DNA from: Rhodobacteraceae bacterium LNNU 3342
Lineage (GTDB): Bacteria > Pseudomonadota > Alphaproteobacteria > Rhodobacterales > Rhodobacteraceae
DNA: 64,000 nucleotides
Reading direction: 5' to 3'
NCBI GenBank assembly: GCA_008711135.1
Contig: VUAW01000003.1
Span: 124,001 to 188,000 of the forward strand
The translations under genes were made by a program, and so were the position numbers. This document shows positions 1 through 64,000 of the stretch, in pieces. The notes under the pieces are model-generated. The model was not told where the DNA came from and ran no database searches. It saw only the letters and a program-made list of their open reading frames with translations. Every line of letters starts with the position of its first letter. Positions within the stretch are counted from its first letter, which is position 1.

Positions 1-2328
1 GAGCGTCAGCAGATGTTCGCGCCACTTGCCGTCGATCGTCTGCAACAGAAGCTGCTTCTCAACGTTACGCATGGTCTCGGGGCCAAACTTCTCGGCCTTT
101 TCGGCCATCGCTTCATCCGACGCCTTGTAGAGCCGCTCTCGCACTTCGTCCTGGTCCACACCTTCCTCGTCGGCCCAGCCGATGACATCCAGGTCCAGGC
201 CCAGCTTGGTGCGGACAGCGGCCTGAAGCCCCTCGATGTTCCACTGGTCGGCATAGGTCTTGGGCGGCAGGAAGTCGTCCACCATGTCGTCGATGACCTG
301 GTGGCGCATGTCCTGCACGATTTCCGACAGATCCTCGGCCTGCATGATCTCCAGCCGCTGGCCAAAGACCACCTTGCGCTGGTCGTTCATCACGTCGTCG
401 AACTTCAGCAACTGCTTGCGGATATCGAAGTTGCGCGCCTCAACCTTGGCCTGCGCCTTTTCAAGCGACTTGTTGACCCAAGGGTGAACGATGGCCTCGC
501 CTTCCTTCATGCCGAGGGTAGACAGCACCTTGTCCAGCCGGTCAGAGCCAAAGATCCGCATCAGGTCGTCTTCCAGCGACAGGAAGAACGAGGACCGCCC
601 CGGATCGCCCTGCCGGCCGGACCGCCCGCGAAGCTGGTTGTCGATCCGGCGGCTTTCGTGGCGTTCGGTGGCCAGCACGTAGAGCCCCCCCGCCTCCAGC
701 GCGCGGGCCTTCTCCTCGGCGACCTCGGCCTCTACCTGGGCACGCAATTCGTCGGGATGGGCTTCGGGATTGGCGGCAAGCGCCTGCATCACCTTCATCT
801 CGACATTGCCACCCAGCTGGATGTCGGTCCCCCGGCCCGCCATGTTGGTGGCGATGGTGACGGCCCCGACACGTCCGGCTTCGGCCACGATCTGGGCCTC
901 CTGCTCGTGCTGGCGGGCGTTCAGGACGTTGTGCTTGATGCCTTCCTTGGTCAACAGTTGCGACAGGAACTCGGACTTCTCGATCGAGGTGGTGCCCACG
1001 AGAATCGGCTGGCCGCGGCCATGGGCCTCCTTGATCGACTGGACGACGCCGTCGAACTTCTCGCGCGCGGTACGATAGACTTGGTCATGTTCGTCGATCC
1101 GCTGGATCGGGCGGTTTGTGGGCACCTCGACGACGCCCAGCTTGTAGATCTCCATGAATTCTTCAGCCTCGGTCGTCGCCGTACCGGTCATGCCTGCAAG
1201 CTTTTCGTAAAGGCGGAAGTAGTTCTGGAACGTCACAGAGGCCAGCGTCACGTTCTCGGGCTGGATCTGGACGCCTTCCTTGGCCTCGATGGCTTGGTGC
1301 AGCCCGTCCGACAGGCGCCGGCCACGCATCATCCGGCCGGTGAATTCGTCGATCAGCACCACCTCGCCGTCGCGGACGATGTATTCCTTGTCCTTGTTGA
1401 ACAGCTTGTGCGCCCGAAGCCCCTGCGTAACGTGGTGGACCAGCGTCGTGCTTTCGGGGTCATAAAGCGACTGCCCCTCAGGCAGAAGGCCCGCGATCCG
1501 CAGCCGCTCCTCGATGAAGTCGTTGCCTTCCTCGGTGTAGGTGACGTTGCGCGTCTTTTCATCAAGCGTGAAATGCTCTTCCGTCACCTCGGGGATGATG
1601 GCGTTGATCTTGACGTAGAGTTCCGACCGGTCCTGCGAGGGGCCAGAGATGATCAGCGGCGTCCGCGCCTCGTCGATGAGGATGCTGTCGACCTCGTCGA
1701 CGATGGCAAAGAAATGGCCCCGCTGCGCCATCTCCTCGATCGAGGATTTCATGTTGTCGCGCAGGTAATCGAAGCCAAGCTCGTTGTTCGTGGCATAGGT
1801 GATGTCGGCGCGATAGGCAGCGCGCTTCTCCGGCTCCGGCTGGTAGGGGTAGACCACCCCCGTCGTCAGGCCGAGCTGCGCATAGACCTTGCCCATCCAT
1901 TCCGCGTCACGCTTGGCTAGGTAGTCGTTGACGGTGACGACATGCACGCCCTTGCCCGCCAGCGCGTTCAGGTAGGCAGGGAAGGTCGCCACAAGGGTCT
2001 TGCCCTCACCGGTCTTCATTTCGGCGATGTTGCCCTGGTGCAGGAAGATGCCGCCCATCAGCTGCACGTCAAAGGCCCGCAGGCCAAGCGCCCGGCGCGC
2101 ACCTTCACGGCAGTTGGCAAATGCCTCGGGGAGGATGTCGTCAAGCGAGGCGCCGTTGGCGAGCCGCTCTTTCAGCTCCTGCGTCTTCTGTTTGAGCCCT
2201 TCGTCGGAAAGGGCCTTGAACTCCGGCTCGAGTTCGTTGATCCGGGCGACCAGCGGGCGGGTGGACTTGACCTTGCGATCGTTCGGCGTGCCAAAAACCT
2301 TTTTGGCGATTGTTCCGAGACCCAGCAT
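1..2328 (-). CDS. secA: Protein translocase subunit SecA (3' end outside window)
   Basis: ATPase motor that drives secretory preproteins through the SecYEG channel at the inner membrane. The first 776 codons are visible and the reading frame stays open to base 1, so the C-terminal part (rest of the helical scaffold and any zinc tail) is outside. The product begins [13 protein letters not shown]. Walker A TGEGKT lies at residues 106-111, a [16 protein letters not shown] segment carries the DEAD-like Walker B, and [11 protein letters not shown] is the NBD2 motif. The start at 2328 has a GGAGAA ribosome binding site just upstream. It diverges from the secreted prolyl isomerase at 2510, a sensible pairing because that enzyme is a Sec substrate. 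Identification is secure. Confidence 0.97.
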
Positions 2329-2509
2329 GTTTTCTCCGCATGGCGTTCTGACAGCATCGTGTGGCACTTTGCCTTGCCGCCCCGCCCGGCCCGCCATAGA
2401 ACTGCAGGAAATTGGCGGCCCGGATTCAAAGGCCCTTGGGCGATGTAAGCGGCCGCCAGCACAGTGTCAACGTTGCGGTCCGCCGCGCCCAATTGCAGGA
2501 GTGTTCAAT

Positions 2510-3361
2510 ATGTCGAAGCTGGCCGGATTCTGGCTTGGAACCGCCATGGCAATGGCGCTGGCCGTTCCTGCCGCCGCGCAGGACGCGACGGCTGATACGG
2601 TCGTCGCGACCGTGAACGGCACCGACATCACCCTGGGCGAGATGATCGTCCTGTCGGAGCAGCTGCCGGAACAGTACCGTGCCCTGCCAGAGGATGTGCT
2701 GTTCAGCGGCATCCTTGATCAGCTGATCCAGCAGACAGCGCTGGCCCAGACGATGGAAGGCAAGCTCAGCCGCAAGGACGAGATCGCGCTCGCAAACGAG
2801 CGTCGCGCCTACATGGCCAGCGCCGTCCTGTCCGATGCCGCCGATGCCGCCGTCACCGAAGAGGCGCTTCAGCAGGCCTATGAGACAAATTTCGCCGGGG
2901 CAGAGCCGACGCAGGAATACAATGCGGCGCACATCCTGGTCGAAACCCAGGAAGAGGCGCAGGCCTTGAAGGAAGAAATCGACGGCGGCGCCGACTTTGC
3001 CGAGCTTGCGCGTGAACATTCCAGCGACGGGGCGGCCGCGGGTGGCGGTGCGCTTGGCTGGTTCGGGCCGGGCATGATGGTTCAGCCGTTTGAGGATGCC
3101 GTCCGCGCGCTCGAACCCGGTCAGGTTTCCGACCCGATCCAGACCCAGTTCGGCTGGCACCTGGTCAAGCTGAACGAAACCCGCGTGGCCGAAGCCCCTG
3201 CCCTGGAAGAAGTGCGGGATGAACTGGCCGCCGAACTTCAGCGCACGGCTATCGAGGCACGCATCGCTGAACTGACCGAGAGCGCCGAGATCACCCGCAA
3301 CGATGAGGGGATTGACCCTGCCCTGCTTCGCGAGCAGATGTTGCTCGACCAGGCGCAGTAA
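2510..3361 (+). CDS. Secreted parvulin-type peptidyl-prolyl cis-trans isomerase
   Basis: 283-residue periplasmic foldase that should isomerise X-Pro bonds in exported proteins. Residues 1-23 form a signal peptide (positively charged start, AMAMALAVPAAA core and cleavage motif). Residues 30-125 look like a SurA/PrsA-type helical N-domain. A PpiC/rotamase domain spans about 137-225, with the typical AHILV, GADFAELAREHSSD, GGALGWFGPG and TQFGWHLVKL segments. The ATG at 2510 is preceded by AGGAG at 2497-2501. An in-frame extension upstream to about 2000 would run antisense into secA and is rejected. The stop lies 15 nt before argJ, so the two may be cotranscribed. The family is certain; the natural clients are unknown. 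Confidence 0.92.
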   Translation: MSKLAGFWLGTAMAMALAVPAAAQDATADTVVATVNGTDITLGEMIVLSEQLPEQYRALPEDVLFSGILDQLIQQTALAQTMEGKLSRKDEIALANERRAYMASAVLSDAADAAVTEEALQQAYETNFAGAEPTQEYNAAHILVETQEEAQALKEEIDGGADFAELAREHSSDGAAAGGGALGWFGPGMMVQPFEDAVRALEPGQVSDPIQTQFGWHLVKLNETRVAEAPALEEVRDELAAELQRTAIEARIAELTESAEITRNDEGIDPALLREQMLLDQAQ

Positions 3362-3376
3362 TCCACGGGGGACGGG

Positions 3377-4714
3377 ATGGCGAAGAAGGAAAAGGGGGCC
3401 AAGGCCGAACTGAAGGCCGAGGTCAAGGAGCTGCGGAAAGAGCTTAAGGCGCTCCGCAGCGGACCCAAGACAGGGCCGCAGGTATCCCCGCTGGCGCCGG
3501 CCTCCTTCCCCCGCCTGCCCGTCATCAAGGGGGTGGAGTTCGCGGCCGCCGAGGCAGGCGTGCGCTATCGCAACCGGACGGATGTGATGCTGGTGCGCCT
3601 TGCGCCCGGCACCGCAATCGCCGGGACCTTCACCCGCTCCGCCACCCGCGCCGCGTCGGTGCTGGACTGCCAAACCAAGCTTGCACAGCGCGGGCTGGAG
3701 GAGGCCGGCGCCGCGATCATCGTGAACTCGGGCAATGCCAACGCCTTTACCGGCAGCGCGGGGCAACAGGCGGTTGATGCGATTTCGGCCGAAGTTGCGC
3801 GGGTTTTGGGCGTCCCGGCGGGACGGGTTTTTTCTTCTTCGACCGGCGTAATCGGTGAGCCGCTGCCTCATGAGCGGATCACTGCCATCCTTGGTGAGCT
3901 GGCAGAAAACCTGTCGGAAGAAGGGATCGAGATGGCCGCACGCGCCATCATGACGACCGACACCTTTCCCAAAGGCGCAACCGCAGAGATTGTGATTGAC
4001 GGCGAGCCTGTCCGCATCTCTGGCATCGCCAAAGGGTCGGGTATGATTGCCCCCGACATGGCGACGATGCTGGTCTACATCTTCACCGACGCCAAGATCG
4101 CGGCCCCGATGCTGCAAAAGCTGGTGAGCCGCCTGACCGACCGGACCTTCAACTGCATCACCGTGGACAGCGACACCTCGACCTCGGATGCAATGATCGT
4201 GGCCGCGACCGGCCAAAGCGGCGCGCCCGCAATTACCAGCCTCAGATCGCGGGAGGGGCGAGCCTTTGAACGTGCCCTGCAGGACGTGATGATGGACCTT
4301 GCGCATCAGGTCGTACGTGATGGGGAGGGCGCCACGAAGTTCGTCGAAGTTGCGGTTACCGGCGCGGCAGATGATGCGGATGCGCGGCGGGTGGCGATGG
4401 CGATCGCGAACTCACCGCTCGTGAAGACGGCCATTGCGGGCGAGGACCCGAACTGGGGCCGGATCGTGATGGCGGTCGGCAAGTCAGGCGCGGTTGCCGA
4501 CCGTGACCGGCTTTCGATTCGTTTTGGCGATCTGGTGATGGCGGAAAACGGCTGGCGTTCGCCGAATTACAGCGAAGAGGCGGCAGCAGCCTATATGAAG
4601 GGCCCGGAGCTGACCATCACGGTCGACATGGGTCTGGGCCAAGGCCAGTCCAAGGTGTGGACCTGCGATCTTACCCACCGCTACATCGACATCAACGCCG
4701 ACTATCGTTCATGA
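3377..4714 (+). CDS. argJ: Bifunctional glutamate N-acetyltransferase / amino-acid acetyltransferase (ornithine acetyltransferase)
   Basis: Catalyses the first and fifth steps of cyclic arginine biosynthesis, moving acetyl from N-acetylornithine to glutamate. The precursor self-cleaves between Ala and Thr in the MIAPDMATML motif, which here makes Thr230 the nucleophile of the beta chain. KGSGMIAPDMA and EDPNWGRI are family signatures. The 445-residue length exceeds the usual size of about 405-410. The excess is an N-terminal segment of about 34 residues rich in Lys, Glu and Ala (MAKKEKGAKAELKAEVKEL...) that should form a charged helix before the conserved VSPLAP start. The next in-frame Met (Met71) lies inside the conserved fold, so the extension seems to be translated. 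mutT overlaps its end by four bases. argG of the same pathway is at 30.1 kb. Confidence 0.95.
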   Translation: MAKKEKGAKAELKAEVKELRKELKALRSGPKTGPQVSPLAPASFPRLPVIKGVEFAAAEAGVRYRNRTDVMLVRLAPGTAIAGTFTRSATRAASVLDCQTKLAQRGLEEAGAAIIVNSGNANAFTGSAGQQAVDAISAEVARVLGVPAGRVFSSSTGVIGEPLPHERITAILGELAENLSEEGIEMAARAIMTTDTFPKGATAEIVIDGEPVRISGIAKGSGMIAPDMATMLVYIFTDAKIAAPMLQKLVSRLTDRTFNCITVDSDTSTSDAMIVAATGQSGAPAITSLRSREGRAFERALQDVMMDLAHQVVRDGEGATKFVEVAVTGAADDADARRVAMAIANSPLVKTAIAGEDPNWGRIVMAVGKSGAVADRDRLSIRFGDLVMAENGWRSPNYSEEAAAAYMKGPELTITVDMGLGQGQSKVWTCDLTHRYIDINADYRS

Positions 4715-5109
4715 AACTCGTGCTCGTCTCGGCCGTAGCGTTGATCGACGCAGACGGCCGGGTCCTTCTGGCGCAGCGGCCAGAGGGTAAATCCCTCGCC
4801 GGATTGTGGGAATTTCCCGGTGGCAAGGTTGAGCCGGGCGAAACGCCGGAAGCCGCGCTTGTGCGCGAGCTTCACGAAGAGCTGGGGATCGAGACGTGGT
4901 CCAGTTGCCTCGCGCCCCTGACGTTCGCCAGTCACAGCTATAGTGACTTTCACCTGCTGATGCCGGTTTTCGCCTGTCGGAAGTGGGCAGGCATCCCCGT
5001 CGCGCGCGAAGGGCAGGCTCTACGATGGGTGGCGAAGGCACAACTCAGAGATTATCCCATGCCACCTGCAGATGTGCCGATTGTGGCTATTTTGCGTGAG
5101 TGGCTCTGA
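4711..5109 (+). CDS. mutT: 8-oxo-dGTP diphosphatase, Nudix family
   Basis: 132-residue Nudix hydrolase predicted to clear oxidised guanine nucleotides and so prevent A-to-C transversions. The Nudix box at residues 38-60 (GKVEPGETPEAALVRELHEE with LGI following) is canonical, with Glu44, Arg52, Glu53, Glu56 and Glu57 in place. The surrounding sequence (LLAQRPEGKSLAGLWEFPGG) is that of the MutT subfamily. The ATG sits in an ATGA overlap with the argJ stop, which indicates translational coupling. A longer in-frame start at 4657 would lie wholly within argJ and is not preferred. No terminator follows immediately; the next ones are at 5416 and 5493. Confidence 0.9.
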   Translation: MKLVLVSAVALIDADGRVLLAQRPEGKSLAGLWEFPGGKVEPGETPEAALVRELHEELGIETWSSCLAPLTFASHSYSDFHLLMPVFACRKWAGIPVAREGQALRWVAKAQLRDYPMPPADVPIVAILREWL

Positions 5110-5263
5110 CCTTTTTTTTGCTAAGCCTTCGGCGAACCGCACTTTTTCATAAAAGTGATAATAAATGGGCGCAAATTCGACACCTTTGCTTGGAACGCCA
5201 ATGTTTTTTTAACGGTTGGGGGCGTACATAAGGTGTACAGGGTTCTCCAAAGGGGTTCGAATC

Positions 5264-5407
5264 ATGATCCGCACCATCAACATCGGTAGATACATCTCTG
5301 TCCAGGGCATGTTCCTGCATCAGCTTCCGAACGGAAAGGTGGCCGTTCGGGTTGGTGAAAAGACCTTCGTGGGGACGCCGGTCGGCGGCGCCCGTGCCAC
5401 AGCCTGA
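5264..5407 (+). CDS. Small conserved-looking orphan protein, 47 residues
   Basis: Short reading frame with the product beginning MIRTINIGRYISVQGMF and ending GGARATA. It has a VQG...HQLPNGKVAVRVGEKTFVG core that would suit a small beta-rich fold. No signal peptide, membrane helix or metal motif is visible. An AAAGGGG run lies 7 nt before the ATG, and a strong terminator hairpin follows 8 nt after the stop, which argues that it is a real gene. The 154 nt upstream are AT-rich compared with the surroundings and could hold its own promoter. I do not recognise a function. It could still be a leader peptide or chance frame, but codon use matches the neighbours. Confidence 0.6.
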   Translation: MIRTINIGRYISVQGMFLHQLPNGKVAVRVGEKTFVGTPVGGARATA

Positions 5408-5415
5408 TCAAATAC

Positions 5416-5445
5416 AAAAACGCCAGCCGAAAGGCTGGCGTTTTT
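5416..5445. terminator. Bidirectional intrinsic terminator
   Basis: Perfect 8-bp stem CGCCAGCC/GGCTGGCG with a GAAA loop, flanked by five A on the left and five T on the right, so it can work on both strands. It ends the small 47-residue gene on the plus strand and the rimP-nusA-ylxR-infB operon on the minus strand. Confidence 0.9.
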
Positions 5446-5492
5446 CATTACAAGGCCGCTCTTCAACAAGAACATGACTGCAGGGCGGCAAG

Positions 5493-5517
5493 ACCGGGGC
5501 TTTCGCCCCGGTTTTTT
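5493..5517 (+). terminator. Second intrinsic terminator before infB
   Basis: Stem ACCGGGGC/GCCCCGGT with a TTTC loop, followed on the plus strand by six T. There is no T-run on the minus strand, so it backs up the terminator at 5416 against plus-strand transcription running into infB antisense. Confidence 0.8.
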
Positions 5518-5521
5518 CTTA

Positions 5522-8029
5522 TCAGGTGAGCGACCGCTCGACCTCTTCGCGCTCAAAGATCTCGATGACGTCGCCGGGACGGATATCTTCGTAGGCTTCG
5601 AAGGCCATCCCGCATTCTTGCCCGGACTGGACTTCCTTGACCTCGTCCTTGAAGCGCTTGAGCGTCTTCAGCGTCCCCTCGTGGATCACCACGTTGTCGC
5701 GCAGCAGGCGGACGCCCGCAGAACGACGCGCCACGCCTTCGGTAACCAGACAGCCAGCGACCTTGCCGACGTTCGTGACCTTGAAGACCTCGCGAATCTG
5801 CGCGTAGCCGATGAACTTCTCGCGGATTTCGTTCGAGAGAAGGCCCGAAGCTGCCGCCTTCACGTCATCCACAAGGTCATAGATCACCGAATAGTAGCGG
5901 ATCTCCACGCCCTTCTGGTTGGCGCTGTTGCGGGCCGGAGCGTTCGCCCGGACGTTGAAGCCGATGACCGGCGCGCCCGAAGCCTCGGCCAGGCCGATAT
6001 CGGATTCAGTGATGGCGCCAACCCCGAAGTGAAGCACGCGGACACGCACCTCTTCGTTGCCGACCTTTTCCAGCGCCTGAACAATCGCCTCGGCGGAACC
6101 CTGAACGTCGGCCTTCACGATTACCGGCAGTTCGGACACGCTCTGGTCTGCCTTGGCCTTGGCCATCAGCTGTTCCAGCGTTGTCGCGGCACCAGCAGCG
6201 GCACGGCGATCCTTGGCAGCCTGTTCGCGGTAGCTCGCGATCTCACGCGCCTGCGCTTCAGTATCGACCACGTTGAGCACGTCACCGGCTTCCGGGGTGC
6301 CGTTCAGGCCCAGAACCTCGACCGGAACCGAAGGACCGGCTTCCTTGACGCGTTCGCCCTTGTCGTTGATCAGCGCGCGGACCTTGCCCCACTGCTCGCC
6401 CACGACGAAGATGTCGCCTTGCTTGAGCGTACCGTGCTGCACCAGAACCGTCGCAACCGGACCGCGGCCCACGTCGAGCTTGGCTTCGATCACGGCACCC
6501 ATGGCGGCCCGCTTCGGGTTGGCTTGCAGTTCCAGGATCTCGGCCTGAAGCGCGATGGCCTCAAGCAGTTCATCCAGACCCTTGCCAGTCAGCGCCGAAA
6601 CCTCAACGTCCTGCACGTCACCGGACATCTTCTCCACCACGACCTCATGCTGAAGCAGATCGGTCCGCACCTTGTCCGGGTTGGCCGACGGCTTGTCGCA
6701 TTTGTTGATCGCCACGATCATCGGAACGCCGGCAGCCTTGGCGTGGTTAAGCGCCTCGATCGTCTGCGGCATCACGGCGTCATCCGCCGCCACCACCAGC
6801 ACCACAATATCCGTCACCTGCGCGCCACGGGCCCGCATCGAGGTGAAGGCCGCGTGGCCAGGGGTGTCGAGGAACGTCAGCACGGAGCCGCTGTCGGTCG
6901 TTACCTGATAAGCCCCAATGTGCTGGGTGATTCCGCCCGCCTCGCCCGAGACGACATTCGTCTTGCGGATCGCATCCAGAAGCGAGGTCTTGCCGTGGTC
7001 AACGTGGCCCATGATCGTGATGATCGGCGGCCGCGGCTGCAAATCCTCGGGCGCATCGCCGACAGAATCAATCACCTGCTCCACGTCAGCATCCGACACG
7101 CGCACAGCCTTGTGGCCGAACTCTTCGATGATGAATTCGGCGGTATCGGCGTCGATTGACTGGTTCGTCGTCGCCATCACGCCCATCTTCATGAGCGCCT
7201 TGACCACGTCAGCCACGCGTTCCGCCATGCGGTTCGCCAGTTCCTGAACCACGATGGTTTCCGGAAGCTGGACCTCACGCACCTGCTTTTCGCGTGACTG
7301 ATTCATGCCAATGGCTTTTTGCCGGGCACGTTCCTGCTTGCGCTTCATCGCAGCAAGGCTGCGCTGACGCCCACCTTCACCCGAAAGCGCTTCGTTCAGG
7401 GTCAGCTTGCCAGTGCGGCGGCTGTCGTCGCCCTTGCCCTTGCCGCGGTTGTCACGGTCGGCCTCGCGCTCGCGCTCCACCTTGCGGGGGGCGGCACCGC
7501 CGGTTTTCGACGACCGATCCGCGGCCGGTGCCTCAGGGGCTGCCGGGGCAGGTGCGGCCTCGGTCACCTTTTTCTTCTCTGCGGCACGGCGTGCGCGCTC
7601 GGCCTCGGCGGCCTTGGCGCGTTCTTCCTCTTCCGCCTGCAGGCGGGCACGTTCCACACGCTCACGCTCTTCGCGTTCACGAGCTTCGATCTCGTCGCGC
7701 TTGCGCTGACGTTCGACTTCGCGCTCCCGCTCTTCACGCTCGCGCCGGGCTGCATCCTCGACCTCGCGGGCCTTGGCGGCCTGCACGGCGCGCAGGCGGC
7801 GCTCCATCTCGGCGTCGGTGATGCCGGCGGGGCGCTTGGAGGGGTCGCCCAAATGCGGTGCGGAACCCGCTCCCGTGCCGCCCGCGCCGGGTTTCGGCAC
7901 GACGACGCGCTTGCGTTTGGTTTCCACCACCACACTCTTTGTCCGGCCGTGGCTGAAGCTCTGCTTCACCTGGCCGGAATTCGATCCACGCAGCCCAAGG
8001 GAGGGCTTCTTACCGTCTGTATCGCTCAT
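5522..8029 (-). CDS. infB: Translation initiation factor IF-2
   Basis: GTPase that places initiator fMet-tRNA on the 30S subunit and promotes subunit joining. 835 residues: a basic N-terminal segment, a long highly charged Arg/Glu coiled-coil stretch at about 75-155, an IF2-N-like region near 250-320, then the G domain with G1 GHVDHGKT (341-348), G3 DTPGH, G4 NKCD and a G5-like SALTGKG, and C-terminal domains II-IV. The ATG at 8029 overlaps the stop of ylxR by four bases. A longer in-frame start (8197) would lie inside ylxR and has no support. Last gene of the rimP-nusA-ylxR-infB operon. Confidence 0.96.
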
Positions 8030-8670
8030 GCGTCTTTCGTATCCTTCCCGGCGGCCCCGCCACCGATCTGCCCACGGATGCCCGAGAGCCTTGCGGCCTC
8101 CTCTACAACACGCGCCGTGAGTCCACCAGCCGCAAGCGCGGCATGTATCACATGTTGGCGTCCAAAAGCCAAACCCAATTCGTTGGCTGTCAGGCACCCG
8201 ATGAATGTCGTATCCCCCGGGTTCAGGGGATCGGGCGGGCGCAGCTTGGTCTTGCCGCGTTCCGACCCGTCACTGGCCTGGATCAGCACTTCGGCCTGAT
8301 CCTTGACCAGCCAGTCCTTGGCCTTCTCAAAGCCCGCCACCGCCGCGCCGCCCTTGCGTGCAAGCGAGATGAGTTCCACCACGCGACGGCAGAGGCCAGC
8401 CTCCACCTCGGCGGCAAGATCGGGGTCCACCCGCACCTGCTGACGCGCCGCGCGGGAGAACAGACCCTTCTTCACCGCCTTGTCGAGCGCGGCGCGTTCC
8501 GCCGCCACCCATATCCCGCGGCCCGGAAGCCGCTCAAGCAAGTCGGGCACGACATTACCTTCGGGCCCGATTACGAACCGGATCAGCCCCGCCTTGGGCT
8601 GACTTTCGCCGGTGGCGATGCAACGCCGTTCCGGATCGTCCCTGTTCTTTTCGCGGCCTCCGCGCGTCAT
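8026..8670 (-). CDS. ylxR: YlxR-family RNA-binding protein (DUF448) with L7Ae-like C-terminal domain
   Basis: 214 residues. The N-terminal YlxR/DUF448 domain has the signature [19 protein letters not shown] and [20 protein letters not shown]. The region from about 95 to 190 has the alpha/beta pattern of a ribosomal L7Ae-type fold ([22 protein letters not shown]). The protein is thought to bind nucleic acid; in other bacteria it has been linked to RNase P or to transcriptional control, but a precise role here is inference. It sits between nusA and infB, the usual place for the family, 23 nt after nusA and overlapping infB by four bases. Confidence 0.88.
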
Positions 8671-8693
8671 CGCCCCGTCCCGGACAAGTGCCC

Positions 8694-10310
8694 TCAGGCC
8701 TCGTCACCTTCCTCTTCGTCCTGATCTTCATCCTCGGCGCTTGCTTCAAGCTCCGAAGGGTCGACCCAACCCAGCAGCACACGCGCCGTCATGATGAGCG
8801 TCTGCGCTTCCTCAAGGCTCACTTCGAACTTTTCGAGCACGCCTTCGTCCTTGACCCGCTGGTTGTTCACGGTGGTCCAGCCGCCGGCAAGTTCCCAGTC
8901 GGCGCAGGTCGCAAAGTCTTCCAGCGTCTTTACGCCATCATTGGCCAGCGCTTCGACCATCTGCGGGGTCAACCCCTCGAAGTTGATCAGGCTGTCCTCG
9001 GCGCCCAGGGCCCGTGCATTTTCCAGCGCCTTGCGGCTGGCTTCCTCAAGCTGGTCGCGCGCCCGGGCCTGAAGCTCGTTCGCGGTATCCTCGTCAAAGC
9101 CGTCAATGGAAAGAAGCTCGTCCTGATCCACATATGCGACTTCTTCGAGATTTGTGAACCCCTCGGCCACAAGAAGTTGCGCGAGCGTTTCATCGACGTC
9201 GAGCGCATCCATGAAGAGCTGCGTGCGTTCGGCGAATTCTGCCTGACGACGGGCGGCTTCGTCGGCCTCGGTCATGATGTCGATGTCCAGCCCGGTCAGC
9301 TGGCTTGCCAGCCGCACGTTCTGACCACGACGCCCAATGGCGAGCGAGAGCTGTTCATCCGGGACCACCACCTCAATCCGGCCCGCGTCCTCGTCGATCA
9401 CGACCTTGGACACTTCGGCGGGCTGCAGCGCGTTGACCAGGAAGGTTGCCTGATCCTCGTTCCACGGGATGATGTCGATCTTTTCACCTTGAAGCTCATT
9501 CACGACGGCCTGAACGCGGCTGCCGCGCATACCGACGCAGGCGCCGACCGGGTCGATCGAGTTGTCATAGCTGATCACGCCGATCTTGGCGCGCGAACCC
9601 GGGTCGCGGGCAACGGCCTTGATCTCGATGATGCCGTCATATATTTCCGGCACTTCCATCTTGAACAGTTCGGCCATGAACTCTGGCGCGGTGCGCGACA
9701 GGAAGACCTGCGGGCCGCGGGCCTCGCGGCGGACGTCCTTGATATAGGCGCGGATGCGGTCGTTCGGGCGATAGCTTTCGCGGCCGATCTTTTCGTTCCG
9801 GCGCAGGATCGCCTCGCCGCGGCCGATGTCCACGATGATGTTGCCGTATTCCTCGCGGCGGACGACGCCGTTGATGATCGTGCCCTTGCGATCCTTGAAC
9901 TCGTCGTACTGACGGTCACGCTCGGCCTCGCGGACCTTCTGCAGGATGACCTGCTTGGCCGACTGCGCGGCGATCCGGCCCAGTTCGACCGGCGGCACCT
10001 CGTCCACGATCTCGTCGCCAACCTTGGGATCGGCAAGATACTGTTTTGCCTGCTTGACGGTCAGCTGCGCCTGGTGGTTTTCCACCGCGTCATCCTCGAC
10101 CACGGTGCGGACGCGGGTGAACCGGGCGCGCCCGGTCTTGCGGTCGATGCTGACCCGGATATCGAGTTCAGAGCCATAGCGCGACTTTGCCGCCCGGGCG
10201 AGGCTTTCTTCCATGGCCTGCACGACGAGATCGGCATCGATCATCTTCTCGCGCGCCACCGCTTCGGCGGTCTGCAGCAGTTCCAGCTGGTTGGCAGAGG
10301 TGATTGCCAT
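8694..10310 (-). CDS. nusA: Transcription termination/antitermination factor NusA
   Basis: 538-residue RNA polymerase-associated factor that modulates pausing, intrinsic termination and rRNA antitermination. Domain order is the N-terminal RNAP-binding domain (1-125), S1 (about 130-200), KH1 and KH2 (about 230-345, including VGACVGMRGSRVQAV and LAIGRRGQNVRLA), and two helical C-terminal repeats ending in an acidic tail (EDEDQDEEEGDEA). The longer C-terminal region is typical of Proteobacteria. The ATG at 10310 is 3 nt after the rimP stop, so translation is probably coupled. A terminator hairpin in the rimP leader puts the gene under a possible NusA feedback loop. Confidence 0.96.
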   Translation of the reverse strand: MAITSANQLELLQTAEAVAREKMIDADLVVQAMEESLARAAKSRYGSELDIRVSIDRKTGRARFTRVRTVVEDDAVENHQAQLTVKQAKQYLADPKVGDEIVDEVPPVELGRIAAQSAKQVILQKVREAERDRQYDEFKDRKGTIINGVVRREEYGNIIVDIGRGEAILRRNEKIGRESYRPNDRIRAYIKDVRREARGPQVFLSRTAPEFMAELFKMEVPEIYDGIIEIKAVARDPGSRAKIGVISYDNSIDPVGACVGMRGSRVQAVVNELQGEKIDIIPWNEDQATFLVNALQPAEVSKVVIDEDAGRIEVVVPDEQLSLAIGRRGQNVRLASQLTGLDIDIMTEADEAARRQAEFAERTQLFMDALDVDETLAQLLVAEGFTNLEEVAYVDQDELLSIDGFDEDTANELQARARDQLEEASRKALENARALGAEDSLINFEGLTPQMVEALANDGVKTLEDFATCADWELAGGWTTVNNQRVKDEGVLEKFEVSLEEAQTLIMTARVLLGWVDPSELEASAEDEDQDEEEGDEA

Positions 10311-10313
10311 GTC

Positions 10314-10907
10314 TCACTCCTTTTCCGAAGCGGTGTCCGATTCGTCGTCGTCGGATTCGGTTTCAATCTCGTCGAACTGATCTTCGTCGATGATGCCCGC
10401 AGCCTTGCGCTGGCGCAGCATCTCGGCGATCAGCTCGTCCGTCAGGATCAGCTTGGCGTCCGACAGCCAGTCGAACTTCAGGCCGATGGTGCCTTCCTCG
10501 ATCTCGATCAGGACCTCACCGTCTTCGACACCCTGCAGGATGCCCTTGAAGCGGCGGCGGCCGTCGATCAGTTCGGTTGTTTCCACCCGCGCCTCGTAGC
10601 CTTCCCACACCTCGAAGTCCTTGAGCCGGGTCAGCGGCCGGTCGATGCCGGGGCTTGAAACCTCAAGCACATAGGCATCCTCCACCGGGTCCTCGACATC
10701 CAGCACCGCGGAAACAGCGGTGGATATCTTGGCGCAATCCTCCACATCGATGCCACCCTCAGGACGGTCAGCCATAATCTGCAGGATGCGGGTCTTGCCG
10801 CCCTGCAGGCGGATGCGCACCAGTTCGTATCCCAACCCCTCGATCGCGGGGGTGATGATCTCGGCCAGGCGGCGGTCGATGGCGGTCTTTGCAATAAGGT
10901 CGGCCAT
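10314..10907 (-). CDS. rimP: Ribosome maturation factor RimP
   Basis: 197-residue assembly factor for the 30S subunit. Family segments are visible: [60 protein letters not shown], and a C-terminal Sm-like beta barrel with an acidic tail. The ATG at 10907 has TTTGGAG five bases upstream. The open frame continues upstream to 11057, but that stretch contains a terminator hairpin and no ribosome binding site, so the short start is chosen. First gene of the operon leading to nusA, ylxR and infB. The intrinsic terminator ends only 12 nt before the start codon. Confidence 0.94.
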
Positions 10908-10919
10908 GGCTCCAAACAC

Positions 10920-10942
10920 AAAAAAACGGGCGCGCGGCCCGT
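10920..10942 (-). terminator. Intrinsic terminator / attenuator in the rimP leader
   Basis: On the minus strand a perfect 6-bp stem ACGGGC/GCCCGT with loop CGCGC is followed by six T, and the rimP ATG starts 12 nt later with its ribosome binding site in between. There is no room for a promoter between the T-run and rimP, so transcription of the operon must pass through this hairpin. It may also end readthrough from the iminopeptidase gene at 11054. Confidence 0.75.
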
Positions 10943-10995
10943 GACATTTTCCCGGTGGCGCCGTTGGTGTTGCCAGCGGGCCGCTGTTGGAACTC

Positions 10996-11024
10996 CATAT
11001 ACGCCGCAAGGTCCGACTCTGCAA
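10996..11024 (-). promoter_or_regulatory. Putative promoter of the rimP-nusA operon
   Basis: On the minus strand TTGCAG (11019-11024) and TATATG (10996-11001) are separated by exactly 17 nt. This places a start site about 50 nt before the leader terminator. The match to the housekeeping consensus is partial (3/6 and 4/6). Confidence 0.4.
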
Positions 11025-11053
11025 GTGGCGCACGCAGAATTGTCCGCCCCGGC

Positions 11054-12043
11054 TCAAAGGCCCAGGGCGGCGCCCCTGTCGCGCAGCAGATTCATCGTCC
11101 GCACCAGTTCCGCGCTGATCCCCGGTTCGGAGAGGGCATGGCCTGCCATCGGGATCATCCGAAGCTCTGCCCGGGGCCAGGACTGCGCCAGCTTCCAGGC
11201 CGAGGCCGGCGGGCAGATCATGTCATAGCGGCCCTGCACGATGGTTCCGGGCAGATGCGCGATCCGGTCCATCTCCTGCAGGATCTGGCCATCGCGTTCC
11301 AGAAAGCCGGCGTGGTGGAAATAGTGATTCTCCAGCCGTGAAAAGGCGCGGGCATAGTCGGCGGGGCTTTCGCCCAAACCGCCCTCATGCTCGATCGCGG
11401 CCAGCGCGTTTTCCCAAGCTGCCCAGGTGCGGGCGTGGCGCGTTTCCTCGATGACGTCACCGGAAAACAGCCGGCGGTGATAGGCCCCGATCATGTCGCC
11501 GCGTTCATCCTCGGGGATCGGGGCGCTGAACTGGGCCCAGAGGTCGGGCCAGAACTGCCCGGCGCCGCCACCATAGAACCAGTCAAGCTCCGCCCGGGTC
11601 ATCAAGAAGACGCCCCGCAGCACCAGATGCGCCACCCGCCCCGGATGGGCCTGCGCATAAATCAGCGCCAGCGTCGCCCCCCAGCTGCCGCCAAAGACGA
11701 TCCAGCGGTTGATCCCCAGCGTCTCGCGGATCTGCTCGATATCGGAAACAAGGTGCCAGGTGGTGTTGTTCTCCACGCTCGCATGCGGGCGCGATCGGCC
11801 ACAGCCACGCTGGTCGAACAGGACGATGCGGTACACGCTGGGATCGAAATAGCGCCGCATTGCCGGGCTGCACCCGCCCCCGGGTCCACCATGAAGCACC
11901 ACCACCGGAATACCCTGCGGGTTGCCGCATTGTTCGACATAGATACGGTGCCCCTCCCCCACGTCGAGAACCCGCTGGTCAAACGGATCTAGGGGTGGGT
12001 AAAGGAACGCGGCTGCGCGCTTTTGGCCTGCGGTTCTATCCAT
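11054..12043 (-). CDS. pip: Proline iminopeptidase (alpha/beta hydrolase)
   Basis: 329-residue cytoplasmic serine peptidase that removes N-terminal proline from peptides. Motifs are those of peptidase family S33: HGGPGGG oxyanion-hole loop, DQRGCGRS, the nucleophile elbow GGSWG (Ser about residue 115), [16 protein letters not shown] in the cap domain, and the terminal GRYDMICP (Asp) and MAGHALSEP (His) triad regions. The start at 12043 gives [21 protein letters not shown], the expected N-terminus. The longer frame upstream overlaps the divergent ubiG leader. It faces away from ubiG across a 62-nt intergenic region. Confidence 0.9.
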
Positions 12044-12053
12044 GACTGACCTA

Positions 12054-12059
12054 TATAAT
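12054..12059 (+). promoter_or_regulatory. Consensus -10 hexamer upstream of ubiG
   Basis: A perfect TATAAT lies 46 nt before the ubiG ATG. I see no convincing -35 at 16-18 nt distance, so the assignment as a promoter is tentative. The site lies within the short divergent region shared with pip. Confidence 0.3.
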
Positions 12060-12105
12060 GGCAAACGGCGCCCCGCCACGGGGTAATTGTGAGGAAAGGC
12101 ATCTG

Positions 12106-12852
12106 ATGCAGACCCAGCCGACAAGCACCGTGGACCCATCCGAAGTCGCCAAGTTCGAGGCGATGGCCGCCGAATGGTGGGATCCGAACGGCAAGTTCAA
12201 GCCGCTTCACATGCTGAACCCCTGCCGGCTGGACTACATTACCCGCCAAATCGCAATGGAATTCGACCGGGACTTGGGGACGCCTGCGCCTTTCACGGGG
12301 CTGCGGCTGCTCGACATCGGCTGCGGCGGCGGGCTCTTGTCGGAACCGATGGCGCGGCTGGGGGCGACGGTGGTCGGGGCGGATGCCGCCGAACGCAACA
12401 TCCCCGTCGCGCGGCTGCATGCGGAACAATCCGGGCTCGACATCGACTATCGCCACATCACTGCCGAAGCCCTGGCCGAGGCAGGGGAAACCTTTGACGT
12501 GGTCCTGAACATGGAGGTGGTGGAACATGTCTCGGACCCGCTGGCCTATCTGACCGCGTGCCGGCAGTTGCTCAAGCCCGGCGGGCTGATGATCTGCTCG
12601 ACCATCAACCGCAACGCCAAAAGCTGGCTGATGGCCATCGTGGGGGCGGAACAGATCATGAGGTGGCTTCCCAAGGGCACCCATGACTGGAACAAGTTCA
12701 TCACGCCGGAAGAACTCTATGCCCTGATCCGCAGCGCCGGCCTTGATCCCGTGGATCGCAAGGGGTTCGTCTTCAATCCGCTTGGCTGGTCCTGGTCGCT
12801 GTCGGACCGCGACCTGTCGGTGAACTACGTCACGGCCAGCGTGCGGCGCTAA
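12106..12852 (+). CDS. ubiG: Ubiquinone biosynthesis O-methyltransferase
   Basis: 248-residue SAM-dependent enzyme that carries out both O-methylations of ubiquinone biosynthesis. SAM motif I is [21 protein letters not shown]. Other family marks are [16 protein letters not shown] near the N-terminus, [11 protein letters not shown] and [15 protein letters not shown], and the UbiG-specific [27 protein letters not shown] ribosome binding site at 12091-12099 supports ATG 12106. Convergent with the MarR gene, with the two stop codons overlapping in a CTAA sequence. Supplies ubiquinone to the respiratory chain at the inner membrane. Confidence 0.95.
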
Positions 12853-13295
12853 TCGCCTTCCATCTGCAGCCGGATTTCCCGCAGCACGGGCAGGACGGCG
12901 CGCACCCGGTCGCTGCCCAGCGCGCGCACCACGCTTGTCAGGACCGGCGCGATGGCCTGCAGCGCCGCATCCCGCGCCGCGCGACCTGCCGGGCTGATCG
13001 ACACGAACTTGCGCCGCGCATCGTCCCAGTCAGGGCGGATATGCACGTGCCCCGCCCATTCCAGCCGCGTCAGCGTGTTGGTCATCGCGCCGCGCGTGAC
13101 GTGAAAGCTCTTGGCCAATTGCGCCGGCGTCCGTTCATCGCTCACCCGGGCCAGATGGTTGAGCACGCTGAAATGCGACAGCTCCATCCCTTTGGGCAGA
13201 ACCTTGGACAGCCGGTTCCGCGCCAGCTGATCGGCCATGAAGATCTCGCTGAACAGCGCAGCGGCGAGGTCGTCGGTCTTGTCGGCGGTCATCAT
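12849..13295 (-). CDS. MarR-family winged-helix transcriptional regulator
   Basis: 148 residues with the MarR layout: helical dimerisation ends and a central winged helix-turn-helix. [46 protein letters not shown] carries the recognition helix and the wing contains the conserved [16 protein letters not shown]. Such proteins usually repress a nearby gene and respond to small phenolic or oxidative ligands; the ligand and target here are unknown. The start at 13295 overlaps the stop of the nitrilase-family gene by four bases (ATGA); a second Met follows directly. It is probably cotranscribed with the upstream nitrilase-grxC genes. Confidence 0.87.
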
Positions 13296-14131
13296 GGTCC
13301 CTCGAACGCGCGGTCGTGGCGCAGCGAAGGCACGCGGGCACGTGCGCGGGCGACCTCATCCAGATCGAGCGTGACGAAAGTCAGCCCGGGCTCTTGTCCG
13401 GCATCGGCAAGGACCTCTCCCCAAGGGGCGACGGCCAGGGAATGGCCGTGACTCCTCCGCCGCGCCGGGGCGCCGGTTTCAGCATGAAGCCCGGTCTGCG
13501 CCGGGGCAAGCACGAAACAGCCCGTCTCGATCGCGCGGGCGCGCAGCAGGCTTTCCCAATGCGCCGCCCCTGTCAGGTGGTTGAATGCCGACGGAACCGT
13601 CAGGATGTCGCCCCCCCCCTGCGCCAGCGCCCGGTAGAGATGGGGAAAGCGCAGGTCATAGCAGATGGTCATCCCGATGCGGCCGAACGGCGTGTCGGCA
13701 ACCACGGCCCGGTTGCCGGGCCGATAGCCATCGGATTCACGAAACACCTCGGTTTCGGACACGTTGACGTCGAACATGTGGATCTTGTCATATCGTGCCA
13801 CGACCGCCCCATCCGGGCCGATCAGGAACGAGCGATTGGCAAAGCGCCCGTCGCCGTCCCGCGTCCGCAGCGCAAGGGACCCGATCAGCAGCCAGACGCC
13901 CAACGCCGCCGCCTCGTCGCAAAGGGCGGCAAGCGTGGGGTCGTCTTCCTCATGCCGCAGCACCTCGCGCTGGCGGGCACGGCTGGAGGAAATGCAGTTC
14001 GTCACCTCTGGCGTCAGGATGAACCCGGCGCCGCCTTGCGCCGCCTGCCGGACCAGTGCCCGGGTCCCCTCAAGATTGGTTCCCGGATCATCTGATACCG
14101 ACAGTTGCACAAGGGCGGCGCGCATCGTCAT
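13292..14131 (-). CDS. Carbon-nitrogen hydrolase (nitrilase superfamily, Nit-like amidase)
   Basis: 279 residues with the complete catalytic set of the superfamily: Glu42 in ILTPEVTN, Lys116 in YDKIHMFD and Cys157 in ICYDLRFP. The IHMFDVNV and YDLRFPHLYRAL segments resemble the Nit1/Nit2 branch, which repairs deaminated glutathione or hydrolyses omega-amides such as alpha-ketoglutaramate. The neighbouring glutaredoxin gene (four-base overlap) makes a glutathione-related substrate attractive, but that is inference. Most likely cytoplasmic. Confidence 0.88.
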   Translation of the reverse strand: MTMRAALVQLSVSDDPGTNLEGTRALVRQAAQGGAGFILTPEVTNCISSSRARQREVLRHEEDDPTLAALCDEAAALGVWLLIGSLALRTRDGDGRFANRSFLIGPDGAVVARYDKIHMFDVNVSETEVFRESDGYRPGNRAVVADTPFGRIGMTICYDLRFPHLYRALAQGGGDILTVPSAFNHLTGAAHWESLLRARAIETGCFVLAPAQTGLHAETGAPARRRSHGHSLAVAPWGEVLADAGQEPGLTFVTLDLDEVARARARVPSLRHDRAFEGP

Positions 14132-14385
14132 CCGGCCAGAAGCGGGTCAAGCTTGCCCGCGCGTTCCAGCGCGTGCAGGTCGTCAGAACCACCGACATGG
14201 GTGTTGCCGATGAAGATCTGCGGTACGGTATGGCGCCCATGGGCACGCTGCATCATCTTCTGCCGCAGCGCGGGGTCACGGCTGACGTCGTATTCCGTGA
14301 AGGACACGCCCTTCTGGGTCAGCAGGCGCTTGGCCGCGTGGCAATAGCCGCACATCGGCGTGGTATAGATTTCGACAGGTTGCAT
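14128..14385 (-). CDS. grxC: Glutaredoxin 3 (GrxC)
   Basis: 85-residue dithiol glutaredoxin that reduces disulfides and mixed disulfides with glutathione. Active site CGYC at residues 12-15, then HAAKRLLTQKGV, the TVPQIFIG cis-Pro loop and VGGSDDL for glutathione binding. The CGYC centre replaces the textbook CPYC. The start at 14385 (MQPVEIYTTPMCGYC) fits the family; the in-frame extension to 14415 lies in the gap after comF. Overlaps the nitrilase-family gene by four bases. Confidence 0.92.
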   Translation of the reverse strand: MQPVEIYTTPMCGYCHAAKRLLTQKGVSFTEYDVSRDPALRQKMMQRAHGRHTVPQIFIGNTHVGGSDDLHALERAGKLDPLLAG

Positions 14386-14424
14386 GGATTTCCCGATCCT
14401 GAAGTTGTGGGCCACTATAGGGAT

Positions 14425-15153
14425 TTAGGCATCCTTCGCAACGCGGGCCAGTGCCAGCACGCTGACGGCATCGGCGCCCGCCTCATGGCAGGCCAGCGCG
14501 GCAGCATGGAACGTCGCCCCCGAGGTCATCACGTCATCGACCAGAAGCACATGCCGCCCCTCCAGCAGGTACCCACGCCGCGGGTGGATGCGGATCGCCC
14601 CCTCCATGTTGGCAAAGCGCCCTTCCCACCCCTTGCCATCCTGGGTGCCGGTCGAACGCGGGCGGTGCAAAAGGTCGGGGCAATGTTCCAGCCCGGCTTC
14701 TTTCGCCACAACGCGGGCAAGCAGCGCCGACTGGTTGTAGCGCCGCTTCAGCAGCCGCATCCAGTGCAGCGGGATAGGCGCGACGATCATCCCCTGCCGC
14801 AGGATCGGCGCTGCGGCCCGCGTAAGCCAGCCGCCCGCTGGACGTGCAAGGTCCAGCCGGTCCCCATGCTTGAGCGCCAGCACCAGCCGCCGCCCGTTGT
14901 CCGCGTAAAGCATCGCCGCCCGACCCTGCTGCCAGACGCGGGGATGTTCCAGGCAGTCGTCGCACAGCACCGGCTGGTCATCCTCTCCCGGCAGGGGGAT
15001 GCCGCAGGCGTCACAGCAAAGCCCGGCGATGAAGGGCGTGTCCCGCCAGCAGGTAGCGCAAAGGCCAAAGTCGGTCGCGACATCAGCGCGGCAGGTCAGG
15101 CACTGCGGCGGGTAGATCGCCCGCAGCACGCTTTGCAATCCCCATCCTGTCAC
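14425..15153 (-). CDS. ComF-family amidophosphoribosyltransferase-like protein
   Basis: 242 residues. The N-terminal part has Cys pairs CLTC, CATC, CDAC and CDDC arranged as a zinc ribbon (about 18-67). The C-terminal part is a type I phosphoribosyltransferase fold with the PRPP loop VLLVDDVMTSGAT. Family segments ALKHGDRLDLA, PIPLHWMRLLKRRYNQSALLA and RPRSTGTQDGK are present. ComF supports DNA uptake in naturally competent species, but in alphaproteobacteria the protein is widespread and its function is not settled. It precedes grxC with a 39-nt gap and diverges from the methyltransferase at 15184. Confidence 0.9.
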   Translation of the reverse strand: MTGWGLQSVLRAIYPPQCLTCRADVATDFGLCATCWRDTPFIAGLCCDACGIPLPGEDDQPVLCDDCLEHPRVWQQGRAAMLYADNGRRLVLALKHGDRLDLARPAGGWLTRAAAPILRQGMIVAPIPLHWMRLLKRRYNQSALLARVVAKEAGLEHCPDLLHRPRSTGTQDGKGWEGRFANMEGAIRIHPRRGYLLEGRHVLLVDDVMTSGATFHAAALACHEAGADAVSVLALARVAKDA

Positions 15154-15183
15154 CTAGATAACCTCCATCCCGAAGGAGCGACC

Positions 15184-16032
15184 ATGACCCGCCCGCCCGA
15201 CCTGACCGACCGCAAGGCCCTTGAGGCGCATCGCGCCCGTGCCGGCCGAAACCCCGCGCTGTTCCTGCACGAAGAAGTGGCCTTTGAGGTCGAGGAAAGA
15301 CTGCTCGCGGTTAACAGGAGGTTTACGGCCCCTGCCATCGTGACGGATTTTCCGCAGGTCTGGGCAGGCCGCCTTTCCGGCGCAAAGATCGTGCCGATGA
15401 CCGAGGTGCTGGCGCTGGACGAAGCCGCGCATGACCTGGTGATCCACGCGCTGTGCCTGCACTGGGCAAACGATCCCGTCGGACAGATCGTGCAAAGCCG
15501 CCGCGCCCTGCGCCCGGACGGCTTGTTCCTGGGCGCGCTGTTCGGGGGGCAGACCCTTGCCGAACTTCGCGCTGCCTTGGCAGAGGCCGAGGCGCGCGTT
15601 ACGGGCGGCATGTCCCCGCGCGTCCTGCCCATGGGAGAGATCCGCGACCTCGGTGCCCTTTTGCAGCGGGCGGGATTTGCCCTGCCGGTGGCCGATTCCA
15701 CGACGCATGTGGTGACCTATGCTGACCCGGTGGCGCTGATGCATGATCTTCGTGCGATGGGCGAAACCAATGCCCTTGCCCAGCGCCTGCGCCGCCCGAC
15801 CCGCCGTGGCATGATGGCCGAGGCGATCCGCATCTATTCGGAAACCTATCCCGCGCCGGACAACCCCGACCGCATCCGCGCCACGTTCGAGACAGTATTC
15901 CTGACCGGCTGGGCGCCGCATGAAAGCCAGCAGAAGCCCCTTCGTCCGGGTTCTGCTGTCCAGCGGCTGGCGGATGCACTGCGCACTGATGAACAGCCCC
16001 TGCGCGACCCCGCGACCAAGAGCGGCATTTGA
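15184..16032 (+). CDS. NDUFAF5-like SAM-dependent methyltransferase
   Basis: 282 residues related to the BioC/NDUFAF5 group. NDUFAF5 hydroxylates an arginine of a complex I subunit in mitochondria and is needed for complex I assembly, so an assembly role is plausible here. Recognisable parts are LTDRKALEAHRARA, DLVIHALCLHWANDPVGQI, ALRPDGLFLGALFGGQTLAELR and FLTGWAPHESQQKPLRPGSA near the end. The glycine-rich motif I expected for SAM binding is not conserved; the equivalent region reads PAIVTDFPQVWAGRLSGAKI. A GAAGGAG ribosome binding site precedes ATG 15184. Ferrochelatase follows after 51 nt and may be cotranscribed. Confidence 0.82.
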   Translation: MTRPPDLTDRKALEAHRARAGRNPALFLHEEVAFEVEERLLAVNRRFTAPAIVTDFPQVWAGRLSGAKIVPMTEVLALDEAAHDLVIHALCLHWANDPVGQIVQSRRALRPDGLFLGALFGGQTLAELRAALAEAEARVTGGMSPRVLPMGEIRDLGALLQRAGFALPVADSTTHVVTYADPVALMHDLRAMGETNALAQRLRRPTRRGMMAEAIRIYSETYPAPDNPDRIRATFETVFLTGWAPHESQQKPLRPGSAVQRLADALRTDEQPLRDPATKSGI

Positions 16033-16083
16033 TAGCAGGGCAAAACCCGATAATTCACGCGCAACCTGCGCAAGAGGAACACC

Positions 16084-17184
16084 ATGTTGGACGCAAGAAC
16101 GGGTACCGAGGCCCGAGACCTGATCAAACCCGGTGAGGGGCGCCTTGCCCATGCCCAGCCCGATCACCCGCCAGTACCGCGCCCCAAGGTCGGCATCCTG
16201 CTGGCCAACCTCGGCACGCCGGACAACTATGACTACTGGTCGATGCGCCGTTACCTGAACGAGTTCCTGTCGGACCGGCGCGTCATCGACTATTCGCCCT
16301 TCTTCTGGCAGCCGCTTCTGCAGCTGGTGATCCTGACCAAGCGGCCCTTTACCTCGGGCGCGAACTACAAGCTGATCTGGAACCACGACAAGGGCGAGAG
16401 CCCGCTGATGACCATCACCAAGGACCAGACGGCGGCGATCGCAGACCGGATGCGAGAAGCCTTCGGCGATCAGGTCGTGGTCGATTTCTGCATGCGCTAC
16501 GGCAACCCCTCGACCCAGTCCAAGGTCCGGGCGATGGTGGAACAGGGGTGTGAGAAGATCCTGTTCTTCCCCCTCTATCCCCAATACGCGGGCGCTACGA
16601 CCGCCACGGCGAACGATGCGTTCTTTCGGGCGCTGATGCAGGAAAAATGGCAGCCCTCGGCTCGGACAGTTCCGGCTTATTTCGACACGCCGCAATACAT
16701 CGACGCGCTGGCGGAGTCGGTCGCAAAGGTCTGGGATGCGATGGAGCAGAAGCCGGAACTGCTTGTGACCTCGTACCACGGGGTGCCCAAGCGCTACCTG
16801 CTTGAAGGCGATCCCTACCACTGCCAGTGCCAGAAGACCTCGCGCCTGCTGCGGGAAAAGCTGGGTTGGGAAAAGGGCAAGGTCGTGACCACCTTCCAGT
16901 CGCGCTTCGGGTCCGAGGAATGGCTTCAGCCCTACACCGTCGAAGAGGTCGCCCGTCTGGCCCAAAGCGGGGTAAAGCGGCTGGCTGTCGTCGCCCCCGC
17001 CTTTGCCGCCGACTGCATCGAGACGCTGGAGGAAATCAACGGCGAAATCCGCGAGGCCTTTGAACATGCGGGCGGTGAGGAATTCACCTACATCCCCTGC
17101 CTAAACGCGGATGAGGCGCATATCCACGCGCTCTGCAGCGTGATCTTCGACAATCTTGGCGGATGGCTGGATCAACCAGCATGA
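16084..17184 (+). CDS. hemH: Ferrochelatase
   Basis: 366-residue terminal enzyme of heme synthesis, inserting iron into protoporphyrin IX at the inner face of the membrane. The catalytic His lies in LLVTSYHGVPKRYL. Further signatures are VGILLANLGTPD, YWSMRRYLNEFLSDRRV, FPLYPQYAGATTATAND, TTFQSRFGSEEWLQPYT and VVAPAFAADCIETLEEI. About 30 residues precede the conserved core. The ATG has AAGAGGAAC upstream. Cysteines in YHCQCQK are notable, as some ferrochelatases carry iron-sulfur or structural cysteines, but I cannot assign them. The product connects with HemW (43.2 kb) and HemJ (51.6 kb) in the same window. Confidence 0.95.
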   Translation: MLDARTGTEARDLIKPGEGRLAHAQPDHPPVPRPKVGILLANLGTPDNYDYWSMRRYLNEFLSDRRVIDYSPFFWQPLLQLVILTKRPFTSGANYKLIWNHDKGESPLMTITKDQTAAIADRMREAFGDQVVVDFCMRYGNPSTQSKVRAMVEQGCEKILFFPLYPQYAGATTATANDAFFRALMQEKWQPSARTVPAYFDTPQYIDALAESVAKVWDAMEQKPELLVTSYHGVPKRYLLEGDPYHCQCQKTSRLLREKLGWEKGKVVTTFQSRFGSEEWLQPYTVEEVARLAQSGVKRLAVVAPAFAADCIETLEEINGEIREAFEHAGGEEFTYIPCLNADEAHIHALCSVIFDNLGGWLDQPA

Positions 17185-17208
17185 AAAAGGGCGGCCACTG
17201 GCCGCCCT
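17184..17208 (-). terminator. Intrinsic terminator for the L,D-transpeptidase gene
   Basis: Stem AGGGCGGC/GCCGCCCT with a short loop, followed on the minus strand by five T. On the plus strand only a weak T-rich stretch follows, so it mainly serves the minus-strand gene at 17230 while touching the hemH stop codon. Confidence 0.75.
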
Positions 17209-17229
17209 GTTCATTCGTTGTCTGGCATC

Positions 17230-17832
17230 TCAGATCAAAAGAACCTGAGTTCCGACGTTGGTCAGGCCGTACAGCTCGGCGATATGTTCGTTGAACAGGC
17301 CGACGCAACCATTCGACGAACGGCGCCCGATCTTGCGCGTGTCGTGGGTGCCGTGGATCCTGTAGTACTGCCACGTCAGGTGGAGCGCATGCGTCCCCAT
17401 CGGGTTGTCCGGGTGCCCCGGAGGCATGAAGTCCGGCCATTCCGGGTTGCGCTGCTTCATCGCCGGGGTTGGTGCCCAGGACGGCCCTTCGACCTTGCGG
17501 ATGATTTCGGTCCGGCCACGGCGGGTCAGGTCCTCGCTTACCGGCACGCTGGTCGGGAACAGGCGGTAGATGCTCTCATCCTCGGACCAGTAGTGCAGCG
17601 CGCGCGTGTCCAGATCGACAAGAACGGCGCCATTGCGCAGGTTGTCAAAATAGGGGCGCCAGTCGAGCGTACGGAAGCTCGAGATATTGCGCTGCACGGT
17701 GTTGGACAGCGACCGCTCCATCTCGGTCGTACCGTCCTGCGCCCATGCGGGCATGGCAGCAGTGGCCAGCGCAGCAGCGCCCGTGGCAACAAATGTACGG
17801 CGGTTGATCTTGTGAGAGCTATCGCCCCTCAT
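17230..17832 (-). CDS. Tat-exported L,D-transpeptidase (YkuD domain)
   Basis: 200-residue periplasmic enzyme expected to cross-link or modify peptidoglycan, or to attach lipoprotein to it. A twin-arginine motif NRRTF (Arg11-Arg12) precedes a hydrophobic stretch ending AMPAWAQ, so export by Tat is likely. The YkuD catalytic block HGTHDTRKIGRRSSNGCVGL contains the conserved His and Cys176. AAGGAG 9-14 nt upstream supports ATG 17832; the upstream ATG at 17862 has no ribosome binding site. It diverges from a CAP-domain lipoprotein across a 198-nt region with a perfect inverted repeat. Substrate preference cannot be read from sequence. Confidence 0.88.
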   Translation of the reverse strand: MRGDSSHKINRRTFVATGAAALATAAMPAWAQDGTTEMERSLSNTVQRNISSFRTLDWRPYFDNLRNGAVLVDLDTRALHYWSEDESIYRLFPTSVPVSEDLTRRGRTEIIRKVEGPSWAPTPAMKQRNPEWPDFMPPGHPDNPMGTHALHLTWQYYRIHGTHDTRKIGRRSSNGCVGLFNEHIAELYGLTNVGTQVLLI

Positions 17833-17957
17833 CTCGCAACGCTCCTTGAATATCACTGTCATGTGAAGGCATCCGCAAGGTTTTCGCGGCCCATCATGCG
17901 GGAAAGTAGAGATTCAGCCGCTTCTCAGCAAATCAAACCCTTGTCAACGGTTCTTCA

Positions 17958-17986
17958 TGGCGGTTCGATTTGAACATGAACCGCCA
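17958..17986. repeat. Perfect 9-bp inverted repeat between divergent cell-wall genes
   Basis: TGGCGGTTC and GAACCGCCA are separated by 11 nt, 44 nt upstream of the CAP-protein ATG. The arms are an exact inverted copy with no T-run, so an operator for a dimeric regulator is more likely than a terminator. No cognate regulator can be named. Confidence 0.55.
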
Positions 17987-18030
17987 AGCCTGTATGGATC
18001 GTCAAAACGCAAATACGGGATGGCAGAAAA

Positions 18031-18549
18031 ATGTTTCGTCTGACTGGTCTTTTGATGGTGGCCGCGATGGTTCTGGCGGCCTGTGGTGGCGGCGGGATCG
18101 CTCCTCCGCCGCTGGGGCCCGACGGGCGGCCGATCGCGCGCGTCTACGAGGTGCGCAACATGAACCCGGCCGAGGTTCAGTTCCGCATGCTGGACGCCGT
18201 AAACTCGTACCGCCAAGCCGGCAACCGTCCGCCGGTGCAACTGAATGCGCAGCTGAACGCGGCCGCGGCAACCCATTCGCGCGACATGTCGGTGCAGAAC
18301 CGCCCCTGGCACTTCGGCTCGGACGGATCGTCCCCGGTGGATCGGGTGCGCCGCGCGGGCTATCCCGGCACGCTCCGGGGCGAGGCGATTTCGGAAACCT
18401 ATGAAAGCGAGCTGGAAACGCTGGCCGCGTGGATGGCGGACCCACTGACGCGGAACGTCATCATGGACCGCAACGCCCGCGACATGGGCTTTGCCTGGTT
18501 CCAGGAGCGGGGCGGCAAGATCTGGTGGACGCTCACGCTGGGCGGCTGA
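18031..18549 (+). CDS. CAP/SCP-domain lipoprotein
   Basis: 172 residues. The signal sequence ends in the lipobox VLAAC, making Cys18 the lipidated N-terminus. A CAP (cysteine-rich secretory/allergen/PR-1) domain occupies about 50-170: MLDAVNSYRQAGNRPPVQLNAQLNAAAATHSRDMSVQNR contains the first His, followed by HFGSDGSSPVDRVRRAGY and GEAISETYES, then WMADPLTRNVIMDRNARDMGFAW. Bacterial CAP proteins are surface or periplasmic, with unknown biochemistry in most cases. It lies between two L,D-transpeptidase-fold genes, which suggests an envelope role. The ribosome binding site is weak (GGGATGG about 11-17 nt upstream). Confidence 0.85.
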   Translation: MFRLTGLLMVAAMVLAACGGGGIAPPPLGPDGRPIARVYEVRNMNPAEVQFRMLDAVNSYRQAGNRPPVQLNAQLNAAAATHSRDMSVQNRPWHFGSDGSSPVDRVRRAGYPGTLRGEAISETYESELETLAAWMADPLTRNVIMDRNARDMGFAWFQERGGKIWWTLTLGG

Positions 18550-18572
18550 GCCCGAAACAACTCGGAAACAAC

Positions 18573-18597
18573 AAGGGGCGCCGCGGCGCCCCTTTTT
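18573..18597. terminator. Intrinsic terminator between convergent genes
   Basis: Perfect 10-bp stem AAGGGGCGCC/GGCGCCCCTT with a GC connector, followed by TTT on the plus strand and by TTGTTGTTT on the minus strand. It ends the CAP lipoprotein gene and probably also the L,D-transpeptidase gene at 18607. Confidence 0.8.
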
Positions 18598-18606
18598 CGT
18601 GGCCCG

Positions 18607-19107
18607 TCAGGGCACAATCGTGATGGGTGTTCCGGTTCGGACCATGGACCAGATCTCCTCGATCTCTTGGTCGGTTACTGCGATGCAGCCGGCTGTCCAG
18701 TCACGCTGGCCAAAATCCTTGCCGGCACGGCCGTGGATGAAGATGTTGCCGCCTGCGGACCGGCCCACCTGCTTGGCATAGGCATAATCCACCGGATTGG
18801 GATAGGAGATCCCGAGCGACAGGTGATAGGCGCTGTTGGGGTTGCGCCGGTCGATGTAATAGGTGCCTTCCGGGGTGCGCCCGTCACCTTCGAACTGCTT
18901 GTGGCCTGCGGGCGAGAAACCAAGGTCGATGTCATACATCTTGACCACCTGGTTGCCGTGCAGCAGCATCATCCTCCGGTTGGTCTTTTCCACATAGACA
19001 TGGGTGATTTCCGGCCCCGTATAAACCGGGGGTGCCGGCGGATTGCTTCCGCAAGCTGCCACCATGGCCGCGCCCAGCACGAACGCGATAACCTTCAATA
19101 GTCTCAT
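18607..19107 (-). CDS. L,D-transpeptidase-family lipoprotein (YkuD domain)
   Basis: 166 residues. The lipobox MVAAC marks Cys19 as the acylated residue. The YkuD domain covers about 35-166, with His125 in FIHGRAGK and the nucleophile Cys141 in DWTAGCIAVTD. TPEGTYYIDRRNPNSAYHLSLGISYPN is the conserved substrate-groove region typical of the ErfK/YkuD family. Such proteins act on peptidoglycan stem peptides, here tethered to a membrane. The start at 19107 is chosen because it gives a complete signal sequence; the ribosome binding site is weak. It shares the catalytic fold but not the export route (Sec/lipoprotein against Tat) with the gene at 17230. Confidence 0.85.
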   Translation of the reverse strand: MRLLKVIAFVLGAAMVAACGSNPPAPPVYTGPEITHVYVEKTNRRMMLLHGNQVVKMYDIDLGFSPAGHKQFEGDGRTPEGTYYIDRRNPNSAYHLSLGISYPNPVDYAYAKQVGRSAGGNIFIHGRAGKDFGQRDWTAGCIAVTDQEIEEIWSMVRTGTPITIVP

Positions 19108-19156
19108 CTGTCTACTGCCTGCCCCTCTGGGATTTTTTTGAAATAATAGCAGGGAA

Positions 19157-19966
19157 TCAGTGGCTTTGCATAGCGTCTTGGCGTGGCTCATGGGATGGCT
19201 GTTCAGTCGCCTTCAGGCGCGTCTCGATGGCGGCCAGCCGCGCCAGAACCTCCTCCCGGTAGGCATCGGTCCGGAGGGTTTCTTCCTCCTGGTGTGCGTC
19301 CTGCATCGAGTTCACGATAAGACCCACCAGAAGGTTCACAACCGCAAAGGTAGTGATCATGATGAAGGGCACGAAGAACAGCCAGGCGTAGGGGTACTGG
19401 TCCATCACCGGACGCACGATGCCCATGGACCAGCTTTCCAGCGTCATGATCTGGAAAAGCGTATAGGCCGACAGGCCGATCGACCCGAACCAGTCGGGGA
19501 AGCTGGCGGCGAACAGCTTGGTCGACATGACGGCGCCGATATAGAAAATCAGCGCCATCAGCAGGAACACCGACCCCATGCCCGGCAGCGCGGTGATGAA
19601 ACCTTCCACCACCCGGCGCAGGCGCGGCGCGGCCGATATGACGCGCAGCACCCGCAGGATCCGCAGAGCCCGCAGGACGCTCAGCGTCTGCGCCCCGGGA
19701 ACAAGGGAAACCCCCACGATCACGAAGTCAAAGACGTTCCAGCCTGACCGGAAGAAACGCCCGCCATGGGCGAACAGCTTGAGCGCGATTTCCGACACGA
19801 ACACTGCAAGACAGAAGATGTCGAACAGGATGATCAGCCAGCCCGCGCGCGCCATCACCTGGCTCGATGTCTCCAACCCTAGGATGATGGCGTTGAAGAT
19901 GATGACCGCGATGATCCCGTTGCGCACATGCGGGCGTTCCAACCAGGCGGCGACCTGCTTTCTCAT
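19157..19966 (-). CDS. Voltage-gated sodium channel, NaChBac/NavAb type
   Basis: 269-residue inner-membrane channel subunit with six predicted transmembrane segments, working as a homotetramer. The S4 voltage sensor (about 97-119) has regularly spaced arginines: RALRILRVLRVISAAPRLRR. The pore loop contains TLESWSM at 175-181, the selectivity-filter sequence of NavAb-type sodium channels. S6 reads MITTFAVVNLLVGLIVNSM. A charged C-terminal tail (HQEEETLRTDAYREEVLARLAAIETRL) should form the tetrameric coiled coil. In marine bacteria such channels are linked to motility and pH homeostasis; the flagellar genes at 60-64 kb make a motility link conceivable. It stands alone between an L,D-transpeptidase gene and an RNA methyltransferase gene. 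Confidence 0.92.
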   Translation of the reverse strand: MRKQVAAWLERPHVRNGIIAVIIFNAIILGLETSSQVMARAGWLIILFDIFCLAVFVSEIALKLFAHGGRFFRSGWNVFDFVIVGVSLVPGAQTLSVLRALRILRVLRVISAAPRLRRVVEGFITALPGMGSVFLLMALIFYIGAVMSTKLFAASFPDWFGSIGLSAYTLFQIMTLESWSMGIVRPVMDQYPYAWLFFVPFIMITTFAVVNLLVGLIVNSMQDAHQEEETLRTDAYREEVLARLAAIETRLKATEQPSHEPRQDAMQSH

Positions 19967-19983
19967 GGGTATCCCTCTAATCC

Positions 19984-21210
19984 CTAGCCGCCTGTGGTAT
20001 CACCTTTCGCAAAGCGGGCCGCAAGTTCCACATGCGCGGACCAGCGAAACTGGTCGACGACCTGCACCCAATCCAGCCGGTAGCCGCCGTCGAGCAGCAT
20101 TCGGGCATCGCGGGCAAAGGTGACGGGGTTGCAGGACACCGCGGCAATAACAGGAACATTGCCGCGGGCAAGCTCGGCCATCTGCGCCTCGCCCCCTGCG
20201 CGTGGCGGGTCGATCACAACTGCGTCAAAAGGGTTCAGCTCGTCCGGGGTCAGGGGCCGCCGGAACAGGTCGCGGGCCTCATGCGTGACGCGGCGCAGCC
20301 CTTCGGCCCGGCGCCAGCCCTGGTCCAGCGCCGCCATCATTGCCGCTTCGCCTTCCACCGCATGAACCTCGGCCCTGGCGGCAAGTGGCAACGCAAAGGT
20401 ACCGCAGCCGGCGAAGAGGTCTGCGATGCGTCGAGCGTCCCCGACGGCCTCGGTCACGGCCGCCAGCAGCGCTGCCTCGCCCTCCTTCGTCGCCTGAAGG
20501 AATGCGCCCGGGGGTGGGGTGACGCGGGCGGCGCCGAACTGCTGGTACGGCGGGGCCCGCAGGGCGATCACCTCGTCGTTCCACGCCAGCCGCGCGATCC
20601 GATGCGTTTCGGCCAGTGCCGCAAGCTCTGCCCGCAGCGGCGCGTCCAAAGGCTTGCCGCCTGCACAGGCCACGTCGGCACCGGCGTCAGACCGGGTGAC
20701 GGTAAAGGTGATCTCTCCCTTGCGGGAACCGCCCAGTTGGACCATCGCCTCCAGCGCCGGAATCAGCGCCATGAGGTCGGGGTGCAGCAACTGGCAGCCC
20801 GGAATTTGAACAACCGTGTCCGAGGCGCGGCCATGCAGGCCCACCAGAACCCCCTTTTTCGTCCGCCGCCCGGCCAGCGCCGCCCGCCGCCGCGTCTGTG
20901 GCGGCGAGGTCTGGATCGGCCTGAACGTCGCCTCGATCCCCTGCGCGGCCAGCGCCGCCTGCACCACGCCCTGCTTCCATTCCGCCACAAAGGGATCCGC
21001 CGCGTGCTGGACAAGGCAACCGCCGCAGCTTCGGAAGTGCACGCAAGGCGGCCGCACCCGGTCGGACGAGGGCGTCAGGATCTTCGGCGCGGGCATCTTG
21101 CCGCCGTCCACCTCGCCCTCGACCACTTCCCCCGGCAGGGTCATCGGTACAAAGATGCCTTCGGCGATGCCATCACCTCGATGGCCAAGCCGTTCGATCG
21201 TCAGCTTCAT
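19984..21210 (-). CDS. Class I SAM-dependent RNA methyltransferase (RlmD/TrmA family, 5-methyluridine)
   Basis: 408 residues. An N-terminal TRAM-like region (1-50) precedes a [4Fe-4S] motif with Cys56, Cys62, Cys65 and Cys138. The C-terminal Rossmann domain has the SAM motif IADLFAGCGTFALPLA and the catalytic block DPPRAG plus SCNPVTFARD, whose Cys attacks uridine C6. These are the features of the RlmC/RlmD/TrmA group. In alphaproteobacteria the usual target is U1939 or a nearby uridine of 23S rRNA, but the substrate cannot be proved from sequence. The start overlaps the stop of the ABC gene upstream by four bases. Confidence 0.88.
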   Translation of the reverse strand: MKLTIERLGHRGDGIAEGIFVPMTLPGEVVEGEVDGGKMPAPKILTPSSDRVRPPCVHFRSCGGCLVQHAADPFVAEWKQGVVQAALAAQGIEATFRPIQTSPPQTRRRAALAGRRTKKGVLVGLHGRASDTVVQIPGCQLLHPDLMALIPALEAMVQLGGSRKGEITFTVTRSDAGADVACAGGKPLDAPLRAELAALAETHRIARLAWNDEVIALRAPPYQQFGAARVTPPPGAFLQATKEGEAALLAAVTEAVGDARRIADLFAGCGTFALPLAARAEVHAVEGEAAMMAALDQGWRRAEGLRRVTHEARDLFRRPLTPDELNPFDAVVIDPPRAGGEAQMAELARGNVPVIAAVSCNPVTFARDARMLLDGGYRLDWVQVVDQFRWSAHVELAARFAKGDTTGG

Positions 21211-23033
21211 TCTGCAGCCTCTCCAAGGAAGCCGCCCGATTGCCGCTCCCAGTAACGCGCATAGGTGCCCCCGCGCGCAAGCAGCGCATCATGGCTGCCC
21301 TGTTCGACGATGCGCCCGTCTTCCATCACGATGATCCGGTCCATCGCGGAAATCGTGGACAGGCGGTGGGCGATGGCCAGCACGGTCTTGCCCTCCATCA
21401 CCCGCAGCAGCGCGTCCTGGATCGAGGCTTCGACCTCGCTGTCGAGCGCCGAGGTCGCCTCGTCCAGCACCAGGATCGGCGCGTCCTTGAGGAAGGCCCG
21501 CGCCAGCGCGATCCGCTGCCGCTGCCCGCCTGAAAGCTTCACCCCGCGTTCACCAAGATGGGCGTCATAGCCGCGGCGGCCGTTATGATCGACCATGAGC
21601 TCGATGAAGTCATGTGCCTCGGCCTTGCGGGCGGCCTCGATCACCTCTTCCATCGTGGCGTCGGGGCGACCGTAAAGGATGTTGTCCCTAGCCGACCGGT
21701 TGAACATCGCGGTTTCCTGCGTAACCATCGCAATCTGCCGCCGCAGCGACGCCTGCGTCACCTTCCGCACGTCATGCCCGTCCAGCAGCACCCGCCCCTG
21801 TTCGGCGTCGTAAAGCCGCAGCAGCAGCGCCACAAGCGTGGATTTCCCCGCGCCAGAGGCGCCGACGATGCCGATCTTTTCCCCGGGTGCGATGGTCAGG
21901 TCGATGTCGCGTACCCCGCCCGCGCCAGAGCCATAAGCAAAGGACACGTGATCGAACCGGATCTCGCCCCGCAGGCGTGGCAGGTCCTGTGCATCGGGCG
22001 CATCGGCCAGCGCGTGGGGCGGGGTCAAGGTGCGGATGCCGTCCTCGACCTCGCCCACGTTGCCGTAGATGGCCATCAGCGTGAAGCTGACCCAGCCTGT
22101 CATCTGGGCGATCCGGATGGAAATCGCCCCCGCCGCCGCGATATCGCCCGGCGTCGCCGCCCCTTCCGTCCAGAGCCAGAGCGAGCCGCCAATCAGCAGC
22201 ACCGGCAGGATGCCTGCAACCGTCATCAACGACAGGCGGAACCAGGCTGACACCACGCCGAATTCGAGGCTGCGTTCCCGGAACACCGCCATTGCCGACA
22301 GGGCGGCCCGATCCTCATGATCGGCATGGGCGAACAGCTTCACCGTCTTGATGTTGGTAATCGTATCGACCACCTGCCCCGACACCATCGCCCGCGCCCC
22401 AGCGCGGCTGGCCGAATACTTGCGCACCCGCGGGATGAAGTACCGGATCAGCGTGAAATAGGCGACAAGCCAGACCGACAGCGCCAGCGCCACACGCGCG
22501 TCGATCGCCAGCAGAAACACCGCCGAACTGATCAGCGAGGCCAGCGCGAAGGCCACCACGTTGATGCATTCCGACGCTACATCGGTCACCGCCCGCGCCG
22601 TCTGCATCTGCTTTTGCGCGATCCGCCCGGCAAAGTCGTTGTCAAAGAAGGTGACCGCCTGCCCCATGGTCCAGCGGTGGATGCGCGACAGCACCAGCGG
22701 CGTCACGTTCGGCGTCACCACGACCGAGTTCGCAGCCGAAGACGCCGCAAAGACCATCGGCCGCAGGATCACGAAGAACAGCATCGCGCCCAGCAAGAGG
22801 GCGGCATTCTGGACAAAGAACCCTTCGGGCCCCGAGGCCAGCGCGATGTCGATCACCCGCCCCAGCAGCAGCGCCGACACGACCTCAAGCACCCCAGCGG
22901 TGGCGGAGACAAGCCCCGCGCCCACCAGCACCGGCCAGGATCCCGACAGGCACCAGTAGAAAAATTTGGCCAGGCTGCGCGGCGGCGCGCCCTCCGCCGG
23001 TTGGAAGGCGTCGATCATCCGGGCGATCTTCAT
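21207..23033 (-). CDS. ABC exporter subunit (fused membrane and ATP-binding domains), second of a pair
   Basis: 608 residues: a six-helix type I exporter membrane domain (about 1-330) and a nucleotide-binding domain. The latter carries Walker A GASGAGKST near residue 390, the signature LSGGQRQR, Walker B ILVLDEATSALD and the H-loop IAHRLSTI. It is closely related to the adjacent gene at 23030 and overlaps it by four bases, so the products probably form a heterodimer. Many such pairs in this family export lipids, peptides or drugs; the substrate is unknown. In both proteins the catalytic Glu after Walker B is present, so both ATP sites look competent. Confidence 0.88.
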   Translation of the reverse strand: MKIARMIDAFQPAEGAPPRSLAKFFYWCLSGSWPVLVGAGLVSATAGVLEVVSALLLGRVIDIALASGPEGFFVQNAALLLGAMLFFVILRPMVFAASSAANSVVVTPNVTPLVLSRIHRWTMGQAVTFFDNDFAGRIAQKQMQTARAVTDVASECINVVAFALASLISSAVFLLAIDARVALALSVWLVAYFTLIRYFIPRVRKYSASRAGARAMVSGQVVDTITNIKTVKLFAHADHEDRAALSAMAVFRERSLEFGVVSAWFRLSLMTVAGILPVLLIGGSLWLWTEGAATPGDIAAAGAISIRIAQMTGWVSFTLMAIYGNVGEVEDGIRTLTPPHALADAPDAQDLPRLRGEIRFDHVSFAYGSGAGGVRDIDLTIAPGEKIGIVGASGAGKSTLVALLLRLYDAEQGRVLLDGHDVRKVTQASLRRQIAMVTQETAMFNRSARDNILYGRPDATMEEVIEAARKAEAHDFIELMVDHNGRRGYDAHLGERGVKLSGGQRQRIALARAFLKDAPILVLDEATSALDSEVEASIQDALLRVMEGKTVLAIAHRLSTISAMDRIIVMEDGRIVEQGSHDALLARGGTYARYWERQSGGFLGEAAE

Positions 23034-24874
23034 TCCGCCGCCTCCTCAGTCCCGATGAACCCGCCCGACTGGCGCGCCCAAAAGCGAGCGTATAGACCAT
23101 CCTGCGCCAGAAGCTCGGCATGGGTGCCCTGTTCCTCGACCCGGCCACCTTCCAGCACCAAGATGCGGTCCATCTGCGCGATGGTGGACAGGCGGTGGGC
23201 GATGGCGATCACGGTCTTGCCCTCCATCACGCGGTAAAGTGTCTCCTGGATGGCGGCCTCGACCTCGCTGTCCAGGGCCGAGGTCGCCTCGTCCAGGATC
23301 AGGATCGGCGCGTCCTTGAGGATCACGCGCGCCAGCGCAACCCGCTGCCGCTGGCCGCCCGACAGCTTGACGCCCCGTTCGCCCACATGGGCGTCATAGC
23401 CGCGGCGGCCCTCCGGATCTTCCAGCGTCAGGATGAAATCATGCGCCTCGGCCCGCTTGGCGGCAGCGATCATTTCCTCCTCCGTGGCGTCGGGGCGGCC
23501 ATAGAGGATGTTGTCCCGTACCGACCGGTGCAAAAGCGAACTGTCCTGCTGCACCATCCCCACCATCTTGCGCAGGCTGTCCTGCGTGACGGTGCGGATA
23601 TCCTGCCCGTCGATCAGGATGCGGCCGCCGTCGGGGTCGTAGAACCGCAGCAGCAGCTTGACCAGCGTGGACTTGCCCGCGCCCGACCGGCCCACCAGCC
23701 CGATCTTTTCGCCGGGGTTGATCACCAGGTCGATGTCCTGCAACCCGCCGCTGCCCCGGCCATAGTGATGGCTGAGGTTCCGGAGCTCGATCCGCCCTTC
23801 GCGGAATTTCAGGGGGCGCGCATCTTCGGCATCGCGCAGGTCGATGGGCTGGGCGATCGTCTCCATCCCCTCGGCCACCACGCCAAGCGAACGGAAGAAC
23901 GTAGACAGGGACCACATGATCCATCCCGTCATCGCGTTAAGCCGCAGCGTCAGCGCCGAGGCTGCCGCGACCACCCCGACCGAGGCATGACCCGACATCC
24001 ACAGCATCACTGCCCAGCCCACGACCGACACGATCAGGAAGCCGTTCAGCGTCACCAGCGAGATGTCCATAACTGTAAAGATCCGCATTTCGCGGGCAAA
24101 GGTCTGGCGCGTGTTCTCGATGGCTTCCCGCGCGTATTCGATTTCGCCGTCGTGATGGGCGAACAGCTTGACCGAATGGATGTTGGTGTAACTGTCCACC
24201 ACCCGCCCCGTCACCTGACTGCGGGCATCCGCTGATGCCTTGGACGCCGGCCCCACCCGCGCCATCGTCCAGCGTACCAGCAGCGCATAAAGCGCCAGCC
24301 AGACCAGCATCGGGATCGCCAGCCGCGGATCGGCATCCGACAGAAGCACCAGTGCGCCGACCAGATAGGCGATGGAAAACGTGATCGCGTCAAAAACTTG
24401 GAAAATGGCATCGCCCGCTGCGGGGGGCGTCTGCATGATTCGGTTGGCGATCCGGCCGGCAAAATCGTTCTCGAACCAGCCGACCGATTGCCGCAGCACA
24501 TGGCGGTGCGCCCGCCAGCGGATCAGCGTGCCGAAGTTCGGCAGAATCGCGTTGTTCAAAAGCGCGACATCAAGACCCTGCAACAGGGGCCGCAGCACCA
24601 GGATGAAGACCGCGGCCAGGATCAGTTCAGTCCCATACGCCTCCCAAACCTCTTGCGGAGAGCCGTTGGACAGCACATCCACCACCCGGCCCATGTACCA
24701 GATCAGCCCGATCTCGATCGTCGCCACCACTACGGACATCAGGGCCGTGGCGGCAAAGACCGCGCGGAACGGCCGCGCAAAGGTCAGCAGGAAGGGCCAC
24801 AGCCGCCGCGGCGGTGTGTCGTTTTCAGGATAAGGACCGTAGGGATCGACCAGCCGTTCGAAGAAGCGCAGCAC
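23030..24874 (-). CDS. ABC exporter subunit (fused membrane and ATP-binding domains), first of a pair
   Basis: 614 residues with the same architecture as its downstream partner. The N-terminus LRFFERLVDPYGPYPENDTPPRRLW is followed by six transmembrane helices and an ATPase domain with Walker A GRSGAGKST near residue 393, LSGGQRQRVALARVIL, ILILDEATSALDSEVE and IAHRLSTI. The start is placed at the GTG at 24874 because AAAGG lies at suitable distance; an in-frame GTG at 24883 would add three residues but has no room for a ribosome binding site. Translationally coupled to the second subunit. No periplasmic adaptor or substrate gene is nearby. Confidence 0.87.
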   Translation of the reverse strand: MLRFFERLVDPYGPYPENDTPPRRLWPFLLTFARPFRAVFAATALMSVVVATIEIGLIWYMGRVVDVLSNGSPQEVWEAYGTELILAAVFILVLRPLLQGLDVALLNNAILPNFGTLIRWRAHRHVLRQSVGWFENDFAGRIANRIMQTPPAAGDAIFQVFDAITFSIAYLVGALVLLSDADPRLAIPMLVWLALYALLVRWTMARVGPASKASADARSQVTGRVVDSYTNIHSVKLFAHHDGEIEYAREAIENTRQTFAREMRIFTVMDISLVTLNGFLIVSVVGWAVMLWMSGHASVGVVAAASALTLRLNAMTGWIMWSLSTFFRSLGVVAEGMETIAQPIDLRDAEDARPLKFREGRIELRNLSHHYGRGSGGLQDIDLVINPGEKIGLVGRSGAGKSTLVKLLLRFYDPDGGRILIDGQDIRTVTQDSLRKMVGMVQQDSSLLHRSVRDNILYGRPDATEEEMIAAAKRAEAHDFILTLEDPEGRRGYDAHVGERGVKLSGGQRQRVALARVILKDAPILILDEATSALDSEVEAAIQETLYRVMEGKTVIAIAHRLSTIAQMDRILVLEGGRVEEQGTHAELLAQDGLYARFWARQSGGFIGTEEAAE

Positions 24875-24940
24875 GTGGAACACCTTTCATGACCCACGCG
24901 CCATATAGACCCCATCCGGCCAAAGGAAAACCGGGGCGGC

Positions 24941-25537
24941 CTATTCCAGGAACAGCCAGACCACGCCCAGCGCAATGGTGGCGGCCATGGTGATGTTGAA
25001 GATCCGCAGCCGGTGCGGCGGCGCAAGCCATCCCCGCAGCGCCTGCCCCGCCGCCGCCCAGCCAAAGGCAGAGGTGAAGCCTGCCCCGATAAACGTCGCC
25101 GCCACCCAAAGCGCCGAGATCAGCGGCGCATCGGGCCGCACGAACTGGGCGCTGATGGCCAGCGCCATCACCCAAGCCTTGGGGTTGATCCACTGGAAGG
25201 CCGCAGCCTCGATGAACGTGAAGGGGCGTGCCCTGCCGTCCGAACTGCCCACACCGCCCGCCGAGGCGATCTTCCACGCCACCCAAAGCAGAAGCGCCGC
25301 CCCACCCCAGCGCAGCGCCTCGCGCAGAAGCAGGCTCTGGCGGAACAGTTCACCCAGGAAGAAGCCCACGACAAGGATCATGAAGGAAAAGCCCAGCGCG
25401 ATCCCCGCCACATGCGGCATGCTGCGCCGCAGGCCAAAGTTCACGGCTGATGTTGCGACCATCGCGTTGTTCGGCCCCGGCGTCCAAGACGAAGCAAGTG
25501 CAATGGTCATGAGCGACAGGAAAACGTCGGGTGGCAT
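24941..25537 (-). CDS. LysE/RhtB-family amino-acid exporter
   Basis: 198-residue inner-membrane protein with about six hydrophobic segments. The family motif near the N-terminus is SSWTPGPNNAMVATSAVNFGLRRSMPHVAGIALGF, and QWINPKAWVMALA is the second typical element. These transporters export lysine, arginine, threonine or homoserine lactones; the substrate cannot be told from sequence. The start at 25537 (MPPDVFLSLM) has GGGGCCC upstream. It sits after cca in the same direction with a 52-nt gap, and 66 nt before the ABC pair. Confidence 0.85.
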   Translation of the reverse strand: MPPDVFLSLMTIALASSWTPGPNNAMVATSAVNFGLRRSMPHVAGIALGFSFMILVVGFFLGELFRQSLLLREALRWGGAALLLWVAWKIASAGGVGSSDGRARPFTFIEAAAFQWINPKAWVMALAISAQFVRPDAPLISALWVAATFIGAGFTSAFGWAAAGQALRGWLAPPHRLRIFNITMAATIALGVVWLFLE

Positions 25538-25589
25538 TTTGGGCCCCTGGCAGATGCGGGAATGTCGTGCACCTGCGGCGGGGCCTGCG

Positions 25590-26726
25590 TCAAGCCAGAA
25601 GTGCGTCCCGGTCCAGCCTGAAGTCCGAAGCGATCCAGCGCGACTCGATCTCTCGCAGGCGGACGCCGAGGGCTGGCCCCTGAAGCTGCGGCGACAGATC
25701 CCTTGCGGAAACGGGCATCCGTGCGGCGGCCCCGCGTTCGACTTCCGCACGCCATTCAGGCGACAGCGGGGCTTCCATCAGCGCCGCCCGCGCAAGAACG
25801 GCATCCGCGCCCAGCGCCGCGCCCAGACGATAGCCAAGTTCAGCGCGGCTGGCGGCAGAACCGATGGCCTCGCGTAGTTGCTCCAGCCCCCGCGCTTCGG
25901 CCCGGGACAGGCGCAGGTCCGAAGCATCGCCCCCAAGAACCGCAAGCCGCCGCAGCCAAGACGGGGGTTCGTCATGCTCCAGATGCACCAGAACCGGCAG
26001 CGCCCGGCTGTCCGCCCCGGGAAGAACCCGCGACAGCACCCCGGCAGCTGCCATCGCCGCCACGGCCGGTGCGGGATCGGGCGCGGCCAGCAGCTTGCGC
26101 AGTTCCGCCCCCACCCGTTCCCGCGACAGCCCCGCGAGCCCCTCAACCCCAGCCGCACAGGCGGCAAGCCCCTCTGCGTCAGGACCAAGCGCGGGATCGC
26201 CGTACCACGCGGTAAAGCGGAAGAAGCGCAGGATGCGCAGGTAATCCTCGGCAATGCGCCGGGCCGGGTCTCCGACAAAACGCACGCGGCGTGCCTGCAG
26301 GTCAGGTAGCCCGTTCAGGGGGTCATGCACCCTGCCCGAAGGGTCTGCGTAAAGGGCATTCATGGTAAAGTCGCGCCGCGCCGCATCCTCGACGATATCC
26401 GTGGAGAAGGCGACAACCGCGTGGCGTCCATCAGTTTCCACATCTCGGCGGAAGGTGGTGACCTCATAGGGATGGCCGCCCGCCACGATCGTGACGGTGC
26501 CGTGGTCAAGGCCGGTCGGAATGGCACGTAGGCGAGCGGCCTTCGCCCGTTCCAAAACGCGCGTCGGAGGCGCGTCCGTGGCGATGTCCACATCGCTGAC
26601 CGGGGCACCCAGCAGGGCGTTCCGGACACAGCCGCCGACAAACAGTGCCTGATGACCGGCCTCTGTCAGCATCCGGCAGACGGCCTGCGTCTCTGGCCGC
26701 TCAAGCCATTCGCCGGTGATCCTCAT
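25590..26726 (-). CDS. cca: CCA tRNA nucleotidyltransferase (class II)
   Basis: 378-residue polymerase that adds or repairs the 3'-CCA end of tRNAs, or one of these steps if work is divided with a paralogue. The head domain carries LFVGGCVRNALLGAPVSDVDIATDA, with the catalytic GGxVRD-like motif and the DxD metal ligands. TTFRRDVETDGRHA, RRDFTMNALYADPSG, DPARRIAEDYLRILRFFRF and the RxxRE-like VGAELRKLL complete the family set. No C-terminal HD phosphohydrolase domain is seen, as is usual in alphaproteobacteria. The start overlaps the stop of the CoA pyrophosphatase gene by four bases. Confidence 0.92.
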   Translation of the reverse strand: MRITGEWLERPETQAVCRMLTEAGHQALFVGGCVRNALLGAPVSDVDIATDAPPTRVLERAKAARLRAIPTGLDHGTVTIVAGGHPYEVTTFRRDVETDGRHAVVAFSTDIVEDAARRDFTMNALYADPSGRVHDPLNGLPDLQARRVRFVGDPARRIAEDYLRILRFFRFTAWYGDPALGPDAEGLAACAAGVEGLAGLSRERVGAELRKLLAAPDPAPAVAAMAAAGVLSRVLPGADSRALPVLVHLEHDEPPSWLRRLAVLGGDASDLRLSRAEARGLEQLREAIGSAASRAELGYRLGAALGADAVLARAALMEAPLSPEWRAEVERGAAARMPVSARDLSPQLQGPALGVRLREIESRWIASDFRLDRDALLA

Positions 26727-27301
26727 CGCGCCATTCCCCTCAGGATCCGGGCGGTCGCGCCCCAGATGTAATAAGGTCCATAGGGCACGGTATAATAGCG
26801 GCGCCATTCCCAACGCCAAAGGCGTCGTTCCACGCGATAGCGCGATGCGTCGGTGACATGGGTCAGTGGAACGGCAAAGACTTCGGCGACCTCTCCGGGC
26901 TGGGGAACCGGGGTAAAGGGCGTGCGAACGCGGGCCAGAACCGGCTGAACGGCAAAGCCGGTCACGGTTTCATGCACCGGCAGGCGGCCCACCAGATCGA
27001 CGTTTTCCGGATCAAGCCCGATCTCCTCCTGCGCCTCACGCAGCGCAGCGGCCTCGGCCGAGGCGTCGGCGGGATCGATCTTGCCGCCCGGGAAGGCCAC
27101 TTGCCCCGGATGATGGCGTAGGTGCGATGACCGCTTGGTCAGGATGACCTCGTCCCCCCGTGGGCCGGGCTGAAGCGCCACAAGCACCGCCGCCGGACGC
27201 AAAACGCGACCCGGGGGCAGCCGAACATGGGGGTTCAGGTCATAGTCGGACGAGGGGTCTGCCCCCTCGACCAGTTGCGTGATCAGATCAGGACGCGTCA
27301 C
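26723..27301 (-). CDS. CoA pyrophosphatase (Nudix, NudL-like)
   Basis: 192 residues. The signature LTKRSSHLRHHPGQVAFPGG followed by the Nudix box GKIDPADASAEAAALREAQEEIGL is that of the CoA-diphosphatase branch, which cleaves CoA or its derivatives to phosphopantetheine and ADP. The Nudix box has Asp in the position often held by Glu, as is common in this branch. I place the start at GTG 27301, which lies in the last codons of hslO with GAGGCGAAAG upstream and gives a 14-nt overlap; an ATG at 27340 or 27352 would extend further into hslO. The order hslO-nudix-cca suggests one transcript. Confidence 0.85.
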   Translation of the reverse strand: MTRPDLITQLVEGADPSSDYDLNPHVRLPPGRVLRPAAVLVALQPGPRGDEVILTKRSSHLRHHPGQVAFPGGKIDPADASAEAAALREAQEEIGLDPENVDLVGRLPVHETVTGFAVQPVLARVRTPFTPVPQPGEVAEVFAVPLTHVTDASRYRVERRLWRWEWRRYYTVPYGPYYIWGATARILRGMAR

Positions 27302-28280
27302 CTTTCGCCTCGAATCCCAGCGTTTCCGGGTCGAATTCATAGTGTGCGCCACAGAACTGGCAGTCGGCCGTAACGATACCTTCCTCGGTGGTCATGGTCG
27401 CGATGTCCTTGGCCGAATAGATCGCAAGGCTTTCACGGACCTTGTCTGCCGAGCAGGTACAGCCGAATTTGACCGGCTGGGCGTCATAGACCCGGGGGCC
27501 TTCCTCGTGGAACAGCCGCACCAAAAGGTCCGTCGGGTGAACCGAGGGACCAATCAGTTCCATCTCCTCGACCGTGTCGAGCAGAAGGTTCGCGCGGCTC
27601 CAGTTTTCCTCGTCATCGCCCGACAGCATGTCGCTCGCTGCCAGCAGCCCACCCTCGCCCGAGCCGCCCTCACCCTGAACATGGGGCGAGGCCTTGGGCA
27701 TGTGCTGCAGCATCACGCCGCCTGCGCGCCAGCTTTCAGCCGAACCCGGGGTCCGCGACCGTCCGAAGGACACGGCGAAACGGGTCGGCAGCTGTTCCGA
27801 CTGGGCGAAATACGTCTCTGCACAAGCGGAAAGCGAGCCGCCGGCGATCGGGGTGATCCCTTGGTAGGGCACCATCCCGGGACCTTGGTCGATCATGATG
27901 GCAAAGTACCCTTGCCCGATCAGGTCAAAGGCCGGCAGGTCCGGATCGATCCGGTCGCGGTCAAAGCCCGCGTAGGCGCGGATGCGGGCGGGCGCGCCCT
28001 CGGCCGTGGGGCCGTAGTAATCCGTCGCGATCAGGCGCACCGGCCCGTCACCGCGGATCTGAAGCGAGAGCTTCCAGCGCAGCTTGATCGTCTGGCCGAT
28101 CATTGCGGTCAGCATGGCGGCCTCGGCCACCAGCGCCTCTACCTGCGGGGGATAGTCGTGTTGCGCGAGGACCTGGTCCAATACCCCGTCAAGCCGAGCA
28201 ACCCGGCCCCGGATGTCGGAACGGTCAAGTTGAAATGGCAGGACGGTATCGTCCCAAGCGATCTGCGAACCAAGTGTCAT
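27288..28280 (-). CDS. hslO: Redox-regulated chaperone Hsp33
   Basis: 330-residue cytoplasmic holdase switched on by oxidation. The zinc-binding redox switch near the C-terminus is intact: KFGCTCSADKV (CxC) and DCQFCGAHY (CxxC). Upstream are VEALVAEAAMLTAMIGQTIKLRWKLSLQIRGDGPVRLIATDYY and ENWSRANLLLDTVEEMELIG, family-specific blocks. The start at 28280 gives MTLGSQIAWDDTVLPFQL, a normal N-terminus for the alphaproteobacterial form. First gene of the run towards the CoA pyrophosphatase and cca; it diverges from the Nudix gene at 28357 with a 76-nt spacer containing TATATAAG. Confidence 0.94.
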   Translation of the reverse strand: MTLGSQIAWDDTVLPFQLDRSDIRGRVARLDGVLDQVLAQHDYPPQVEALVAEAAMLTAMIGQTIKLRWKLSLQIRGDGPVRLIATDYYGPTAEGAPARIRAYAGFDRDRIDPDLPAFDLIGQGYFAIMIDQGPGMVPYQGITPIAGGSLSACAETYFAQSEQLPTRFAVSFGRSRTPGSAESWRAGGVMLQHMPKASPHVQGEGGSGEGGLLAASDMLSGDDEENWSRANLLLDTVEEMELIGPSVHPTDLLVRLFHEEGPRVYDAQPVKFGCTCSADKVRESLAIYSAKDIATMTTEEGIVTADCQFCGAHYEFDPETLGFEAKGDAS

Positions 28281-28356
28281 GGGGTTTCCTTAAGTGCCAA
28301 GGCAAGGCATACCGCGTCTATATAAGGACGACAACCGAAGGGCCAAGGGGGGCAGG

Positions 28357-28788
28357 ATGCGCAGGTTCGGAGAGAGCCCGAAGCCCGGGCAGATCTACCG
28401 CCGCCGCCCCGGCGTCTATGCCATCATCCGCGAAGGGCGCGACCTCCTGCTGACCCATCAGGAGGAGCCGACGCCGGAATACCAGCTTCCTGGCGGCGGG
28501 ATCGATCCCGGCGAGTCGCCCATCCACGCCCTTCACCGTGAGGTGTTCGAGGAAACCGGCTGGCGCATCCGGGTCCTGCGGCGGCTGGGTGCATTTCGGC
28601 GCTTCACCTACATGCCGGAATACGACCTATGGGCAGAAAAACTTTGCGTGATCTACCTTGGCCGGCCGGTGCGGCGGCTTGGTCCGCCGACGGAACCGGG
28701 GCACAGCGTCATATGGATGCCGCAGGACGCTGCCGCCCGGCTGCTCGGCAATGCCGGCGACCGGCATTTCGTGCGAAACAGTCTCTAG
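28357..28788 (+). CDS. Nudix hydrolase of unknown substrate
   Basis: 143 residues. The Nudix box is GGIDPGESPIHALHREVFEE followed by TGW, complete in its glutamates. The N-terminus MRRFGESPKPGQIYRRRPGVYAII and the motif LLTHQEEPTPEYQLPGGG are typical of a group common in Rhodobacteraceae. The substrate is not evident. GGGGGGCAGG just upstream supports ATG 28357. The stop codon overlaps that of ilvA on the other strand within a CTAG palindrome. Confidence 0.85.
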   Translation: MRRFGESPKPGQIYRRRPGVYAIIREGRDLLLTHQEEPTPEYQLPGGGIDPGESPIHALHREVFEETGWRIRVLRRLGAFRRFTYMPEYDLWAEKLCVIYLGRPVRRLGPPTEPGHSVIWMPQDAAARLLGNAGDRHFVRNSL

Positions 28789-30023
28789 ATCAGGAATTCC
28801 GACAGGGTCTCGTCACTGGTGATGTCGCGCCAGGCAAGGCCCGCGGCGTCCATCCGGTCGAACAACGCGGGGAAGTTGCTGGCGTCCGTCGTCTCGATCC
28901 CGATCAGGACCGTGCCGAAGTTCCGGGCCGATTTCTTGAGGTATTCGAACCGCGCGATGTCATCCTCTGGCCCCAGCATCTCCAGGAAATCGCGCAGGGC
29001 GCCGGGCCGCTGCGGCAGGCGCAGCAGGAAGTACTTCTTGACGCCCGAGAATCGCATTGCGCGTTCGCGGACCTCTGGCAGACGCTCGAAGTCGAAATTC
29101 CCGCCGGACGTGATGCAAACCACGGTCTTGCCCCGGATCTGATCGGCCAGATCGCCCAGCGCGTCGATGGCCAGTGCCCCAGCGGGTTCCAAGACGATGC
29201 CTTCGACATTCAGCATCTCCAGCATGGTGGTGCAAATGCGATCCTCGGGCGCCAGAAGTACATCGCCAGGGTCGATGCCTTGCAGCATACCAAAGGTCCG
29301 TTCGCCCAGCCGCGCCACTGCGGCACCATCCACGAAACTGTTGACGCGGGGCAGTGTCACCGGCGCACCTGCGGCAAGCGCCGCCGTCAGACTTGCCCCA
29401 CCGGCAGGCTCTATAAAACGGAAATCGCACTGTCCCGACAGGTAAGCCGTGATGCCAGAGGCAAGACCCCCACCGCCGACCGGAAGGATCACCATGTCGG
29501 GCGCGTGGCCAAGCTGTTCCACGATTTCGACCGCAACACTGGCCTGCCCCTCGATCACGTCGGCATCATCAAAGGGGGACAGGAAATGCGCCCCTTGTTG
29601 GGCGCAATAGCCCTGCGCCGCGGCCAGCGACTGGTCGAAATAGTCCCCCGTCAGCCGTATATCGACCACGCCTGCGCCGAACATCCGGGTCTTGTCGATC
29701 TTCTGCTGTGGGGTCGTCACCGGCATGAAGATCGTTCCCCGCACCCCGAAATGCCGGCAGGCAAAGGCCACCCCTTGCGCATGGTTGCCCGCGCTTGCAC
29801 AGACGAACTGCGCCTGCCCCGGATCGCGCGCCAGCACCTTGCGCATCGCGTTGAAGGCCCCGCGGATCTTGTACGATCGCACCGGCGACAGATCCTCGCG
29901 CTTCAGCCAGATGTCGGCCTCATACCGTTGCGACAGGTGGTCGTTGCGCAGAAGCGGCGTCTCGGCGAAGAGGGCGCGCATCTCGGCACAGGCTTGGCGG
30001 GCGTTTGCGGCGAAATCGGTCAT
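28785..30023 (-). CDS. ilvA: Threonine ammonia-lyase (threonine deaminase)
   Basis: 412-residue PLP enzyme converting threonine to 2-oxobutanoate, the first committed step to isoleucine. The PLP lysine is Lys52 in RSYKIRGAFNAM; the phosphate-binding glycine loop is PVGGGGLASG; SAGNHAQGVA and TSGGNF are also conserved. After about residue 325 there is a single ACT-like regulatory region (KYFLLRLPQRPGALRDFLEMLG), which corresponds to the shorter biosynthetic form of about 410 residues. Feedback control by isoleucine is likely but not certain. It diverges from argG across 105 nt. Confidence 0.93.
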   Translation of the reverse strand: MTDFAANARQACAEMRALFAETPLLRNDHLSQRYEADIWLKREDLSPVRSYKIRGAFNAMRKVLARDPGQAQFVCASAGNHAQGVAFACRHFGVRGTIFMPVTTPQQKIDKTRMFGAGVVDIRLTGDYFDQSLAAAQGYCAQQGAHFLSPFDDADVIEGQASVAVEIVEQLGHAPDMVILPVGGGGLASGITAYLSGQCDFRFIEPAGGASLTAALAAGAPVTLPRVNSFVDGAAVARLGERTFGMLQGIDPGDVLLAPEDRICTTMLEMLNVEGIVLEPAGALAIDALGDLADQIRGKTVVCITSGGNFDFERLPEVRERAMRFSGVKKYFLLRLPQRPGALRDFLEMLGPEDDIARFEYLKKSARNFGTVLIGIETTDASNFPALFDRMDAAGLAWRDITSDETLSEFLI

Positions 30024-30128
30024 GACGGCGGACGCTAGACCCGTTTGCGCCGCTTGAACAGGGGCCGCTCTTGTCCCGTTTGGGAAAAGGCAATAGACCG
30101 CAGCAAATAATTCCCGACAGGAGTGCCC

Positions 30129-31355
30129 ATGTCCGCCCCGAAGAAAGTCGTGCTCGCCTATTCCGGCGGGCTGGATACCTCGATCATCCTCAAGTGGCTG
30201 CAGACCGAATACGGCTGCGAGGTGGTGACCTTTACCGCCGATCTGGGCCAGGGCGAGGAACTGGACCCGGCTCGTAAAAAGGCCGAACTGCTGGGGATCA
30301 AGCCAGAAAACATCTATATTGAAGACGTGCGCGAGGAGTTCGTGCGCGATTTCGTCTTCCCGATGTTCCGGGCCAATGCGCTCTATGAAGGGCTCTACCT
30401 GCTAGGTACCTCAATCGCGCGGCCGCTGATTTCGAAACGGCTGATCGAGATCGCGGCGGAAACCGGTGCCGATGCCGTGGCCCATGGCGCGACCGGCAAG
30501 GGCAACGACCAGGTGCGGTTCGAACTCTCGGCCTATGCGCTGAACCCGGACATCAAGGTGATCGCCCCTTGGCGTGAATGGGACCTGACCAGCCGCACCA
30601 AGCTGCTGGAGTTTGCCGAGGCAAACCAGATCCCGATCGCCAAGGACAAGCGCGGCGAGGCGCCCTTCAGCGTCGACGCGAACCTTCTGCACACATCTTC
30701 CGAAGGCAAGGTGCTGGAAAATCCGGCCGAGGAAGCGCCCGACTACGTCTACCAGCGCACCGTCGACCCAGAACAGGCCCCGGATACGCCGGAATACGTG
30801 GAGATCACCTTTGAGCGTGGTGATGCCGTCGCGATCAATGGTGAAGCGATGTCCCCCGCGGCGATCCTGACCAGGCTGAACGAACTCGGCGGCAAGCATG
30901 GCATCGGGCGCCTTGACCTTGTCGAGGGGCGCTTTGTCGGCATGAAGTCCCGCGGCATCTATGAAACCCCCGGCGGCACCCTGCTGCTGGAGGCGCATCG
31001 CGGGATCGAGCAGATCACGCTGGACCGCGGCGCGGCACACCTGAAGGACGAGCTGATGCCGCGCTATGCCGAGCTTATCTACAACGGCTTCTGGTTCAGC
31101 CCGGAACGCGAGATGCTGCAGGCCCTGATCGACCGCAGCCAAGAACACGTGACCGGCACCGTGCGCCTGAAGCTCTACAAGGGCCTTGCCCGCACCGTAG
31201 GCCGCTGGTCGGACCACTCGCTCTACTCCGAGGCGCATGTGACCTTCGAGGAAGACGCCGGCGCCTATGACCAGAAGGATGCGGCGGGCTTCATCAAGCT
31301 GAACGCGCTCCGCCTGAAATTGATCGCCACGCGGAAACGCCGGCTGGGTCAGTAA
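30129..31355 (+). CDS. argG: Argininosuccinate synthase
   Basis: 408-residue cytoplasmic ligase joining citrulline and aspartate with ATP, the penultimate step of arginine synthesis. The PP-loop motif [16 protein letters not shown] (residues 9-24) and the blocks [25 protein letters not shown] and [13 protein letters not shown] are diagnostic. CAGGAGTGCCC precedes ATG 30129; an in-frame GTG two codons upstream is less well placed. A strong terminator follows directly. argJ of the same pathway lies at 3.4 kb, so arginine genes are scattered. Confidence 0.97.
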
Positions 31356-31361
31356 ACGAAG

Positions 31362-31386
31362 AAGCCCCGGGTAACCGGGGCTTTTT
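31362..31386 (+). terminator. Intrinsic terminator of argG
   Basis: Stem AAGCCCCGG/CCGGGGCTT with a GTAA loop and a TTTTT run, 7 nt after the argG stop codon. Confidence 0.9.
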
Positions 31387-31418
31387 GTTTCACGACACCA
31401 TCACATGGAACCGGGAAA

Positions 31419-32168
31419 ATGACGATCACGAAGCAGGATGAACTGGACGCGCTCAAGGACATCGGCCGGATCGTCGCCAACACCATGCAGGCCATGGCCA
31501 AGGCACTGGAACCCGGCATGACTACCGGGGAACTGGATGAAACCGGCCGCTTGATTCTGGAACGTGAGGGCGCGGAATCCGCGCCGCAATCGACCTATGA
31601 CTTCCCCGGGGCGACCTGCATCAGCGTGAACGAGGAAATTGCCCATGGGATCCCTGGCGATCGCATGATCGCCGCTGGGGATCTGGTCAACATCGACGTC
31701 TCTGCCTCGAAGAATGGCTATTACGCAGATACCGGGGCGACCTTTCGCGTGGGGACCGTGCGGCCGTCGCTGGATCAACTCTGCCAAGACGGAAAGCGCG
31801 CGATGCAGATCGGAATCGCGCAGGTTGGCAGCAACAAGCCGCTGGCGGGCATCGGCAAGGCGATCGGCAAGTTTGCTTCTGACCGCGGCTATACACTGAT
31901 CCGCAACCTCGCCAGCCACGGCGTGGGCCGCTCCCTGCATGAATACCCCGAGGAGATCGCCACCTGGCCCACACGCGGGGAAACACGGCGCATCAACAAG
32001 GGACTTGTGCTGACGGTTGAGCCGTTCCTGTCCAAGGGTGGTCTTTGGGCGGCCGAGGGGGAGGACGGCTGGACGCTCTACAGCAAACCCAGCGCCCCTG
32101 TCGTGCAGTATGAGCATACGGTTGTTGCAACGGATCGTGGCGCGATTGTCCTCACCTTGCCGGGATGA
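31419..32168 (+). CDS. map: Methionine aminopeptidase, type I
   Basis: 249-residue metalloenzyme that removes the initiator methionine. All five metal ligands are visible: Asp in NIDVSASKNGYYADTG (two), His in LASHGVGRSLHEYP, Glu in VLTVEPFLS and Glu in VQYEHTVV. The length matches family members without an N-terminal zinc domain. The sequence GYYADTGATFRVG and WPTRGETRRINKG point to a branch slightly divergent from the textbook enzyme, so a second map paralogue elsewhere in the genome is possible. Only a weak GGGAAA ribosome binding site precedes the ATG. It stands alone after the argG terminator. Confidence 0.93.
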   Translation: MTITKQDELDALKDIGRIVANTMQAMAKALEPGMTTGELDETGRLILEREGAESAPQSTYDFPGATCISVNEEIAHGIPGDRMIAAGDLVNIDVSASKNGYYADTGATFRVGTVRPSLDQLCQDGKRAMQIGIAQVGSNKPLAGIGKAIGKFASDRGYTLIRNLASHGVGRSLHEYPEEIATWPTRGETRRINKGLVLTVEPFLSKGGLWAAEGEDGWTLYSKPSAPVVQYEHTVVATDRGAIVLTLPG

Positions 32169-32186
32169 CCGTCCCGCCCTTTGGCT

Positions 32187-32909
32187 CTAGCTCACTGGTT
32201 GAACCGTGCTTTCTCGCAGCCGCTGGTAAAACGGCATCGCCTCCTCGACCAGCGCCGCATAGCGGCCGGTAAGCTCTGGCAGCGGCCCCTCTGGCCCGTC
32301 AAAGCCCGTCGATTGATGAACCGCGCCATACCAATGCCGCGCCCAGACGCCATCATTCCTGTGACCTCCGGCGGGCCAGTTCAGCATCGCCGGGTCGAAC
32401 GGGATGCCGATTGCAGTGCAAAGCGCCGTCAGCGCCGGTTCAGGGTTCACGCGGATGTCGGCGCTGTCAATCACGATGGACCTCTGGCCCCAGCCTTGCA
32501 CCCGGTCGAGAAGTTCCGCCTGCTGGCGGAAGCCGAGGTCATCCAGCTCCGGCCCTTCGCGCTTTTGCGCATAAGAGGCGACGACCCGCGCCGGGTGGCG
32601 GATCAGGAACACGTTCACGCAGTCTCGCATCCAGTCGCGGGGGATCGTCGGCAGCATGTGATGGGTCATGTGCTTCTGGTAGAACACCGGCCGCCCCTGA
32701 TCGGCGATGAGCCCCGCGATCACTGCTTCCGGATCCTGCGGCTGGGCGGCCAGAACCTCGTCCCGCATGGGGTGATCAAGGCCTGTCTGCGCCAGATAGG
32801 CCGCGTAAAAGGGCTCATCCACCACAGCGCAGTCGCCGCGCGCGCCAAAGGAATACATCATCGCGGTCGAGAGGTTTCGTGGCCCCGACCACATGGCAAT
32901 GCGGATCAT
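32187..32909 (-). CDS. Sulfotransferase-like P-loop protein coupled to an aminotransferase gene
   Basis: 240 residues. The N-terminus IAMWSGPRNLSTAMMYSF resembles the phosphosulfate-binding loop of PAPS-dependent sulfotransferases, and VFLIRHPARVVASYAQ matches their second nucleotide-binding region. The product has no signal peptide. The annotated family is often found next to class IV aminotransferases, as here, where the start overlaps the aminotransferase stop by four bases. True sulfotransferase activity is unproven; it could act on an amino-acid-derived metabolite. Ends 18 nt from the convergent map gene with no terminator seen. Confidence 0.75.
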   Translation of the reverse strand: MIRIAMWSGPRNLSTAMMYSFGARGDCAVVDEPFYAAYLAQTGLDHPMRDEVLAAQPQDPEAVIAGLIADQGRPVFYQKHMTHHMLPTIPRDWMRDCVNVFLIRHPARVVASYAQKREGPELDDLGFRQQAELLDRVQGWGQRSIVIDSADIRVNPEPALTALCTAIGIPFDPAMLNWPAGGHRNDGVWARHWYGAVHQSTGFDGPEGPLPELTGRYAALVEEAMPFYQRLRESTVQPVS

Positions 32910-33805
32910 GCGCCCACCAACTGCTTGTAGAGGCCCCGGATGCGTTCAGTTATCGGACCCATCTGTCCGATACCGATCTGACGGCCATCGATCTGACCGA
33001 CCGGAGTCTGTGCCCCGAAGGTGCCGGTAAGGAAGGCCTCATCCGCCGAATAGGTCTCTACCAGGCTGTAGTTCTTCTCGAACACCGGGATGCCGTTGTC
33101 GCGGCAAAGCTGGATGACCTTGGCCCGGGTGATCCCGTTCATGCAGTAGTCGCCGGTGCTCGTCCAGACCTCGCCCTTGCGGACGATGAAGAAGTTGCAG
33201 GCATTGGTCGTGTTCACGAAGCCATGCACGTCCAGCATCAGTGCCTCGTCCGCGCCCGCCTTTTCGGCAGCGATGCAGGCAAGGATGCAGTTGAGTTTCG
33301 AATGGCTGTTCAGCTTCGGATCCTGCGTCATCGGCAGGCCACGCATATGCGGCACCGTGGCCAACCGGATCGGGCGCGGGATCTTGGGCCGTGAATGTTC
33401 CATGATGATCGCCATGGTCGGCCCCTGCCGCGACAGGCTGGGATGCTGAAACGGTCGTGTCTTGACACCGCGCGTCACCATCAGCCGCGCGTGGGCGTCG
33501 GTTTCCATACCATTCGCCTTCCGCGTCTCCTCCAGCGCAGCGATGACGCCGGCGCGGTCCATCCCGATGTCGAGGTCGATGGCCTTTGCCGCCTCGAACA
33601 GGCGGTCGATATGTTCGTCAACGAAGCTCCACCGGCCATTGTAGAGCCGCAGCCCCTCCCACACGCCGTCGCCAAGCATGAAACCGCTGTCATAGACACT
33701 GACGACAGCCTCTGCCTTGGGCAGGATGCGGCCGTTGACGTAGATGAGGATCTCCTCATTCCGCGCGTCCTCTTCGGCCTGATGGGTAGAGACGTGATCG
33801 TTCAT
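32906..33805 (-). CDS. Class IV PLP aminotransferase (branched-chain / D-amino-acid type)
   Basis: 299 residues of fold type IV. The PLP lysine is Lys170 in KLNSHSKLNC. Other marks are YDSGFMLGDGVWEGLRLYNG, the ALMLDVHGFVNTTNACNFFIV turn and FLTGTFGAQTPVGQIDGR. It resembles IlvE- and DAAT-like enzymes, but the substrate-binding loops are not diagnostic, so it may serve leucine/valine metabolism, D-amino acids or a specialised amine. It is flanked by a sulfotransferase-like gene downstream and a ribokinase-like gene upstream, each with a four-base overlap, which implies a tightly coupled three-gene unit. Confidence 0.85.
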   Translation of the reverse strand: MNDHVSTHQAEEDARNEEILIYVNGRILPKAEAVVSVYDSGFMLGDGVWEGLRLYNGRWSFVDEHIDRLFEAAKAIDLDIGMDRAGVIAALEETRKANGMETDAHARLMVTRGVKTRPFQHPSLSRQGPTMAIIMEHSRPKIPRPIRLATVPHMRGLPMTQDPKLNSHSKLNCILACIAAEKAGADEALMLDVHGFVNTTNACNFFIVRKGEVWTSTGDYCMNGITRAKVIQLCRDNGIPVFEKNYSLVETYSADEAFLTGTFGAQTPVGQIDGRQIGIGQMGPITERIRGLYKQLVGA

Positions 33806-34656
33806 GGCTGATCCTTCAGAAAGGCATCGGTTTCGGCGGCAGTCGGCATGGCATCGGCGGTGCCCATGCGCGTGACCTGCAGGGCAGCCGCGGCTGCGGC
33901 CCGGCGCATCGCCTGTTCGGGCGCAAGACCGGCATCAAGGGCAGCGGCCATGTTTCCCGTGAAACAATCTCCCGCGCCGGTGGTATCGACGGGCGTGACT
34001 TTGAAGGCGGGAACGCGCACCCGGCCCCGCCAGTCCGCGCCCTCACTCCCAAGCGTGACGACGATCTCCGGCCCCTTTACCGTGCCCACCGCGGAGCGAA
34101 GCTGTGCCTCCTCTACGGCGTTCATGCAGAGGATGTCGGTATAGGGCAGCACGGCCTGCACCGCCGCCACGTCAAACGGTGCGGCGGAATAGATGACGCG
34201 CAGACCCTTTTCCCGGGCCAAGCGCGCGGCCTCTGCCTGGCACGACGTCTCGTTCTGCAGCAGCAGGATGTCGCCCGCTGCCGCCCCGGCCAGCGCCTGC
34301 GTCACCATTTTGGCATCAATCGCGATGTTCGCCCCGGGATGGATGACGATGTTGTTTTCGCCCGAAGGGTCGATGTTGATGATGGCGTGGCCCGTCGCCC
34401 CCTGAACACGGGCGATATGGGAAGTGTCGATCCCCTCGGCCTGCAGCCGGTCGAGCACCGCGCTGTCCCCTTCACCCACGGCGCCAATGTGGTGCACCTT
34501 TGCCCCGGTCCGCGCGGCGGCCACCGACTGGTTCGCACCCTTGCCGCCCAAGCCCATGACGTAGGACAGCGCGGCCAGAGTCTCTCCCGGCCCCGGCAGA
34601 TGCGGCAGGTGGTAGAAATGGTCGATGTTGATCGAGCCGAGGTTCCAGATCGCCAT
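33802..34656 (-). CDS. PfkB-family sugar/nucleoside kinase (ribokinase-like)
   Basis: 284 residues with both PfkB signatures: GLGGKGANQSVAAARTGAKV near residue 36 and VDTTGAGDCFTGNMAAAL with the catalytic Asp near residue 220. It looks most like ribokinase, so ribose to ribose 5-phosphate is the first guess, but no ribose transporter or regulator is nearby. Instead it heads a coupled unit with the aminotransferase and sulfotransferase-like genes. It follows maeB after only 3 nt in the same direction. Confidence 0.82.
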   Translation of the reverse strand: MAIWNLGSINIDHFYHLPHLPGPGETLAALSYVMGLGGKGANQSVAAARTGAKVHHIGAVGEGDSAVLDRLQAEGIDTSHIARVQGATGHAIINIDPSGENNIVIHPGANIAIDAKMVTQALAGAAAGDILLLQNETSCQAEAARLAREKGLRVIYSAAPFDVAAVQAVLPYTDILCMNAVEEAQLRSAVGTVKGPEIVVTLGSEGADWRGRVRVPAFKVTPVDTTGAGDCFTGNMAAALDAGLAPEQAMRRAAAAAALQVTRMGTADAMPTAAETDAFLKDQP

Positions 34657-34659
34657 GGC

Positions 34660-36915
<2,256 letters not shown>

Positions 36916-37036
36916 AGGTCTTCCTTCCGGCTTTCCTGCGTCATACCAAAGCTCGGACCCTGAAACAGCCGGGAAATCCGCTTTTCGCCGCCCAGCCCCT
37001 TTTGTAGGGTCTGCTGCAAAACAAAGGGACCGGCAC

Positions 37037-39670
37037 GTGACCACCGAAACCACCGTCACGCCGATGATGGCGCAGTATCTTGACATCAAGGCACAGTACC
37101 CCGAGGCGCTGCTGTTCTACCGCATGGGCGACTTCTACGAGATGTTCTTTGACGACGCGGTTGCTGCTGCAGCGGCGCTGGACATCGCGCTGACGAAACG
37201 CGGCAAGCATCTGGGCGAGGATATCGCCATGTGCGGCGTTCCCGTGCATTCCGCCGAAGGTTACCTTCTGACGCTGATCCGCAAGGGCTTTCGCGTGGCC
37301 ATCGCCGAACAGATGGAAGACCCGGCCGAGGCGAAGAAGCGTGGATCGAAGTCGGTCGTGAAACGCGACGTGGTACGGCTGGTGACGCCGGGCACGCTGA
37401 CCGAGGAAAGCCTGCTGGAGGCACGGCGCCACAACTTCCTTGCGGCCTTTGCGCAGGTCAGGGACGAAGGCGCACTGGCATGGGTGGATATCTCTACCGG
37501 AGAGTTCCGCGTGATGCCCTGCCCACCCGCACGTCTGGGGCCGGAGCTTGCCCGGCTTGGGCCCCGGGAGGTGATCCTGTCAGAGGCGGCAGAGGCGGAT
37601 TTTTCCGGTTTAGTGGCTGAATCAGGTGCCGCAGTGACGCCCTTGGCCCGTTCGAGCTTTGACAGCGTTTCTGCCGAGAAGCGGCTTTGCGAGCTTTATC
37701 GCGTCGGCACGCTCGAGGCGTTCGGCAGCTTTTCCCGCTGCGAAGTGTCAGTGATGGGGGCCATCGTAGACTACCTCGACCTGACCCAGCGGGGACGGCT
37801 GCCGCTGCTGCGCCCGCCGCTGCGGGAGGTGGCTGACCGGTTGGTGCAGATCGACGCGGCCTCTCGCCGGAACCTGGAGATCACGTCCAGCCTTTCCGGC
37901 GGGCGCGAGGGGTCATTGCTGCATGCGATCGACCGAACAGTCACGGCAGCGGGGGCGCGGCTGTTGGAACGGCGGTTGTCCTCTCCCTCGCGGGATCTGG
38001 GACAAATCAAGGCCCGGCTGGCGGCGGTTCGGTATCTGGTGGAGGATCGTGCGCTGGCCGAAGATCTGCGCGCTGATCTGCGCAAGGCGCCCGATATGGA
38101 CCGGGCATTGTCGCGGCTGGCGCTTGACCGGGGCGGGCCCCGTGATCTTGCGGCCCTGCGCAACGGGCTGGAGCAGGCGACGCGGATTGCGGACCGGCTG
38201 GGGTCAGAGGCCCCGCCCCTGCTAACACGGGCGGCAGGTGACCTGCGCGGGCATGAGGAGCTTTGCGCCCTGCTGGATGCGGCGCTTGTGGCAGAACCGC
38301 CGCTTCAGATCCGCGACGGCGGCTTCATCGCCGGTGGCTTTGACGGGGAGTTGGATCAGGCACGCAAGCTGCGGGATGAGGGCCGCGGCGTCATTGCCGC
38401 GATGCAGACGCAATATATTGATGAATGCGGGATCACTTCACTCAAGATCAAGCACAACAACGTCCTTGGGTACTTCATCGAGACGACAGCGACCCACGCA
38501 GAACGAATGCTCGCCCCGCGGTTGAACACGCGGTTCATCCACCGGCAGACCACCGCCAACCAAGTTCGTTTCACGACCGTGGAACTGTCGGAACTGGAAA
38601 CGCGGATCCTCAATGCCGGCAATCATGCGCAAGAGATCGAGAAACGCCTGTTCGAGAGCCTGCGCAGCGCGGTGCTGGAACAGGCGGCGAAGATCGCGCA
38701 AGCGGCCCGTGCACTGGCCGAGATCGACGTGGCCGCCGGTTTCGCCGACATTGCCTGTTCGGACGACTGGACTGAGCCGAAGGTGGACGAAAGCCGTACC
38801 TTCTGCGTTACCGGCGGGCGGCATCCGGTGGTGGAGCGGGCGCTGCGGCGGCAGGGGACACCATTCGTTGCCAATGACTGCGATCTTTCCCCGCAGGACA
38901 AGGCGGCGATCTGGCTGCTGACCGGGCCGAACATGGCAGGGAAATCGACCTTCCTGCGCCAGAACGCGCTGATCGCGCTGCTGGCCCAAGCGGGGAGTTT
39001 CGTGCCAGCGGCCGAGGCTCAGGTCGGGCTGGTGTCACAACTGTTCAGCCGGGTGGGCGCAGCCGACGATCTGGCGCGTGGTCGTTCGACCTTCATGGTC
39101 GAGATGGTGGAAACGGCTGCGATCCTCAACCAGGCCGATGATCGGGCGTTGGTGATCCTGGACGAGATTGGTCGCGGCACCGCGACCTATGACGGCCTGT
39201 CGATTGCATGGGCGACGCTGGAGCATCTGCATGACGTCAACCGCTGCCGCGCCCTGTTCGCGACCCACTATCACGAGATGACGGCGCTGGCCGGCAAGCT
39301 GCAAGGGGTCGAAAATGCCACCGTTGCCGTGCGTGAGTGGGAGGGAGAAGTCATCTTCCTGCACGAGGTGCGGAAAGGCGCTGCCGACCGATCCTATGGC
39401 GTGCAGGTGGCGCGTCTGGCCGGTCTGCCCGCTTCCGTGGTCAACCGGGCGCGGATCGTGCTGGAAGCGCTGGAGGCAGGCGAAAGGGAGGGCGGGCGCA
39501 AACCCAAGGCGCTGATCGACGACCTGCCGCTTTTCGCTGCAAGCACGCCTGCGCCCGTCGTGAAACAGTCGGAAATCGAGGACCGGCTGGCGGGTGTTCT
39601 GCCCGATGAGCTGACACCGAAGGAGGCGCTGGCGCTGGTCTATGAGCTGAAGGCGCTGATCCGGGCATGA
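37037..39670 (+). CDS. mutS: DNA mismatch repair protein MutS
   Basis: 877-residue mismatch sensor. The mismatch-reading motif [12 protein letters not shown] lies at residues 28-38 with the Phe-Tyr-Glu wedge at 33-35. Connector, core and clamp domains follow. The ATPase domain has Walker [10 protein letters not shown] near residue 630, [16 protein letters not shown] (Walker B and signature) and FATHYHEM. I choose GTG 37037 because AAAGGGA precedes it at good distance; an ATG at 37064 would remove nine residues. An extension upstream to 36896 would run into maeB and is rejected. The C-terminal tail for MutL/clamp interactions is present. Confidence 0.95.
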
Positions 39671-39695
39671 AAAACCCCGGCGCAGGGCCGGGGTT
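39669..39695 (-). terminator. Intrinsic terminator of the hrcA-grpE unit
   Basis: AACCCCGG/CCGGGGTT stem with a 7-nt loop, followed on the minus strand by a T-run. It is only 5 nt beyond the grpE stop and abuts the mutS stop codon. No T-run follows on the plus strand. Confidence 0.8.
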
Positions 39696-39700
39696 CAGGA

Positions 39701-40258
39701 TCACTTGGCGGTGGGGCTTGAGGAAACGCCCACCTGCGCCGGCCGCAACAGCCGGTCGTGCAGGATGAAGCCTTCGGCCATCACCTGAATGATGCCGCCG
39801 CCGGGCACGTTCGGGACCGGAGCCTCGAACATCGCCTGGTGAAGCTGGGGATCAAATGACTCGCCCACTTCGGGGGCAATTCGCTGGATGCCGTGCTTGG
39901 AAAAGATGTTCAGAAGCTCGCGCATGGTCAGTTCGACACCTTCGAAGGCGGCGGTGGTGCGCTGTTCCTCGGTCGCGGCATCAAGCGCGCGCTTGAGGTT
40001 GTCGTAGACGGGAAGCATGTCACGGGCGAACTTGGCGCCGCCGTATTGCTCAGCCTCTTTCCGGTCGCGTTCGCCACGCTTGCGGGCGTTTTCCGCGTCG
40101 GCCAGCGCGCGCATGAAGCGGTCGCGCATTTCGTCCCGCTCGGCCGTCAGGCGTTCCACCTCGGCGGAAAGATCGGTTCCGGTCTCGAACTCGGTCGTTT
40201 CCTCGGCAAAGCCGTCTTCTTGGATTTCCGATTCCTGGTTCTGTTGTACGTCTGCCAT
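39701..40258 (-). CDS. grpE: Nucleotide exchange factor GrpE
   Basis: 185-residue cochaperone that releases ADP from DnaK. An acidic disordered N-terminus (1-30) leads into a long dimerising coiled coil (about 30-85, VERLTAERDEMRDRFMRALADAENARKRGERD) and the beta-rich C-terminal domain that contacts DnaK (IAPEVGESFDPQLHQAMFEAP, GFILHDRLLRPAQVGVS). Its ATG lies 3 nt after the hrcA stop, so both are read from one transcript. dnaK and dnaJ are not in the window. Confidence 0.96.
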   Translation of the reverse strand: MADVQQNQESEIQEDGFAEETTEFETGTDLSAEVERLTAERDEMRDRFMRALADAENARKRGERDRKEAEQYGGAKFARDMLPVYDNLKRALDAATEEQRTTAAFEGVELTMRELLNIFSKHGIQRIAPEVGESFDPQLHQAMFEAPVPNVPGGGIIQVMAEGFILHDRLLRPAQVGVSSSPTAK

Positions 40259-40261
40259 GTC

Positions 40262-41326
40262 TTACCCCTTGCCCCGGTCGGAAAGCAGTTTTCCGACCAG
40301 TTGCGCTGTATAGTCGACGATCGGCACGATCCGCCCATAGTTGAGCCGGGTCGGCCCGATCACGCCGACCGCGCCAACGATCTTACGGTCAGCGTTCATA
40401 TAAGGAGAGACGACCAGAGAGGAACCCGAAAGTGAAAAAAGCCGGTTTTCAGAGCCGATAAAAATGCGAACGCCCTCGCCTTCCTCGGCCAGTTCCAGGA
40501 ATTCGGCAATGTCGCGCTTGCGCTCAAGGTCGTCGAACAGCGTCCGAATCCGTTCAAGGTCGGTTTCGTTTCCCTCAATCAGATTCGAGCGGCCGCGCAC
40601 GATGAGCCTTTCATAGGGCTCCCCTTCATGCGCCCAGACGGCCAGCCCGTTTTCAACCAGTTCCTGCGCAAGCCGGTCGATCTGCTGGCGGTGGCGGTCG
40701 ATTTCCGATGTGATACGCTCGCGCAGGTCAGACAGGGTGAGCCCTTCGGCCATGGCGTTGAGGAAGTTCGCAGCCTCGCGCATGGCCGAGGGCGTCAGGC
40801 CCGGCGGCGGCGCGAAGATGCGGTTTTCCACATGGCCATCGGCAAAGACGAGAACCACCAATGCGCGGTCGGCACCAAGGTTGACGAAGTCGATATGCTT
40901 GATCGGGGCCTGCCGCTTGGGCGTCAGCACAAGGCTGGCGCCGTGGGTGATCCCGGACAGCGCCAACCCGATCCGGTCCAGCATGGTGCCCACGTCGCGT
41001 TCATTGCTGCCCAGCGTCGCGTCCAGCTTTTCGCGATCCTCATCGGCGACGGTCGCGACCTCCAGTAGACCGTCAACAAACATCCGCAGCCCCAGCTGCG
41101 TCGGGATGCGTCCGGCCGAGACATGGGGGCTGTCTAGGAGCCCCAGGAATTCGAGATCCTGCATCACGTTCCGGATCGTGGCGGCCGAAACCTTCTCGCT
41201 CATGGTGCGGGTCAGGGTGCGCGATCCGACGGGATCGCCGGATTCCAGATATCCTTCGACCACCCGCCGAAACACCTCGCGCGAGCGATCGTTCAGTTCA
41301 GCCAGAATCTTTGAGCCCTCATGCAT
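40262..41326 (-). CDS. hrcA: Heat-inducible transcription repressor HrcA
   Basis: 354-residue repressor that binds CIRCE operators, normally those of groESL, and loses activity on heat shock. The N-terminal winged helix (LNDRSREVFRRVVEGYLESGDPVGSRTL, SAATIRNVMQDLEFLGLLDSPHVSAGRIPT) and C-terminal GAF-like domain (RLNYGRIVPIVDYTAQLVGKLL) are typical. Two ATGs lie six bases apart. GGAAG abuts the first (41332) but is at a good distance from the second, so 41326 is chosen. No CIRCE palindrome is present in its own upstream region. Cotranscribed with grpE and divergent from rph. Confidence 0.93.
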   Translation of the reverse strand: MHEGSKILAELNDRSREVFRRVVEGYLESGDPVGSRTLTRTMSEKVSAATIRNVMQDLEFLGLLDSPHVSAGRIPTQLGLRMFVDGLLEVATVADEDREKLDATLGSNERDVGTMLDRIGLALSGITHGASLVLTPKRQAPIKHIDFVNLGADRALVVLVFADGHVENRIFAPPPGLTPSAMREAANFLNAMAEGLTLSDLRERITSEIDRHRQQIDRLAQELVENGLAVWAHEGEPYERLIVRGRSNLIEGNETDLERIRTLFDDLERKRDIAEFLELAEEGEGVRIFIGSENRLFSLSGSSLVVSPYMNADRKIVGAVGVIGPTRLNYGRIVPIVDYTAQLVGKLLSDRGKG

Positions 41327-41365
41327 CGTCATCTTCCGTTTGCACCCCGCGGGCACGCTTGCAGA

Positions 41366-41394
41366 CATTAAGGACGCTGCGCCAGAGGCGTCAA
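41366..41394 (-). promoter_or_regulatory. Putative promoter of hrcA-grpE
   Basis: On the minus strand TTGACG (41389-41394) and TTAATG (41366-41371) are spaced by 17 nt, about 40 nt before the hrcA start. The -35 is good and the -10 poor. It does not resemble a heat-shock sigma consensus. Confidence 0.35.
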
Positions 41395-41467
41395 TCCGGT
41401 CATGGAACAGGGTTGCATCGTGGTCTGCCGGGTGCCTATGTGACGGCGCAGCAAGAAAGGACATCCG

Positions 41468-42178
41468 ATGCGCCCCTCTGGCCGAAAGTTAAGCGAACTG
41501 CGCCCGATTTCAATCGAAACCGGGGTGATGAAACATGCCGAAGGCTCTTGCCTGATCAAGGTGGGCGAGACGCATGTGCTCTGCTCGGCCAGCATCGAGG
41601 ACCGGCCGCCGCCGTTCCTGAAGAACACAGGCCTTGGCTGGGTAACGGCAGAATACGGAATGCTGCCGCGCGCCACCAACACCCGCAACCGGCGCGAGGC
41701 GGCTTCGGGCAAGCAACAGGGCCGCACGATCGAGATTCAGCGCCTGATCGGCCGGGCGCTGCGCGCGGGCGTTGACCGAGTTGCCCTTGGCGAACGGCAG
41801 ATCACCATCGACTGTGACGTGATCCAGGCAGATGGTGGCACCCGCTGCGCCGCGATCACCGGCGGCTGGGTAGCGCTGCGGCTCGCCGTGAACAAGCTGA
41901 TGAAGGCGGGGATGGTGACAAGCGACCCGATCCTTGACCACGTGGCCGCGGTGTCCTGCGGGATCTATGCCGGCCAGTCGGTGCTTGATCTCGACTATGC
42001 CGAAGATAGCGAGGCCGGCACTGACGGTAACTTCATCCTCACCGGCGCTGGCCGGCTGATCGAGGTGCAGATGTCGGCCGAGGGCGCCACGTTTTCGCGT
42101 GACCAGATGACCGAGCTTCTGGACCTTGCAGAGGCAGGGATTGGCGAGCTGGTCGCGGCGCAGAAGGCGGCTCTTTGA
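41468..42178 (+). CDS. rph: Ribonuclease PH
   Basis: 236-residue phosphorolytic 3'-5' exoribonuclease trimming tRNA precursors. Clear signatures include [77 protein letters not shown] and the catalytic [28 protein letters not shown] precedes ATG 41468. The stop shares a base with the rdgB start (TGATG). First gene of the coupled series rph-rdgB-ridA-hemW-DUF454. Confidence 0.97.
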
Positions 42179-42786
42179 TGCGGCGGTTCAGCGGTGACAG
42201 GCTGCTGATCGCCACGCACAACGCGGGCAAGCTGGAGGAGATCGCCGCCCTGCTTGCCCCGTTTGGGATCGGGGTCACCTCGGCCGCGGACCATGGGCTG
42301 CCAGAGCCTGCCGAAACCGGGACGACCTTTGTTGGGAACGCCCGGATCAAGGCGCATGCGGCGGCGCAGGCGACAGGCCTGCCCGCCCTTGCCGACGACA
42401 GCGGGATCGAGGTTGATGGGCTGGATGGCGCCCCCGGCGTCTGGACTGCCGACTGGGCAGAGACGCCAGGTGGCCGGGACTTTGCCATGGCGATGACCCG
42501 CACCTGGCGCGAGCTGGAGGAGCGGAATGCCCCCTTCCCTCGCACCGCGCGGTTCCGCTGCACCCTGGTCCTTGCTTGGCCTGATGGCCATGATGAGGTG
42601 TTCGACGGCAGGATGGAGGGGCAGATCGTCTGGCCGATGCGGGGCGGGCATGGTCACGGCTATGACCCGATCTTCCAGCCGCAGGGCTTTGATCTGACCT
42701 TTGCCGAGATGCCGCCGGAACAGAAGAACAGGATCAGCCACCGCGCGGATGCCTTCCGGAAGCTGATCGACGGCTGTTTCGCATGA
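42178..42786 (+). CDS. rdgB: Non-canonical purine NTP pyrophosphatase (RdgB/HAM1)
   Basis: 202-residue sanitation enzyme hydrolysing ITP, dITP and XTP to monophosphates. Signatures are LLIATHNAGKLEEI, FVGNARIKAHAAAQATGLPALADDSGIEVDGLDGAPGVWTADWA and GHGYDPIFQPQGFDLTFAEMPPEQKNRISHRADAF. The ATG overlaps the rph stop in TGATG; a TTG one codon earlier is also in frame but less likely. Together with rph the order is common in alphaproteobacteria. Overlaps the RidA gene by four bases. Confidence 0.95.
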   Translation: MRRFSGDRLLIATHNAGKLEEIAALLAPFGIGVTSAADHGLPEPAETGTTFVGNARIKAHAAAQATGLPALADDSGIEVDGLDGAPGVWTADWAETPGGRDFAMAMTRTWRELEERNAPFPRTARFRCTLVLAWPDGHDEVFDGRMEGQIVWPMRGGHGHGYDPIFQPQGFDLTFAEMPPEQKNRISHRADAFRKLIDGCFA

Positions 42787-43157
42787 GGCGGATCCCTACT
42801 GGCTCGCCCTTTGAGGCCGCGATGGGCTATTCCCGCGCAGTGGTCAAGGGCGGCTGGTGCTTCGTGTCGGGCGTAACCGGCTATGACTATACGACAATGG
42901 AGATGCCGGATGACGCCGCGCGGCAGGCGCGGAACTGTTTCTCCACGATAGAGACTGTTCTGACTGACGCCGGGTTCGAGATGGCGGATATTGTCCGGGT
43001 GCAATATACGGTCACCGACTCCCGTGTGCCGGACGAGGTCGCCCCTGTCCTGGCGGAAGTTCTGGGGCAAATCCGCCCTGCCGCGACCATGGTGGTCGCC
43101 GGGCTTATCCGCCCCGAGATGCGGATCGAAATCGAAGTGACAGCCTTCAAGGGGTAG
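42783..43157 (+). CDS. RidA-family protein (YjgF/YER057c/UK114)
   Basis: 124 residues of the trimeric Rid family. Canonical RidA enzymes deaminate reactive enamines released by PLP enzymes such as threonine deaminase (ilvA at 28.8 kb). Here the sequence GYSRAVVKGGWCFVSGVTGYDY and GFEMADIVRVQYTVTD and RPAATMVVAGLIRPEMRIEIEVTAF matches the fold. The active-site arginine of canonical RidA (in a motif like NxRxxPARxxxxV) is not clear; the equivalent reads LGQIRPAATMVVAGL, so it may belong to another Rid subgroup. Coupled to rdgB and hemW. Confidence 0.85.
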   Translation: MRRIPTGSPFEAAMGYSRAVVKGGWCFVSGVTGYDYTTMEMPDDAARQARNCFSTIETVLTDAGFEMADIVRVQYTVTDSRVPDEVAPVLAEVLGQIRPAATMVVAGLIRPEMRIEIEVTAFKG

Positions 43158-43159
43158 AG

Positions 43160-44320
43160 ATGGACGACTGGCAGAACGGCGGCTTTGGGCTTTACCTGCA
43201 CTGGCCGTTCTGTCAGTCGAAATGCCCCTACTGCGATTTCAATTCCCATGTTTCGGCACAGATCGACCAGCGGCGCTGGCAGGCAGCCTACCTGTCCGAG
43301 ATCGAGCGGCTGGGCGCCGAGACTCAGGGACGAATCCTCAACACCGTGTTCTTTGGCGGCGGCACCCCGAGCCTTATGGAGCCCGAACTGGTGGCTGCTA
43401 TCCTAGACAAGATTCGCGCAACTTGGCCGCGATCGAATGACTGGGAAGTGACGCTTGAGGCGAACCCTACCTCGGTTGAGGCTGGACGCTTCCGCGGCTA
43501 TCGCGATGCCGGGGTGACGCGGCTTTCGATGGGGATTCAGTCTCTGAATAACGATGATTTACGGCAGCTTGGGCGGCTGCACACGGCTGAAGAGGCGCGA
43601 CAGGCATTCGATATCGCCCGAGCATGCTTCGATCGGGTGAGCTTTGACCTGATCTATGCACGCCAGCATCAGACACTTGTCCAATGGAAGGCAGAACTGA
43701 CCGAGGCCTTGGCCATGAGCCTGGATCACCTGTCGCTTTATCAACTGACGATCGAGGATGGCACAGCGTTCGGCGCGCGACATGATGCAGGTAAGCTGCG
43801 CGGCCTGCCCGAGGATGACCTTGCCGCCGACATGTATGCCCTGACGCAAGACCTGTGTGCGGCGGCCGGAATGCCTGCCTATGAGGTGTCAAATCACGCA
43901 GCGGAAGGGTCAGAGTCCCGGCACAACCTGATCTACTGGCGTTATGGGGACTATGGTGGCATCGGGCCAGGGGCGCATGGACGCCTCACGCTGGGAGGCC
44001 AGCGTTATGCCACCGACACGCCAAAGTCGCCCCTCGGCTGGCTGCGTAAGGTGGAGACAACAGGGATTGGCGAAGAGACCCGGACCCCAGTACCCCCACA
44101 GGATGCGGCGGCAGAATACCTCATGATGAGCCTCCGCTTGCGGGAAGGCACCGATCTTGCCCGGTACAAGGCAATGGCAGGTGAAACCCCTTGTGTAGAG
44201 ACTATTGCGGAGATGGAAGAGATGGACTTCCTGCGCCGGGAAGGGTCACGCCTAATCGCGACTGAAAGGGGCCGGATGGTTCTCAACGCGTTGATCCGCG
44301 AACTGCTACCGGTAGCATGA
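43160..44320 (+). CDS. hemW: Radical SAM heme chaperone HemW
   Basis: 386 residues. The radical SAM cluster motif is Cys18, Cys22, Cys25 in WPFCQSKCPYCDFNSH. HemW differs from the coproporphyrinogen dehydrogenase HemN by a single N-terminal motif and by HNLIYWRYGDYGGIGPGAHGR, both present here. HemW binds heme and delivers it to respiratory proteins such as NarI-type cytochromes. Other conserved parts are FFGGGTPSLM, EANPTSVEA, RLSMGIQSLNNDDLRQLGRLH and SFDLIYARQHQT. It starts 2 nt after the RidA stop and overlaps the DUF454 gene by four bases. Confidence 0.93.
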   Translation: MDDWQNGGFGLYLHWPFCQSKCPYCDFNSHVSAQIDQRRWQAAYLSEIERLGAETQGRILNTVFFGGGTPSLMEPELVAAILDKIRATWPRSNDWEVTLEANPTSVEAGRFRGYRDAGVTRLSMGIQSLNNDDLRQLGRLHTAEEARQAFDIARACFDRVSFDLIYARQHQTLVQWKAELTEALAMSLDHLSLYQLTIEDGTAFGARHDAGKLRGLPEDDLAADMYALTQDLCAAAGMPAYEVSNHAAEGSESRHNLIYWRYGDYGGIGPGAHGRLTLGGQRYATDTPKSPLGWLRKVETTGIGEETRTPVPPQDAAAEYLMMSLRLREGTDLARYKAMAGETPCVETIAEMEEMDFLRREGSRLIATERGRMVLNALIRELLPVA

Positions 44321-44673
44321 TCCGGGTCTTCTGGGCCACTGCGGGAGTGTTGGCGGTCATATTCGGGATGATCGGCGCCGTCATGCCTCTGCTTCCGACG
44401 GTGCCGTTTCTGCTTCTTGCGGCCTTCTGCTTTGCCCGATCCTCTGAGAGGCTTCACGCTTGGTTGTTGCAGCATCCGCGACTCGGCCCTCCGATCCGCG
44501 AATGGCAACAGCGTGGCGCTATTTCACGTCGCGCAAAATGGCTGGCGATTGGATCGATCCTCGCCACCTTCGGAATTTCCGTGATCATCGGGCTACGACC
44601 GCTAATCCTGCTGATTCAGGGTCTGACACTTACCGGCGTCGCCCTATTCATCTGGACGCGGCCGGAGCGCTAG
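44317..44673 (+). CDS. YbaN-family (DUF454) small membrane protein
   Basis: 118 residues. Two hydrophobic hairpins are predicted, at about 5-40 and 75-112. The diagnostic signature is GMIGAVMPLLPTVPFLLLAAFCFARSSERLHAWLLQHP followed by GPPIREWQQRGAISRRAKWLA. The function of DUF454/YbaN is unknown. It is last in the rph-hemW transcript, overlapping hemW by four bases. Its stop TAG overlaps the parB stop on the opposite strand within CTAG. Confidence 0.88.
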   Translation: MIRVFWATAGVLAVIFGMIGAVMPLLPTVPFLLLAAFCFARSSERLHAWLLQHPRLGPPIREWQQRGAISRRAKWLAIGSILATFGISVIIGLRPLILLIQGLTLTGVALFIWTRPER

Positions 44674-45590
44674 GCGTCCAGTCGAAGCTTTGGGCGAGCT
44701 ACAGTCAGCATCTGGCACAGCGCGTCGAGATCTTCCAGCGTCGCGTAGCTGATCGTGATGCGCCCAGCCTGCTCCCCTACCCTGTGGTCAATCTCGACCC
44801 GCATGCCAAGGTTGGCCGATAGATCCCCTTCCAAGGCACGGGTATCCGCATCCTTCTCAGCGGCAACTGCTCCCGCTTTGCGCTTTGCACCTTCGGCAGC
44901 CTTGGGCTTTTTCACCAAGGCTTCGGTTTCCCGAACAGAAAGATCGCGCGCGATCACCTGCCGGGCAAGTTCCGATGCGTTCGCCGTGGTGATAAGTGCC
45001 CTGGCATGACCGGCGGTCAGCTTCCCTTCCCGGAGGTAGTCCTGCACCTCTTCAGGAAGCTGCAAGAGGCGCATCAGGTTCGCGATATGGCTGCGGCTTT
45101 TGCTCAACGCCTCTGCCAGCTTTTCCTGGGTATGGCCAAAGCGATCCATGAGCTGACGATAACCCATCGCCTCCTCGACCGGGTTCAGGTCGGCGCGCTG
45201 GATGTTTTCGATGATGGCGATTTCCAGAACTTCGGTGTCAGAGAATTCCCGGACAACAACCGGAACCTCATGCAACTTGGCCATCTGGGCGGCTCGCCAG
45301 CGGCGTTCGCCCGCGACGATTTCGTAAGTGCCGGCGCCCTGGTCCTTTGGCCGCACGATCAGGGGCTGGATGATCCCCTTTTCCCGAATAGAAGCTGCCA
45401 GTTCTTCAAGCGCCTCTCGCGTGAAGTGTCGCCGCGGCTGGTCGGGGTTGGGGATGACCTTTTCGACCGGCAGGACCAGATCCGCCCTCCGCGCTCGCTC
45501 TGTTTCTGCAGCTGTCTGATCCAAACTCACATCCGCCATCAACGCTGAAAGCCCACGTCCAAGACCGCGCCGTTCCTGCCGCTTGTCCAT
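44670..45590 (-). CDS. parB: Chromosome partitioning protein ParB (parS-binding CTPase)
   Basis: 306 residues. ParB binds parS and slides along DNA as a CTP-dependent clamp, then directs origin segregation through ParA. The CTP-binding elements GERRWRAAQMA (GERR at 94-97) and ENIQRADLNPVEEA (128-141) are intact. A helix-turn-helix follows (TQEKLAEALSKSRSHIANLMRLLQLPEEVQDYL). A charged linker (KAAEGAKRKAGAVAAEKDAD) precedes the C-terminal dimerisation domain. The start is ATG 45590, overlapping the parA stop (TGATG). Two parS sites lie 1.4 and 3.3 kb upstream. Confidence 0.97.
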   Translation of the reverse strand: MDKRQERRGLGRGLSALMADVSLDQTAAETERARRADLVLPVEKVIPNPDQPRRHFTREALEELAASIREKGIIQPLIVRPKDQGAGTYEIVAGERRWRAAQMAKLHEVPVVVREFSDTEVLEIAIIENIQRADLNPVEEAMGYRQLMDRFGHTQEKLAEALSKSRSHIANLMRLLQLPEEVQDYLREGKLTAGHARALITTANASELARQVIARDLSVRETEALVKKPKAAEGAKRKAGAVAAEKDADTRALEGDLSANLGMRVEIDHRVGEQAGRITISYATLEDLDALCQMLTVARPKLRLDA

Positions 45591-46417
45591 CAATGCTGCC
45601 CCTCTACCTGTTGTGGTGTGGTGTTATGACGCTCCATCATCTCGCGTGCCAACGCGCGATAGGCTTGGCTCCCTCGCGAATTCGGGTCATAATTCAGCAC
45701 CGGCATAGCGTAAGAAGGCGCCTCGCTGACCCGGACATTCCGGGGAACCACCGTGTTGAAAACCAAAGCCCCAAGGTTGTCCCGGGCATCCTGTTCAACC
45801 TGCTGGGAGAGGTTGTTGCGGCCGTCGTACATCGTAAGCACGACGCCCTCAATCCGGAGATCAGGGTTCGCGGACTGACGCACTTGGCGCACCGTCAACA
45901 AAAGCTGCGACAGCCCTTCAAGGGCAAAGAATTCACTTTGCAGGGGCACCAAGATCGACTGAGCGGCGACCATTGCATTCACAGTCAAGAGGCTCAGCGA
46001 CGGCGGGCAGTCGATCAGGATGTAGTTAAACTCGAAACGGGCGATGCCCGACTGCGTCAACGACCGCTGCAACAAAAAGCTCCGCCGGTCTGCGCTACCG
46101 AAGTCCATATCAGCAGAAGAAAGATCCGTCGTGGCCGGGCAGAGCCAGATGTTGTTAAAGCCTGTTGCCGCGATGACCTCCTCAATTGGCGCATCATCAA
46201 GCAGCAAGTCATAGGTGGTATAGCGTCGTTCGCTCGGCTCCACGCCCAGTCCCGTTGATGCATTGCCCTGAGGGTCGAGGTCCACAACCAGGATGCGGAA
46301 CCCCTCCTCTGCCAGTGCGGCGGCAAGGTTGATGGCAGTGGTCGTTTTTCCGACGCCGCCCTTCTGGTTGGCAACAGCAATGATGCGCGGGCCGGAGCCT
46401 TGCCGATGTTCAGACAC
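45590..46417 (-). CDS. parA: Chromosome partitioning ATPase ParA
   Basis: 275-residue deviant Walker ATPase that pulls the ParB-parS complex across the nucleoid. Deviant Walker A KGGVGKTT lies at 19-26, preceded by RIIAVANQ. ILVVDLDPQGNASTGLGV and ILIDCPPSLSLLTVNAMVAA are the other nucleotide motifs. The start is GTG 46417: GGAGG lies 9 nt upstream and the ORF overlaps the rsmG stop by eight bases. The frame continues upstream to 46513 inside rsmG and is rejected because it lacks a ribosome binding site. ParB bound to the parS in rsmG might control this operon. Confidence 0.96.
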   Translation of the reverse strand: MSEHRQGSGPRIIAVANQKGGVGKTTTAINLAAALAEEGFRILVVDLDPQGNASTGLGVEPSERRYTTYDLLLDDAPIEEVIAATGFNNIWLCPATTDLSSADMDFGSADRRSFLLQRSLTQSGIARFEFNYILIDCPPSLSLLTVNAMVAAQSILVPLQSEFFALEGLSQLLLTVRQVRQSANPDLRIEGVVLTMYDGRNNLSQQVEQDARDNLGALVFNTVVPRNVRVSEAPSYAMPVLNYDPNSRGSQAYRALAREMMERHNTTPQQVEGQH

Positions 46418-47027
46418 GGGTGATGCCTCCAATATCCAGGATGGCCCCGGCGGGGTCGGTGACACTTCTATGCGCTTTGCATTCAAACTGCCAGAGCCGG
46501 CGAGCATCGGCAATCTCTTCCACGTGGGCAGCGCCTTTCAGGAAAAGCGCTTTCCCCTGTGGTTGCAGATGAAGCTGCGCATAATCGAGAAGTTGCGCCA
46601 AGGGGGCGAGCGCTCGTGCTGATGCAACATCGGCGCCAAGCGGAGGAAGTGCCTCTACCCGTTGTGCATGAACCGTCGCGTTTAGGCCCAGTTCGCGCAC
46701 AGTTGCTGAAAGAAATGCTGCTTTGCGACCATCGGATTCGACAAGATGTGTATGCAGTTCAGGCGCCTTCTCCAGCGCCAAAATTGCAACGACTAGCCCA
46801 GGGAAGCCGCCACCGCTACCAAAGTCTACCCAGGATCTAGCAGGCGGCGCATATTGGAAGATTTGCGCCGAGTCCAGAAAATGTCGTTCCCAAAGATCCG
46901 CAAGTGTAGACTTTGAAACAAGATTTATAGCAGCGTTCCACTTGCGGAGCAGCGCTTCATACTGTTCAAGTCGAGATGATGTTTCACGTGAAACATCCAC
47001 ATGAACTTCTAAGCCCTTGCGATGCAT
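46410..47027 (-). CDS. rsmG: 16S rRNA (guanine527-N7)-methyltransferase RsmG
   Basis: 205-residue SAM-dependent enzyme acting on 16S rRNA; loss gives low-level streptomycin resistance in other species. Signatures are RKWNAAINLVSKST, RHFLDSAQIF, VDFGSGGGFPGLVVAI (SAM motif) and LVESDGRKAAFL. Near the N-terminus the peptide DVSRETS is encoded by a perfect parS palindrome at 46980-46995. The start ATG at 47027 overlaps the mnmG stop by one base; a GTG nine codons in is an alternative. The base composition is clearly lower in GC than in the left part of the window. Confidence 0.94.
   Translation of the reverse strand: MHRKGLEVHVDVSRETSSRLEQYEALLRKWNAAINLVSKSTLADLWERHFLDSAQIFQYAPPARSWVDFGSGGGFPGLVVAILALEKAPELHTHLVESDGRKAAFLSATVRELGLNATVHAQRVEALPPLGADVASARALAPLAQLLDYAQLHLQPQGKALFLKGAAHVEEIADARRLWQFECKAHRSVTDPAGAILDIGGITRV
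46980..46995. other. parS centromere site 1 (inside rsmG)
   Basis: TGTTTCACGTGAAACA, a perfect 16-bp palindrome identical to the consensus ParB-binding parS site. It lies in the coding sequence of rsmG, 563 bp upstream of the parA start codon. It encodes the VSRET part of the protein. Confidence 0.95.
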
Positions 47028-48898
47028 TACGAAACACGCTTCCGCTCTGCCTGCTTCAGCTTGGCGAGGATCAGCGTCACTGCAGCCGGGGTCATCCCAT
47101 CAATTCGGCTGGCTTGGCCCAATGTCTGCGGACGTACACGTGAAAGCTTTCCTTTCAGTTCATTCGAGAGCCCCGCGATGGAGTCGTAATCCATATCAGG
47201 CGGAAGTACATGCCCCTCATCCCGACGCAGCGCCGCGACGTCCTCTTGCTGCCGCTCGATATAGGTGGCGTAGAGCGCGTCGCGGCAAATCTGCTCGCGG
47301 ATATCTCCTGCGATTGAGGCGGCCTCCGGTACCAAACCCAAGATAGTGTCGAAATCCACCTCAGGGAACGCGAGTACTTCATAGGCTGTCCTGCGCACAC
47401 CATCTTGGCTCACTTTGATCCCGGCCGCGTTCAGTTGCTGCGGGCTGAAGGCCTCTCGCGTCAGTTGCCCGCGTCCGGCAGCCAAAGCATCCATCTTGGC
47501 AGCGAAAGCTTCTGCACGGGGAGCACCCACACAACCAATGGCCACGCCCCACGGAGTAAGCCGCTGGTCCGCATTATCAGCACGCAGCGACAGCCTGAAC
47601 TCGGCGCGGGAGGTAAACATGCGGTAAGGCTCCGTCACTCCGCGTGTCACCAGATCATCAATCATCACGCCGATGTAGCTGCTCGCGCGCTCAAAACGGA
47701 TTGGCTCCTCCCCTTTCGCAGCAAGCGCGGCATTGAGGCCAGCCGCAAGGCCTTGGGCCGCAGCCTCTTCATAACCCGTCGTTCCGTTGATCTGCCCCGC
47801 GAGATAGAGGCCGGGCACATCCTTGAGTTCGAGCGTAAAGCGGAGAGCACGCGGGTCAACGTAGTCATACTCGATTGCGTAACCTAGCTGTAGAATGCGC
47901 ACATCTTCAAGCCCACGCATCGATCGAACGTAGGTCTCCTGCACATCCTCCGGCAGAGAGGTAGAGATTCCGTTAGGATAAACCGTCGGATCATCAAGCC
48001 CCTCTGGCTCCAGGAAGACCTGATGAGCCGTCTTGTCCGCGAAGCGCACGACCTTGTCCTCGATAGAGGGGCAGTATCTTGGGCCCACCCCTTCGATATG
48101 GCCGCCATACATTGCTGACCGGTCGAGGTTCGCTCGGATGATCTCGTGCGTCCGCTCGTTGGTATGGGTAATTCCGCAAGCGATCTGCCGCGCCTCTGGA
48201 ATGCGGTTCAGAAAAGAGAACAACACCGGGTCATCGTCGCCCGGTTGGCTTTCAAGGATGTCCCAATTGATAGTGCGCCCGTCCAAGCGGGGTGGTGTCC
48301 CGGTTTTGAGGCGCCCGAGCGGCAAGCCAAAGCCATCAAGCCGCTCTGCCAGACGAACCGAGGGTCGATCACCCATACGACCGCCCTGTCGACGCTGATC
48401 TCCAATGTGGATGACCCCACGAAGGAAGGTGCCCGTTGTCAGCACCACGGCCGAAGAACCGATGACTTCGCCGCCAGCAAGAATGACACCTGCTACCCGC
48501 GCACCATCCATGACCAGATCAGCAGCCTCGCCCTCGATGACGTCGAGGTTGGGGGTGGAGAGAATCTCTGCCAGCATCGCTTCGCGGTACAGCCGCCGAT
48601 CAGCCTGCGCCCGCGGCCCCTGCACTGCAGGACCCTTGCGTCGGTTCAAAAGGCGAAACTGGATTCCTGCCCTATCAGCGACGCGACCCATGAGGCCATC
48701 CATTGCATCAACTTCCCGCACAAGATGGCCTTTACCTAATCCTCCGATCGCCGGATTGCAGGACATCACGCCGATCGTGTCCTTCCGCAAGGTAAGAAGT
48801 GCTGTCCGCGCGCCGACACGAGCCGCTGCGTGAGCCGCCTCTGCCCCGGCATGTCCGCCACCGACGACAATGACATCATAATGTTTCACGTGAAACAC
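47027..48898 (-). CDS. mnmG: tRNA uridine-5-carboxymethylaminomethyl modification enzyme MnmG (GidA)
   Basis: 623-residue FAD protein that, with MnmE, installs cmnm5 on U34 of certain tRNAs. The dinucleotide-binding loop is [57 protein letters not shown] and [17 protein letters not shown] are hallmarks. The start is GTG 48898, giving [11 protein letters not shown]; the first five codons coincide with a perfect parS site. A GTG at 48889 is a shorter alternative. It is 3 nt downstream of mnmE, its functional partner, and overlaps rsmG by one base. Confidence 0.96.
48882..48897. other. parS centromere site 2 (across the mnmG start)
   Basis: A second perfect TGTTTCACGTGAAACA. It covers codons 1-6 of mnmG apart from the first base of the GTG start codon and thereby encodes the peptide FHVKH. 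It is about 3.2 kb from the edge of the predicted origin. Confidence 0.95.
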
Positions 48899-48901
48899 TC
48901 C

Positions 48902-50191
48902 TCACTTCCCTATGCAAAAGCTGGAGAAAATGTCATCCAGCAGGTGCTCCACATCGACACGGCCCAGCAACATGTCAAGGGCGCGTACGGTAGAACGCAG
49001 TTCTTCTGCCGCAAACTCCGCGCGGTCAGCACCGCGACATACCTCATCCCGTGCTAAATCCAAAGCCTTGATGCCACCGCTCACGGCAAGTCTTTGCCGT
49101 TCGCGCATCACTGTTCCTGCCGAGGCCGCACGCGCGGAGAGAGTCTCAGTGATCTGGCGGACGAGTTCCGCCACCCCCTCCCCTGTCTTGCCTGAAACGC
49201 TCAGCCCTTCACCTTGGAAAAGATCGGCCTTACCTTGGATCAAGATATCTTCGGGCTGAGGTGAAGGGCGCAGGACGGGCCCTTGCTCATCCAATAAAAA
49301 CACGCGCAGATCAGCCGCTTCGGCACGGGAGATCGCCCGACTGATCCCGATCGCCTCCACGACATCCTCTGACTCTCGTAAACCTGCTGTGTCCAGGATG
49401 GTAACCGGTAGCCCAGCGAGATCCATCCGGACTTCAATGATGTCCCGCGTTGTGCCAGCGACCTCAGAGGTAATGGCGGCTTCGCGGCCAGCCAAAGCAT
49501 TGAGAAGCGTGGACTTTCCCGCATTTGGACGCCCAAGGATCGCCACCTCGAATCCTTCCCGGATCCGTTCGGCCACCGCCGCGCCGGCTTCCTCAGCCGC
49601 CAATTCCATGCGGACGCTGTCCAAAAGTTCGAGAACTTCCGGAGTAACATCAACCGGCACATCTTCGTCGGCGAAATCAATTGTCGCCTCAAGCAGAGCC
49701 GCGGCCCGAATCAAGCGAGTACGCCAGCTTTCGGCTTTAGCACCGAGTGCTCCGGAAAGAACCCGAAGCGCGAGTCGCCGCTGCGCCTCGGTCTCTGCCT
49801 CTACAAGATCAGCAAGCCCTTCGACCTGGGCTAAGTCAAGCATTCCGTTTTCAAGAGCGCGTCGCGTGAACTCCCCCGCCTCTGCCGGACGCATTCCTGC
49901 ATGATCCGAAAGGGCCCGGAGAACCGCGGCAACCACCGCGTTGCTCCCATGGAGATGAAGCTCGGCGCTTTCTTCCCCTGTGAAGCTTTTGCCGCGTTCG
50001 AAAAGGACAACCAACGCCTGGTCAAGAAGAACGCCGTCTGCATCACGCAGGCTGCGCAGCCCCGCATGCCGGGGTGCCGGGAGGGATCCGGCCAAGGCTG
50101 CCACGGACTCCCACGCCTTCGGGCCGGAAAGACGCAAAACCGCCACCCCGGCCTTGCCGCGTGCGCTGGCCAAGGCGTAGATCGTGTCCAT
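48902..50191 (-). CDS. mnmE: tRNA modification GTPase MnmE (TrmE)
   Basis: 429-residue partner of MnmG. The N-terminal folate-binding domain ([23 protein letters not shown]) is followed by a helical domain with an inserted G domain: G1 GRPNAGKS, G2 region [11 protein letters not shown]3 [10 protein letters not shown]. The C-terminus is FCIGK, the conserved C-x-G-K motif carrying the redox/catalytic cysteine. The G4 motif, normally NKxD, reads GKAD here (in IQGKADLF), so the guanine-specifying Asn is replaced. The start is ATG 50191, 15 nt after the rho stop. Part of the origin-proximal group. Confidence 0.94.
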
Positions 50192-50206
50192 CTGGCATCA
50201 CCTAGT

Positions 50207-51478
50207 TCAGGTGTTCATCGAGTCGAAGAAATCGCTGTTGGACTTGGTCTGTTTCAGCTTGGAAATCAAGAACTCGATCGCTTCAGTTGTGCCCATCGGG
50301 TTCAGGATGCGGCGCAGGACGAAGGTTTTCTGCAGATCCCCTTTATCCATCAGCAGATCTTCCTTCCGCGTCCCCGACTTCAGGATATCCATCGCCGGGA
50401 ACACCCGCTTGTCGGCAACCTTCCGGTCAAGCACGAGTTCGGAGTTGCCGGTGCCTTTAAACTCTTCGAAGATCACTTCGTCCATCCGGCTGCCGGTGTC
50501 GATGAGTGCCGTCGCGATAATTGTCAGCGACCCGCCCTCTTCGATGTTCCGGGCAGCACCAAAGAAGCGTTTCGGTCGCTGAAGCGCATTTGCGTCCACG
50601 CCGCCGGTCAGAACCTTGCCCGATGACGGAACCACGGTGTTGAACGCCCGCCCAAGCCGGGTGATCGAGTCGAGCAGGATCACCACGTCCCGTTTGTGTT
50701 CCACAAGGCGCTTGGCCTTTTCAATCACCATCTCCGACACCGCCACGTGACGCGTCGCCGGCTCGTCAAAGGTCGAGGAGACGACCTCGCCCTTCACGCT
50801 GCGCTGCATGTCCGTCACCTCTTCGGGACGTTCGTCGATCAGCAGCACGATCAGGTAGCATTCAGGATGGTTCTGCGCGATCGAGTGGGCGATGTTCTGC
50901 AGCAGAACCGTCTTACCTGTCCGCGGCGGTGCGACAATCAGGGCCCGTTGCCCCTTCCCCAAGGGCGCGACAATGTCGATGATCCGCCCTGACCGATCCT
51001 TGAGCGTCGGGTCGTCAATCTCCATCCGCAGCCGTTCATCCGGGTAAAGCGGGGTCAGGTTGTCGAAATGCACCTTGTGCCGCGCACGCTCCGGATCGTC
51101 GAAGTTGATGCGCGTGACTTTTGTCATGCAGAAATAACGCTCGTTCTCGCGCGGCGCTTGGATGACGCCTTCGATGGTGTCCCCCGTGCGCAGGCTGAAC
51201 TGGCGGATCATTTCCGGCGAAACGTAGATGTCGTCCGGGCCAGGCAGGTAGTTTGCCTCGGTCGAGCGGAGAAAGCCGAAACCGTCCTGCAGCACCTCGA
51301 GCACGCCGTCGCCAGAGATCTCCCACCCTTCCTCGGCCCGCTCCTTCAGGATCGAGAACATCATCTCGCCCTTGCGCATGGAGGGCGCGTTTTCGATTTC
51401 CAGTTCCTCAGCCATTGCCAGCAGGTCGGCGGGGCTCTTGGCCTTGAGCGAGGAAAGGGCCAGACGGTCTTGGGTCAT
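50207..51478 (-). CDS. rho: Transcription termination factor Rho
   Basis: 423-residue hexameric RNA helicase that ends transcription at Rho-dependent sites and suppresses antisense transcripts. The N-terminal Rho-N and cold-shock RNA-binding parts ([30 protein letters not shown]) precede the ATPase with Walker [13 protein letters not shown], Walker [17 protein letters not shown] and the R-loop GGVDANAL. The Q-loop and secondary RNA site are intact. The start at 51478 has GAGGC upstream. rho beside hemJ, oriC and mnmE is a standard alphaproteobacterial arrangement. Confidence 0.97.
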
Positions 51479-51593
51479 GAAAATGCCTCGTGGGCCGCGC
51501 ATCGTGCAGCCAGCATCAGATCAGATAGGGAAATGCATTGGCCGGATGGCCTGCAGAAGCGCAGATACACCCCGTGACGGCCAGAGTCAAATC

Positions 51594-52043
51594 TCAGAAC
51601 TTCAAAACCACCGAAAAGACGATCACGACCAGCAGCAGCGTGGGAAGCTCGTTCATCATGCGGTACTGACGGCCGTTTACCCGGTTGTCCCCCCGCTGAA
51701 ACCCTTTGCGGCGCAGGCCCAGCCAATGATGGAACCAGGTCATGGCAAGCGCCGCAGCCGCCTTCGTCCAGGGCCAGATTGTTCCCCAGTCAACGATGCC
51801 AGGTGTCATCACCAGCATGAGCCCGAACACCCAACTCGCAATCATCGCGGGGTTCATTATGAATTTCAGTAGCTTGAGCTCCATGGTCTGGAACAGTGCA
51901 TCCGTCTGGCCACCCGCTTTCACCTGTTCCACGTGATAGACGAACAGCCTGGGAAGATAGAACAGGCCTGCCATCCACGCCACAATCGACAGGATGTGGA
52001 ACGATTTGGTCCAAGGATAAAGCGTCGAGAGCAGGTCCCACAT
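51594..52043 (-). CDS. hemJ: Protoporphyrinogen IX oxidase HemJ
   Basis: 149-residue inner-membrane protein of the UPF0093/HemJ family that oxidises protoporphyrinogen IX, just before ferrochelatase. Four hydrophobic segments are expected. The sequence contains the conserved SFHILSIVAWMAGLFYLPRLFVYHVE with its histidine, and KAAAALAMTWFHHWLGLRR and RMMNELPTLLLVVIV. The rho gene follows after 115 nt in the same direction. Its upstream region is the putative replication origin, so transcription of hemJ starts near or within oriC. Confidence 0.93.
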   Translation of the reverse strand: MWDLLSTLYPWTKSFHILSIVAWMAGLFYLPRLFVYHVEQVKAGGQTDALFQTMELKLLKFIMNPAMIASWVFGLMLVMTPGIVDWGTIWPWTKAAAALAMTWFHHWLGLRRKGFQRGDNRVNGRQYRMMNELPTLLLVVIVFSVVLKF

Positions 52044-52073
52044 GTCCAGCCAACCTCACTTTGGGTCGGGCAT

Positions 52074-52118
52074 CTTTAGAATATTTAAGAAAAGAATGAA
52101 AAGTAGATGTTGTAGTAA
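52074..52118. other. AT-rich block, candidate DNA-unwinding element
   Basis: A/T-dominated stretch (CTTTAGAATATTTAAG and following purine-rich bases) directly left of the first DnaA box. Its composition is far below the surrounding GC level. Assignment rests on composition and position only. Confidence 0.55.
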
Positions 52119-52178
52119 GGCCAGTGGATAACTCGAATTCACGGGTGTCCGGTGTCTCTATCCACAACTCGTCGATCC

Positions 52179-52187
52179 TGTGGATAA
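52179..52187 (-). promoter_or_regulatory. Perfect DnaA box
   Basis: TTATCCACA on the minus strand (TGTGGATAA on plus), identical to the high-affinity consensus. Confidence 0.85.
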
Positions 52188-52274
52188 CTCTGTGCAGCGA
52201 ATCTGGAACTTTTTCCACTTCCCGATTCCGTTTTTTTCTTCCGATACTTAGGTGAGCCCAGAAGCGCGCCGTTC

Positions 52275-52283
52275 TGTGGATAA
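52275..52283 (-). promoter_or_regulatory. Perfect DnaA box
   Basis: Second exact TTATCCACA on the minus strand, 96 bp to the right of the first. Confidence 0.85.
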
Positions 52284-52466
52284 TCGAGGACAGATGCCGT
52301 CTGTTACATCTCATCCACAGGCCGCGCGAAAAATTTTCCCACCGTGGATAAACCGGGCTGGTTCCTTGACAGTCATCGCTGTGATCGGGGATTTCTTGGC
52401 AGCGCGGCAGATGCCCCCACGCCATCCGCCGAGTCGTCTGCCGATTCCAGCACAGGGTTTTCCACA

Positions 52467-53066
52467 ATGCCGCGCGAAATTATTCTTGCCTCCAGCTCTG
52501 ACATCCGGGCGCGGCTGTTGCGAAATGCGGGGATAGAGATCCGTCAGGTCCCTGCGCGGGTGGATGAAGATGCAATTCGCGACGCCCTTTTGGCCGAGGG
52601 TGCCAGTCCGCGCGACGTGGCTGATACGCTTGCCGAGAGCAAAGCCCGGAAAATCGGTGAAAAACATCCAAGTTCGCTGGTAATCGGCTGCGATCAGGTG
52701 CTTGATCTCGACGGCCAGATCCTGACCAAGCCGTCTGATCCTGATGCAGCGCGGGCACAGTTGGCGTCCCTTCGTGGCCGCACCCACCGGCTTTTGTCCG
52801 CGGCCGTGATATACGAAGATGCGCAGCCGGTCTGGCGCCATGTCGGGCAGGTCCGCCTTACCATGCGCGCCTTCACCGACAGCTATCTGGAGGATTACGT
52901 GACCCGCAACTGGGACAGCATTCGCCACTCCGTTGGGGCCTACAAGCTCGAGGAGGAAGGCGCGCGCCTGTTTGCGTCAGTGCAGGGTGACTATTTCACC
53001 ACCCTTGGCCTGCCGCTCCTGGAGCTGCTGAATTTCCTGAGTATCCGCGGGGACATTGCGTCATGA
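52467..53066 (+). CDS. Maf-family nucleoside triphosphate pyrophosphatase
   Basis: 199-residue member of the Maf/HAM1 superfamily; relatives hydrolyse dTTP/UTP or modified pyrimidine and m7GTP nucleotides and have been tied to division arrest. Conserved parts are [46 protein letters not shown] and [26 protein letters not shown]. The subfamily (YhdE or YceF type) is not assigned. The ATG is abutted by a near-consensus DnaA box, so its expression could respond to initiation. First of the coupled set maf-aroE-coaE-dnaQ running away from oriC. Confidence 0.9.
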
Positions 53067-53899
53067 GTTTGGAGAAGATTAAGCTGGCCGGCGTGATCGG
53101 TTCGCCTATCGCCCACAGCCGGTCACCGGCGCTGCACGGGCATTGGCTGAAGACCTACGGCATTCCGGGCTACTACATTCCGATGGACGTCGCGCAGGCC
53201 GACCTGCGGGAAGTTTTGAATACGCTCCCCAAGGCGGGGTTCGTGGGGGTCAACGTCACGATTCCGCATAAGGAAACGGTGCTGCAGCTTGCCGATGTCG
53301 TCAGTGACCGCGCCGCGCTGATTGGCGCCGCGAACACGCTGATCTTCCGGCAGGACGGCAAGATTCACGCGGATAACACCGACGGTTATGGTTTCATCGC
53401 CAATCTTCGCCAGCAGGCGCCCAACTGGCAGGCCGCCAGCGGCCCTGTGGCGCTTTTCGGTGCAGGCGGCGCGGCGCGAGCGGTTATTTCGTCGTTGATA
53501 GAGGCTGGCGCCCCGGAAATCCGCATCTCCAACCGTACCCGTGCCCGGGCAGAGGCGATGCGTGATGAATTTGGCGCCAAGGTCGTCGTCTATGACTGGG
53601 TTCAGGTCGGAGACATGCTGGATGGCGCCACCACCATCGTCAATTCGTCGGCGCTCGGGATGGCGGGCAAGCCGGAACTACGCATTCCCTACGATGCAAT
53701 TTCCCGGAATGCCGTGGCCACGGACATCGTCTACACACCGCTTCGTACTACTTTTCTTGAGGCCGCGGCCGCACGCGGCTGTACCACCGTCGACGGGCTG
53801 GGCATGTTGCTGCACCAGGGCGCACCTTGTTTTGAACGCTGGTTCGGCCAGCGTCCTGAAGTTGACGCGGAAACGCGCGCGGCGGTGCTGAACGCATGA
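53063..53899 (+). CDS. aroE: Shikimate dehydrogenase (NADP)
   Basis: 278-residue enzyme reducing 3-dehydroshikimate in aromatic amino-acid synthesis. The N-terminal substrate site [16 protein letters not shown] and [12 protein letters not shown] (catalytic Lys) and the Asp in NTDGYGF are complete. The cofactor loop is [17 protein letters not shown] followed by [10 protein letters not shown], the NRT motif for [15 protein letters not shown] closes the family pattern. Four-base overlaps join it with maf and coaE. Confidence 0.95.
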
Positions 53900-54498
53900 C
53901 GCGGCCGTTCCTGCTGGGGCTTACCGGCTCCATCGGTATGGGAAAATCCACGACGGCCGCCATGTTTCGTGAGGCAGGGCTGCCGGTCTGGGATGCTGAC
54001 GCCGCGGTGCACCATCTGTACGAAGGTGCTGCGGTGGAGCCCATGCGGGCCCTTCACCCAGAGGCGATCCGCGGGGGCAAGGTCGACCGCGCCGCCTTGC
54101 GGGACTGGATTTCCCGAGACCCAAGGGCGCTTTCGCGGATCGAACAGGTCATCCATCCGCTGGTGGCCGCCGACCGGGCGGCCTTCATAGCAGGCTCCGG
54201 TTCCGATATTGTGGTGCTGGACGTTCCGCTGCTTTTCGAAACCGGCGGCGATGCGGCCATGGATGCCACCTTGGTCGTCACCGCCCCGCCAGAGGTGCAG
54301 CGTGAACGTGTCCTCGCGCGTCCCGGGATGACCGAGGAACGCTTGCAGGCCATTCTGGCCCGGCAGATGCCTGACGCAGAAAAACGCGCCCGCGCAACAT
54401 GGGTCATTGAAACCACCACCCTTGAATCAACCCGCCAAGCCGTGCGATCCCTGATCGCTGAGTTGAGGGACAGGCACCATGCGCGAGATCGTTCTTGA
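53896..54498 (+). CDS. coaE: Dephospho-CoA kinase
   Basis: 200-residue P-loop kinase for the last step of coenzyme A synthesis. Walker A GSIGMGKST is preceded by LLGLT at residues 6-10. DADAAVHHLYEGAAV, IEQVIHPLV, VLDVPLLFETGGD and RPGMTEERLQAILARQMPDAEKRARA match the family. The end overlaps the start of dnaQ by 20 nt, an unusually long overlap in an otherwise ATGA-coupled series. Confidence 0.95.
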   Translation: MTRPFLLGLTGSIGMGKSTTAAMFREAGLPVWDADAAVHHLYEGAAVEPMRALHPEAIRGGKVDRAALRDWISRDPRALSRIEQVIHPLVAADRAAFIAGSGSDIVVLDVPLLFETGGDAAMDATLVVTAPPEVQRERVLARPGMTEERLQAILARQMPDAEKRARATWVIETTTLESTRQAVRSLIAELRDRHHARDRS

Positions 54499-55165
54499 TA
54501 CCGAAACGACGGGTTTCGAGCCGTCAGAGGGCCACCGCATCGTGGAAATCGGCGCGGTAGAACTGTTCAACCACGTTCCGACAGGCCGAACCTACCACCA
54601 GTACATCAATCCTGAACGCCCCATGCCGGCCGAGGCTTTTGCCGTTCACGGACTGGGGGACGAATTCCTGCGCGACAAGCCGGTGTTTCGCCTGATCGGG
54701 CAGGCCTTCCTCGACTTTGTGGGCGATGCGAAGCTGGTCATCCACAACGCCGCGTTCGACATGAAATTCCTGAACGCGGAATTGGGATGGGCGCGGTTGC
54801 CGCTGCTGCCGATGAACCAGGCGGTGGACACGCTTGCCATCGCCAAGCGGCGGTTTCCCGGTTCGCCGGCCACGCTTGACGCGCTGTGCCGCAGGTTCGG
54901 GGTCGACAACTCGGCGCGCGAAAAGCACGGCGCGCTGCTGGACAGTGAAATTCTGGCCGAGGTTTATCTGGAGCTGATCGGCGGACGTCAGCCGGATTTC
55001 GCCCTTGGCTCTGCCACAACGGAAACGCGCGCGGCGCACGCGCCGGTCTGGCGCCCGCGGCCAAGGCCCACGCCCTTGCCGCCCCGGATCACTGAGGAAG
55101 AAGCCGCCGCCCATGCTGCCTTTGTGGCAAAGATGGGCGACAGCGCGATCTGGAACCAGACCTGA
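54479..55165 (+). CDS. dnaQ: DNA polymerase III epsilon subunit (3'-5' proofreading exonuclease)
   Basis: 228-residue DEDDh exonuclease. ExoI motif VLDTETTGFEPSEGHRIVEIG, ExoII VIHNAAFDMKFLNAEL and ExoIII REKHGALLDSEILAEVYLEL give the full catalytic set. The C-terminal segment is Pro/Arg rich (WRPRPRPTPLPPRITEEE) and ends in a helix suited to binding the alpha subunit. The start lies inside the coaE coding sequence. The stop TGA directly abuts the secB stop on the other strand in TGATCA. Confidence 0.94.
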   Translation: MREIVLDTETTGFEPSEGHRIVEIGAVELFNHVPTGRTYHQYINPERPMPAEAFAVHGLGDEFLRDKPVFRLIGQAFLDFVGDAKLVIHNAAFDMKFLNAELGWARLPLLPMNQAVDTLAIAKRRFPGSPATLDALCRRFGVDNSAREKHGALLDSEILAEVYLELIGGRQPDFALGSATTETRAAHAPVWRPRPRPTPLPPRITEEEAAAHAAFVAKMGDSAIWNQT

Positions 55166-55672
55166 TCAGTTCGTCTGGGCAGGGGCCTTCTGTTCGGCCC
55201 GGCGCGCCAGTTCTTGCCGGTAAAGCGCGAGGAAATCCACCGTGTCGAGGTTCAGCGCCGGGAAGCCGCCGTCACGGGTCACGTCACTGACGATCCGGCG
55301 CACGAAGGGGAACAGCATACGCGGGCATTCGATCAGCAGGAACGGGTGCATCTGTTCTTCCGGCACGCCGTCGATGTGGAAGATGCCGGCATATTCCAGT
55401 TCAAGATGGAACAGCGGGTCGTTGTTGTTGGCCTTGTTGCGCGACTGGATCTTGAACTTGGTCACGACTTCGTACTGGTGCTGGGTCGGACGCTTGCGGG
55501 CATCAAGGCTGACCTGAACTTGGATGTCGGGCGAGACCTCGGCGTTTTGCAGCCCCTTCTGCGCGACGACGTTTTCGAATGACATGTCGCGGATGAACTG
55601 GGCAAGCACCTGCATCTTGATCTGCGGGGCTTGCGCCGGTTGTGCGGCGGCGCCGTTTTCGGTCTCTGCCAT
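55166..55672 (-). CDS. secB: Protein-export chaperone SecB
   Basis: 168-residue cytosolic chaperone that keeps preproteins unfolded and passes them to SecA (at the left edge of the window). Signatures: IKMQVLAQFIRDMSFENVVA, DIQVQVSLDARK, FHLELEYAGIFHIDGVPEEQMHPFLLIECPRMLFPFVRRIVSDVTRDGGFPALNLDTVDFLALY. The start at 55672 is preceded by AGGAGAG. It has a polar, Gln/Ala-rich N-terminus. Convergent with dnaQ without a single base between the stops. Confidence 0.96.
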   Translation of the reverse strand: MAETENGAAAQPAQAPQIKMQVLAQFIRDMSFENVVAQKGLQNAEVSPDIQVQVSLDARKRPTQHQYEVVTKFKIQSRNKANNNDPLFHLELEYAGIFHIDGVPEEQMHPFLLIECPRMLFPFVRRIVSDVTRDGGFPALNLDTVDFLALYRQELARRAEQKAPAQTN

Positions 55673-55729
55673 TTGTCTCTCCTGCAAAGGCGGTGGGTGG
55701 CACCTGTCTAGCAGGTCACCCCTTGCGCC

Positions 55730-56230
55730 TCAATGCCGTGTCCAGCCCGAAGGGCCGTGGGTCGGCTTCTTTTCCAGATGATCCGGAGCCCCCTGTACAG
55801 GGCTGCGGGCCTCGGTGAACTCGCCCTCGATGATGTCATCGCGCGCCGGGCGCGGGCGGCTCCCGCCCATCTCGAAGCGCTGAACCTGGATGTGGCGGGC
55901 CAGGTAGCGCGTCAGCGCCACGCGTACCGCTGGCACCAGCAGCAACAGTCCGACAGCATCGGTCAAAAAACCCGGCGTCAGCAGCAGCGCCCCGGACAAG
56001 AGCAGAAACGCCCCGTGCGCCAGCGGCGCCGTGGGATCGCGCAATTCCGAAAACGACCGCCGCAGATCCATCATGGTCTGCCGCCCCTGCTGACGGACAA
56101 GCGCCGTGCCTATCACCGCAGTCGCGATCACGATTGCCAGCGTCGGCCAAAGCGTCAGCCAGCCGCCGATCTGGATGAACAACGCGATCTCGATCAGGGG
56201 AACCGCGATGAAGATGAGAAGTAGCCACAT
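55730..56230 (-). CDS. fxsA: FxsA-family membrane protein
   Basis: 166 residues with about three transmembrane segments in the first 110. The pattern LLLIFIAVPLIEIALFIQIGGWLTLWPTLAIVIATAVIGTALVRQQG and DPTAPLAHGAFLLLSGALLLTPGFLTDAVGLLLLVPAVR is the FxsA signature. Overproduction in Escherichia coli relieves F exclusion of phage T7; the normal role is unknown. The C-terminal tail is hydrophilic. The start at 56230 is the first Met of the hydrophobic segment. It diverges from the TimA gene at 56339 and is followed by secB after 57 nt. Confidence 0.87.
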   Translation of the reverse strand: MWLLLIFIAVPLIEIALFIQIGGWLTLWPTLAIVIATAVIGTALVRQQGRQTMMDLRRSFSELRDPTAPLAHGAFLLLSGALLLTPGFLTDAVGLLLLVPAVRVALTRYLARHIQVQRFEMGGSRPRPARDDIIEGEFTEARSPVQGAPDHLEKKPTHGPSGWTRH

Positions 56231-56338
56231 GTCACATGTCCTTATCCGGCCCGCGCGGTGGACTTGCGCGCACCCAGGGCTTACATAAGAACGGACTGAC
56301 GATGAAACCAACCCCTCTCTGACGTTCTAGAGGCATAC

Positions 56339-57004
56339 ATGAGTTCTGCCGTGATCCAACTTCTTGTCCTGGCGGGGATCGCCATTTTCCTGATCCTGCG
56401 CCTCAAAAACGTCCTGGGCACGCGCGAGGGCTTTGAGAAGCCGCCTTTGCCGATGGGAGATGCCGACGCGCCGAGCGCGCCCCGGCGGCAGTTCGACGTG
56501 ATCGAGGGGGGACCCGACGCCGACATCATCGACCATGTGCCGGATGGAAGCCCGGCCGCCCGGGCGCTGGCCGGCATGAAGCTGACCGAGCCGAGCTTCA
56601 ACGTGGGCGAGTTCCTGCACGGGGCCCGCGGCGCATATGAGATGATCCTGATGGCGTTCGAGAACGGCGATCTCGATTCCATCCTGCCGTTCCTGTCGCG
56701 CGAGGTCTACGAGACCCTTGCCGAAGTGGTCGAGCTGCGGGAACGCGAGGGGCTGACGGTTCAGGCCAATTTCGTGGGTGTGCGTGAACTTACGCTGGTG
56801 AACGCCACCTACGACCGTGGCACCCAAGAGGCCGAGATTACTGTGCGGTTCGTGGGTGAACTCACCTCGGTGGTTCGTAACCGCCAGGGCGAAGTGGTCG
56901 AGGGCAGCCCGTCCGAGATCAAGCGCCAGAAGGACGTCTGGACCTTCGCCCGCCGCATGGGCTCTGACAACCCGAACTGGCAGCTGGTCGCAACGGGGGA
57001 ATGA
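56339..57004 (+). CDS. Tim44/TimA-family membrane-associated adaptor
   Basis: 221 residues: one N-terminal transmembrane helix (about 4-22), a Pro-rich linker, and a Tim44-like domain from about 85 to 220 (FNVGEFLHGARGAYEMILMAFENGDLDSILPFLSREVYETLAEVV). TimA is the bacterial relative of the mitochondrial import motor subunit Tim44. Its bacterial role is only partly known; an adaptor at the inner membrane is assumed. The ATG has TTCTAGAGGC upstream. A mini-ORF and smr follow directly. This gene pair with fxsA is typical for Rhodobacterales. Confidence 0.88.
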   Translation: MSSAVIQLLVLAGIAIFLILRLKNVLGTREGFEKPPLPMGDADAPSAPRRQFDVIEGGPDADIIDHVPDGSPAARALAGMKLTEPSFNVGEFLHGARGAYEMILMAFENGDLDSILPFLSREVYETLAEVVELREREGLTVQANFVGVRELTLVNATYDRGTQEAEITVRFVGELTSVVRNRQGEVVEGSPSEIKRQKDVWTFARRMGSDNPNWQLVATGE

Positions 57005-57048
57005 TGCGGCACGGCGGCCCATATGCCAGCCGCCCCACGGGCGGCTGA
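57004..57048 (+). other. 14-codon mini-ORF between timA and smr (possible gene-deletion scar)
   Basis: The frame starts in TGATG shared with the timA stop and ends 3 nt before the smr ATG. The predicted peptide MRHGGPYASRPTGG matches nothing I know. In related genomes this position often holds mltA (murein transglycosylase A); a deletion leaving only coupled start and stop codons would look like this. It may equally be a meaningless spacer. Confidence 0.3.
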
Positions 57049-57051
57049 TCC

Positions 57052-57645
57052 ATGTCGCGCCGCAGGCCGCGCGGGCTGCGCCCAGAAGAACAGGAACTAT
57101 GGCAACAGGTGGCGGCCTCTGCCGCCCCGATGCATCGGCGCAAGCCGGTCGTGGCCGAACCCACGCCCCCCCAGCTGCCGCCCGCACCGCGCCAGCCAGA
57201 GCCGCTCCCCCCCTTCCAGATTGGGGTTAAAAGCGCGGGGATAACGCCGTCGCATGATCTTGCACCGAGCGTGTCACAGCAATTGTCGCAGGCGCCGCTG
57301 CGGATGGATCGCAAGTCATTCGACAAGATGTCTCGGGGCAAGCTGGCGCCCGAAGCGCGGATCGACCTTCACGGCATGACAGTTTCCCAAGCGCATCCGG
57401 CCCTGACACGTTTCGTGCAGACGGCCCACGCCCGGGGCAAGCGGCTGGTCCTGGTCATTACCGGCAAGGGCCGTAAGGGAGATGATAATCACATCATCCC
57501 GCAGCATCCCGGTGTGCTCAAACGGCAGGTGCCCCAGTGGCTGACAATGCCGCCGCTGGGATCCATCGTCCTGCAGGTAACCGAAGCGCACCTGCGCCAC
57601 GGCGGCACAGGTGCCTATTACGTCTACCTGCGCCGCCCCAAGTGA
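57052..57645 (+). CDS. Smr-domain endonuclease-like protein
   Basis: 197 residues. A Pro-rich disordered N-terminus (about 25-65) is followed by an Smr domain at about 100-195 with the two motifs ARIDLHGMTVSQAHPAL (DLHGM) and VLVITGKGRKG (TGKG). Smr domains nick branched DNA or cleave RNA; stand-alone bacterial versions, including this group in alphaproteobacteria, are poorly characterised. GLRPEEQELWQQVAASAAP near the start is typical for the group. Its TGA abuts the hslU stop codon in TGATCA. Confidence 0.86.
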   Translation: MSRRRPRGLRPEEQELWQQVAASAAPMHRRKPVVAEPTPPQLPPAPRQPEPLPPFQIGVKSAGITPSHDLAPSVSQQLSQAPLRMDRKSFDKMSRGKLAPEARIDLHGMTVSQAHPALTRFVQTAHARGKRLVLVITGKGRKGDDNHIIPQHPGVLKRQVPQWLTMPPLGSIVLQVTEAHLRHGGTGAYYVYLRRPK

Positions 57646-58947
57646 TCAAAGCACGTAGCGGCTGATGTCGGCTGATCGTGCCAGCGCGCCAAGGTTGGTT
57701 TCGACAAAAGCCGCATCCACAGTCACCCGCTCTCCTCCCCGGTCCGGGGCGGCAAAGGAGAGTTCCTCGAACACCCGCTCCATGACTGTGTAAAGCCGTC
57801 TCGCGCCGATGTTCTCGACCGCCTGGTTCACTTCGGCAGCGATCCGGGCCAGCGCGCGGATGCCATCGTCGGTAAAGCTGACCTCGACCGCCTCGGTCTG
57901 CATCAGCGCCGTGTATTGCCGGGTCAATGCATTGTCGGTCTCGGTCAGGATCCGGACGAAATCGCCTTCGGTCAGGGGGCTGAGTTCTACCCGGATCGGC
58001 AGACGCCCCTGAAGTTCAGGCAGAAGGTCCGAAGGTTTCGCGATGTGGAACGCGCCCGACGCGATGAACAGGATGTGGTCGGTCTTGACCGGGCCATACT
58101 TGGTGGAAACGGTCGTGCCCTCGATCAGCGGCAAAAGGTCGCGCTGCACCCCTTCACGGCTGACGTCACCACCACGCGCATCGGACCGGGCGCAGACCTT
58201 GTCGATCTCGTCGATGAAGACGATGCCGTTTTCCTGCACCGCCTCAAGCGCGGCGCGGTTGACGGTTTCATCGTCAAGCAGCTTGTCAGCTTCCTCGCCG
58301 ATCAGAAGGTCATAGCTTTCAGCGACCGTCATCTTGCGCCTCACCCGGCGCCCGCCGAAGGCTTTGCCAAAGATGTCGCCCAAGTTCATCATCCCGGCGC
58401 CGGGCTGGCCCGGGATCTCCATCATCGGCAGCGGGCTCGACGTATCCGCGACCTCAAGCTCGATCACGGTGTCATCCAGCTCGCCCCGCTTGAGCTTGCC
58501 GCGGAACATCTCCTTCGTCTGCTCCCGGGCATCGCGACCGGCCAGCGCCTCGATCACGCGGTTCTCGGCGGCGTCATGGGCGCGCGCCCGGACATCCTCA
58601 CGCATGGAACTGCGAGTCATTGCCACGGCGGCATCGACAAGATCGCGGATGATCTGTTCAACGTCGCGGCCGACATAGCCGACCTCGGTGAACTTCGTCG
58701 CCTCGACCTTGATGAAGGGCGCCCGGGCCAGCCGCGCCAAGCGGCGAGAGATCTCGGTCTTGCCCACGCCGGTGGGGCCGATCATCAGGATGTTCTTGGG
58801 GTAAACCTCATCACGCAGGTCATCGGGCAGCTGCTTGCGCCGCCAGCGATTGCGCAGCGCGACGGCGACTGCCCGTTTTGCATCCTTCTGGCCGATGATG
58901 AACCGGTCGAGTTCCGAGACGATCTCGCGCGGGGTCAGGTCCGTCAT
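57646..58947 (-). CDS. hslU: ATP-dependent protease ATPase subunit HslU (ClpY)
   Basis: 433-residue AAA+ unfoldase of the HslUV protease. Walker A GPTGVGKT lies at 57-64, Walker [10 protein letters not shown] near 245, sensor and arginine-finger regions follow ([17 protein letters not shown]). The I-domain (about 105-230) with [11 protein letters not shown] is present. The C-terminal residues SRYVL dock into HslV pockets. Four-base overlap with hslV. It precedes no other gene before the convergent smr. Confidence 0.97.
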
Positions 58948-59501
58948 GCGCTGATCCTTTCCACGGTCAGGTTGGCATTGGTGTAAACACAGATCTCTGC
59001 GGCGATGCCCATGGCGCGGCGCGCCACGGCTTCCGCATCCAGATCGCTGTCGATCAGCGCACGCGCCGCAGCAAGGGCGTACATACCGCCCGACCCGATT
59101 GCCGCCACATCGCGTTCCGGTTCCAGCACATCGCCTGCGCCGGTGATCACAAGAAGCTCCTTGCCGTCGGTCACGATCAGCATGGCTTCCAGTTTCTGAA
59201 GATACTTGTCAGTGCGCCAGTCTTTGGCCAGTTCGACCGAGGCGCGCGCAAGCTGGCCGGGCGTTGCCTCCAGCTTTGCCTCCAGCCGTTCAAGCAGGGT
59301 AAAGGCGTCGGCAGTCGAACCGGCAAAGCCTGCCACCACTTCAAACCCGCCGGGGGAAAGCCGCCGCACCTTGCGGGCGGTTCCCTTGATCACCGTCTGG
59401 CCCAAGCTCACCTGCCCGTCGCCGGCGATCACGACCTCTCCGCCCTTGCGGACACCAATGATCGTGGTGCCGTGCCAGCCGGGGAATTCCTTGTCTGCCA
59501 T
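58944..59501 (-). CDS. hslV: ATP-dependent protease peptidase subunit HslV (ClpQ)
   Basis: 185 residues including an 11-residue propeptide. Maturation should expose Thr12 ([12 protein letters not shown]) as the N-terminal nucleophile. [43 protein letters not shown] and [14 protein letters not shown] are conserved. The upstream region carries a hairpin and a heat-shock-like promoter. Works with HslU in degrading misfolded proteins. Confidence 0.97.
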
Positions 59502-59524
59502 ACATATGCCTCCGTTTCGGGGCT

Positions 59525-59553
59525 ATATGGCGCTTGCACCCGGTGGGTGCAAG
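59525..59553 (-). promoter_or_regulatory. Putative heat-shock (RpoH-type) promoter of hslVU
   Basis: On the minus strand CTTGCA (59548-59553) and CCATAT (59525-59530) are separated by 17 nt, 24 nt before the hslV start codon. The CTTG and CCATAT elements agree with sigma-32-like promoters, which commonly drive hslVU. The -35 lies in one arm of a 10-bp hairpin. Confidence 0.45.
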
Positions 59554-59554
59554 C
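59532..59554. repeat. Perfect 10-bp hairpin between the motility block and hslV
   Basis: GCTTGCACCC and GGGTGCAAGC with a 3-nt spacer, 24 nt after the stop of the 737-residue gene. No T-run follows on either strand. It may be a non-canonical terminator of the flagellar transcript, an operator or part of the hslV promoter. Confidence 0.6.
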
Positions 59555-59577
59555 TGGGTGGCAGGGCTCCGCCTGCC

Positions 59578-61791
59578 TCAGCGCCCGAGCTCTGGCAGGC
59601 GGAGCGATTGCAGAAGCGCCTCCAGCGACTGGCGGTTGGCGCGGCTGTCCTCCAGAAGCGCGCGGCTGGCCGCCAGCGTCACCTCCAGCGCTACATCCGG
59701 CTGGGGCCCGGGCAGCGTCAGGGGCCCAGCGGTGGCGATGACCTCATCAGGGGTGCCGTCGCCTGCTTCACCCGCCTGAGCCGGCGTCCCCGTCTGATCC
59801 GGCCCCTGCCCGGCTATGATGAAGGCCTTGGCTGCAGCGTCATGCTGCCCCAGCGCTTGAAGGGCGCGGCCCCGAATGGCCGAGGCTTCGGAGTTTTCGA
59901 GCCCCGCAAGATGACGCAATGCCCCCTGCGGATCGCGCATGGCCATCGCAGCCTCTGCCAGCAGGATCCGATCACCCGCATCCTGCGGATCGGCGGCAAG
60001 AAGCGGGCGTTGCGCGGCCTCTGCAAAGCCAAGATCGATCAGCCGCCGCGCCATCGCCTGACGCACAGCTGGCGGCCGCTGTGCGGTCAGAAGTTGGTTA
60101 TCGGCGAACAACTGTGCCAGGAAGACGGTGTCCGGCGCGGTGGCGGTCAGATAGTCCAGCAGCGGATCGGCGGCCTCGGCATCGCGCCCCAGACGGTTGA
60201 AGGTGGCAAACGCCTGATCAAACGCTCCGGACGCCGCCAGCGCCAGAACCTGCATCCGGTCCAGCCGGCGGCCGAGATCGGTGCCGCGATGTTCAAAGCC
60301 AAGGGCGGCGGTCGTTTCGATCAGCGCAGGCTCGATCGGGCGCCCTTGCCGGAGCCGGTTTTCCAGAAGAAGGGCATGGGCCTCTGCCCCTGTGGTCCCA
60401 TTATCCCGGGCCGCCTCATGCAGGTTGCGCTCGGCCGCGTCATCGTCCCCGCGCGAAAGGTCGAGCCTTGCGTTGACCATCGAGAGGCCTTCGTCCGGCC
60501 CGCTGACTGCGCGCTGGATGGCGTTCCGGATCATCTCGGCTGCATCCCGTTCGCCTGCGGCCAGCAGCCTTTCACCCAATTGGGGACCAAGATGCTGCCG
60601 CAGGTGCAGCGGCAGGGCTGAGAATGCTTGCACGATCGCATTGGTATTGATGGAGTCGCGGGCCGGAGCGCGTTCCGCAGCCAGCATCGCCCAGAGCGCG
60701 GCGGCACCGTCACAGCTTGTCATACCAGGAAGCCGGGCATCCGGGCGAACAGGGCCAAGATCCATGATCTGCCCGATCGTCTGCAGGATATCCGCGTCTG
60801 GTACGGTCACGTCGAAGGCGGCCAGTGTCTTCCGTGCCTCGGCCCCAAGGCCGAAATGAAGGTAGGTGCGGGCAAAGTCACCTACCGCCGTGGCCGAGGG
60901 CGCATCGAATTCACCCACGACGGCCGCGCGACGTGCCGCAAGCTGGTCGGCCATCGGCCGCCCGTCAGCCCAGCCGGCGACGTCTAGCACGACATCGGGA
61001 ACGCAGATCGAAGGGACCACCTCGGCCAGCCGCTCGGCCGGGCGGCCCAGTTCGCGGTCCAACGCGCTTTGAGCCCGCAGGCTCAGGTGGTTTGCGGCAC
61101 TGTCAGGCGGCAGCGCAACCGGTTCGGGCGCGATCAGGGCCGCAGTGGGCGCCGCAGGTTCTGCCGGAACATCAGCCTCTAGCAAACCTTGTGCCGCCGC
61201 CCGGGCGATTTGCTGGACCAGATGTTCCTGAGCCTGCGCCACCCGTTCATCCGGCGCAGGCTCTTCTGCGGGTGTGGCTGCGGGTTCTGCCTGTGCGGCC
61301 GGCAAGGGTGGAAGGTTGCGCCAGTAAAGGCTGAAGTCGCGTGCAAGATCATCGGTCCTGGGTGTCGTCACCTGCCTGACAGGCGCCTGATCCTCCAGCG
61401 GCATTTCATACCGGGAGGCTGCAGGCGCCCTTCCCTCCCGGACGTCGATGACGATGAGACCGGGACGATCTTCAAACACGTTAGCCCAGCAGTTGCAGTC
61501 CAAGGCAATGCGCAGGCCCTTCATGTCGGGACTCACCTGCACGTCTGAGATCCGCCGACGCGCGATCCGGTTGAACACCGAAGACACGTCCAGTTCCACG
61601 CCTTCGCGGGCGATGCGGAGTTCATATCCATTGTCGACCCGCCCGAACTCCCACTCCGACGGTTCGGGAAGGACAAGCGCGAGGCGAGTGAAGCCCCGGT
61701 GTTCCCCCGACAGCACCGAAACCCGTTCGGCCGCCGCAGGATGCGCGAGCACCAGCACCAGCGCCGTGGTATAGGTAAGGATCCGGTTCAT
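59578..61791 (-). CDS. Secreted 737-residue protein of the motility locus (MotC-like by position)
   Basis: I do not recognise a named family. Residues 1-21 form a Sec signal peptide (LVLVLAHPAAA). Residues 22-120 look like a compact beta domain (RLALVLPEPSEWEF, GYELRIAREG, GLIVIDVREG) reminiscent of AMIN-type periplasmic domains. A Pro/Ala/Glu-rich linker covers about 160-230. The remaining 500 residues are alpha-helical with Ala/Leu-rich, TPR-like repeats. Cysteines at 99, 101, 263 and 360 could form disulfides in the periplasm. It overlaps motA by four bases and lies with motE and fliL. In rhizobia, MotC occupies an analogous place and MotE is its chaperone; equivalence here is inference. 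Probably binds the stator or flagellar base. Confidence 0.7.
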   Translation of the reverse strand: MNRILTYTTALVLVLAHPAAAERVSVLSGEHRGFTRLALVLPEPSEWEFGRVDNGYELRIAREGVELDVSSVFNRIARRRISDVQVSPDMKGLRIALDCNCWANVFEDRPGLIVIDVREGRAPAASRYEMPLEDQAPVRQVTTPRTDDLARDFSLYWRNLPPLPAAQAEPAATPAEEPAPDERVAQAQEHLVQQIARAAAQGLLEADVPAEPAAPTAALIAPEPVALPPDSAANHLSLRAQSALDRELGRPAERLAEVVPSICVPDVVLDVAGWADGRPMADQLAARRAAVVGEFDAPSATAVGDFARTYLHFGLGAEARKTLAAFDVTVPDADILQTIGQIMDLGPVRPDARLPGMTSCDGAAALWAMLAAERAPARDSINTNAIVQAFSALPLHLRQHLGPQLGERLLAAGERDAAEMIRNAIQRAVSGPDEGLSMVNARLDLSRGDDDAAERNLHEAARDNGTTGAEAHALLLENRLRQGRPIEPALIETTAALGFEHRGTDLGRRLDRMQVLALAASGAFDQAFATFNRLGRDAEAADPLLDYLTATAPDTVFLAQLFADNQLLTAQRPPAVRQAMARRLIDLGFAEAAQRPLLAADPQDAGDRILLAEAAMAMRDPQGALRHLAGLENSEASAIRGRALQALGQHDAAAKAFIIAGQGPDQTGTPAQAGEAGDGTPDEVIATAGPLTLPGPQPDVALEVTLAASRALLEDSRANRQSLEALLQSLRLPELGR

Positions 61792-62657
61792 GCGGCCTCC
61801 TGCTTCACGGATTTCAACGCATCCTCCAACTCGCCAAAGCTGGGACGGACGTGGTGGGGCGTGTTCTGCCGGCCCACCTCGATGCAGATGCTGGCGGCAT
61901 GGTTATGCAGGTTGGCCACCAGCACTTCACGGATGAGCTGGTAGAAATGGGCGTCCTCCTCGATCACCGTCTTGAGCCGGTTGGCAAAGGGGCCGACCAG
62001 CCCGTAGGCCAGGAACACGCCCAAGAACGTACCGACCAGCGCGCTGCCGATCATCTTGCCCAGGATTTCAGGCGGCTGGTCGATCGAGGCCATCGTCTTG
62101 ATCACGCCCAGAACCGCAGCCACGATCCCCAGCGCCGGAAGGGCATCCGCCATGGTCTGAAGCGCATGGCTGGAATGAAGCGCGTGGTTCATGTTCGTTT
62201 CCATGCGCTTGGCCAGAACCTCCTCCACCTGGTGAGGATCGTCATAGTTCATCGAGGCAGAGCGGAGGGTGTCGCAGATGAGTTCCACCGCCTCGTGATC
62301 GGCAAGGATCTTTGGATAGCGCTTGAAGATGTCGGACGAAGCCGGGGCCTCGATATGTTCCTCCAGCGCGACGGCGTTCTGACGCGCAAGGCGGATCAAC
62401 TCAAAAAGCAGGCAAAGAAGGTCGCGATAATCTTCCGGTTTCCAGACCGGACCCTTGAACACCTTCACGATGTCTTTCAGGGTCTGCTTGATCCCCAGCT
62501 TGTCGTTTGCGATCAGGAAGGCGCCTATGGCGGCGCCGCCGATCATCATCAACTCGAACGGCAGCGACTTCATGATGATCCCGATCTTGCCGCCCGCGGC
62601 CGCGTAGCCGCCAAAGACCATCACGAAGATCACACAGATTCCCACGATACCGATCAT
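61788..62657 (-). CDS. motA: Flagellar motor stator protein MotA
   Basis: 289-residue proton-channel stator subunit that pairs with MotB. Four transmembrane helices are predicted: two at the N-terminus (IGIVGICVIFVMVFGGY, LPFELMMIGGAAIGAFLIAN) and two near 165-220 (LPALGIVAAVLGVIKTM, GSALVGTFLGVFLAYGLVGP). The large cytoplasmic loop contains charged residues (NMNHALHSSHALQ region and REVLVANLHNH). The start at 62657 has GGAGGAAGG directly upstream; a GTG at 62675 in frame is not favoured. motB is not in the window. Translationally coupled to the 737-residue gene. Confidence 0.95.
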   Translation of the reverse strand: MIGIVGICVIFVMVFGGYAAAGGKIGIIMKSLPFELMMIGGAAIGAFLIANDKLGIKQTLKDIVKVFKGPVWKPEDYRDLLCLLFELIRLARQNAVALEEHIEAPASSDIFKRYPKILADHEAVELICDTLRSASMNYDDPHQVEEVLAKRMETNMNHALHSSHALQTMADALPALGIVAAVLGVIKTMASIDQPPEILGKMIGSALVGTFLGVFLAYGLVGPFANRLKTVIEEDAHFYQLIREVLVANLHNHAASICIEVGRQNTPHHVRPSFGELEDALKSVKQEAA

Positions 62658-62729
62658 GCCCCTTCCTCCGTCCACATTCGTGCCCGCCGCAGGACTCCCG
62701 GCGCGGGATTAACAATGGATGCCATCGGC

Positions 62730-63302
62730 TTACTCCGTCGGAACAAGGGCGTTGCGCCCGGCCAGGATGACGCTGATCGCATAGGCGCTGCGGGGCTGAA
62801 GGCCGGCCATCACGCCTGCCGCAGCCTCGGGACGCATCCGCGCGAGGAAGCCCGCGGCAAAATCTGGGTCCATCTCCTCGAACAGGATCGCGGCCTCTTT
62901 CGGCTTCATGTTCTCATACACCGCGGTCAGACGAGTGATGTCGCTTTCGGCGGCCTGATCAGCCAAGGCGAGGGTCGAGGACAGGGCATCCTCGGCCGCC
63001 ACGAGCGCGGCCATCTGGTCCGCCAGACGTCCTTCGGCAACAGAAAGCGCCTGCATCCGTTCGCCAAGCGCGGCCTCCATCTCGGCCACGCGGGCTTCGC
63101 GCGCCTGAAGCGCGGCCAGAAGCGGGCCGGGATCGGGCGCTGCCTGATGCACAGGCGGCGGGGGCGGTTCATCGCGGGCCACGGCCTCGGCTACGCCCAC
63201 CCCAAGCCGCAAGGCGCCTGAACCTGCCAGAACGGCGACCACGATCCACAATGTGCCACGCCGGGCGCGCCGGCCTCTTCGTGGAGCGGTGCGGGCGGTC
63301 AT
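62730..63302 (-). CDS. MotE-like protein (MgtE N-domain, membrane anchored)
   Basis: 190 residues. A basic cytoplasmic N-terminus (RRGRRARRG), a transmembrane segment or uncleaved signal (about 17-40), a Pro-rich stretch, a coiled coil (about 62-130) and an MgtE-N-like helical domain (YENMKPKEAAILFEEMDPDFAAGFLARMRPEAAAGVMAGL). This architecture is that of MotE, which in Sinorhizobium is a periplasmic chaperone for MotC, and of similar proteins (FliG-like MgtE-N) near flagellar genes. It lies 72 nt before motA and overlaps the coiled-coil gene by four bases. Confidence 0.8.
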   Translation of the reverse strand: MTARTAPRRGRRARRGTLWIVVAVLAGSGALRLGVGVAEAVARDEPPPPPVHQAAPDPGPLLAALQAREARVAEMEAALGERMQALSVAEGRLADQMAALVAAEDALSSTLALADQAAESDITRLTAVYENMKPKEAAILFEEMDPDFAAGFLARMRPEAAAGVMAGLQPRSAYAISVILAGRNALVPTE

Positions 63303-63667
63303 TCCGCAGCCTCATATTCCTGTCGAGGCGAATGGCGGCGGACGCTGCGGCGGATGGCACGGCCGCGCGGCGCGGGATCTGCTTCCGGCAGGTCATGCAT
63401 CGCGGCCAGAAGCAATTCCAGCCGGTTCGTGGCGCTGGCAGCGCGAGCCATCTGCTGGTCCAGCGCGCCTGAAGATGCCTTGGCGGCGGCTTCCGCCCGC
63501 TTCAGGGCCCGCGTCAGGTCGTCCACCTGGGCGGAAAGCACGGCAATCGCGCCGCCCATTCCCCCTTCCAGCCGCGTGAATTTCTTGAGCCTGCGGGAAA
63601 GCACAAAGCAATAGGCTGCCGCTGCCAGCGCGCCGGCTGCAAGAAGGATGTCGGAAATGATCTGCAT
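63299..63667 (-). CDS. Membrane-anchored coiled-coil protein of the flagellar locus
   Basis: 122 residues. One N-terminal transmembrane helix (about 5-25, ILLAAGALAAAAYCFVLSRRL) and a helical segment with heptad-like spacing (VLSAQVDDLTRALKRAEAAAKASSGALDQQMARAASATNRLELLLAAMH). The C-terminal tail is basic. Similar small proteins occur between fliL and motE in alphaproteobacteria (possibly the DUF6468 group), but I cannot confirm the match. Likely cytoplasmic coiled coil facing the motor. It overlaps the MotE-like gene and starts 8 nt after the fliL stop. Confidence 0.7.
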   Translation of the reverse strand: MQIISDILLAAGALAAAAYCFVLSRRLKKFTRLEGGMGGAIAVLSAQVDDLTRALKRAEAAAKASSGALDQQMARAASATNRLELLLAAMHDLPEADPAPRGRAIRRSVRRHSPRQEYEAAE

Positions 63668-63675
63668 CTTCAGCC

Positions 63676-64000
63676 TCAGTTGAATACGAATTCGGTGACA
63701 AGAAGATCACGGACGCGGCCTTCGCCGGTCACGATCTGGACCCGCCGCAGCATCTGCGACCGCATCCGGATCAGCGCGCCGGGCTCTTCGAGTTCGCGCA
63801 CTTCGAGCGCATGAAGGTAGCCGTTCATCACGTCCATGATTCGGGGCATGAGGACCTGCACCTCGGCCCTGTGGGCGGCTTCGACCTCAAGCTGTGCCGT
63901 CAGCCGCAGATGGGCGCTGCGCGATTGCGGACCCAGCGAAATGACCAGCGGTTCCACGGGAACAAAGGCCGGTACGCTGGCGGGCGTGGCGCGGGCAAAG
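63676..64000 (-). CDS. fliL: Flagellar basal-body protein FliL (5' end outside window)
   Basis: 108 C-terminal codons are visible. The segment PVEPLVISLGPQSRSAHLRLTAQLEVEAAHRAEVQVLMPRIMDVMNGYLHALEVRELEEPGALIRMRSQMLRRVQIVTG matches the SPFH-like periplasmic domain of FliL, which rings and supports the stator units. The N-terminal anchor lies beyond base 64000. The end of the protein (VRDLLVTEFVFN) is typical. First visible gene of the minus-strand motility run. Confidence 0.88.
   Translation of the reverse strand, partial: FARATPASVPAFVPVEPLVISLGPQSRSAHLRLTAQLEVEAAHRAEVQVLMPRIMDVMNGYLHALEVRELEEPGALIRMRSQMLRRVQIVTGEGRVRDLLVTEFVFN

Follow-up and report, generated by a model that had tools for sequence, protein, structure and literature searches.

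A probable chromosomal replication origin between hemJ and maf in Rhodobacteraceae bacterium LNNU 3342, with a displaced strand-bias switch

In Caulobacter crescentus, the chromosomal origin Cori lies between hemE and a COG1806 gene and, like the Rickettsia prowazekii ori, combines DnaA boxes with an AT-rich part in an intergenic region (PMC1914354). Within the Rhodobacteraceae, oriC has been predicted in 101 strains by the criteria of DnaA boxes, a local G+C minimum, and proximity to parAB, and the same article interprets a skew switch inside one replichore of Celeribacter marinus as an inversion or a misassembly (PMC6699656). For the unwinding element termed BUS, the published rule requires a DnaA box to have three or more 3'-NAN-5' trios no farther than 16 bp away (PMC8287927). 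Here, we analyzed a 64,000-nucleotide stretch (hereafter, the window) of the genome of Rhodobacteraceae bacterium LNNU 3342. From sequence comparison, the intergenic region between hemJ and maf (window positions 52044–52466, 423 bases) is very probably the chromosomal oriC of this bacterium, and a switch of strand polarity about 74 kb away most likely reflects a recent inversion (or misassembly) of the segment from about +8 to +72 kb, counted from the gap toward the maf side, rather than initiation at that distant point.

The gap is bordered on the left by hemJ (51594–52043, minus strand; TIGR00701, 136.5 bits, slightly below the cut-off of 138.05) and on the right by maf (52467–53066, plus strand; TIGR00172, 123.2 bits, above the cut-off of 117.15), and these divergent genes point away from it, as the sequence-only reading of this DNA had claimed. 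That reading also proposed two exact and at least five single-mismatch DnaA boxes in both orientations. We counted seven boxes with at most one mismatch within 52123–52466, exactly two of them perfect and five with one mismatch, and both orientations are represented. From left to right, these are TTATCCACT (52123–52131, minus strand, one mismatch), which lies beside the trio-like array discussed below; CTATCCACA (52158–52166, plus strand, one mismatch); two exact copies of TTATCCACA detected by motif scan (52179–52187 and 52275–52283, both on the minus strand); TCATCCACA (52311–52319, plus strand, one mismatch); TTATCCACG (52343–52351, minus strand, one mismatch); and TTTTCCACA (52458–52466, plus strand, one mismatch), which is preceded by AGGG and followed by the maf start codon, at a conserved position. 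Shuffled versions of the gap contained at most two boxes (2000 base and 2000 dinucleotide shuffles), versus the seven observed, and on the window's own contig (C33, 297,675 bases), at least three boxes with up to one mismatch per 500 bp were found only at the hemJ–maf gap. The gap, accordingly, has the DnaA-box cluster beyond chance that is characteristic of a bacterial oriC. The additional claim that this is the sole sizeable intergenic stretch of the window was not confirmed, with a crude ORF tiling yielding 11 other gaps longer than 300 bp; this tiling is unreliable, having missed the hemJ–maf gap itself, and some of the other gaps possibly contain small genes. No sigma-70 promoter or terminator was found in a scan of window positions 51950–52600, and the Rfam scan of six stretches of the contig (L010–L015) returned just one tRNA and one cobalamin riboswitch. 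The Caulobacter-type CtrA motif, TTAA-N7-TTAA, is absent from the hemJ–maf gap at up to one mismatch, and in this respect, the gap does not belong with the CtrA-controlled origins of the Caulobacter type, in which the motif lies within the origin.

The left end of the gap was reported earlier to be AT-rich, with 19 of 60 bases G/C from position 52081, and the recount of 52081–52140 gave the same value. The lowest G+C content among all 60-mers of the window is found slightly farther to the left, at 52072–52131 (17 of 60 bases G/C), where we place the putative AT-rich unwinding element; it adjoins the boxes, as in bacterial oriC. A DnaA-trio-like array (52086–52106, plus strand) follows the box at 52123–52131 after a spacer of 16 and runs away from it as seven uninterrupted 3'-NAN-5' triplets, so that both the run and the spacer fall within the BUS rule. 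The trio run does not exceed three at any of the contig's 29 remaining boxes, and a run of at least seven occurs at 14 of 20,000 random contig positions, a background that understates chance in the AT-rich gap because the contig as a whole is G+C-rich. The same scan detected no trio run of at least three at any box in 15 of 22 relatives, and only two of the 22 (L017 and L023) have such a run at the left module described below; for these reasons, we refer to the array as BUS-like. In the mechanism suggested by these features, DnaA would bind the seven hemJ–maf boxes and extend from the left-most one along the trio-like AT-rich strand (52086–52106); the duplex would then melt on the hemJ side, the helicase would be loaded, and replication would proceed bidirectionally, with ParB bound at the nearby parS sites segregating the new origins. 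The region would thus be an ordinary, conserved alphaproteobacterial origin, and its assignment to this known kind is well supported at the sequence level.

Two exact matches to the parS consensus used for the site scan lie to the left of the gap on the plus strand, at 46980–46995 (5.0 kb away) and 48882–48897 (3.1 kb away). The parB and parA genes occupy 44670–46513 on the minus strand: parB (44670–45593), identified by a TIGR00180 match over the cut-off, begins 6.5 kb from the gap, and parA (45590–46513), assigned from ParA-like matches (the best of them, NF041546, sub-cut-off) together with its position, ends 5.5 kb from the gap. The earlier placement of parAB and parS within 6 kb is thus correct for parA and both parS sites, and parB lies slightly beyond that distance. 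Two further parS-like sequences were observed in the window, one with a single mismatch (TGTTTCCCGTGAAACA, 33951–33966), 18 kb to the left of the origin, and a degenerate one with three mismatches inside hemJ (51925–51940), approximately 100 bp from the origin. With rho and hemJ to the left of the gap, maf-aroE-coaE-dnaQ to its right, and the par genes and parS near, the locus has the gene neighborhood of an alphaproteobacterial oriC. In Caulobacter, we take rho and hemJ to lie beyond hemE, and maf-aroE-coaE-dnaQ to lie beyond COG1806, and many of the alphaproteobacterial loci examined fit this arrangement. As for the immediate flanks, hemE and COG1806 do not border the gap as they border the Caulobacter and Rickettsia origins: the hemE of this genome is on a different contig (C1:86141), and PF03618 (COG1806) has no match in this genome.

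The dnaA gene is located 21 kb from the gap, on the maf side. An origin at dnaA itself was considered and rejected because the contig scan revealed no DnaA-box cluster there. Among 36 relatives from the same family, rho and dnaA share a contig in 17, with dnaA directed away from the gap in 11 and toward it in 6, according to an orientation tally made by hand; hence, the position of dnaA says little about where oriC lies in Rhodobacteraceae. We also observed that the C1 contig records of G003 and G034 start at dnaA, with the hemJ–maf gap about 81 kb and 632 kb off, respectively, if these contigs are circular, in which case numbering that starts at dnaA puts the origin in the wrong place.

Among Rhodobacteraceae loci, the gene order rho, hemJ, gap, maf, aroE, coaE, dnaQ is found repeatedly, within the reach of each locus, and in the family loci compared, nothing but the gap separates hemJ (or rho) from maf. 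Gap length was measured in 23 of these loci, that is, the window, 19 of the 20 loci L017–L036 (L018 was dropped for want of maf), and G034, G003, and G013, with L037–L096 excluded and the gap ends defined by start codons inferred from tblastn. The gap spans 386–458 bp in 17 of the 23 and 486–579 bp in the remaining six, which are L036 and five loci in which hemJ was not found and the length was measured to rho (L021, L027, L028, L031, and L035). In these five, rho directly borders the gap, with no hemJ homolog found between rho and maf. In many other alphaproteobacterial loci, hemJ and maf are separated by approximately 1.3–3.1 kb, which would be room for hemE and COG1806 genes.

The number of boxes varies among these gaps, and the seven in the window exceed the count in every one of the 22 relatives compared, several of which have just one or two boxes when scored against the E. 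coli consensus. Alignment of the gaps shorter than 440 bp (16 of the 23) delineated a conserved left module that consists of AT-rich sequence, a GATGATG-like block, GTAGGG, and a box of the form CTGTGGATTA. The strict version of this pattern, GATGATG..GTAG..TGTGGATTA, matched once each in 12 of 198 family genomes, compared with none for the reversed control, and all 12 matches adjoin maf and rho. There is no match to the strict pattern in the genome studied here, in which the box is nearer the block; many relatives retain a GATGATG-like block with the box 21–24 bp further on.

At the opposite end of the gap, the last box (52458–52466) abuts the maf ATG at 52467, in line with the earlier observation that the boxes reach the maf start codon. 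A box with up to two mismatches is present at the maf start in 24 of 34 loci, comprising 15 of the 23 (window included) and nine of 11 further loci, which were selected via the left-module pattern (10 of 12 before L159, which comes from the same genome as G013, was dropped). At control offsets upstream of maf, which cover the 23-locus set only, a box was found in 1.5% of cases. In the boxed loci, with the exception of the window, the final A of the box is the A of the ATG. Among the 15 boxed loci of the 23-locus set, to which the ribosome-site count applies, AGG, GGG, GGA, or GAG is present in the four bases before the box in 13, versus 77 of 851 control positions; in these 13 loci, the space from this Shine-Dalgarno-like stretch to the start codon is occupied by the predicted box. 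The suggestion that the origin and the gene control region are fused therefore holds, and the arrangement is conserved through the maf-start box (24/34) and the Shine-Dalgarno-like stretch (13/15).

DnaA may act on maf at this start-codon box, and the box could also merely mark the edge of the origin. A more specific and, on balance, doubtful proposal is that the Rhodobacteraceae oriC ends on the right in a DnaA box that occupies the space from the ribosome-binding site to the maf ATG, such that DnaA loading directly gates Maf expression and couples initiation to division in cis, with Maf regarded as a nucleotide pyrophosphatase linked to septum formation; the NCBIfam models name the maf product partly as a septum formation inhibitor. 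No relevant report on a DnaA box at the maf start was found in the open-access literature searched. In any case, the start-codon box offers a simple and testable connection of maf to replication initiation. Its presence in many relatives, along with the divergent genes around the gap, could be taken to indicate that the cluster titrates DnaA or serves hemJ and maf as a regulatory site and is not an origin. We assign next to no likelihood to this interpretation because seven boxes, an AT-rich trio-like element, parS within 3–5 kb, and the higher skew of the maf arm in all six relatives analyzed (see below) go beyond what regulation calls for.

The sequence-only reading had predicted that GC skew turns at the gap and had named a minimum located elsewhere as an outcome against its own proposal. 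Taken literally, the latter was observed: the cumulative GC-skew minimum of the contig is at 230.1 kb, 54 kb from the gap on the maf side. A rearrangement (or misassembly) next to the origin accounts for this displaced minimum better than an origin elsewhere would. The polarity of GGGNAGGG, which we take to be the FtsK guide sequence, is displaced as well, with the best switch 74 kb from the boxes on the maf side; 65 of the 75 sites agree with this switch, versus 47 with a switch placed at the boxes. Between 0 and +72 kb, there are 3 plus and 21 minus sites, a left-arm-like bias, and beyond +72 kb, there are 11 plus and 0 minus sites. Within the first 8 kb toward maf, where the right-arm sign would be expected to persist, there are one plus and one minus site, and the third-position gene-strand skew signal is too small to discriminate.

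These biases would be expected if the working origin were near 247–249 kb of the contig, some 72 kb to the maf side, with the hemJ–maf cluster being a relic or a secondary site. The GGGNAGGG sites number 10 plus and 54 minus to the left of that point and 11 plus and 0 minus to its right, and the boxes lie farther from the GC-skew minimum than this point does. However, the point has a single one-mismatch DnaA box, no cluster, and a trio run of 1, and among the 300-bp windows of the contig, it does not rank in the top 25 for AT content. Moreover, the hemJ–maf cluster, unlike a relic, has a box count that tops those of all the relatives compared, and the rearranged gene order between about +8 and +72 kb can account for the displaced bias. 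We consider an origin at this distant point highly improbable.

That gene order differs from the order in the relatives, which renders the displaced strand bias explicable with the origin at the hemJ–maf gap. Relative to G003, the genome studied here consists of block A (0 to +8 kb), block B in inverted orientation (+9 to +44 kb), block C (+45 to +67 kb), and block D, the order in G003 being A, C, B, D. Conversion of A C B D into A −B C D requires at least two inversions; both blocks would carry the left-arm sign if C had been inverted long ago and the C–B block recently. In G222, which is the closest of the six relatives analyzed for strand bias and the source of L017 (rho 91% identical), B has the opposite orientation to that in the genome studied here and is located at +212 to +248 kb, and C and a left-arm block have swapped arms through inversions roughly symmetric about the gap: positions −19 to −29 kb here map to +22 to +32 kb, and +46 to +67 kb map to −23 to −45 kb, with the segment from −15 to about +5 kb untouched. 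Most of B is oriented as here but located farther out in G009 and G035, the latter of which also has the end of C inverted, and in G013, B is on the opposite arm, at about −200 to −220 kb. Given that positions and orientations differ across these five relatives, such blocks move often. The block inverted relative to G003 and G222 (185.8–220 kb of the contig, L011–L013) starts with a motA-like gene and carries dnaA. Farther along the contig, at 244.7–252 kb (L014), a tRNA is followed by a periplasmic-binding/FecCD/ABC transport cluster, and this region coincides with the strand-bias switch and with the loss of synteny with G003.

Because the genome is a draft in 62 contigs, the displaced polarity could also be an assembly error in which a piece of approximately 64 kb was misoriented, rather than a real inversion; the origin would stay at hemJ–maf. 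For the similar skew switch in Celeribacter marinus, the published analysis likewise allows inversion or misassembly (PMC6699656). However, the contig contains no N runs, and the search for sequence shared between the presumed inversion ends, that is, the two candidate junction regions, yielded no long repeat (best match 19 bp, E 0.004). We regard such an error as unlikely.

The relatives provide a view of strand bias around the same gap. Among the six analyzed, for which the arm counts cover the fetched stretches and not whole chromosomes, the maf arm exceeds the hemJ arm in GC skew in every case, and the sign of the skew changes between the arms in five, with G009 positive on both. In 20-kb steps, the skew turns within 20–30 kb of the gap in G003, G013, and G035 and is already positive beside the gap on the hemJ side in G009, G034, and G222. 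The polarity of GGGNAGGG is opposite between the arms in five of the six (Fisher p <0.02), the arms being alike in G003 (p 0.81), and the best switch is at +10 kb in G013, +89 kb in G034, and −183 kb in G003. When the six relatives are pooled, the interval from 0 to +72 kb contains 46 plus and 24 minus sites, opposite to the bias in the genome studied here. These skew and GGGNAGGG patterns favor an origin in the gap or close to it, although they do not fix its exact place in each relative.

To conclude, the original proposal of an alphaproteobacterial oriC between hemJ and maf is supported by the box cluster, the AT-rich element, the gene neighborhood, parS, conservation, the maf-arm skew of the relatives, and inversions that roughly pivot on the gap. 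A probable origin is now placed in a draft Rhodobacteraceae genome whose dnaA gene lies away from oriC and in which strand bias alone would misplace the origin by tens of kilobases. The start-codon box and this skew trap are the parts worth following.

Among the known systems, the BUS of Bacillus subtilis and other bacteria resembles the window in the trios next to a DnaA box, seven of them here, but the spacer of 16 sits at the published limit (PMC8287927), and most of the 22 relatives fail the trio scan. The Caulobacter Cori and the Rickettsia prowazekii ori, in the sections considered, are flanked by hemE and COG1806 (PF03618), and this origin is flanked by neither; Cori, in addition, has five CtrA sites, whereas the hemJ–maf gap has no TTAA-N7-TTAA at up to one mismatch (PMC1914354). 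The likeness to these two origins consists in DnaA boxes and an AT-rich part within an intergenic region (PMC1914354). The 101-strain Rhodobacteraceae oriC set, which in the main-text parts compared is presented without flanking genes, a trio-like array, or a maf-start box, has both the family and the criteria in common with the origin described here (PMC6699656).
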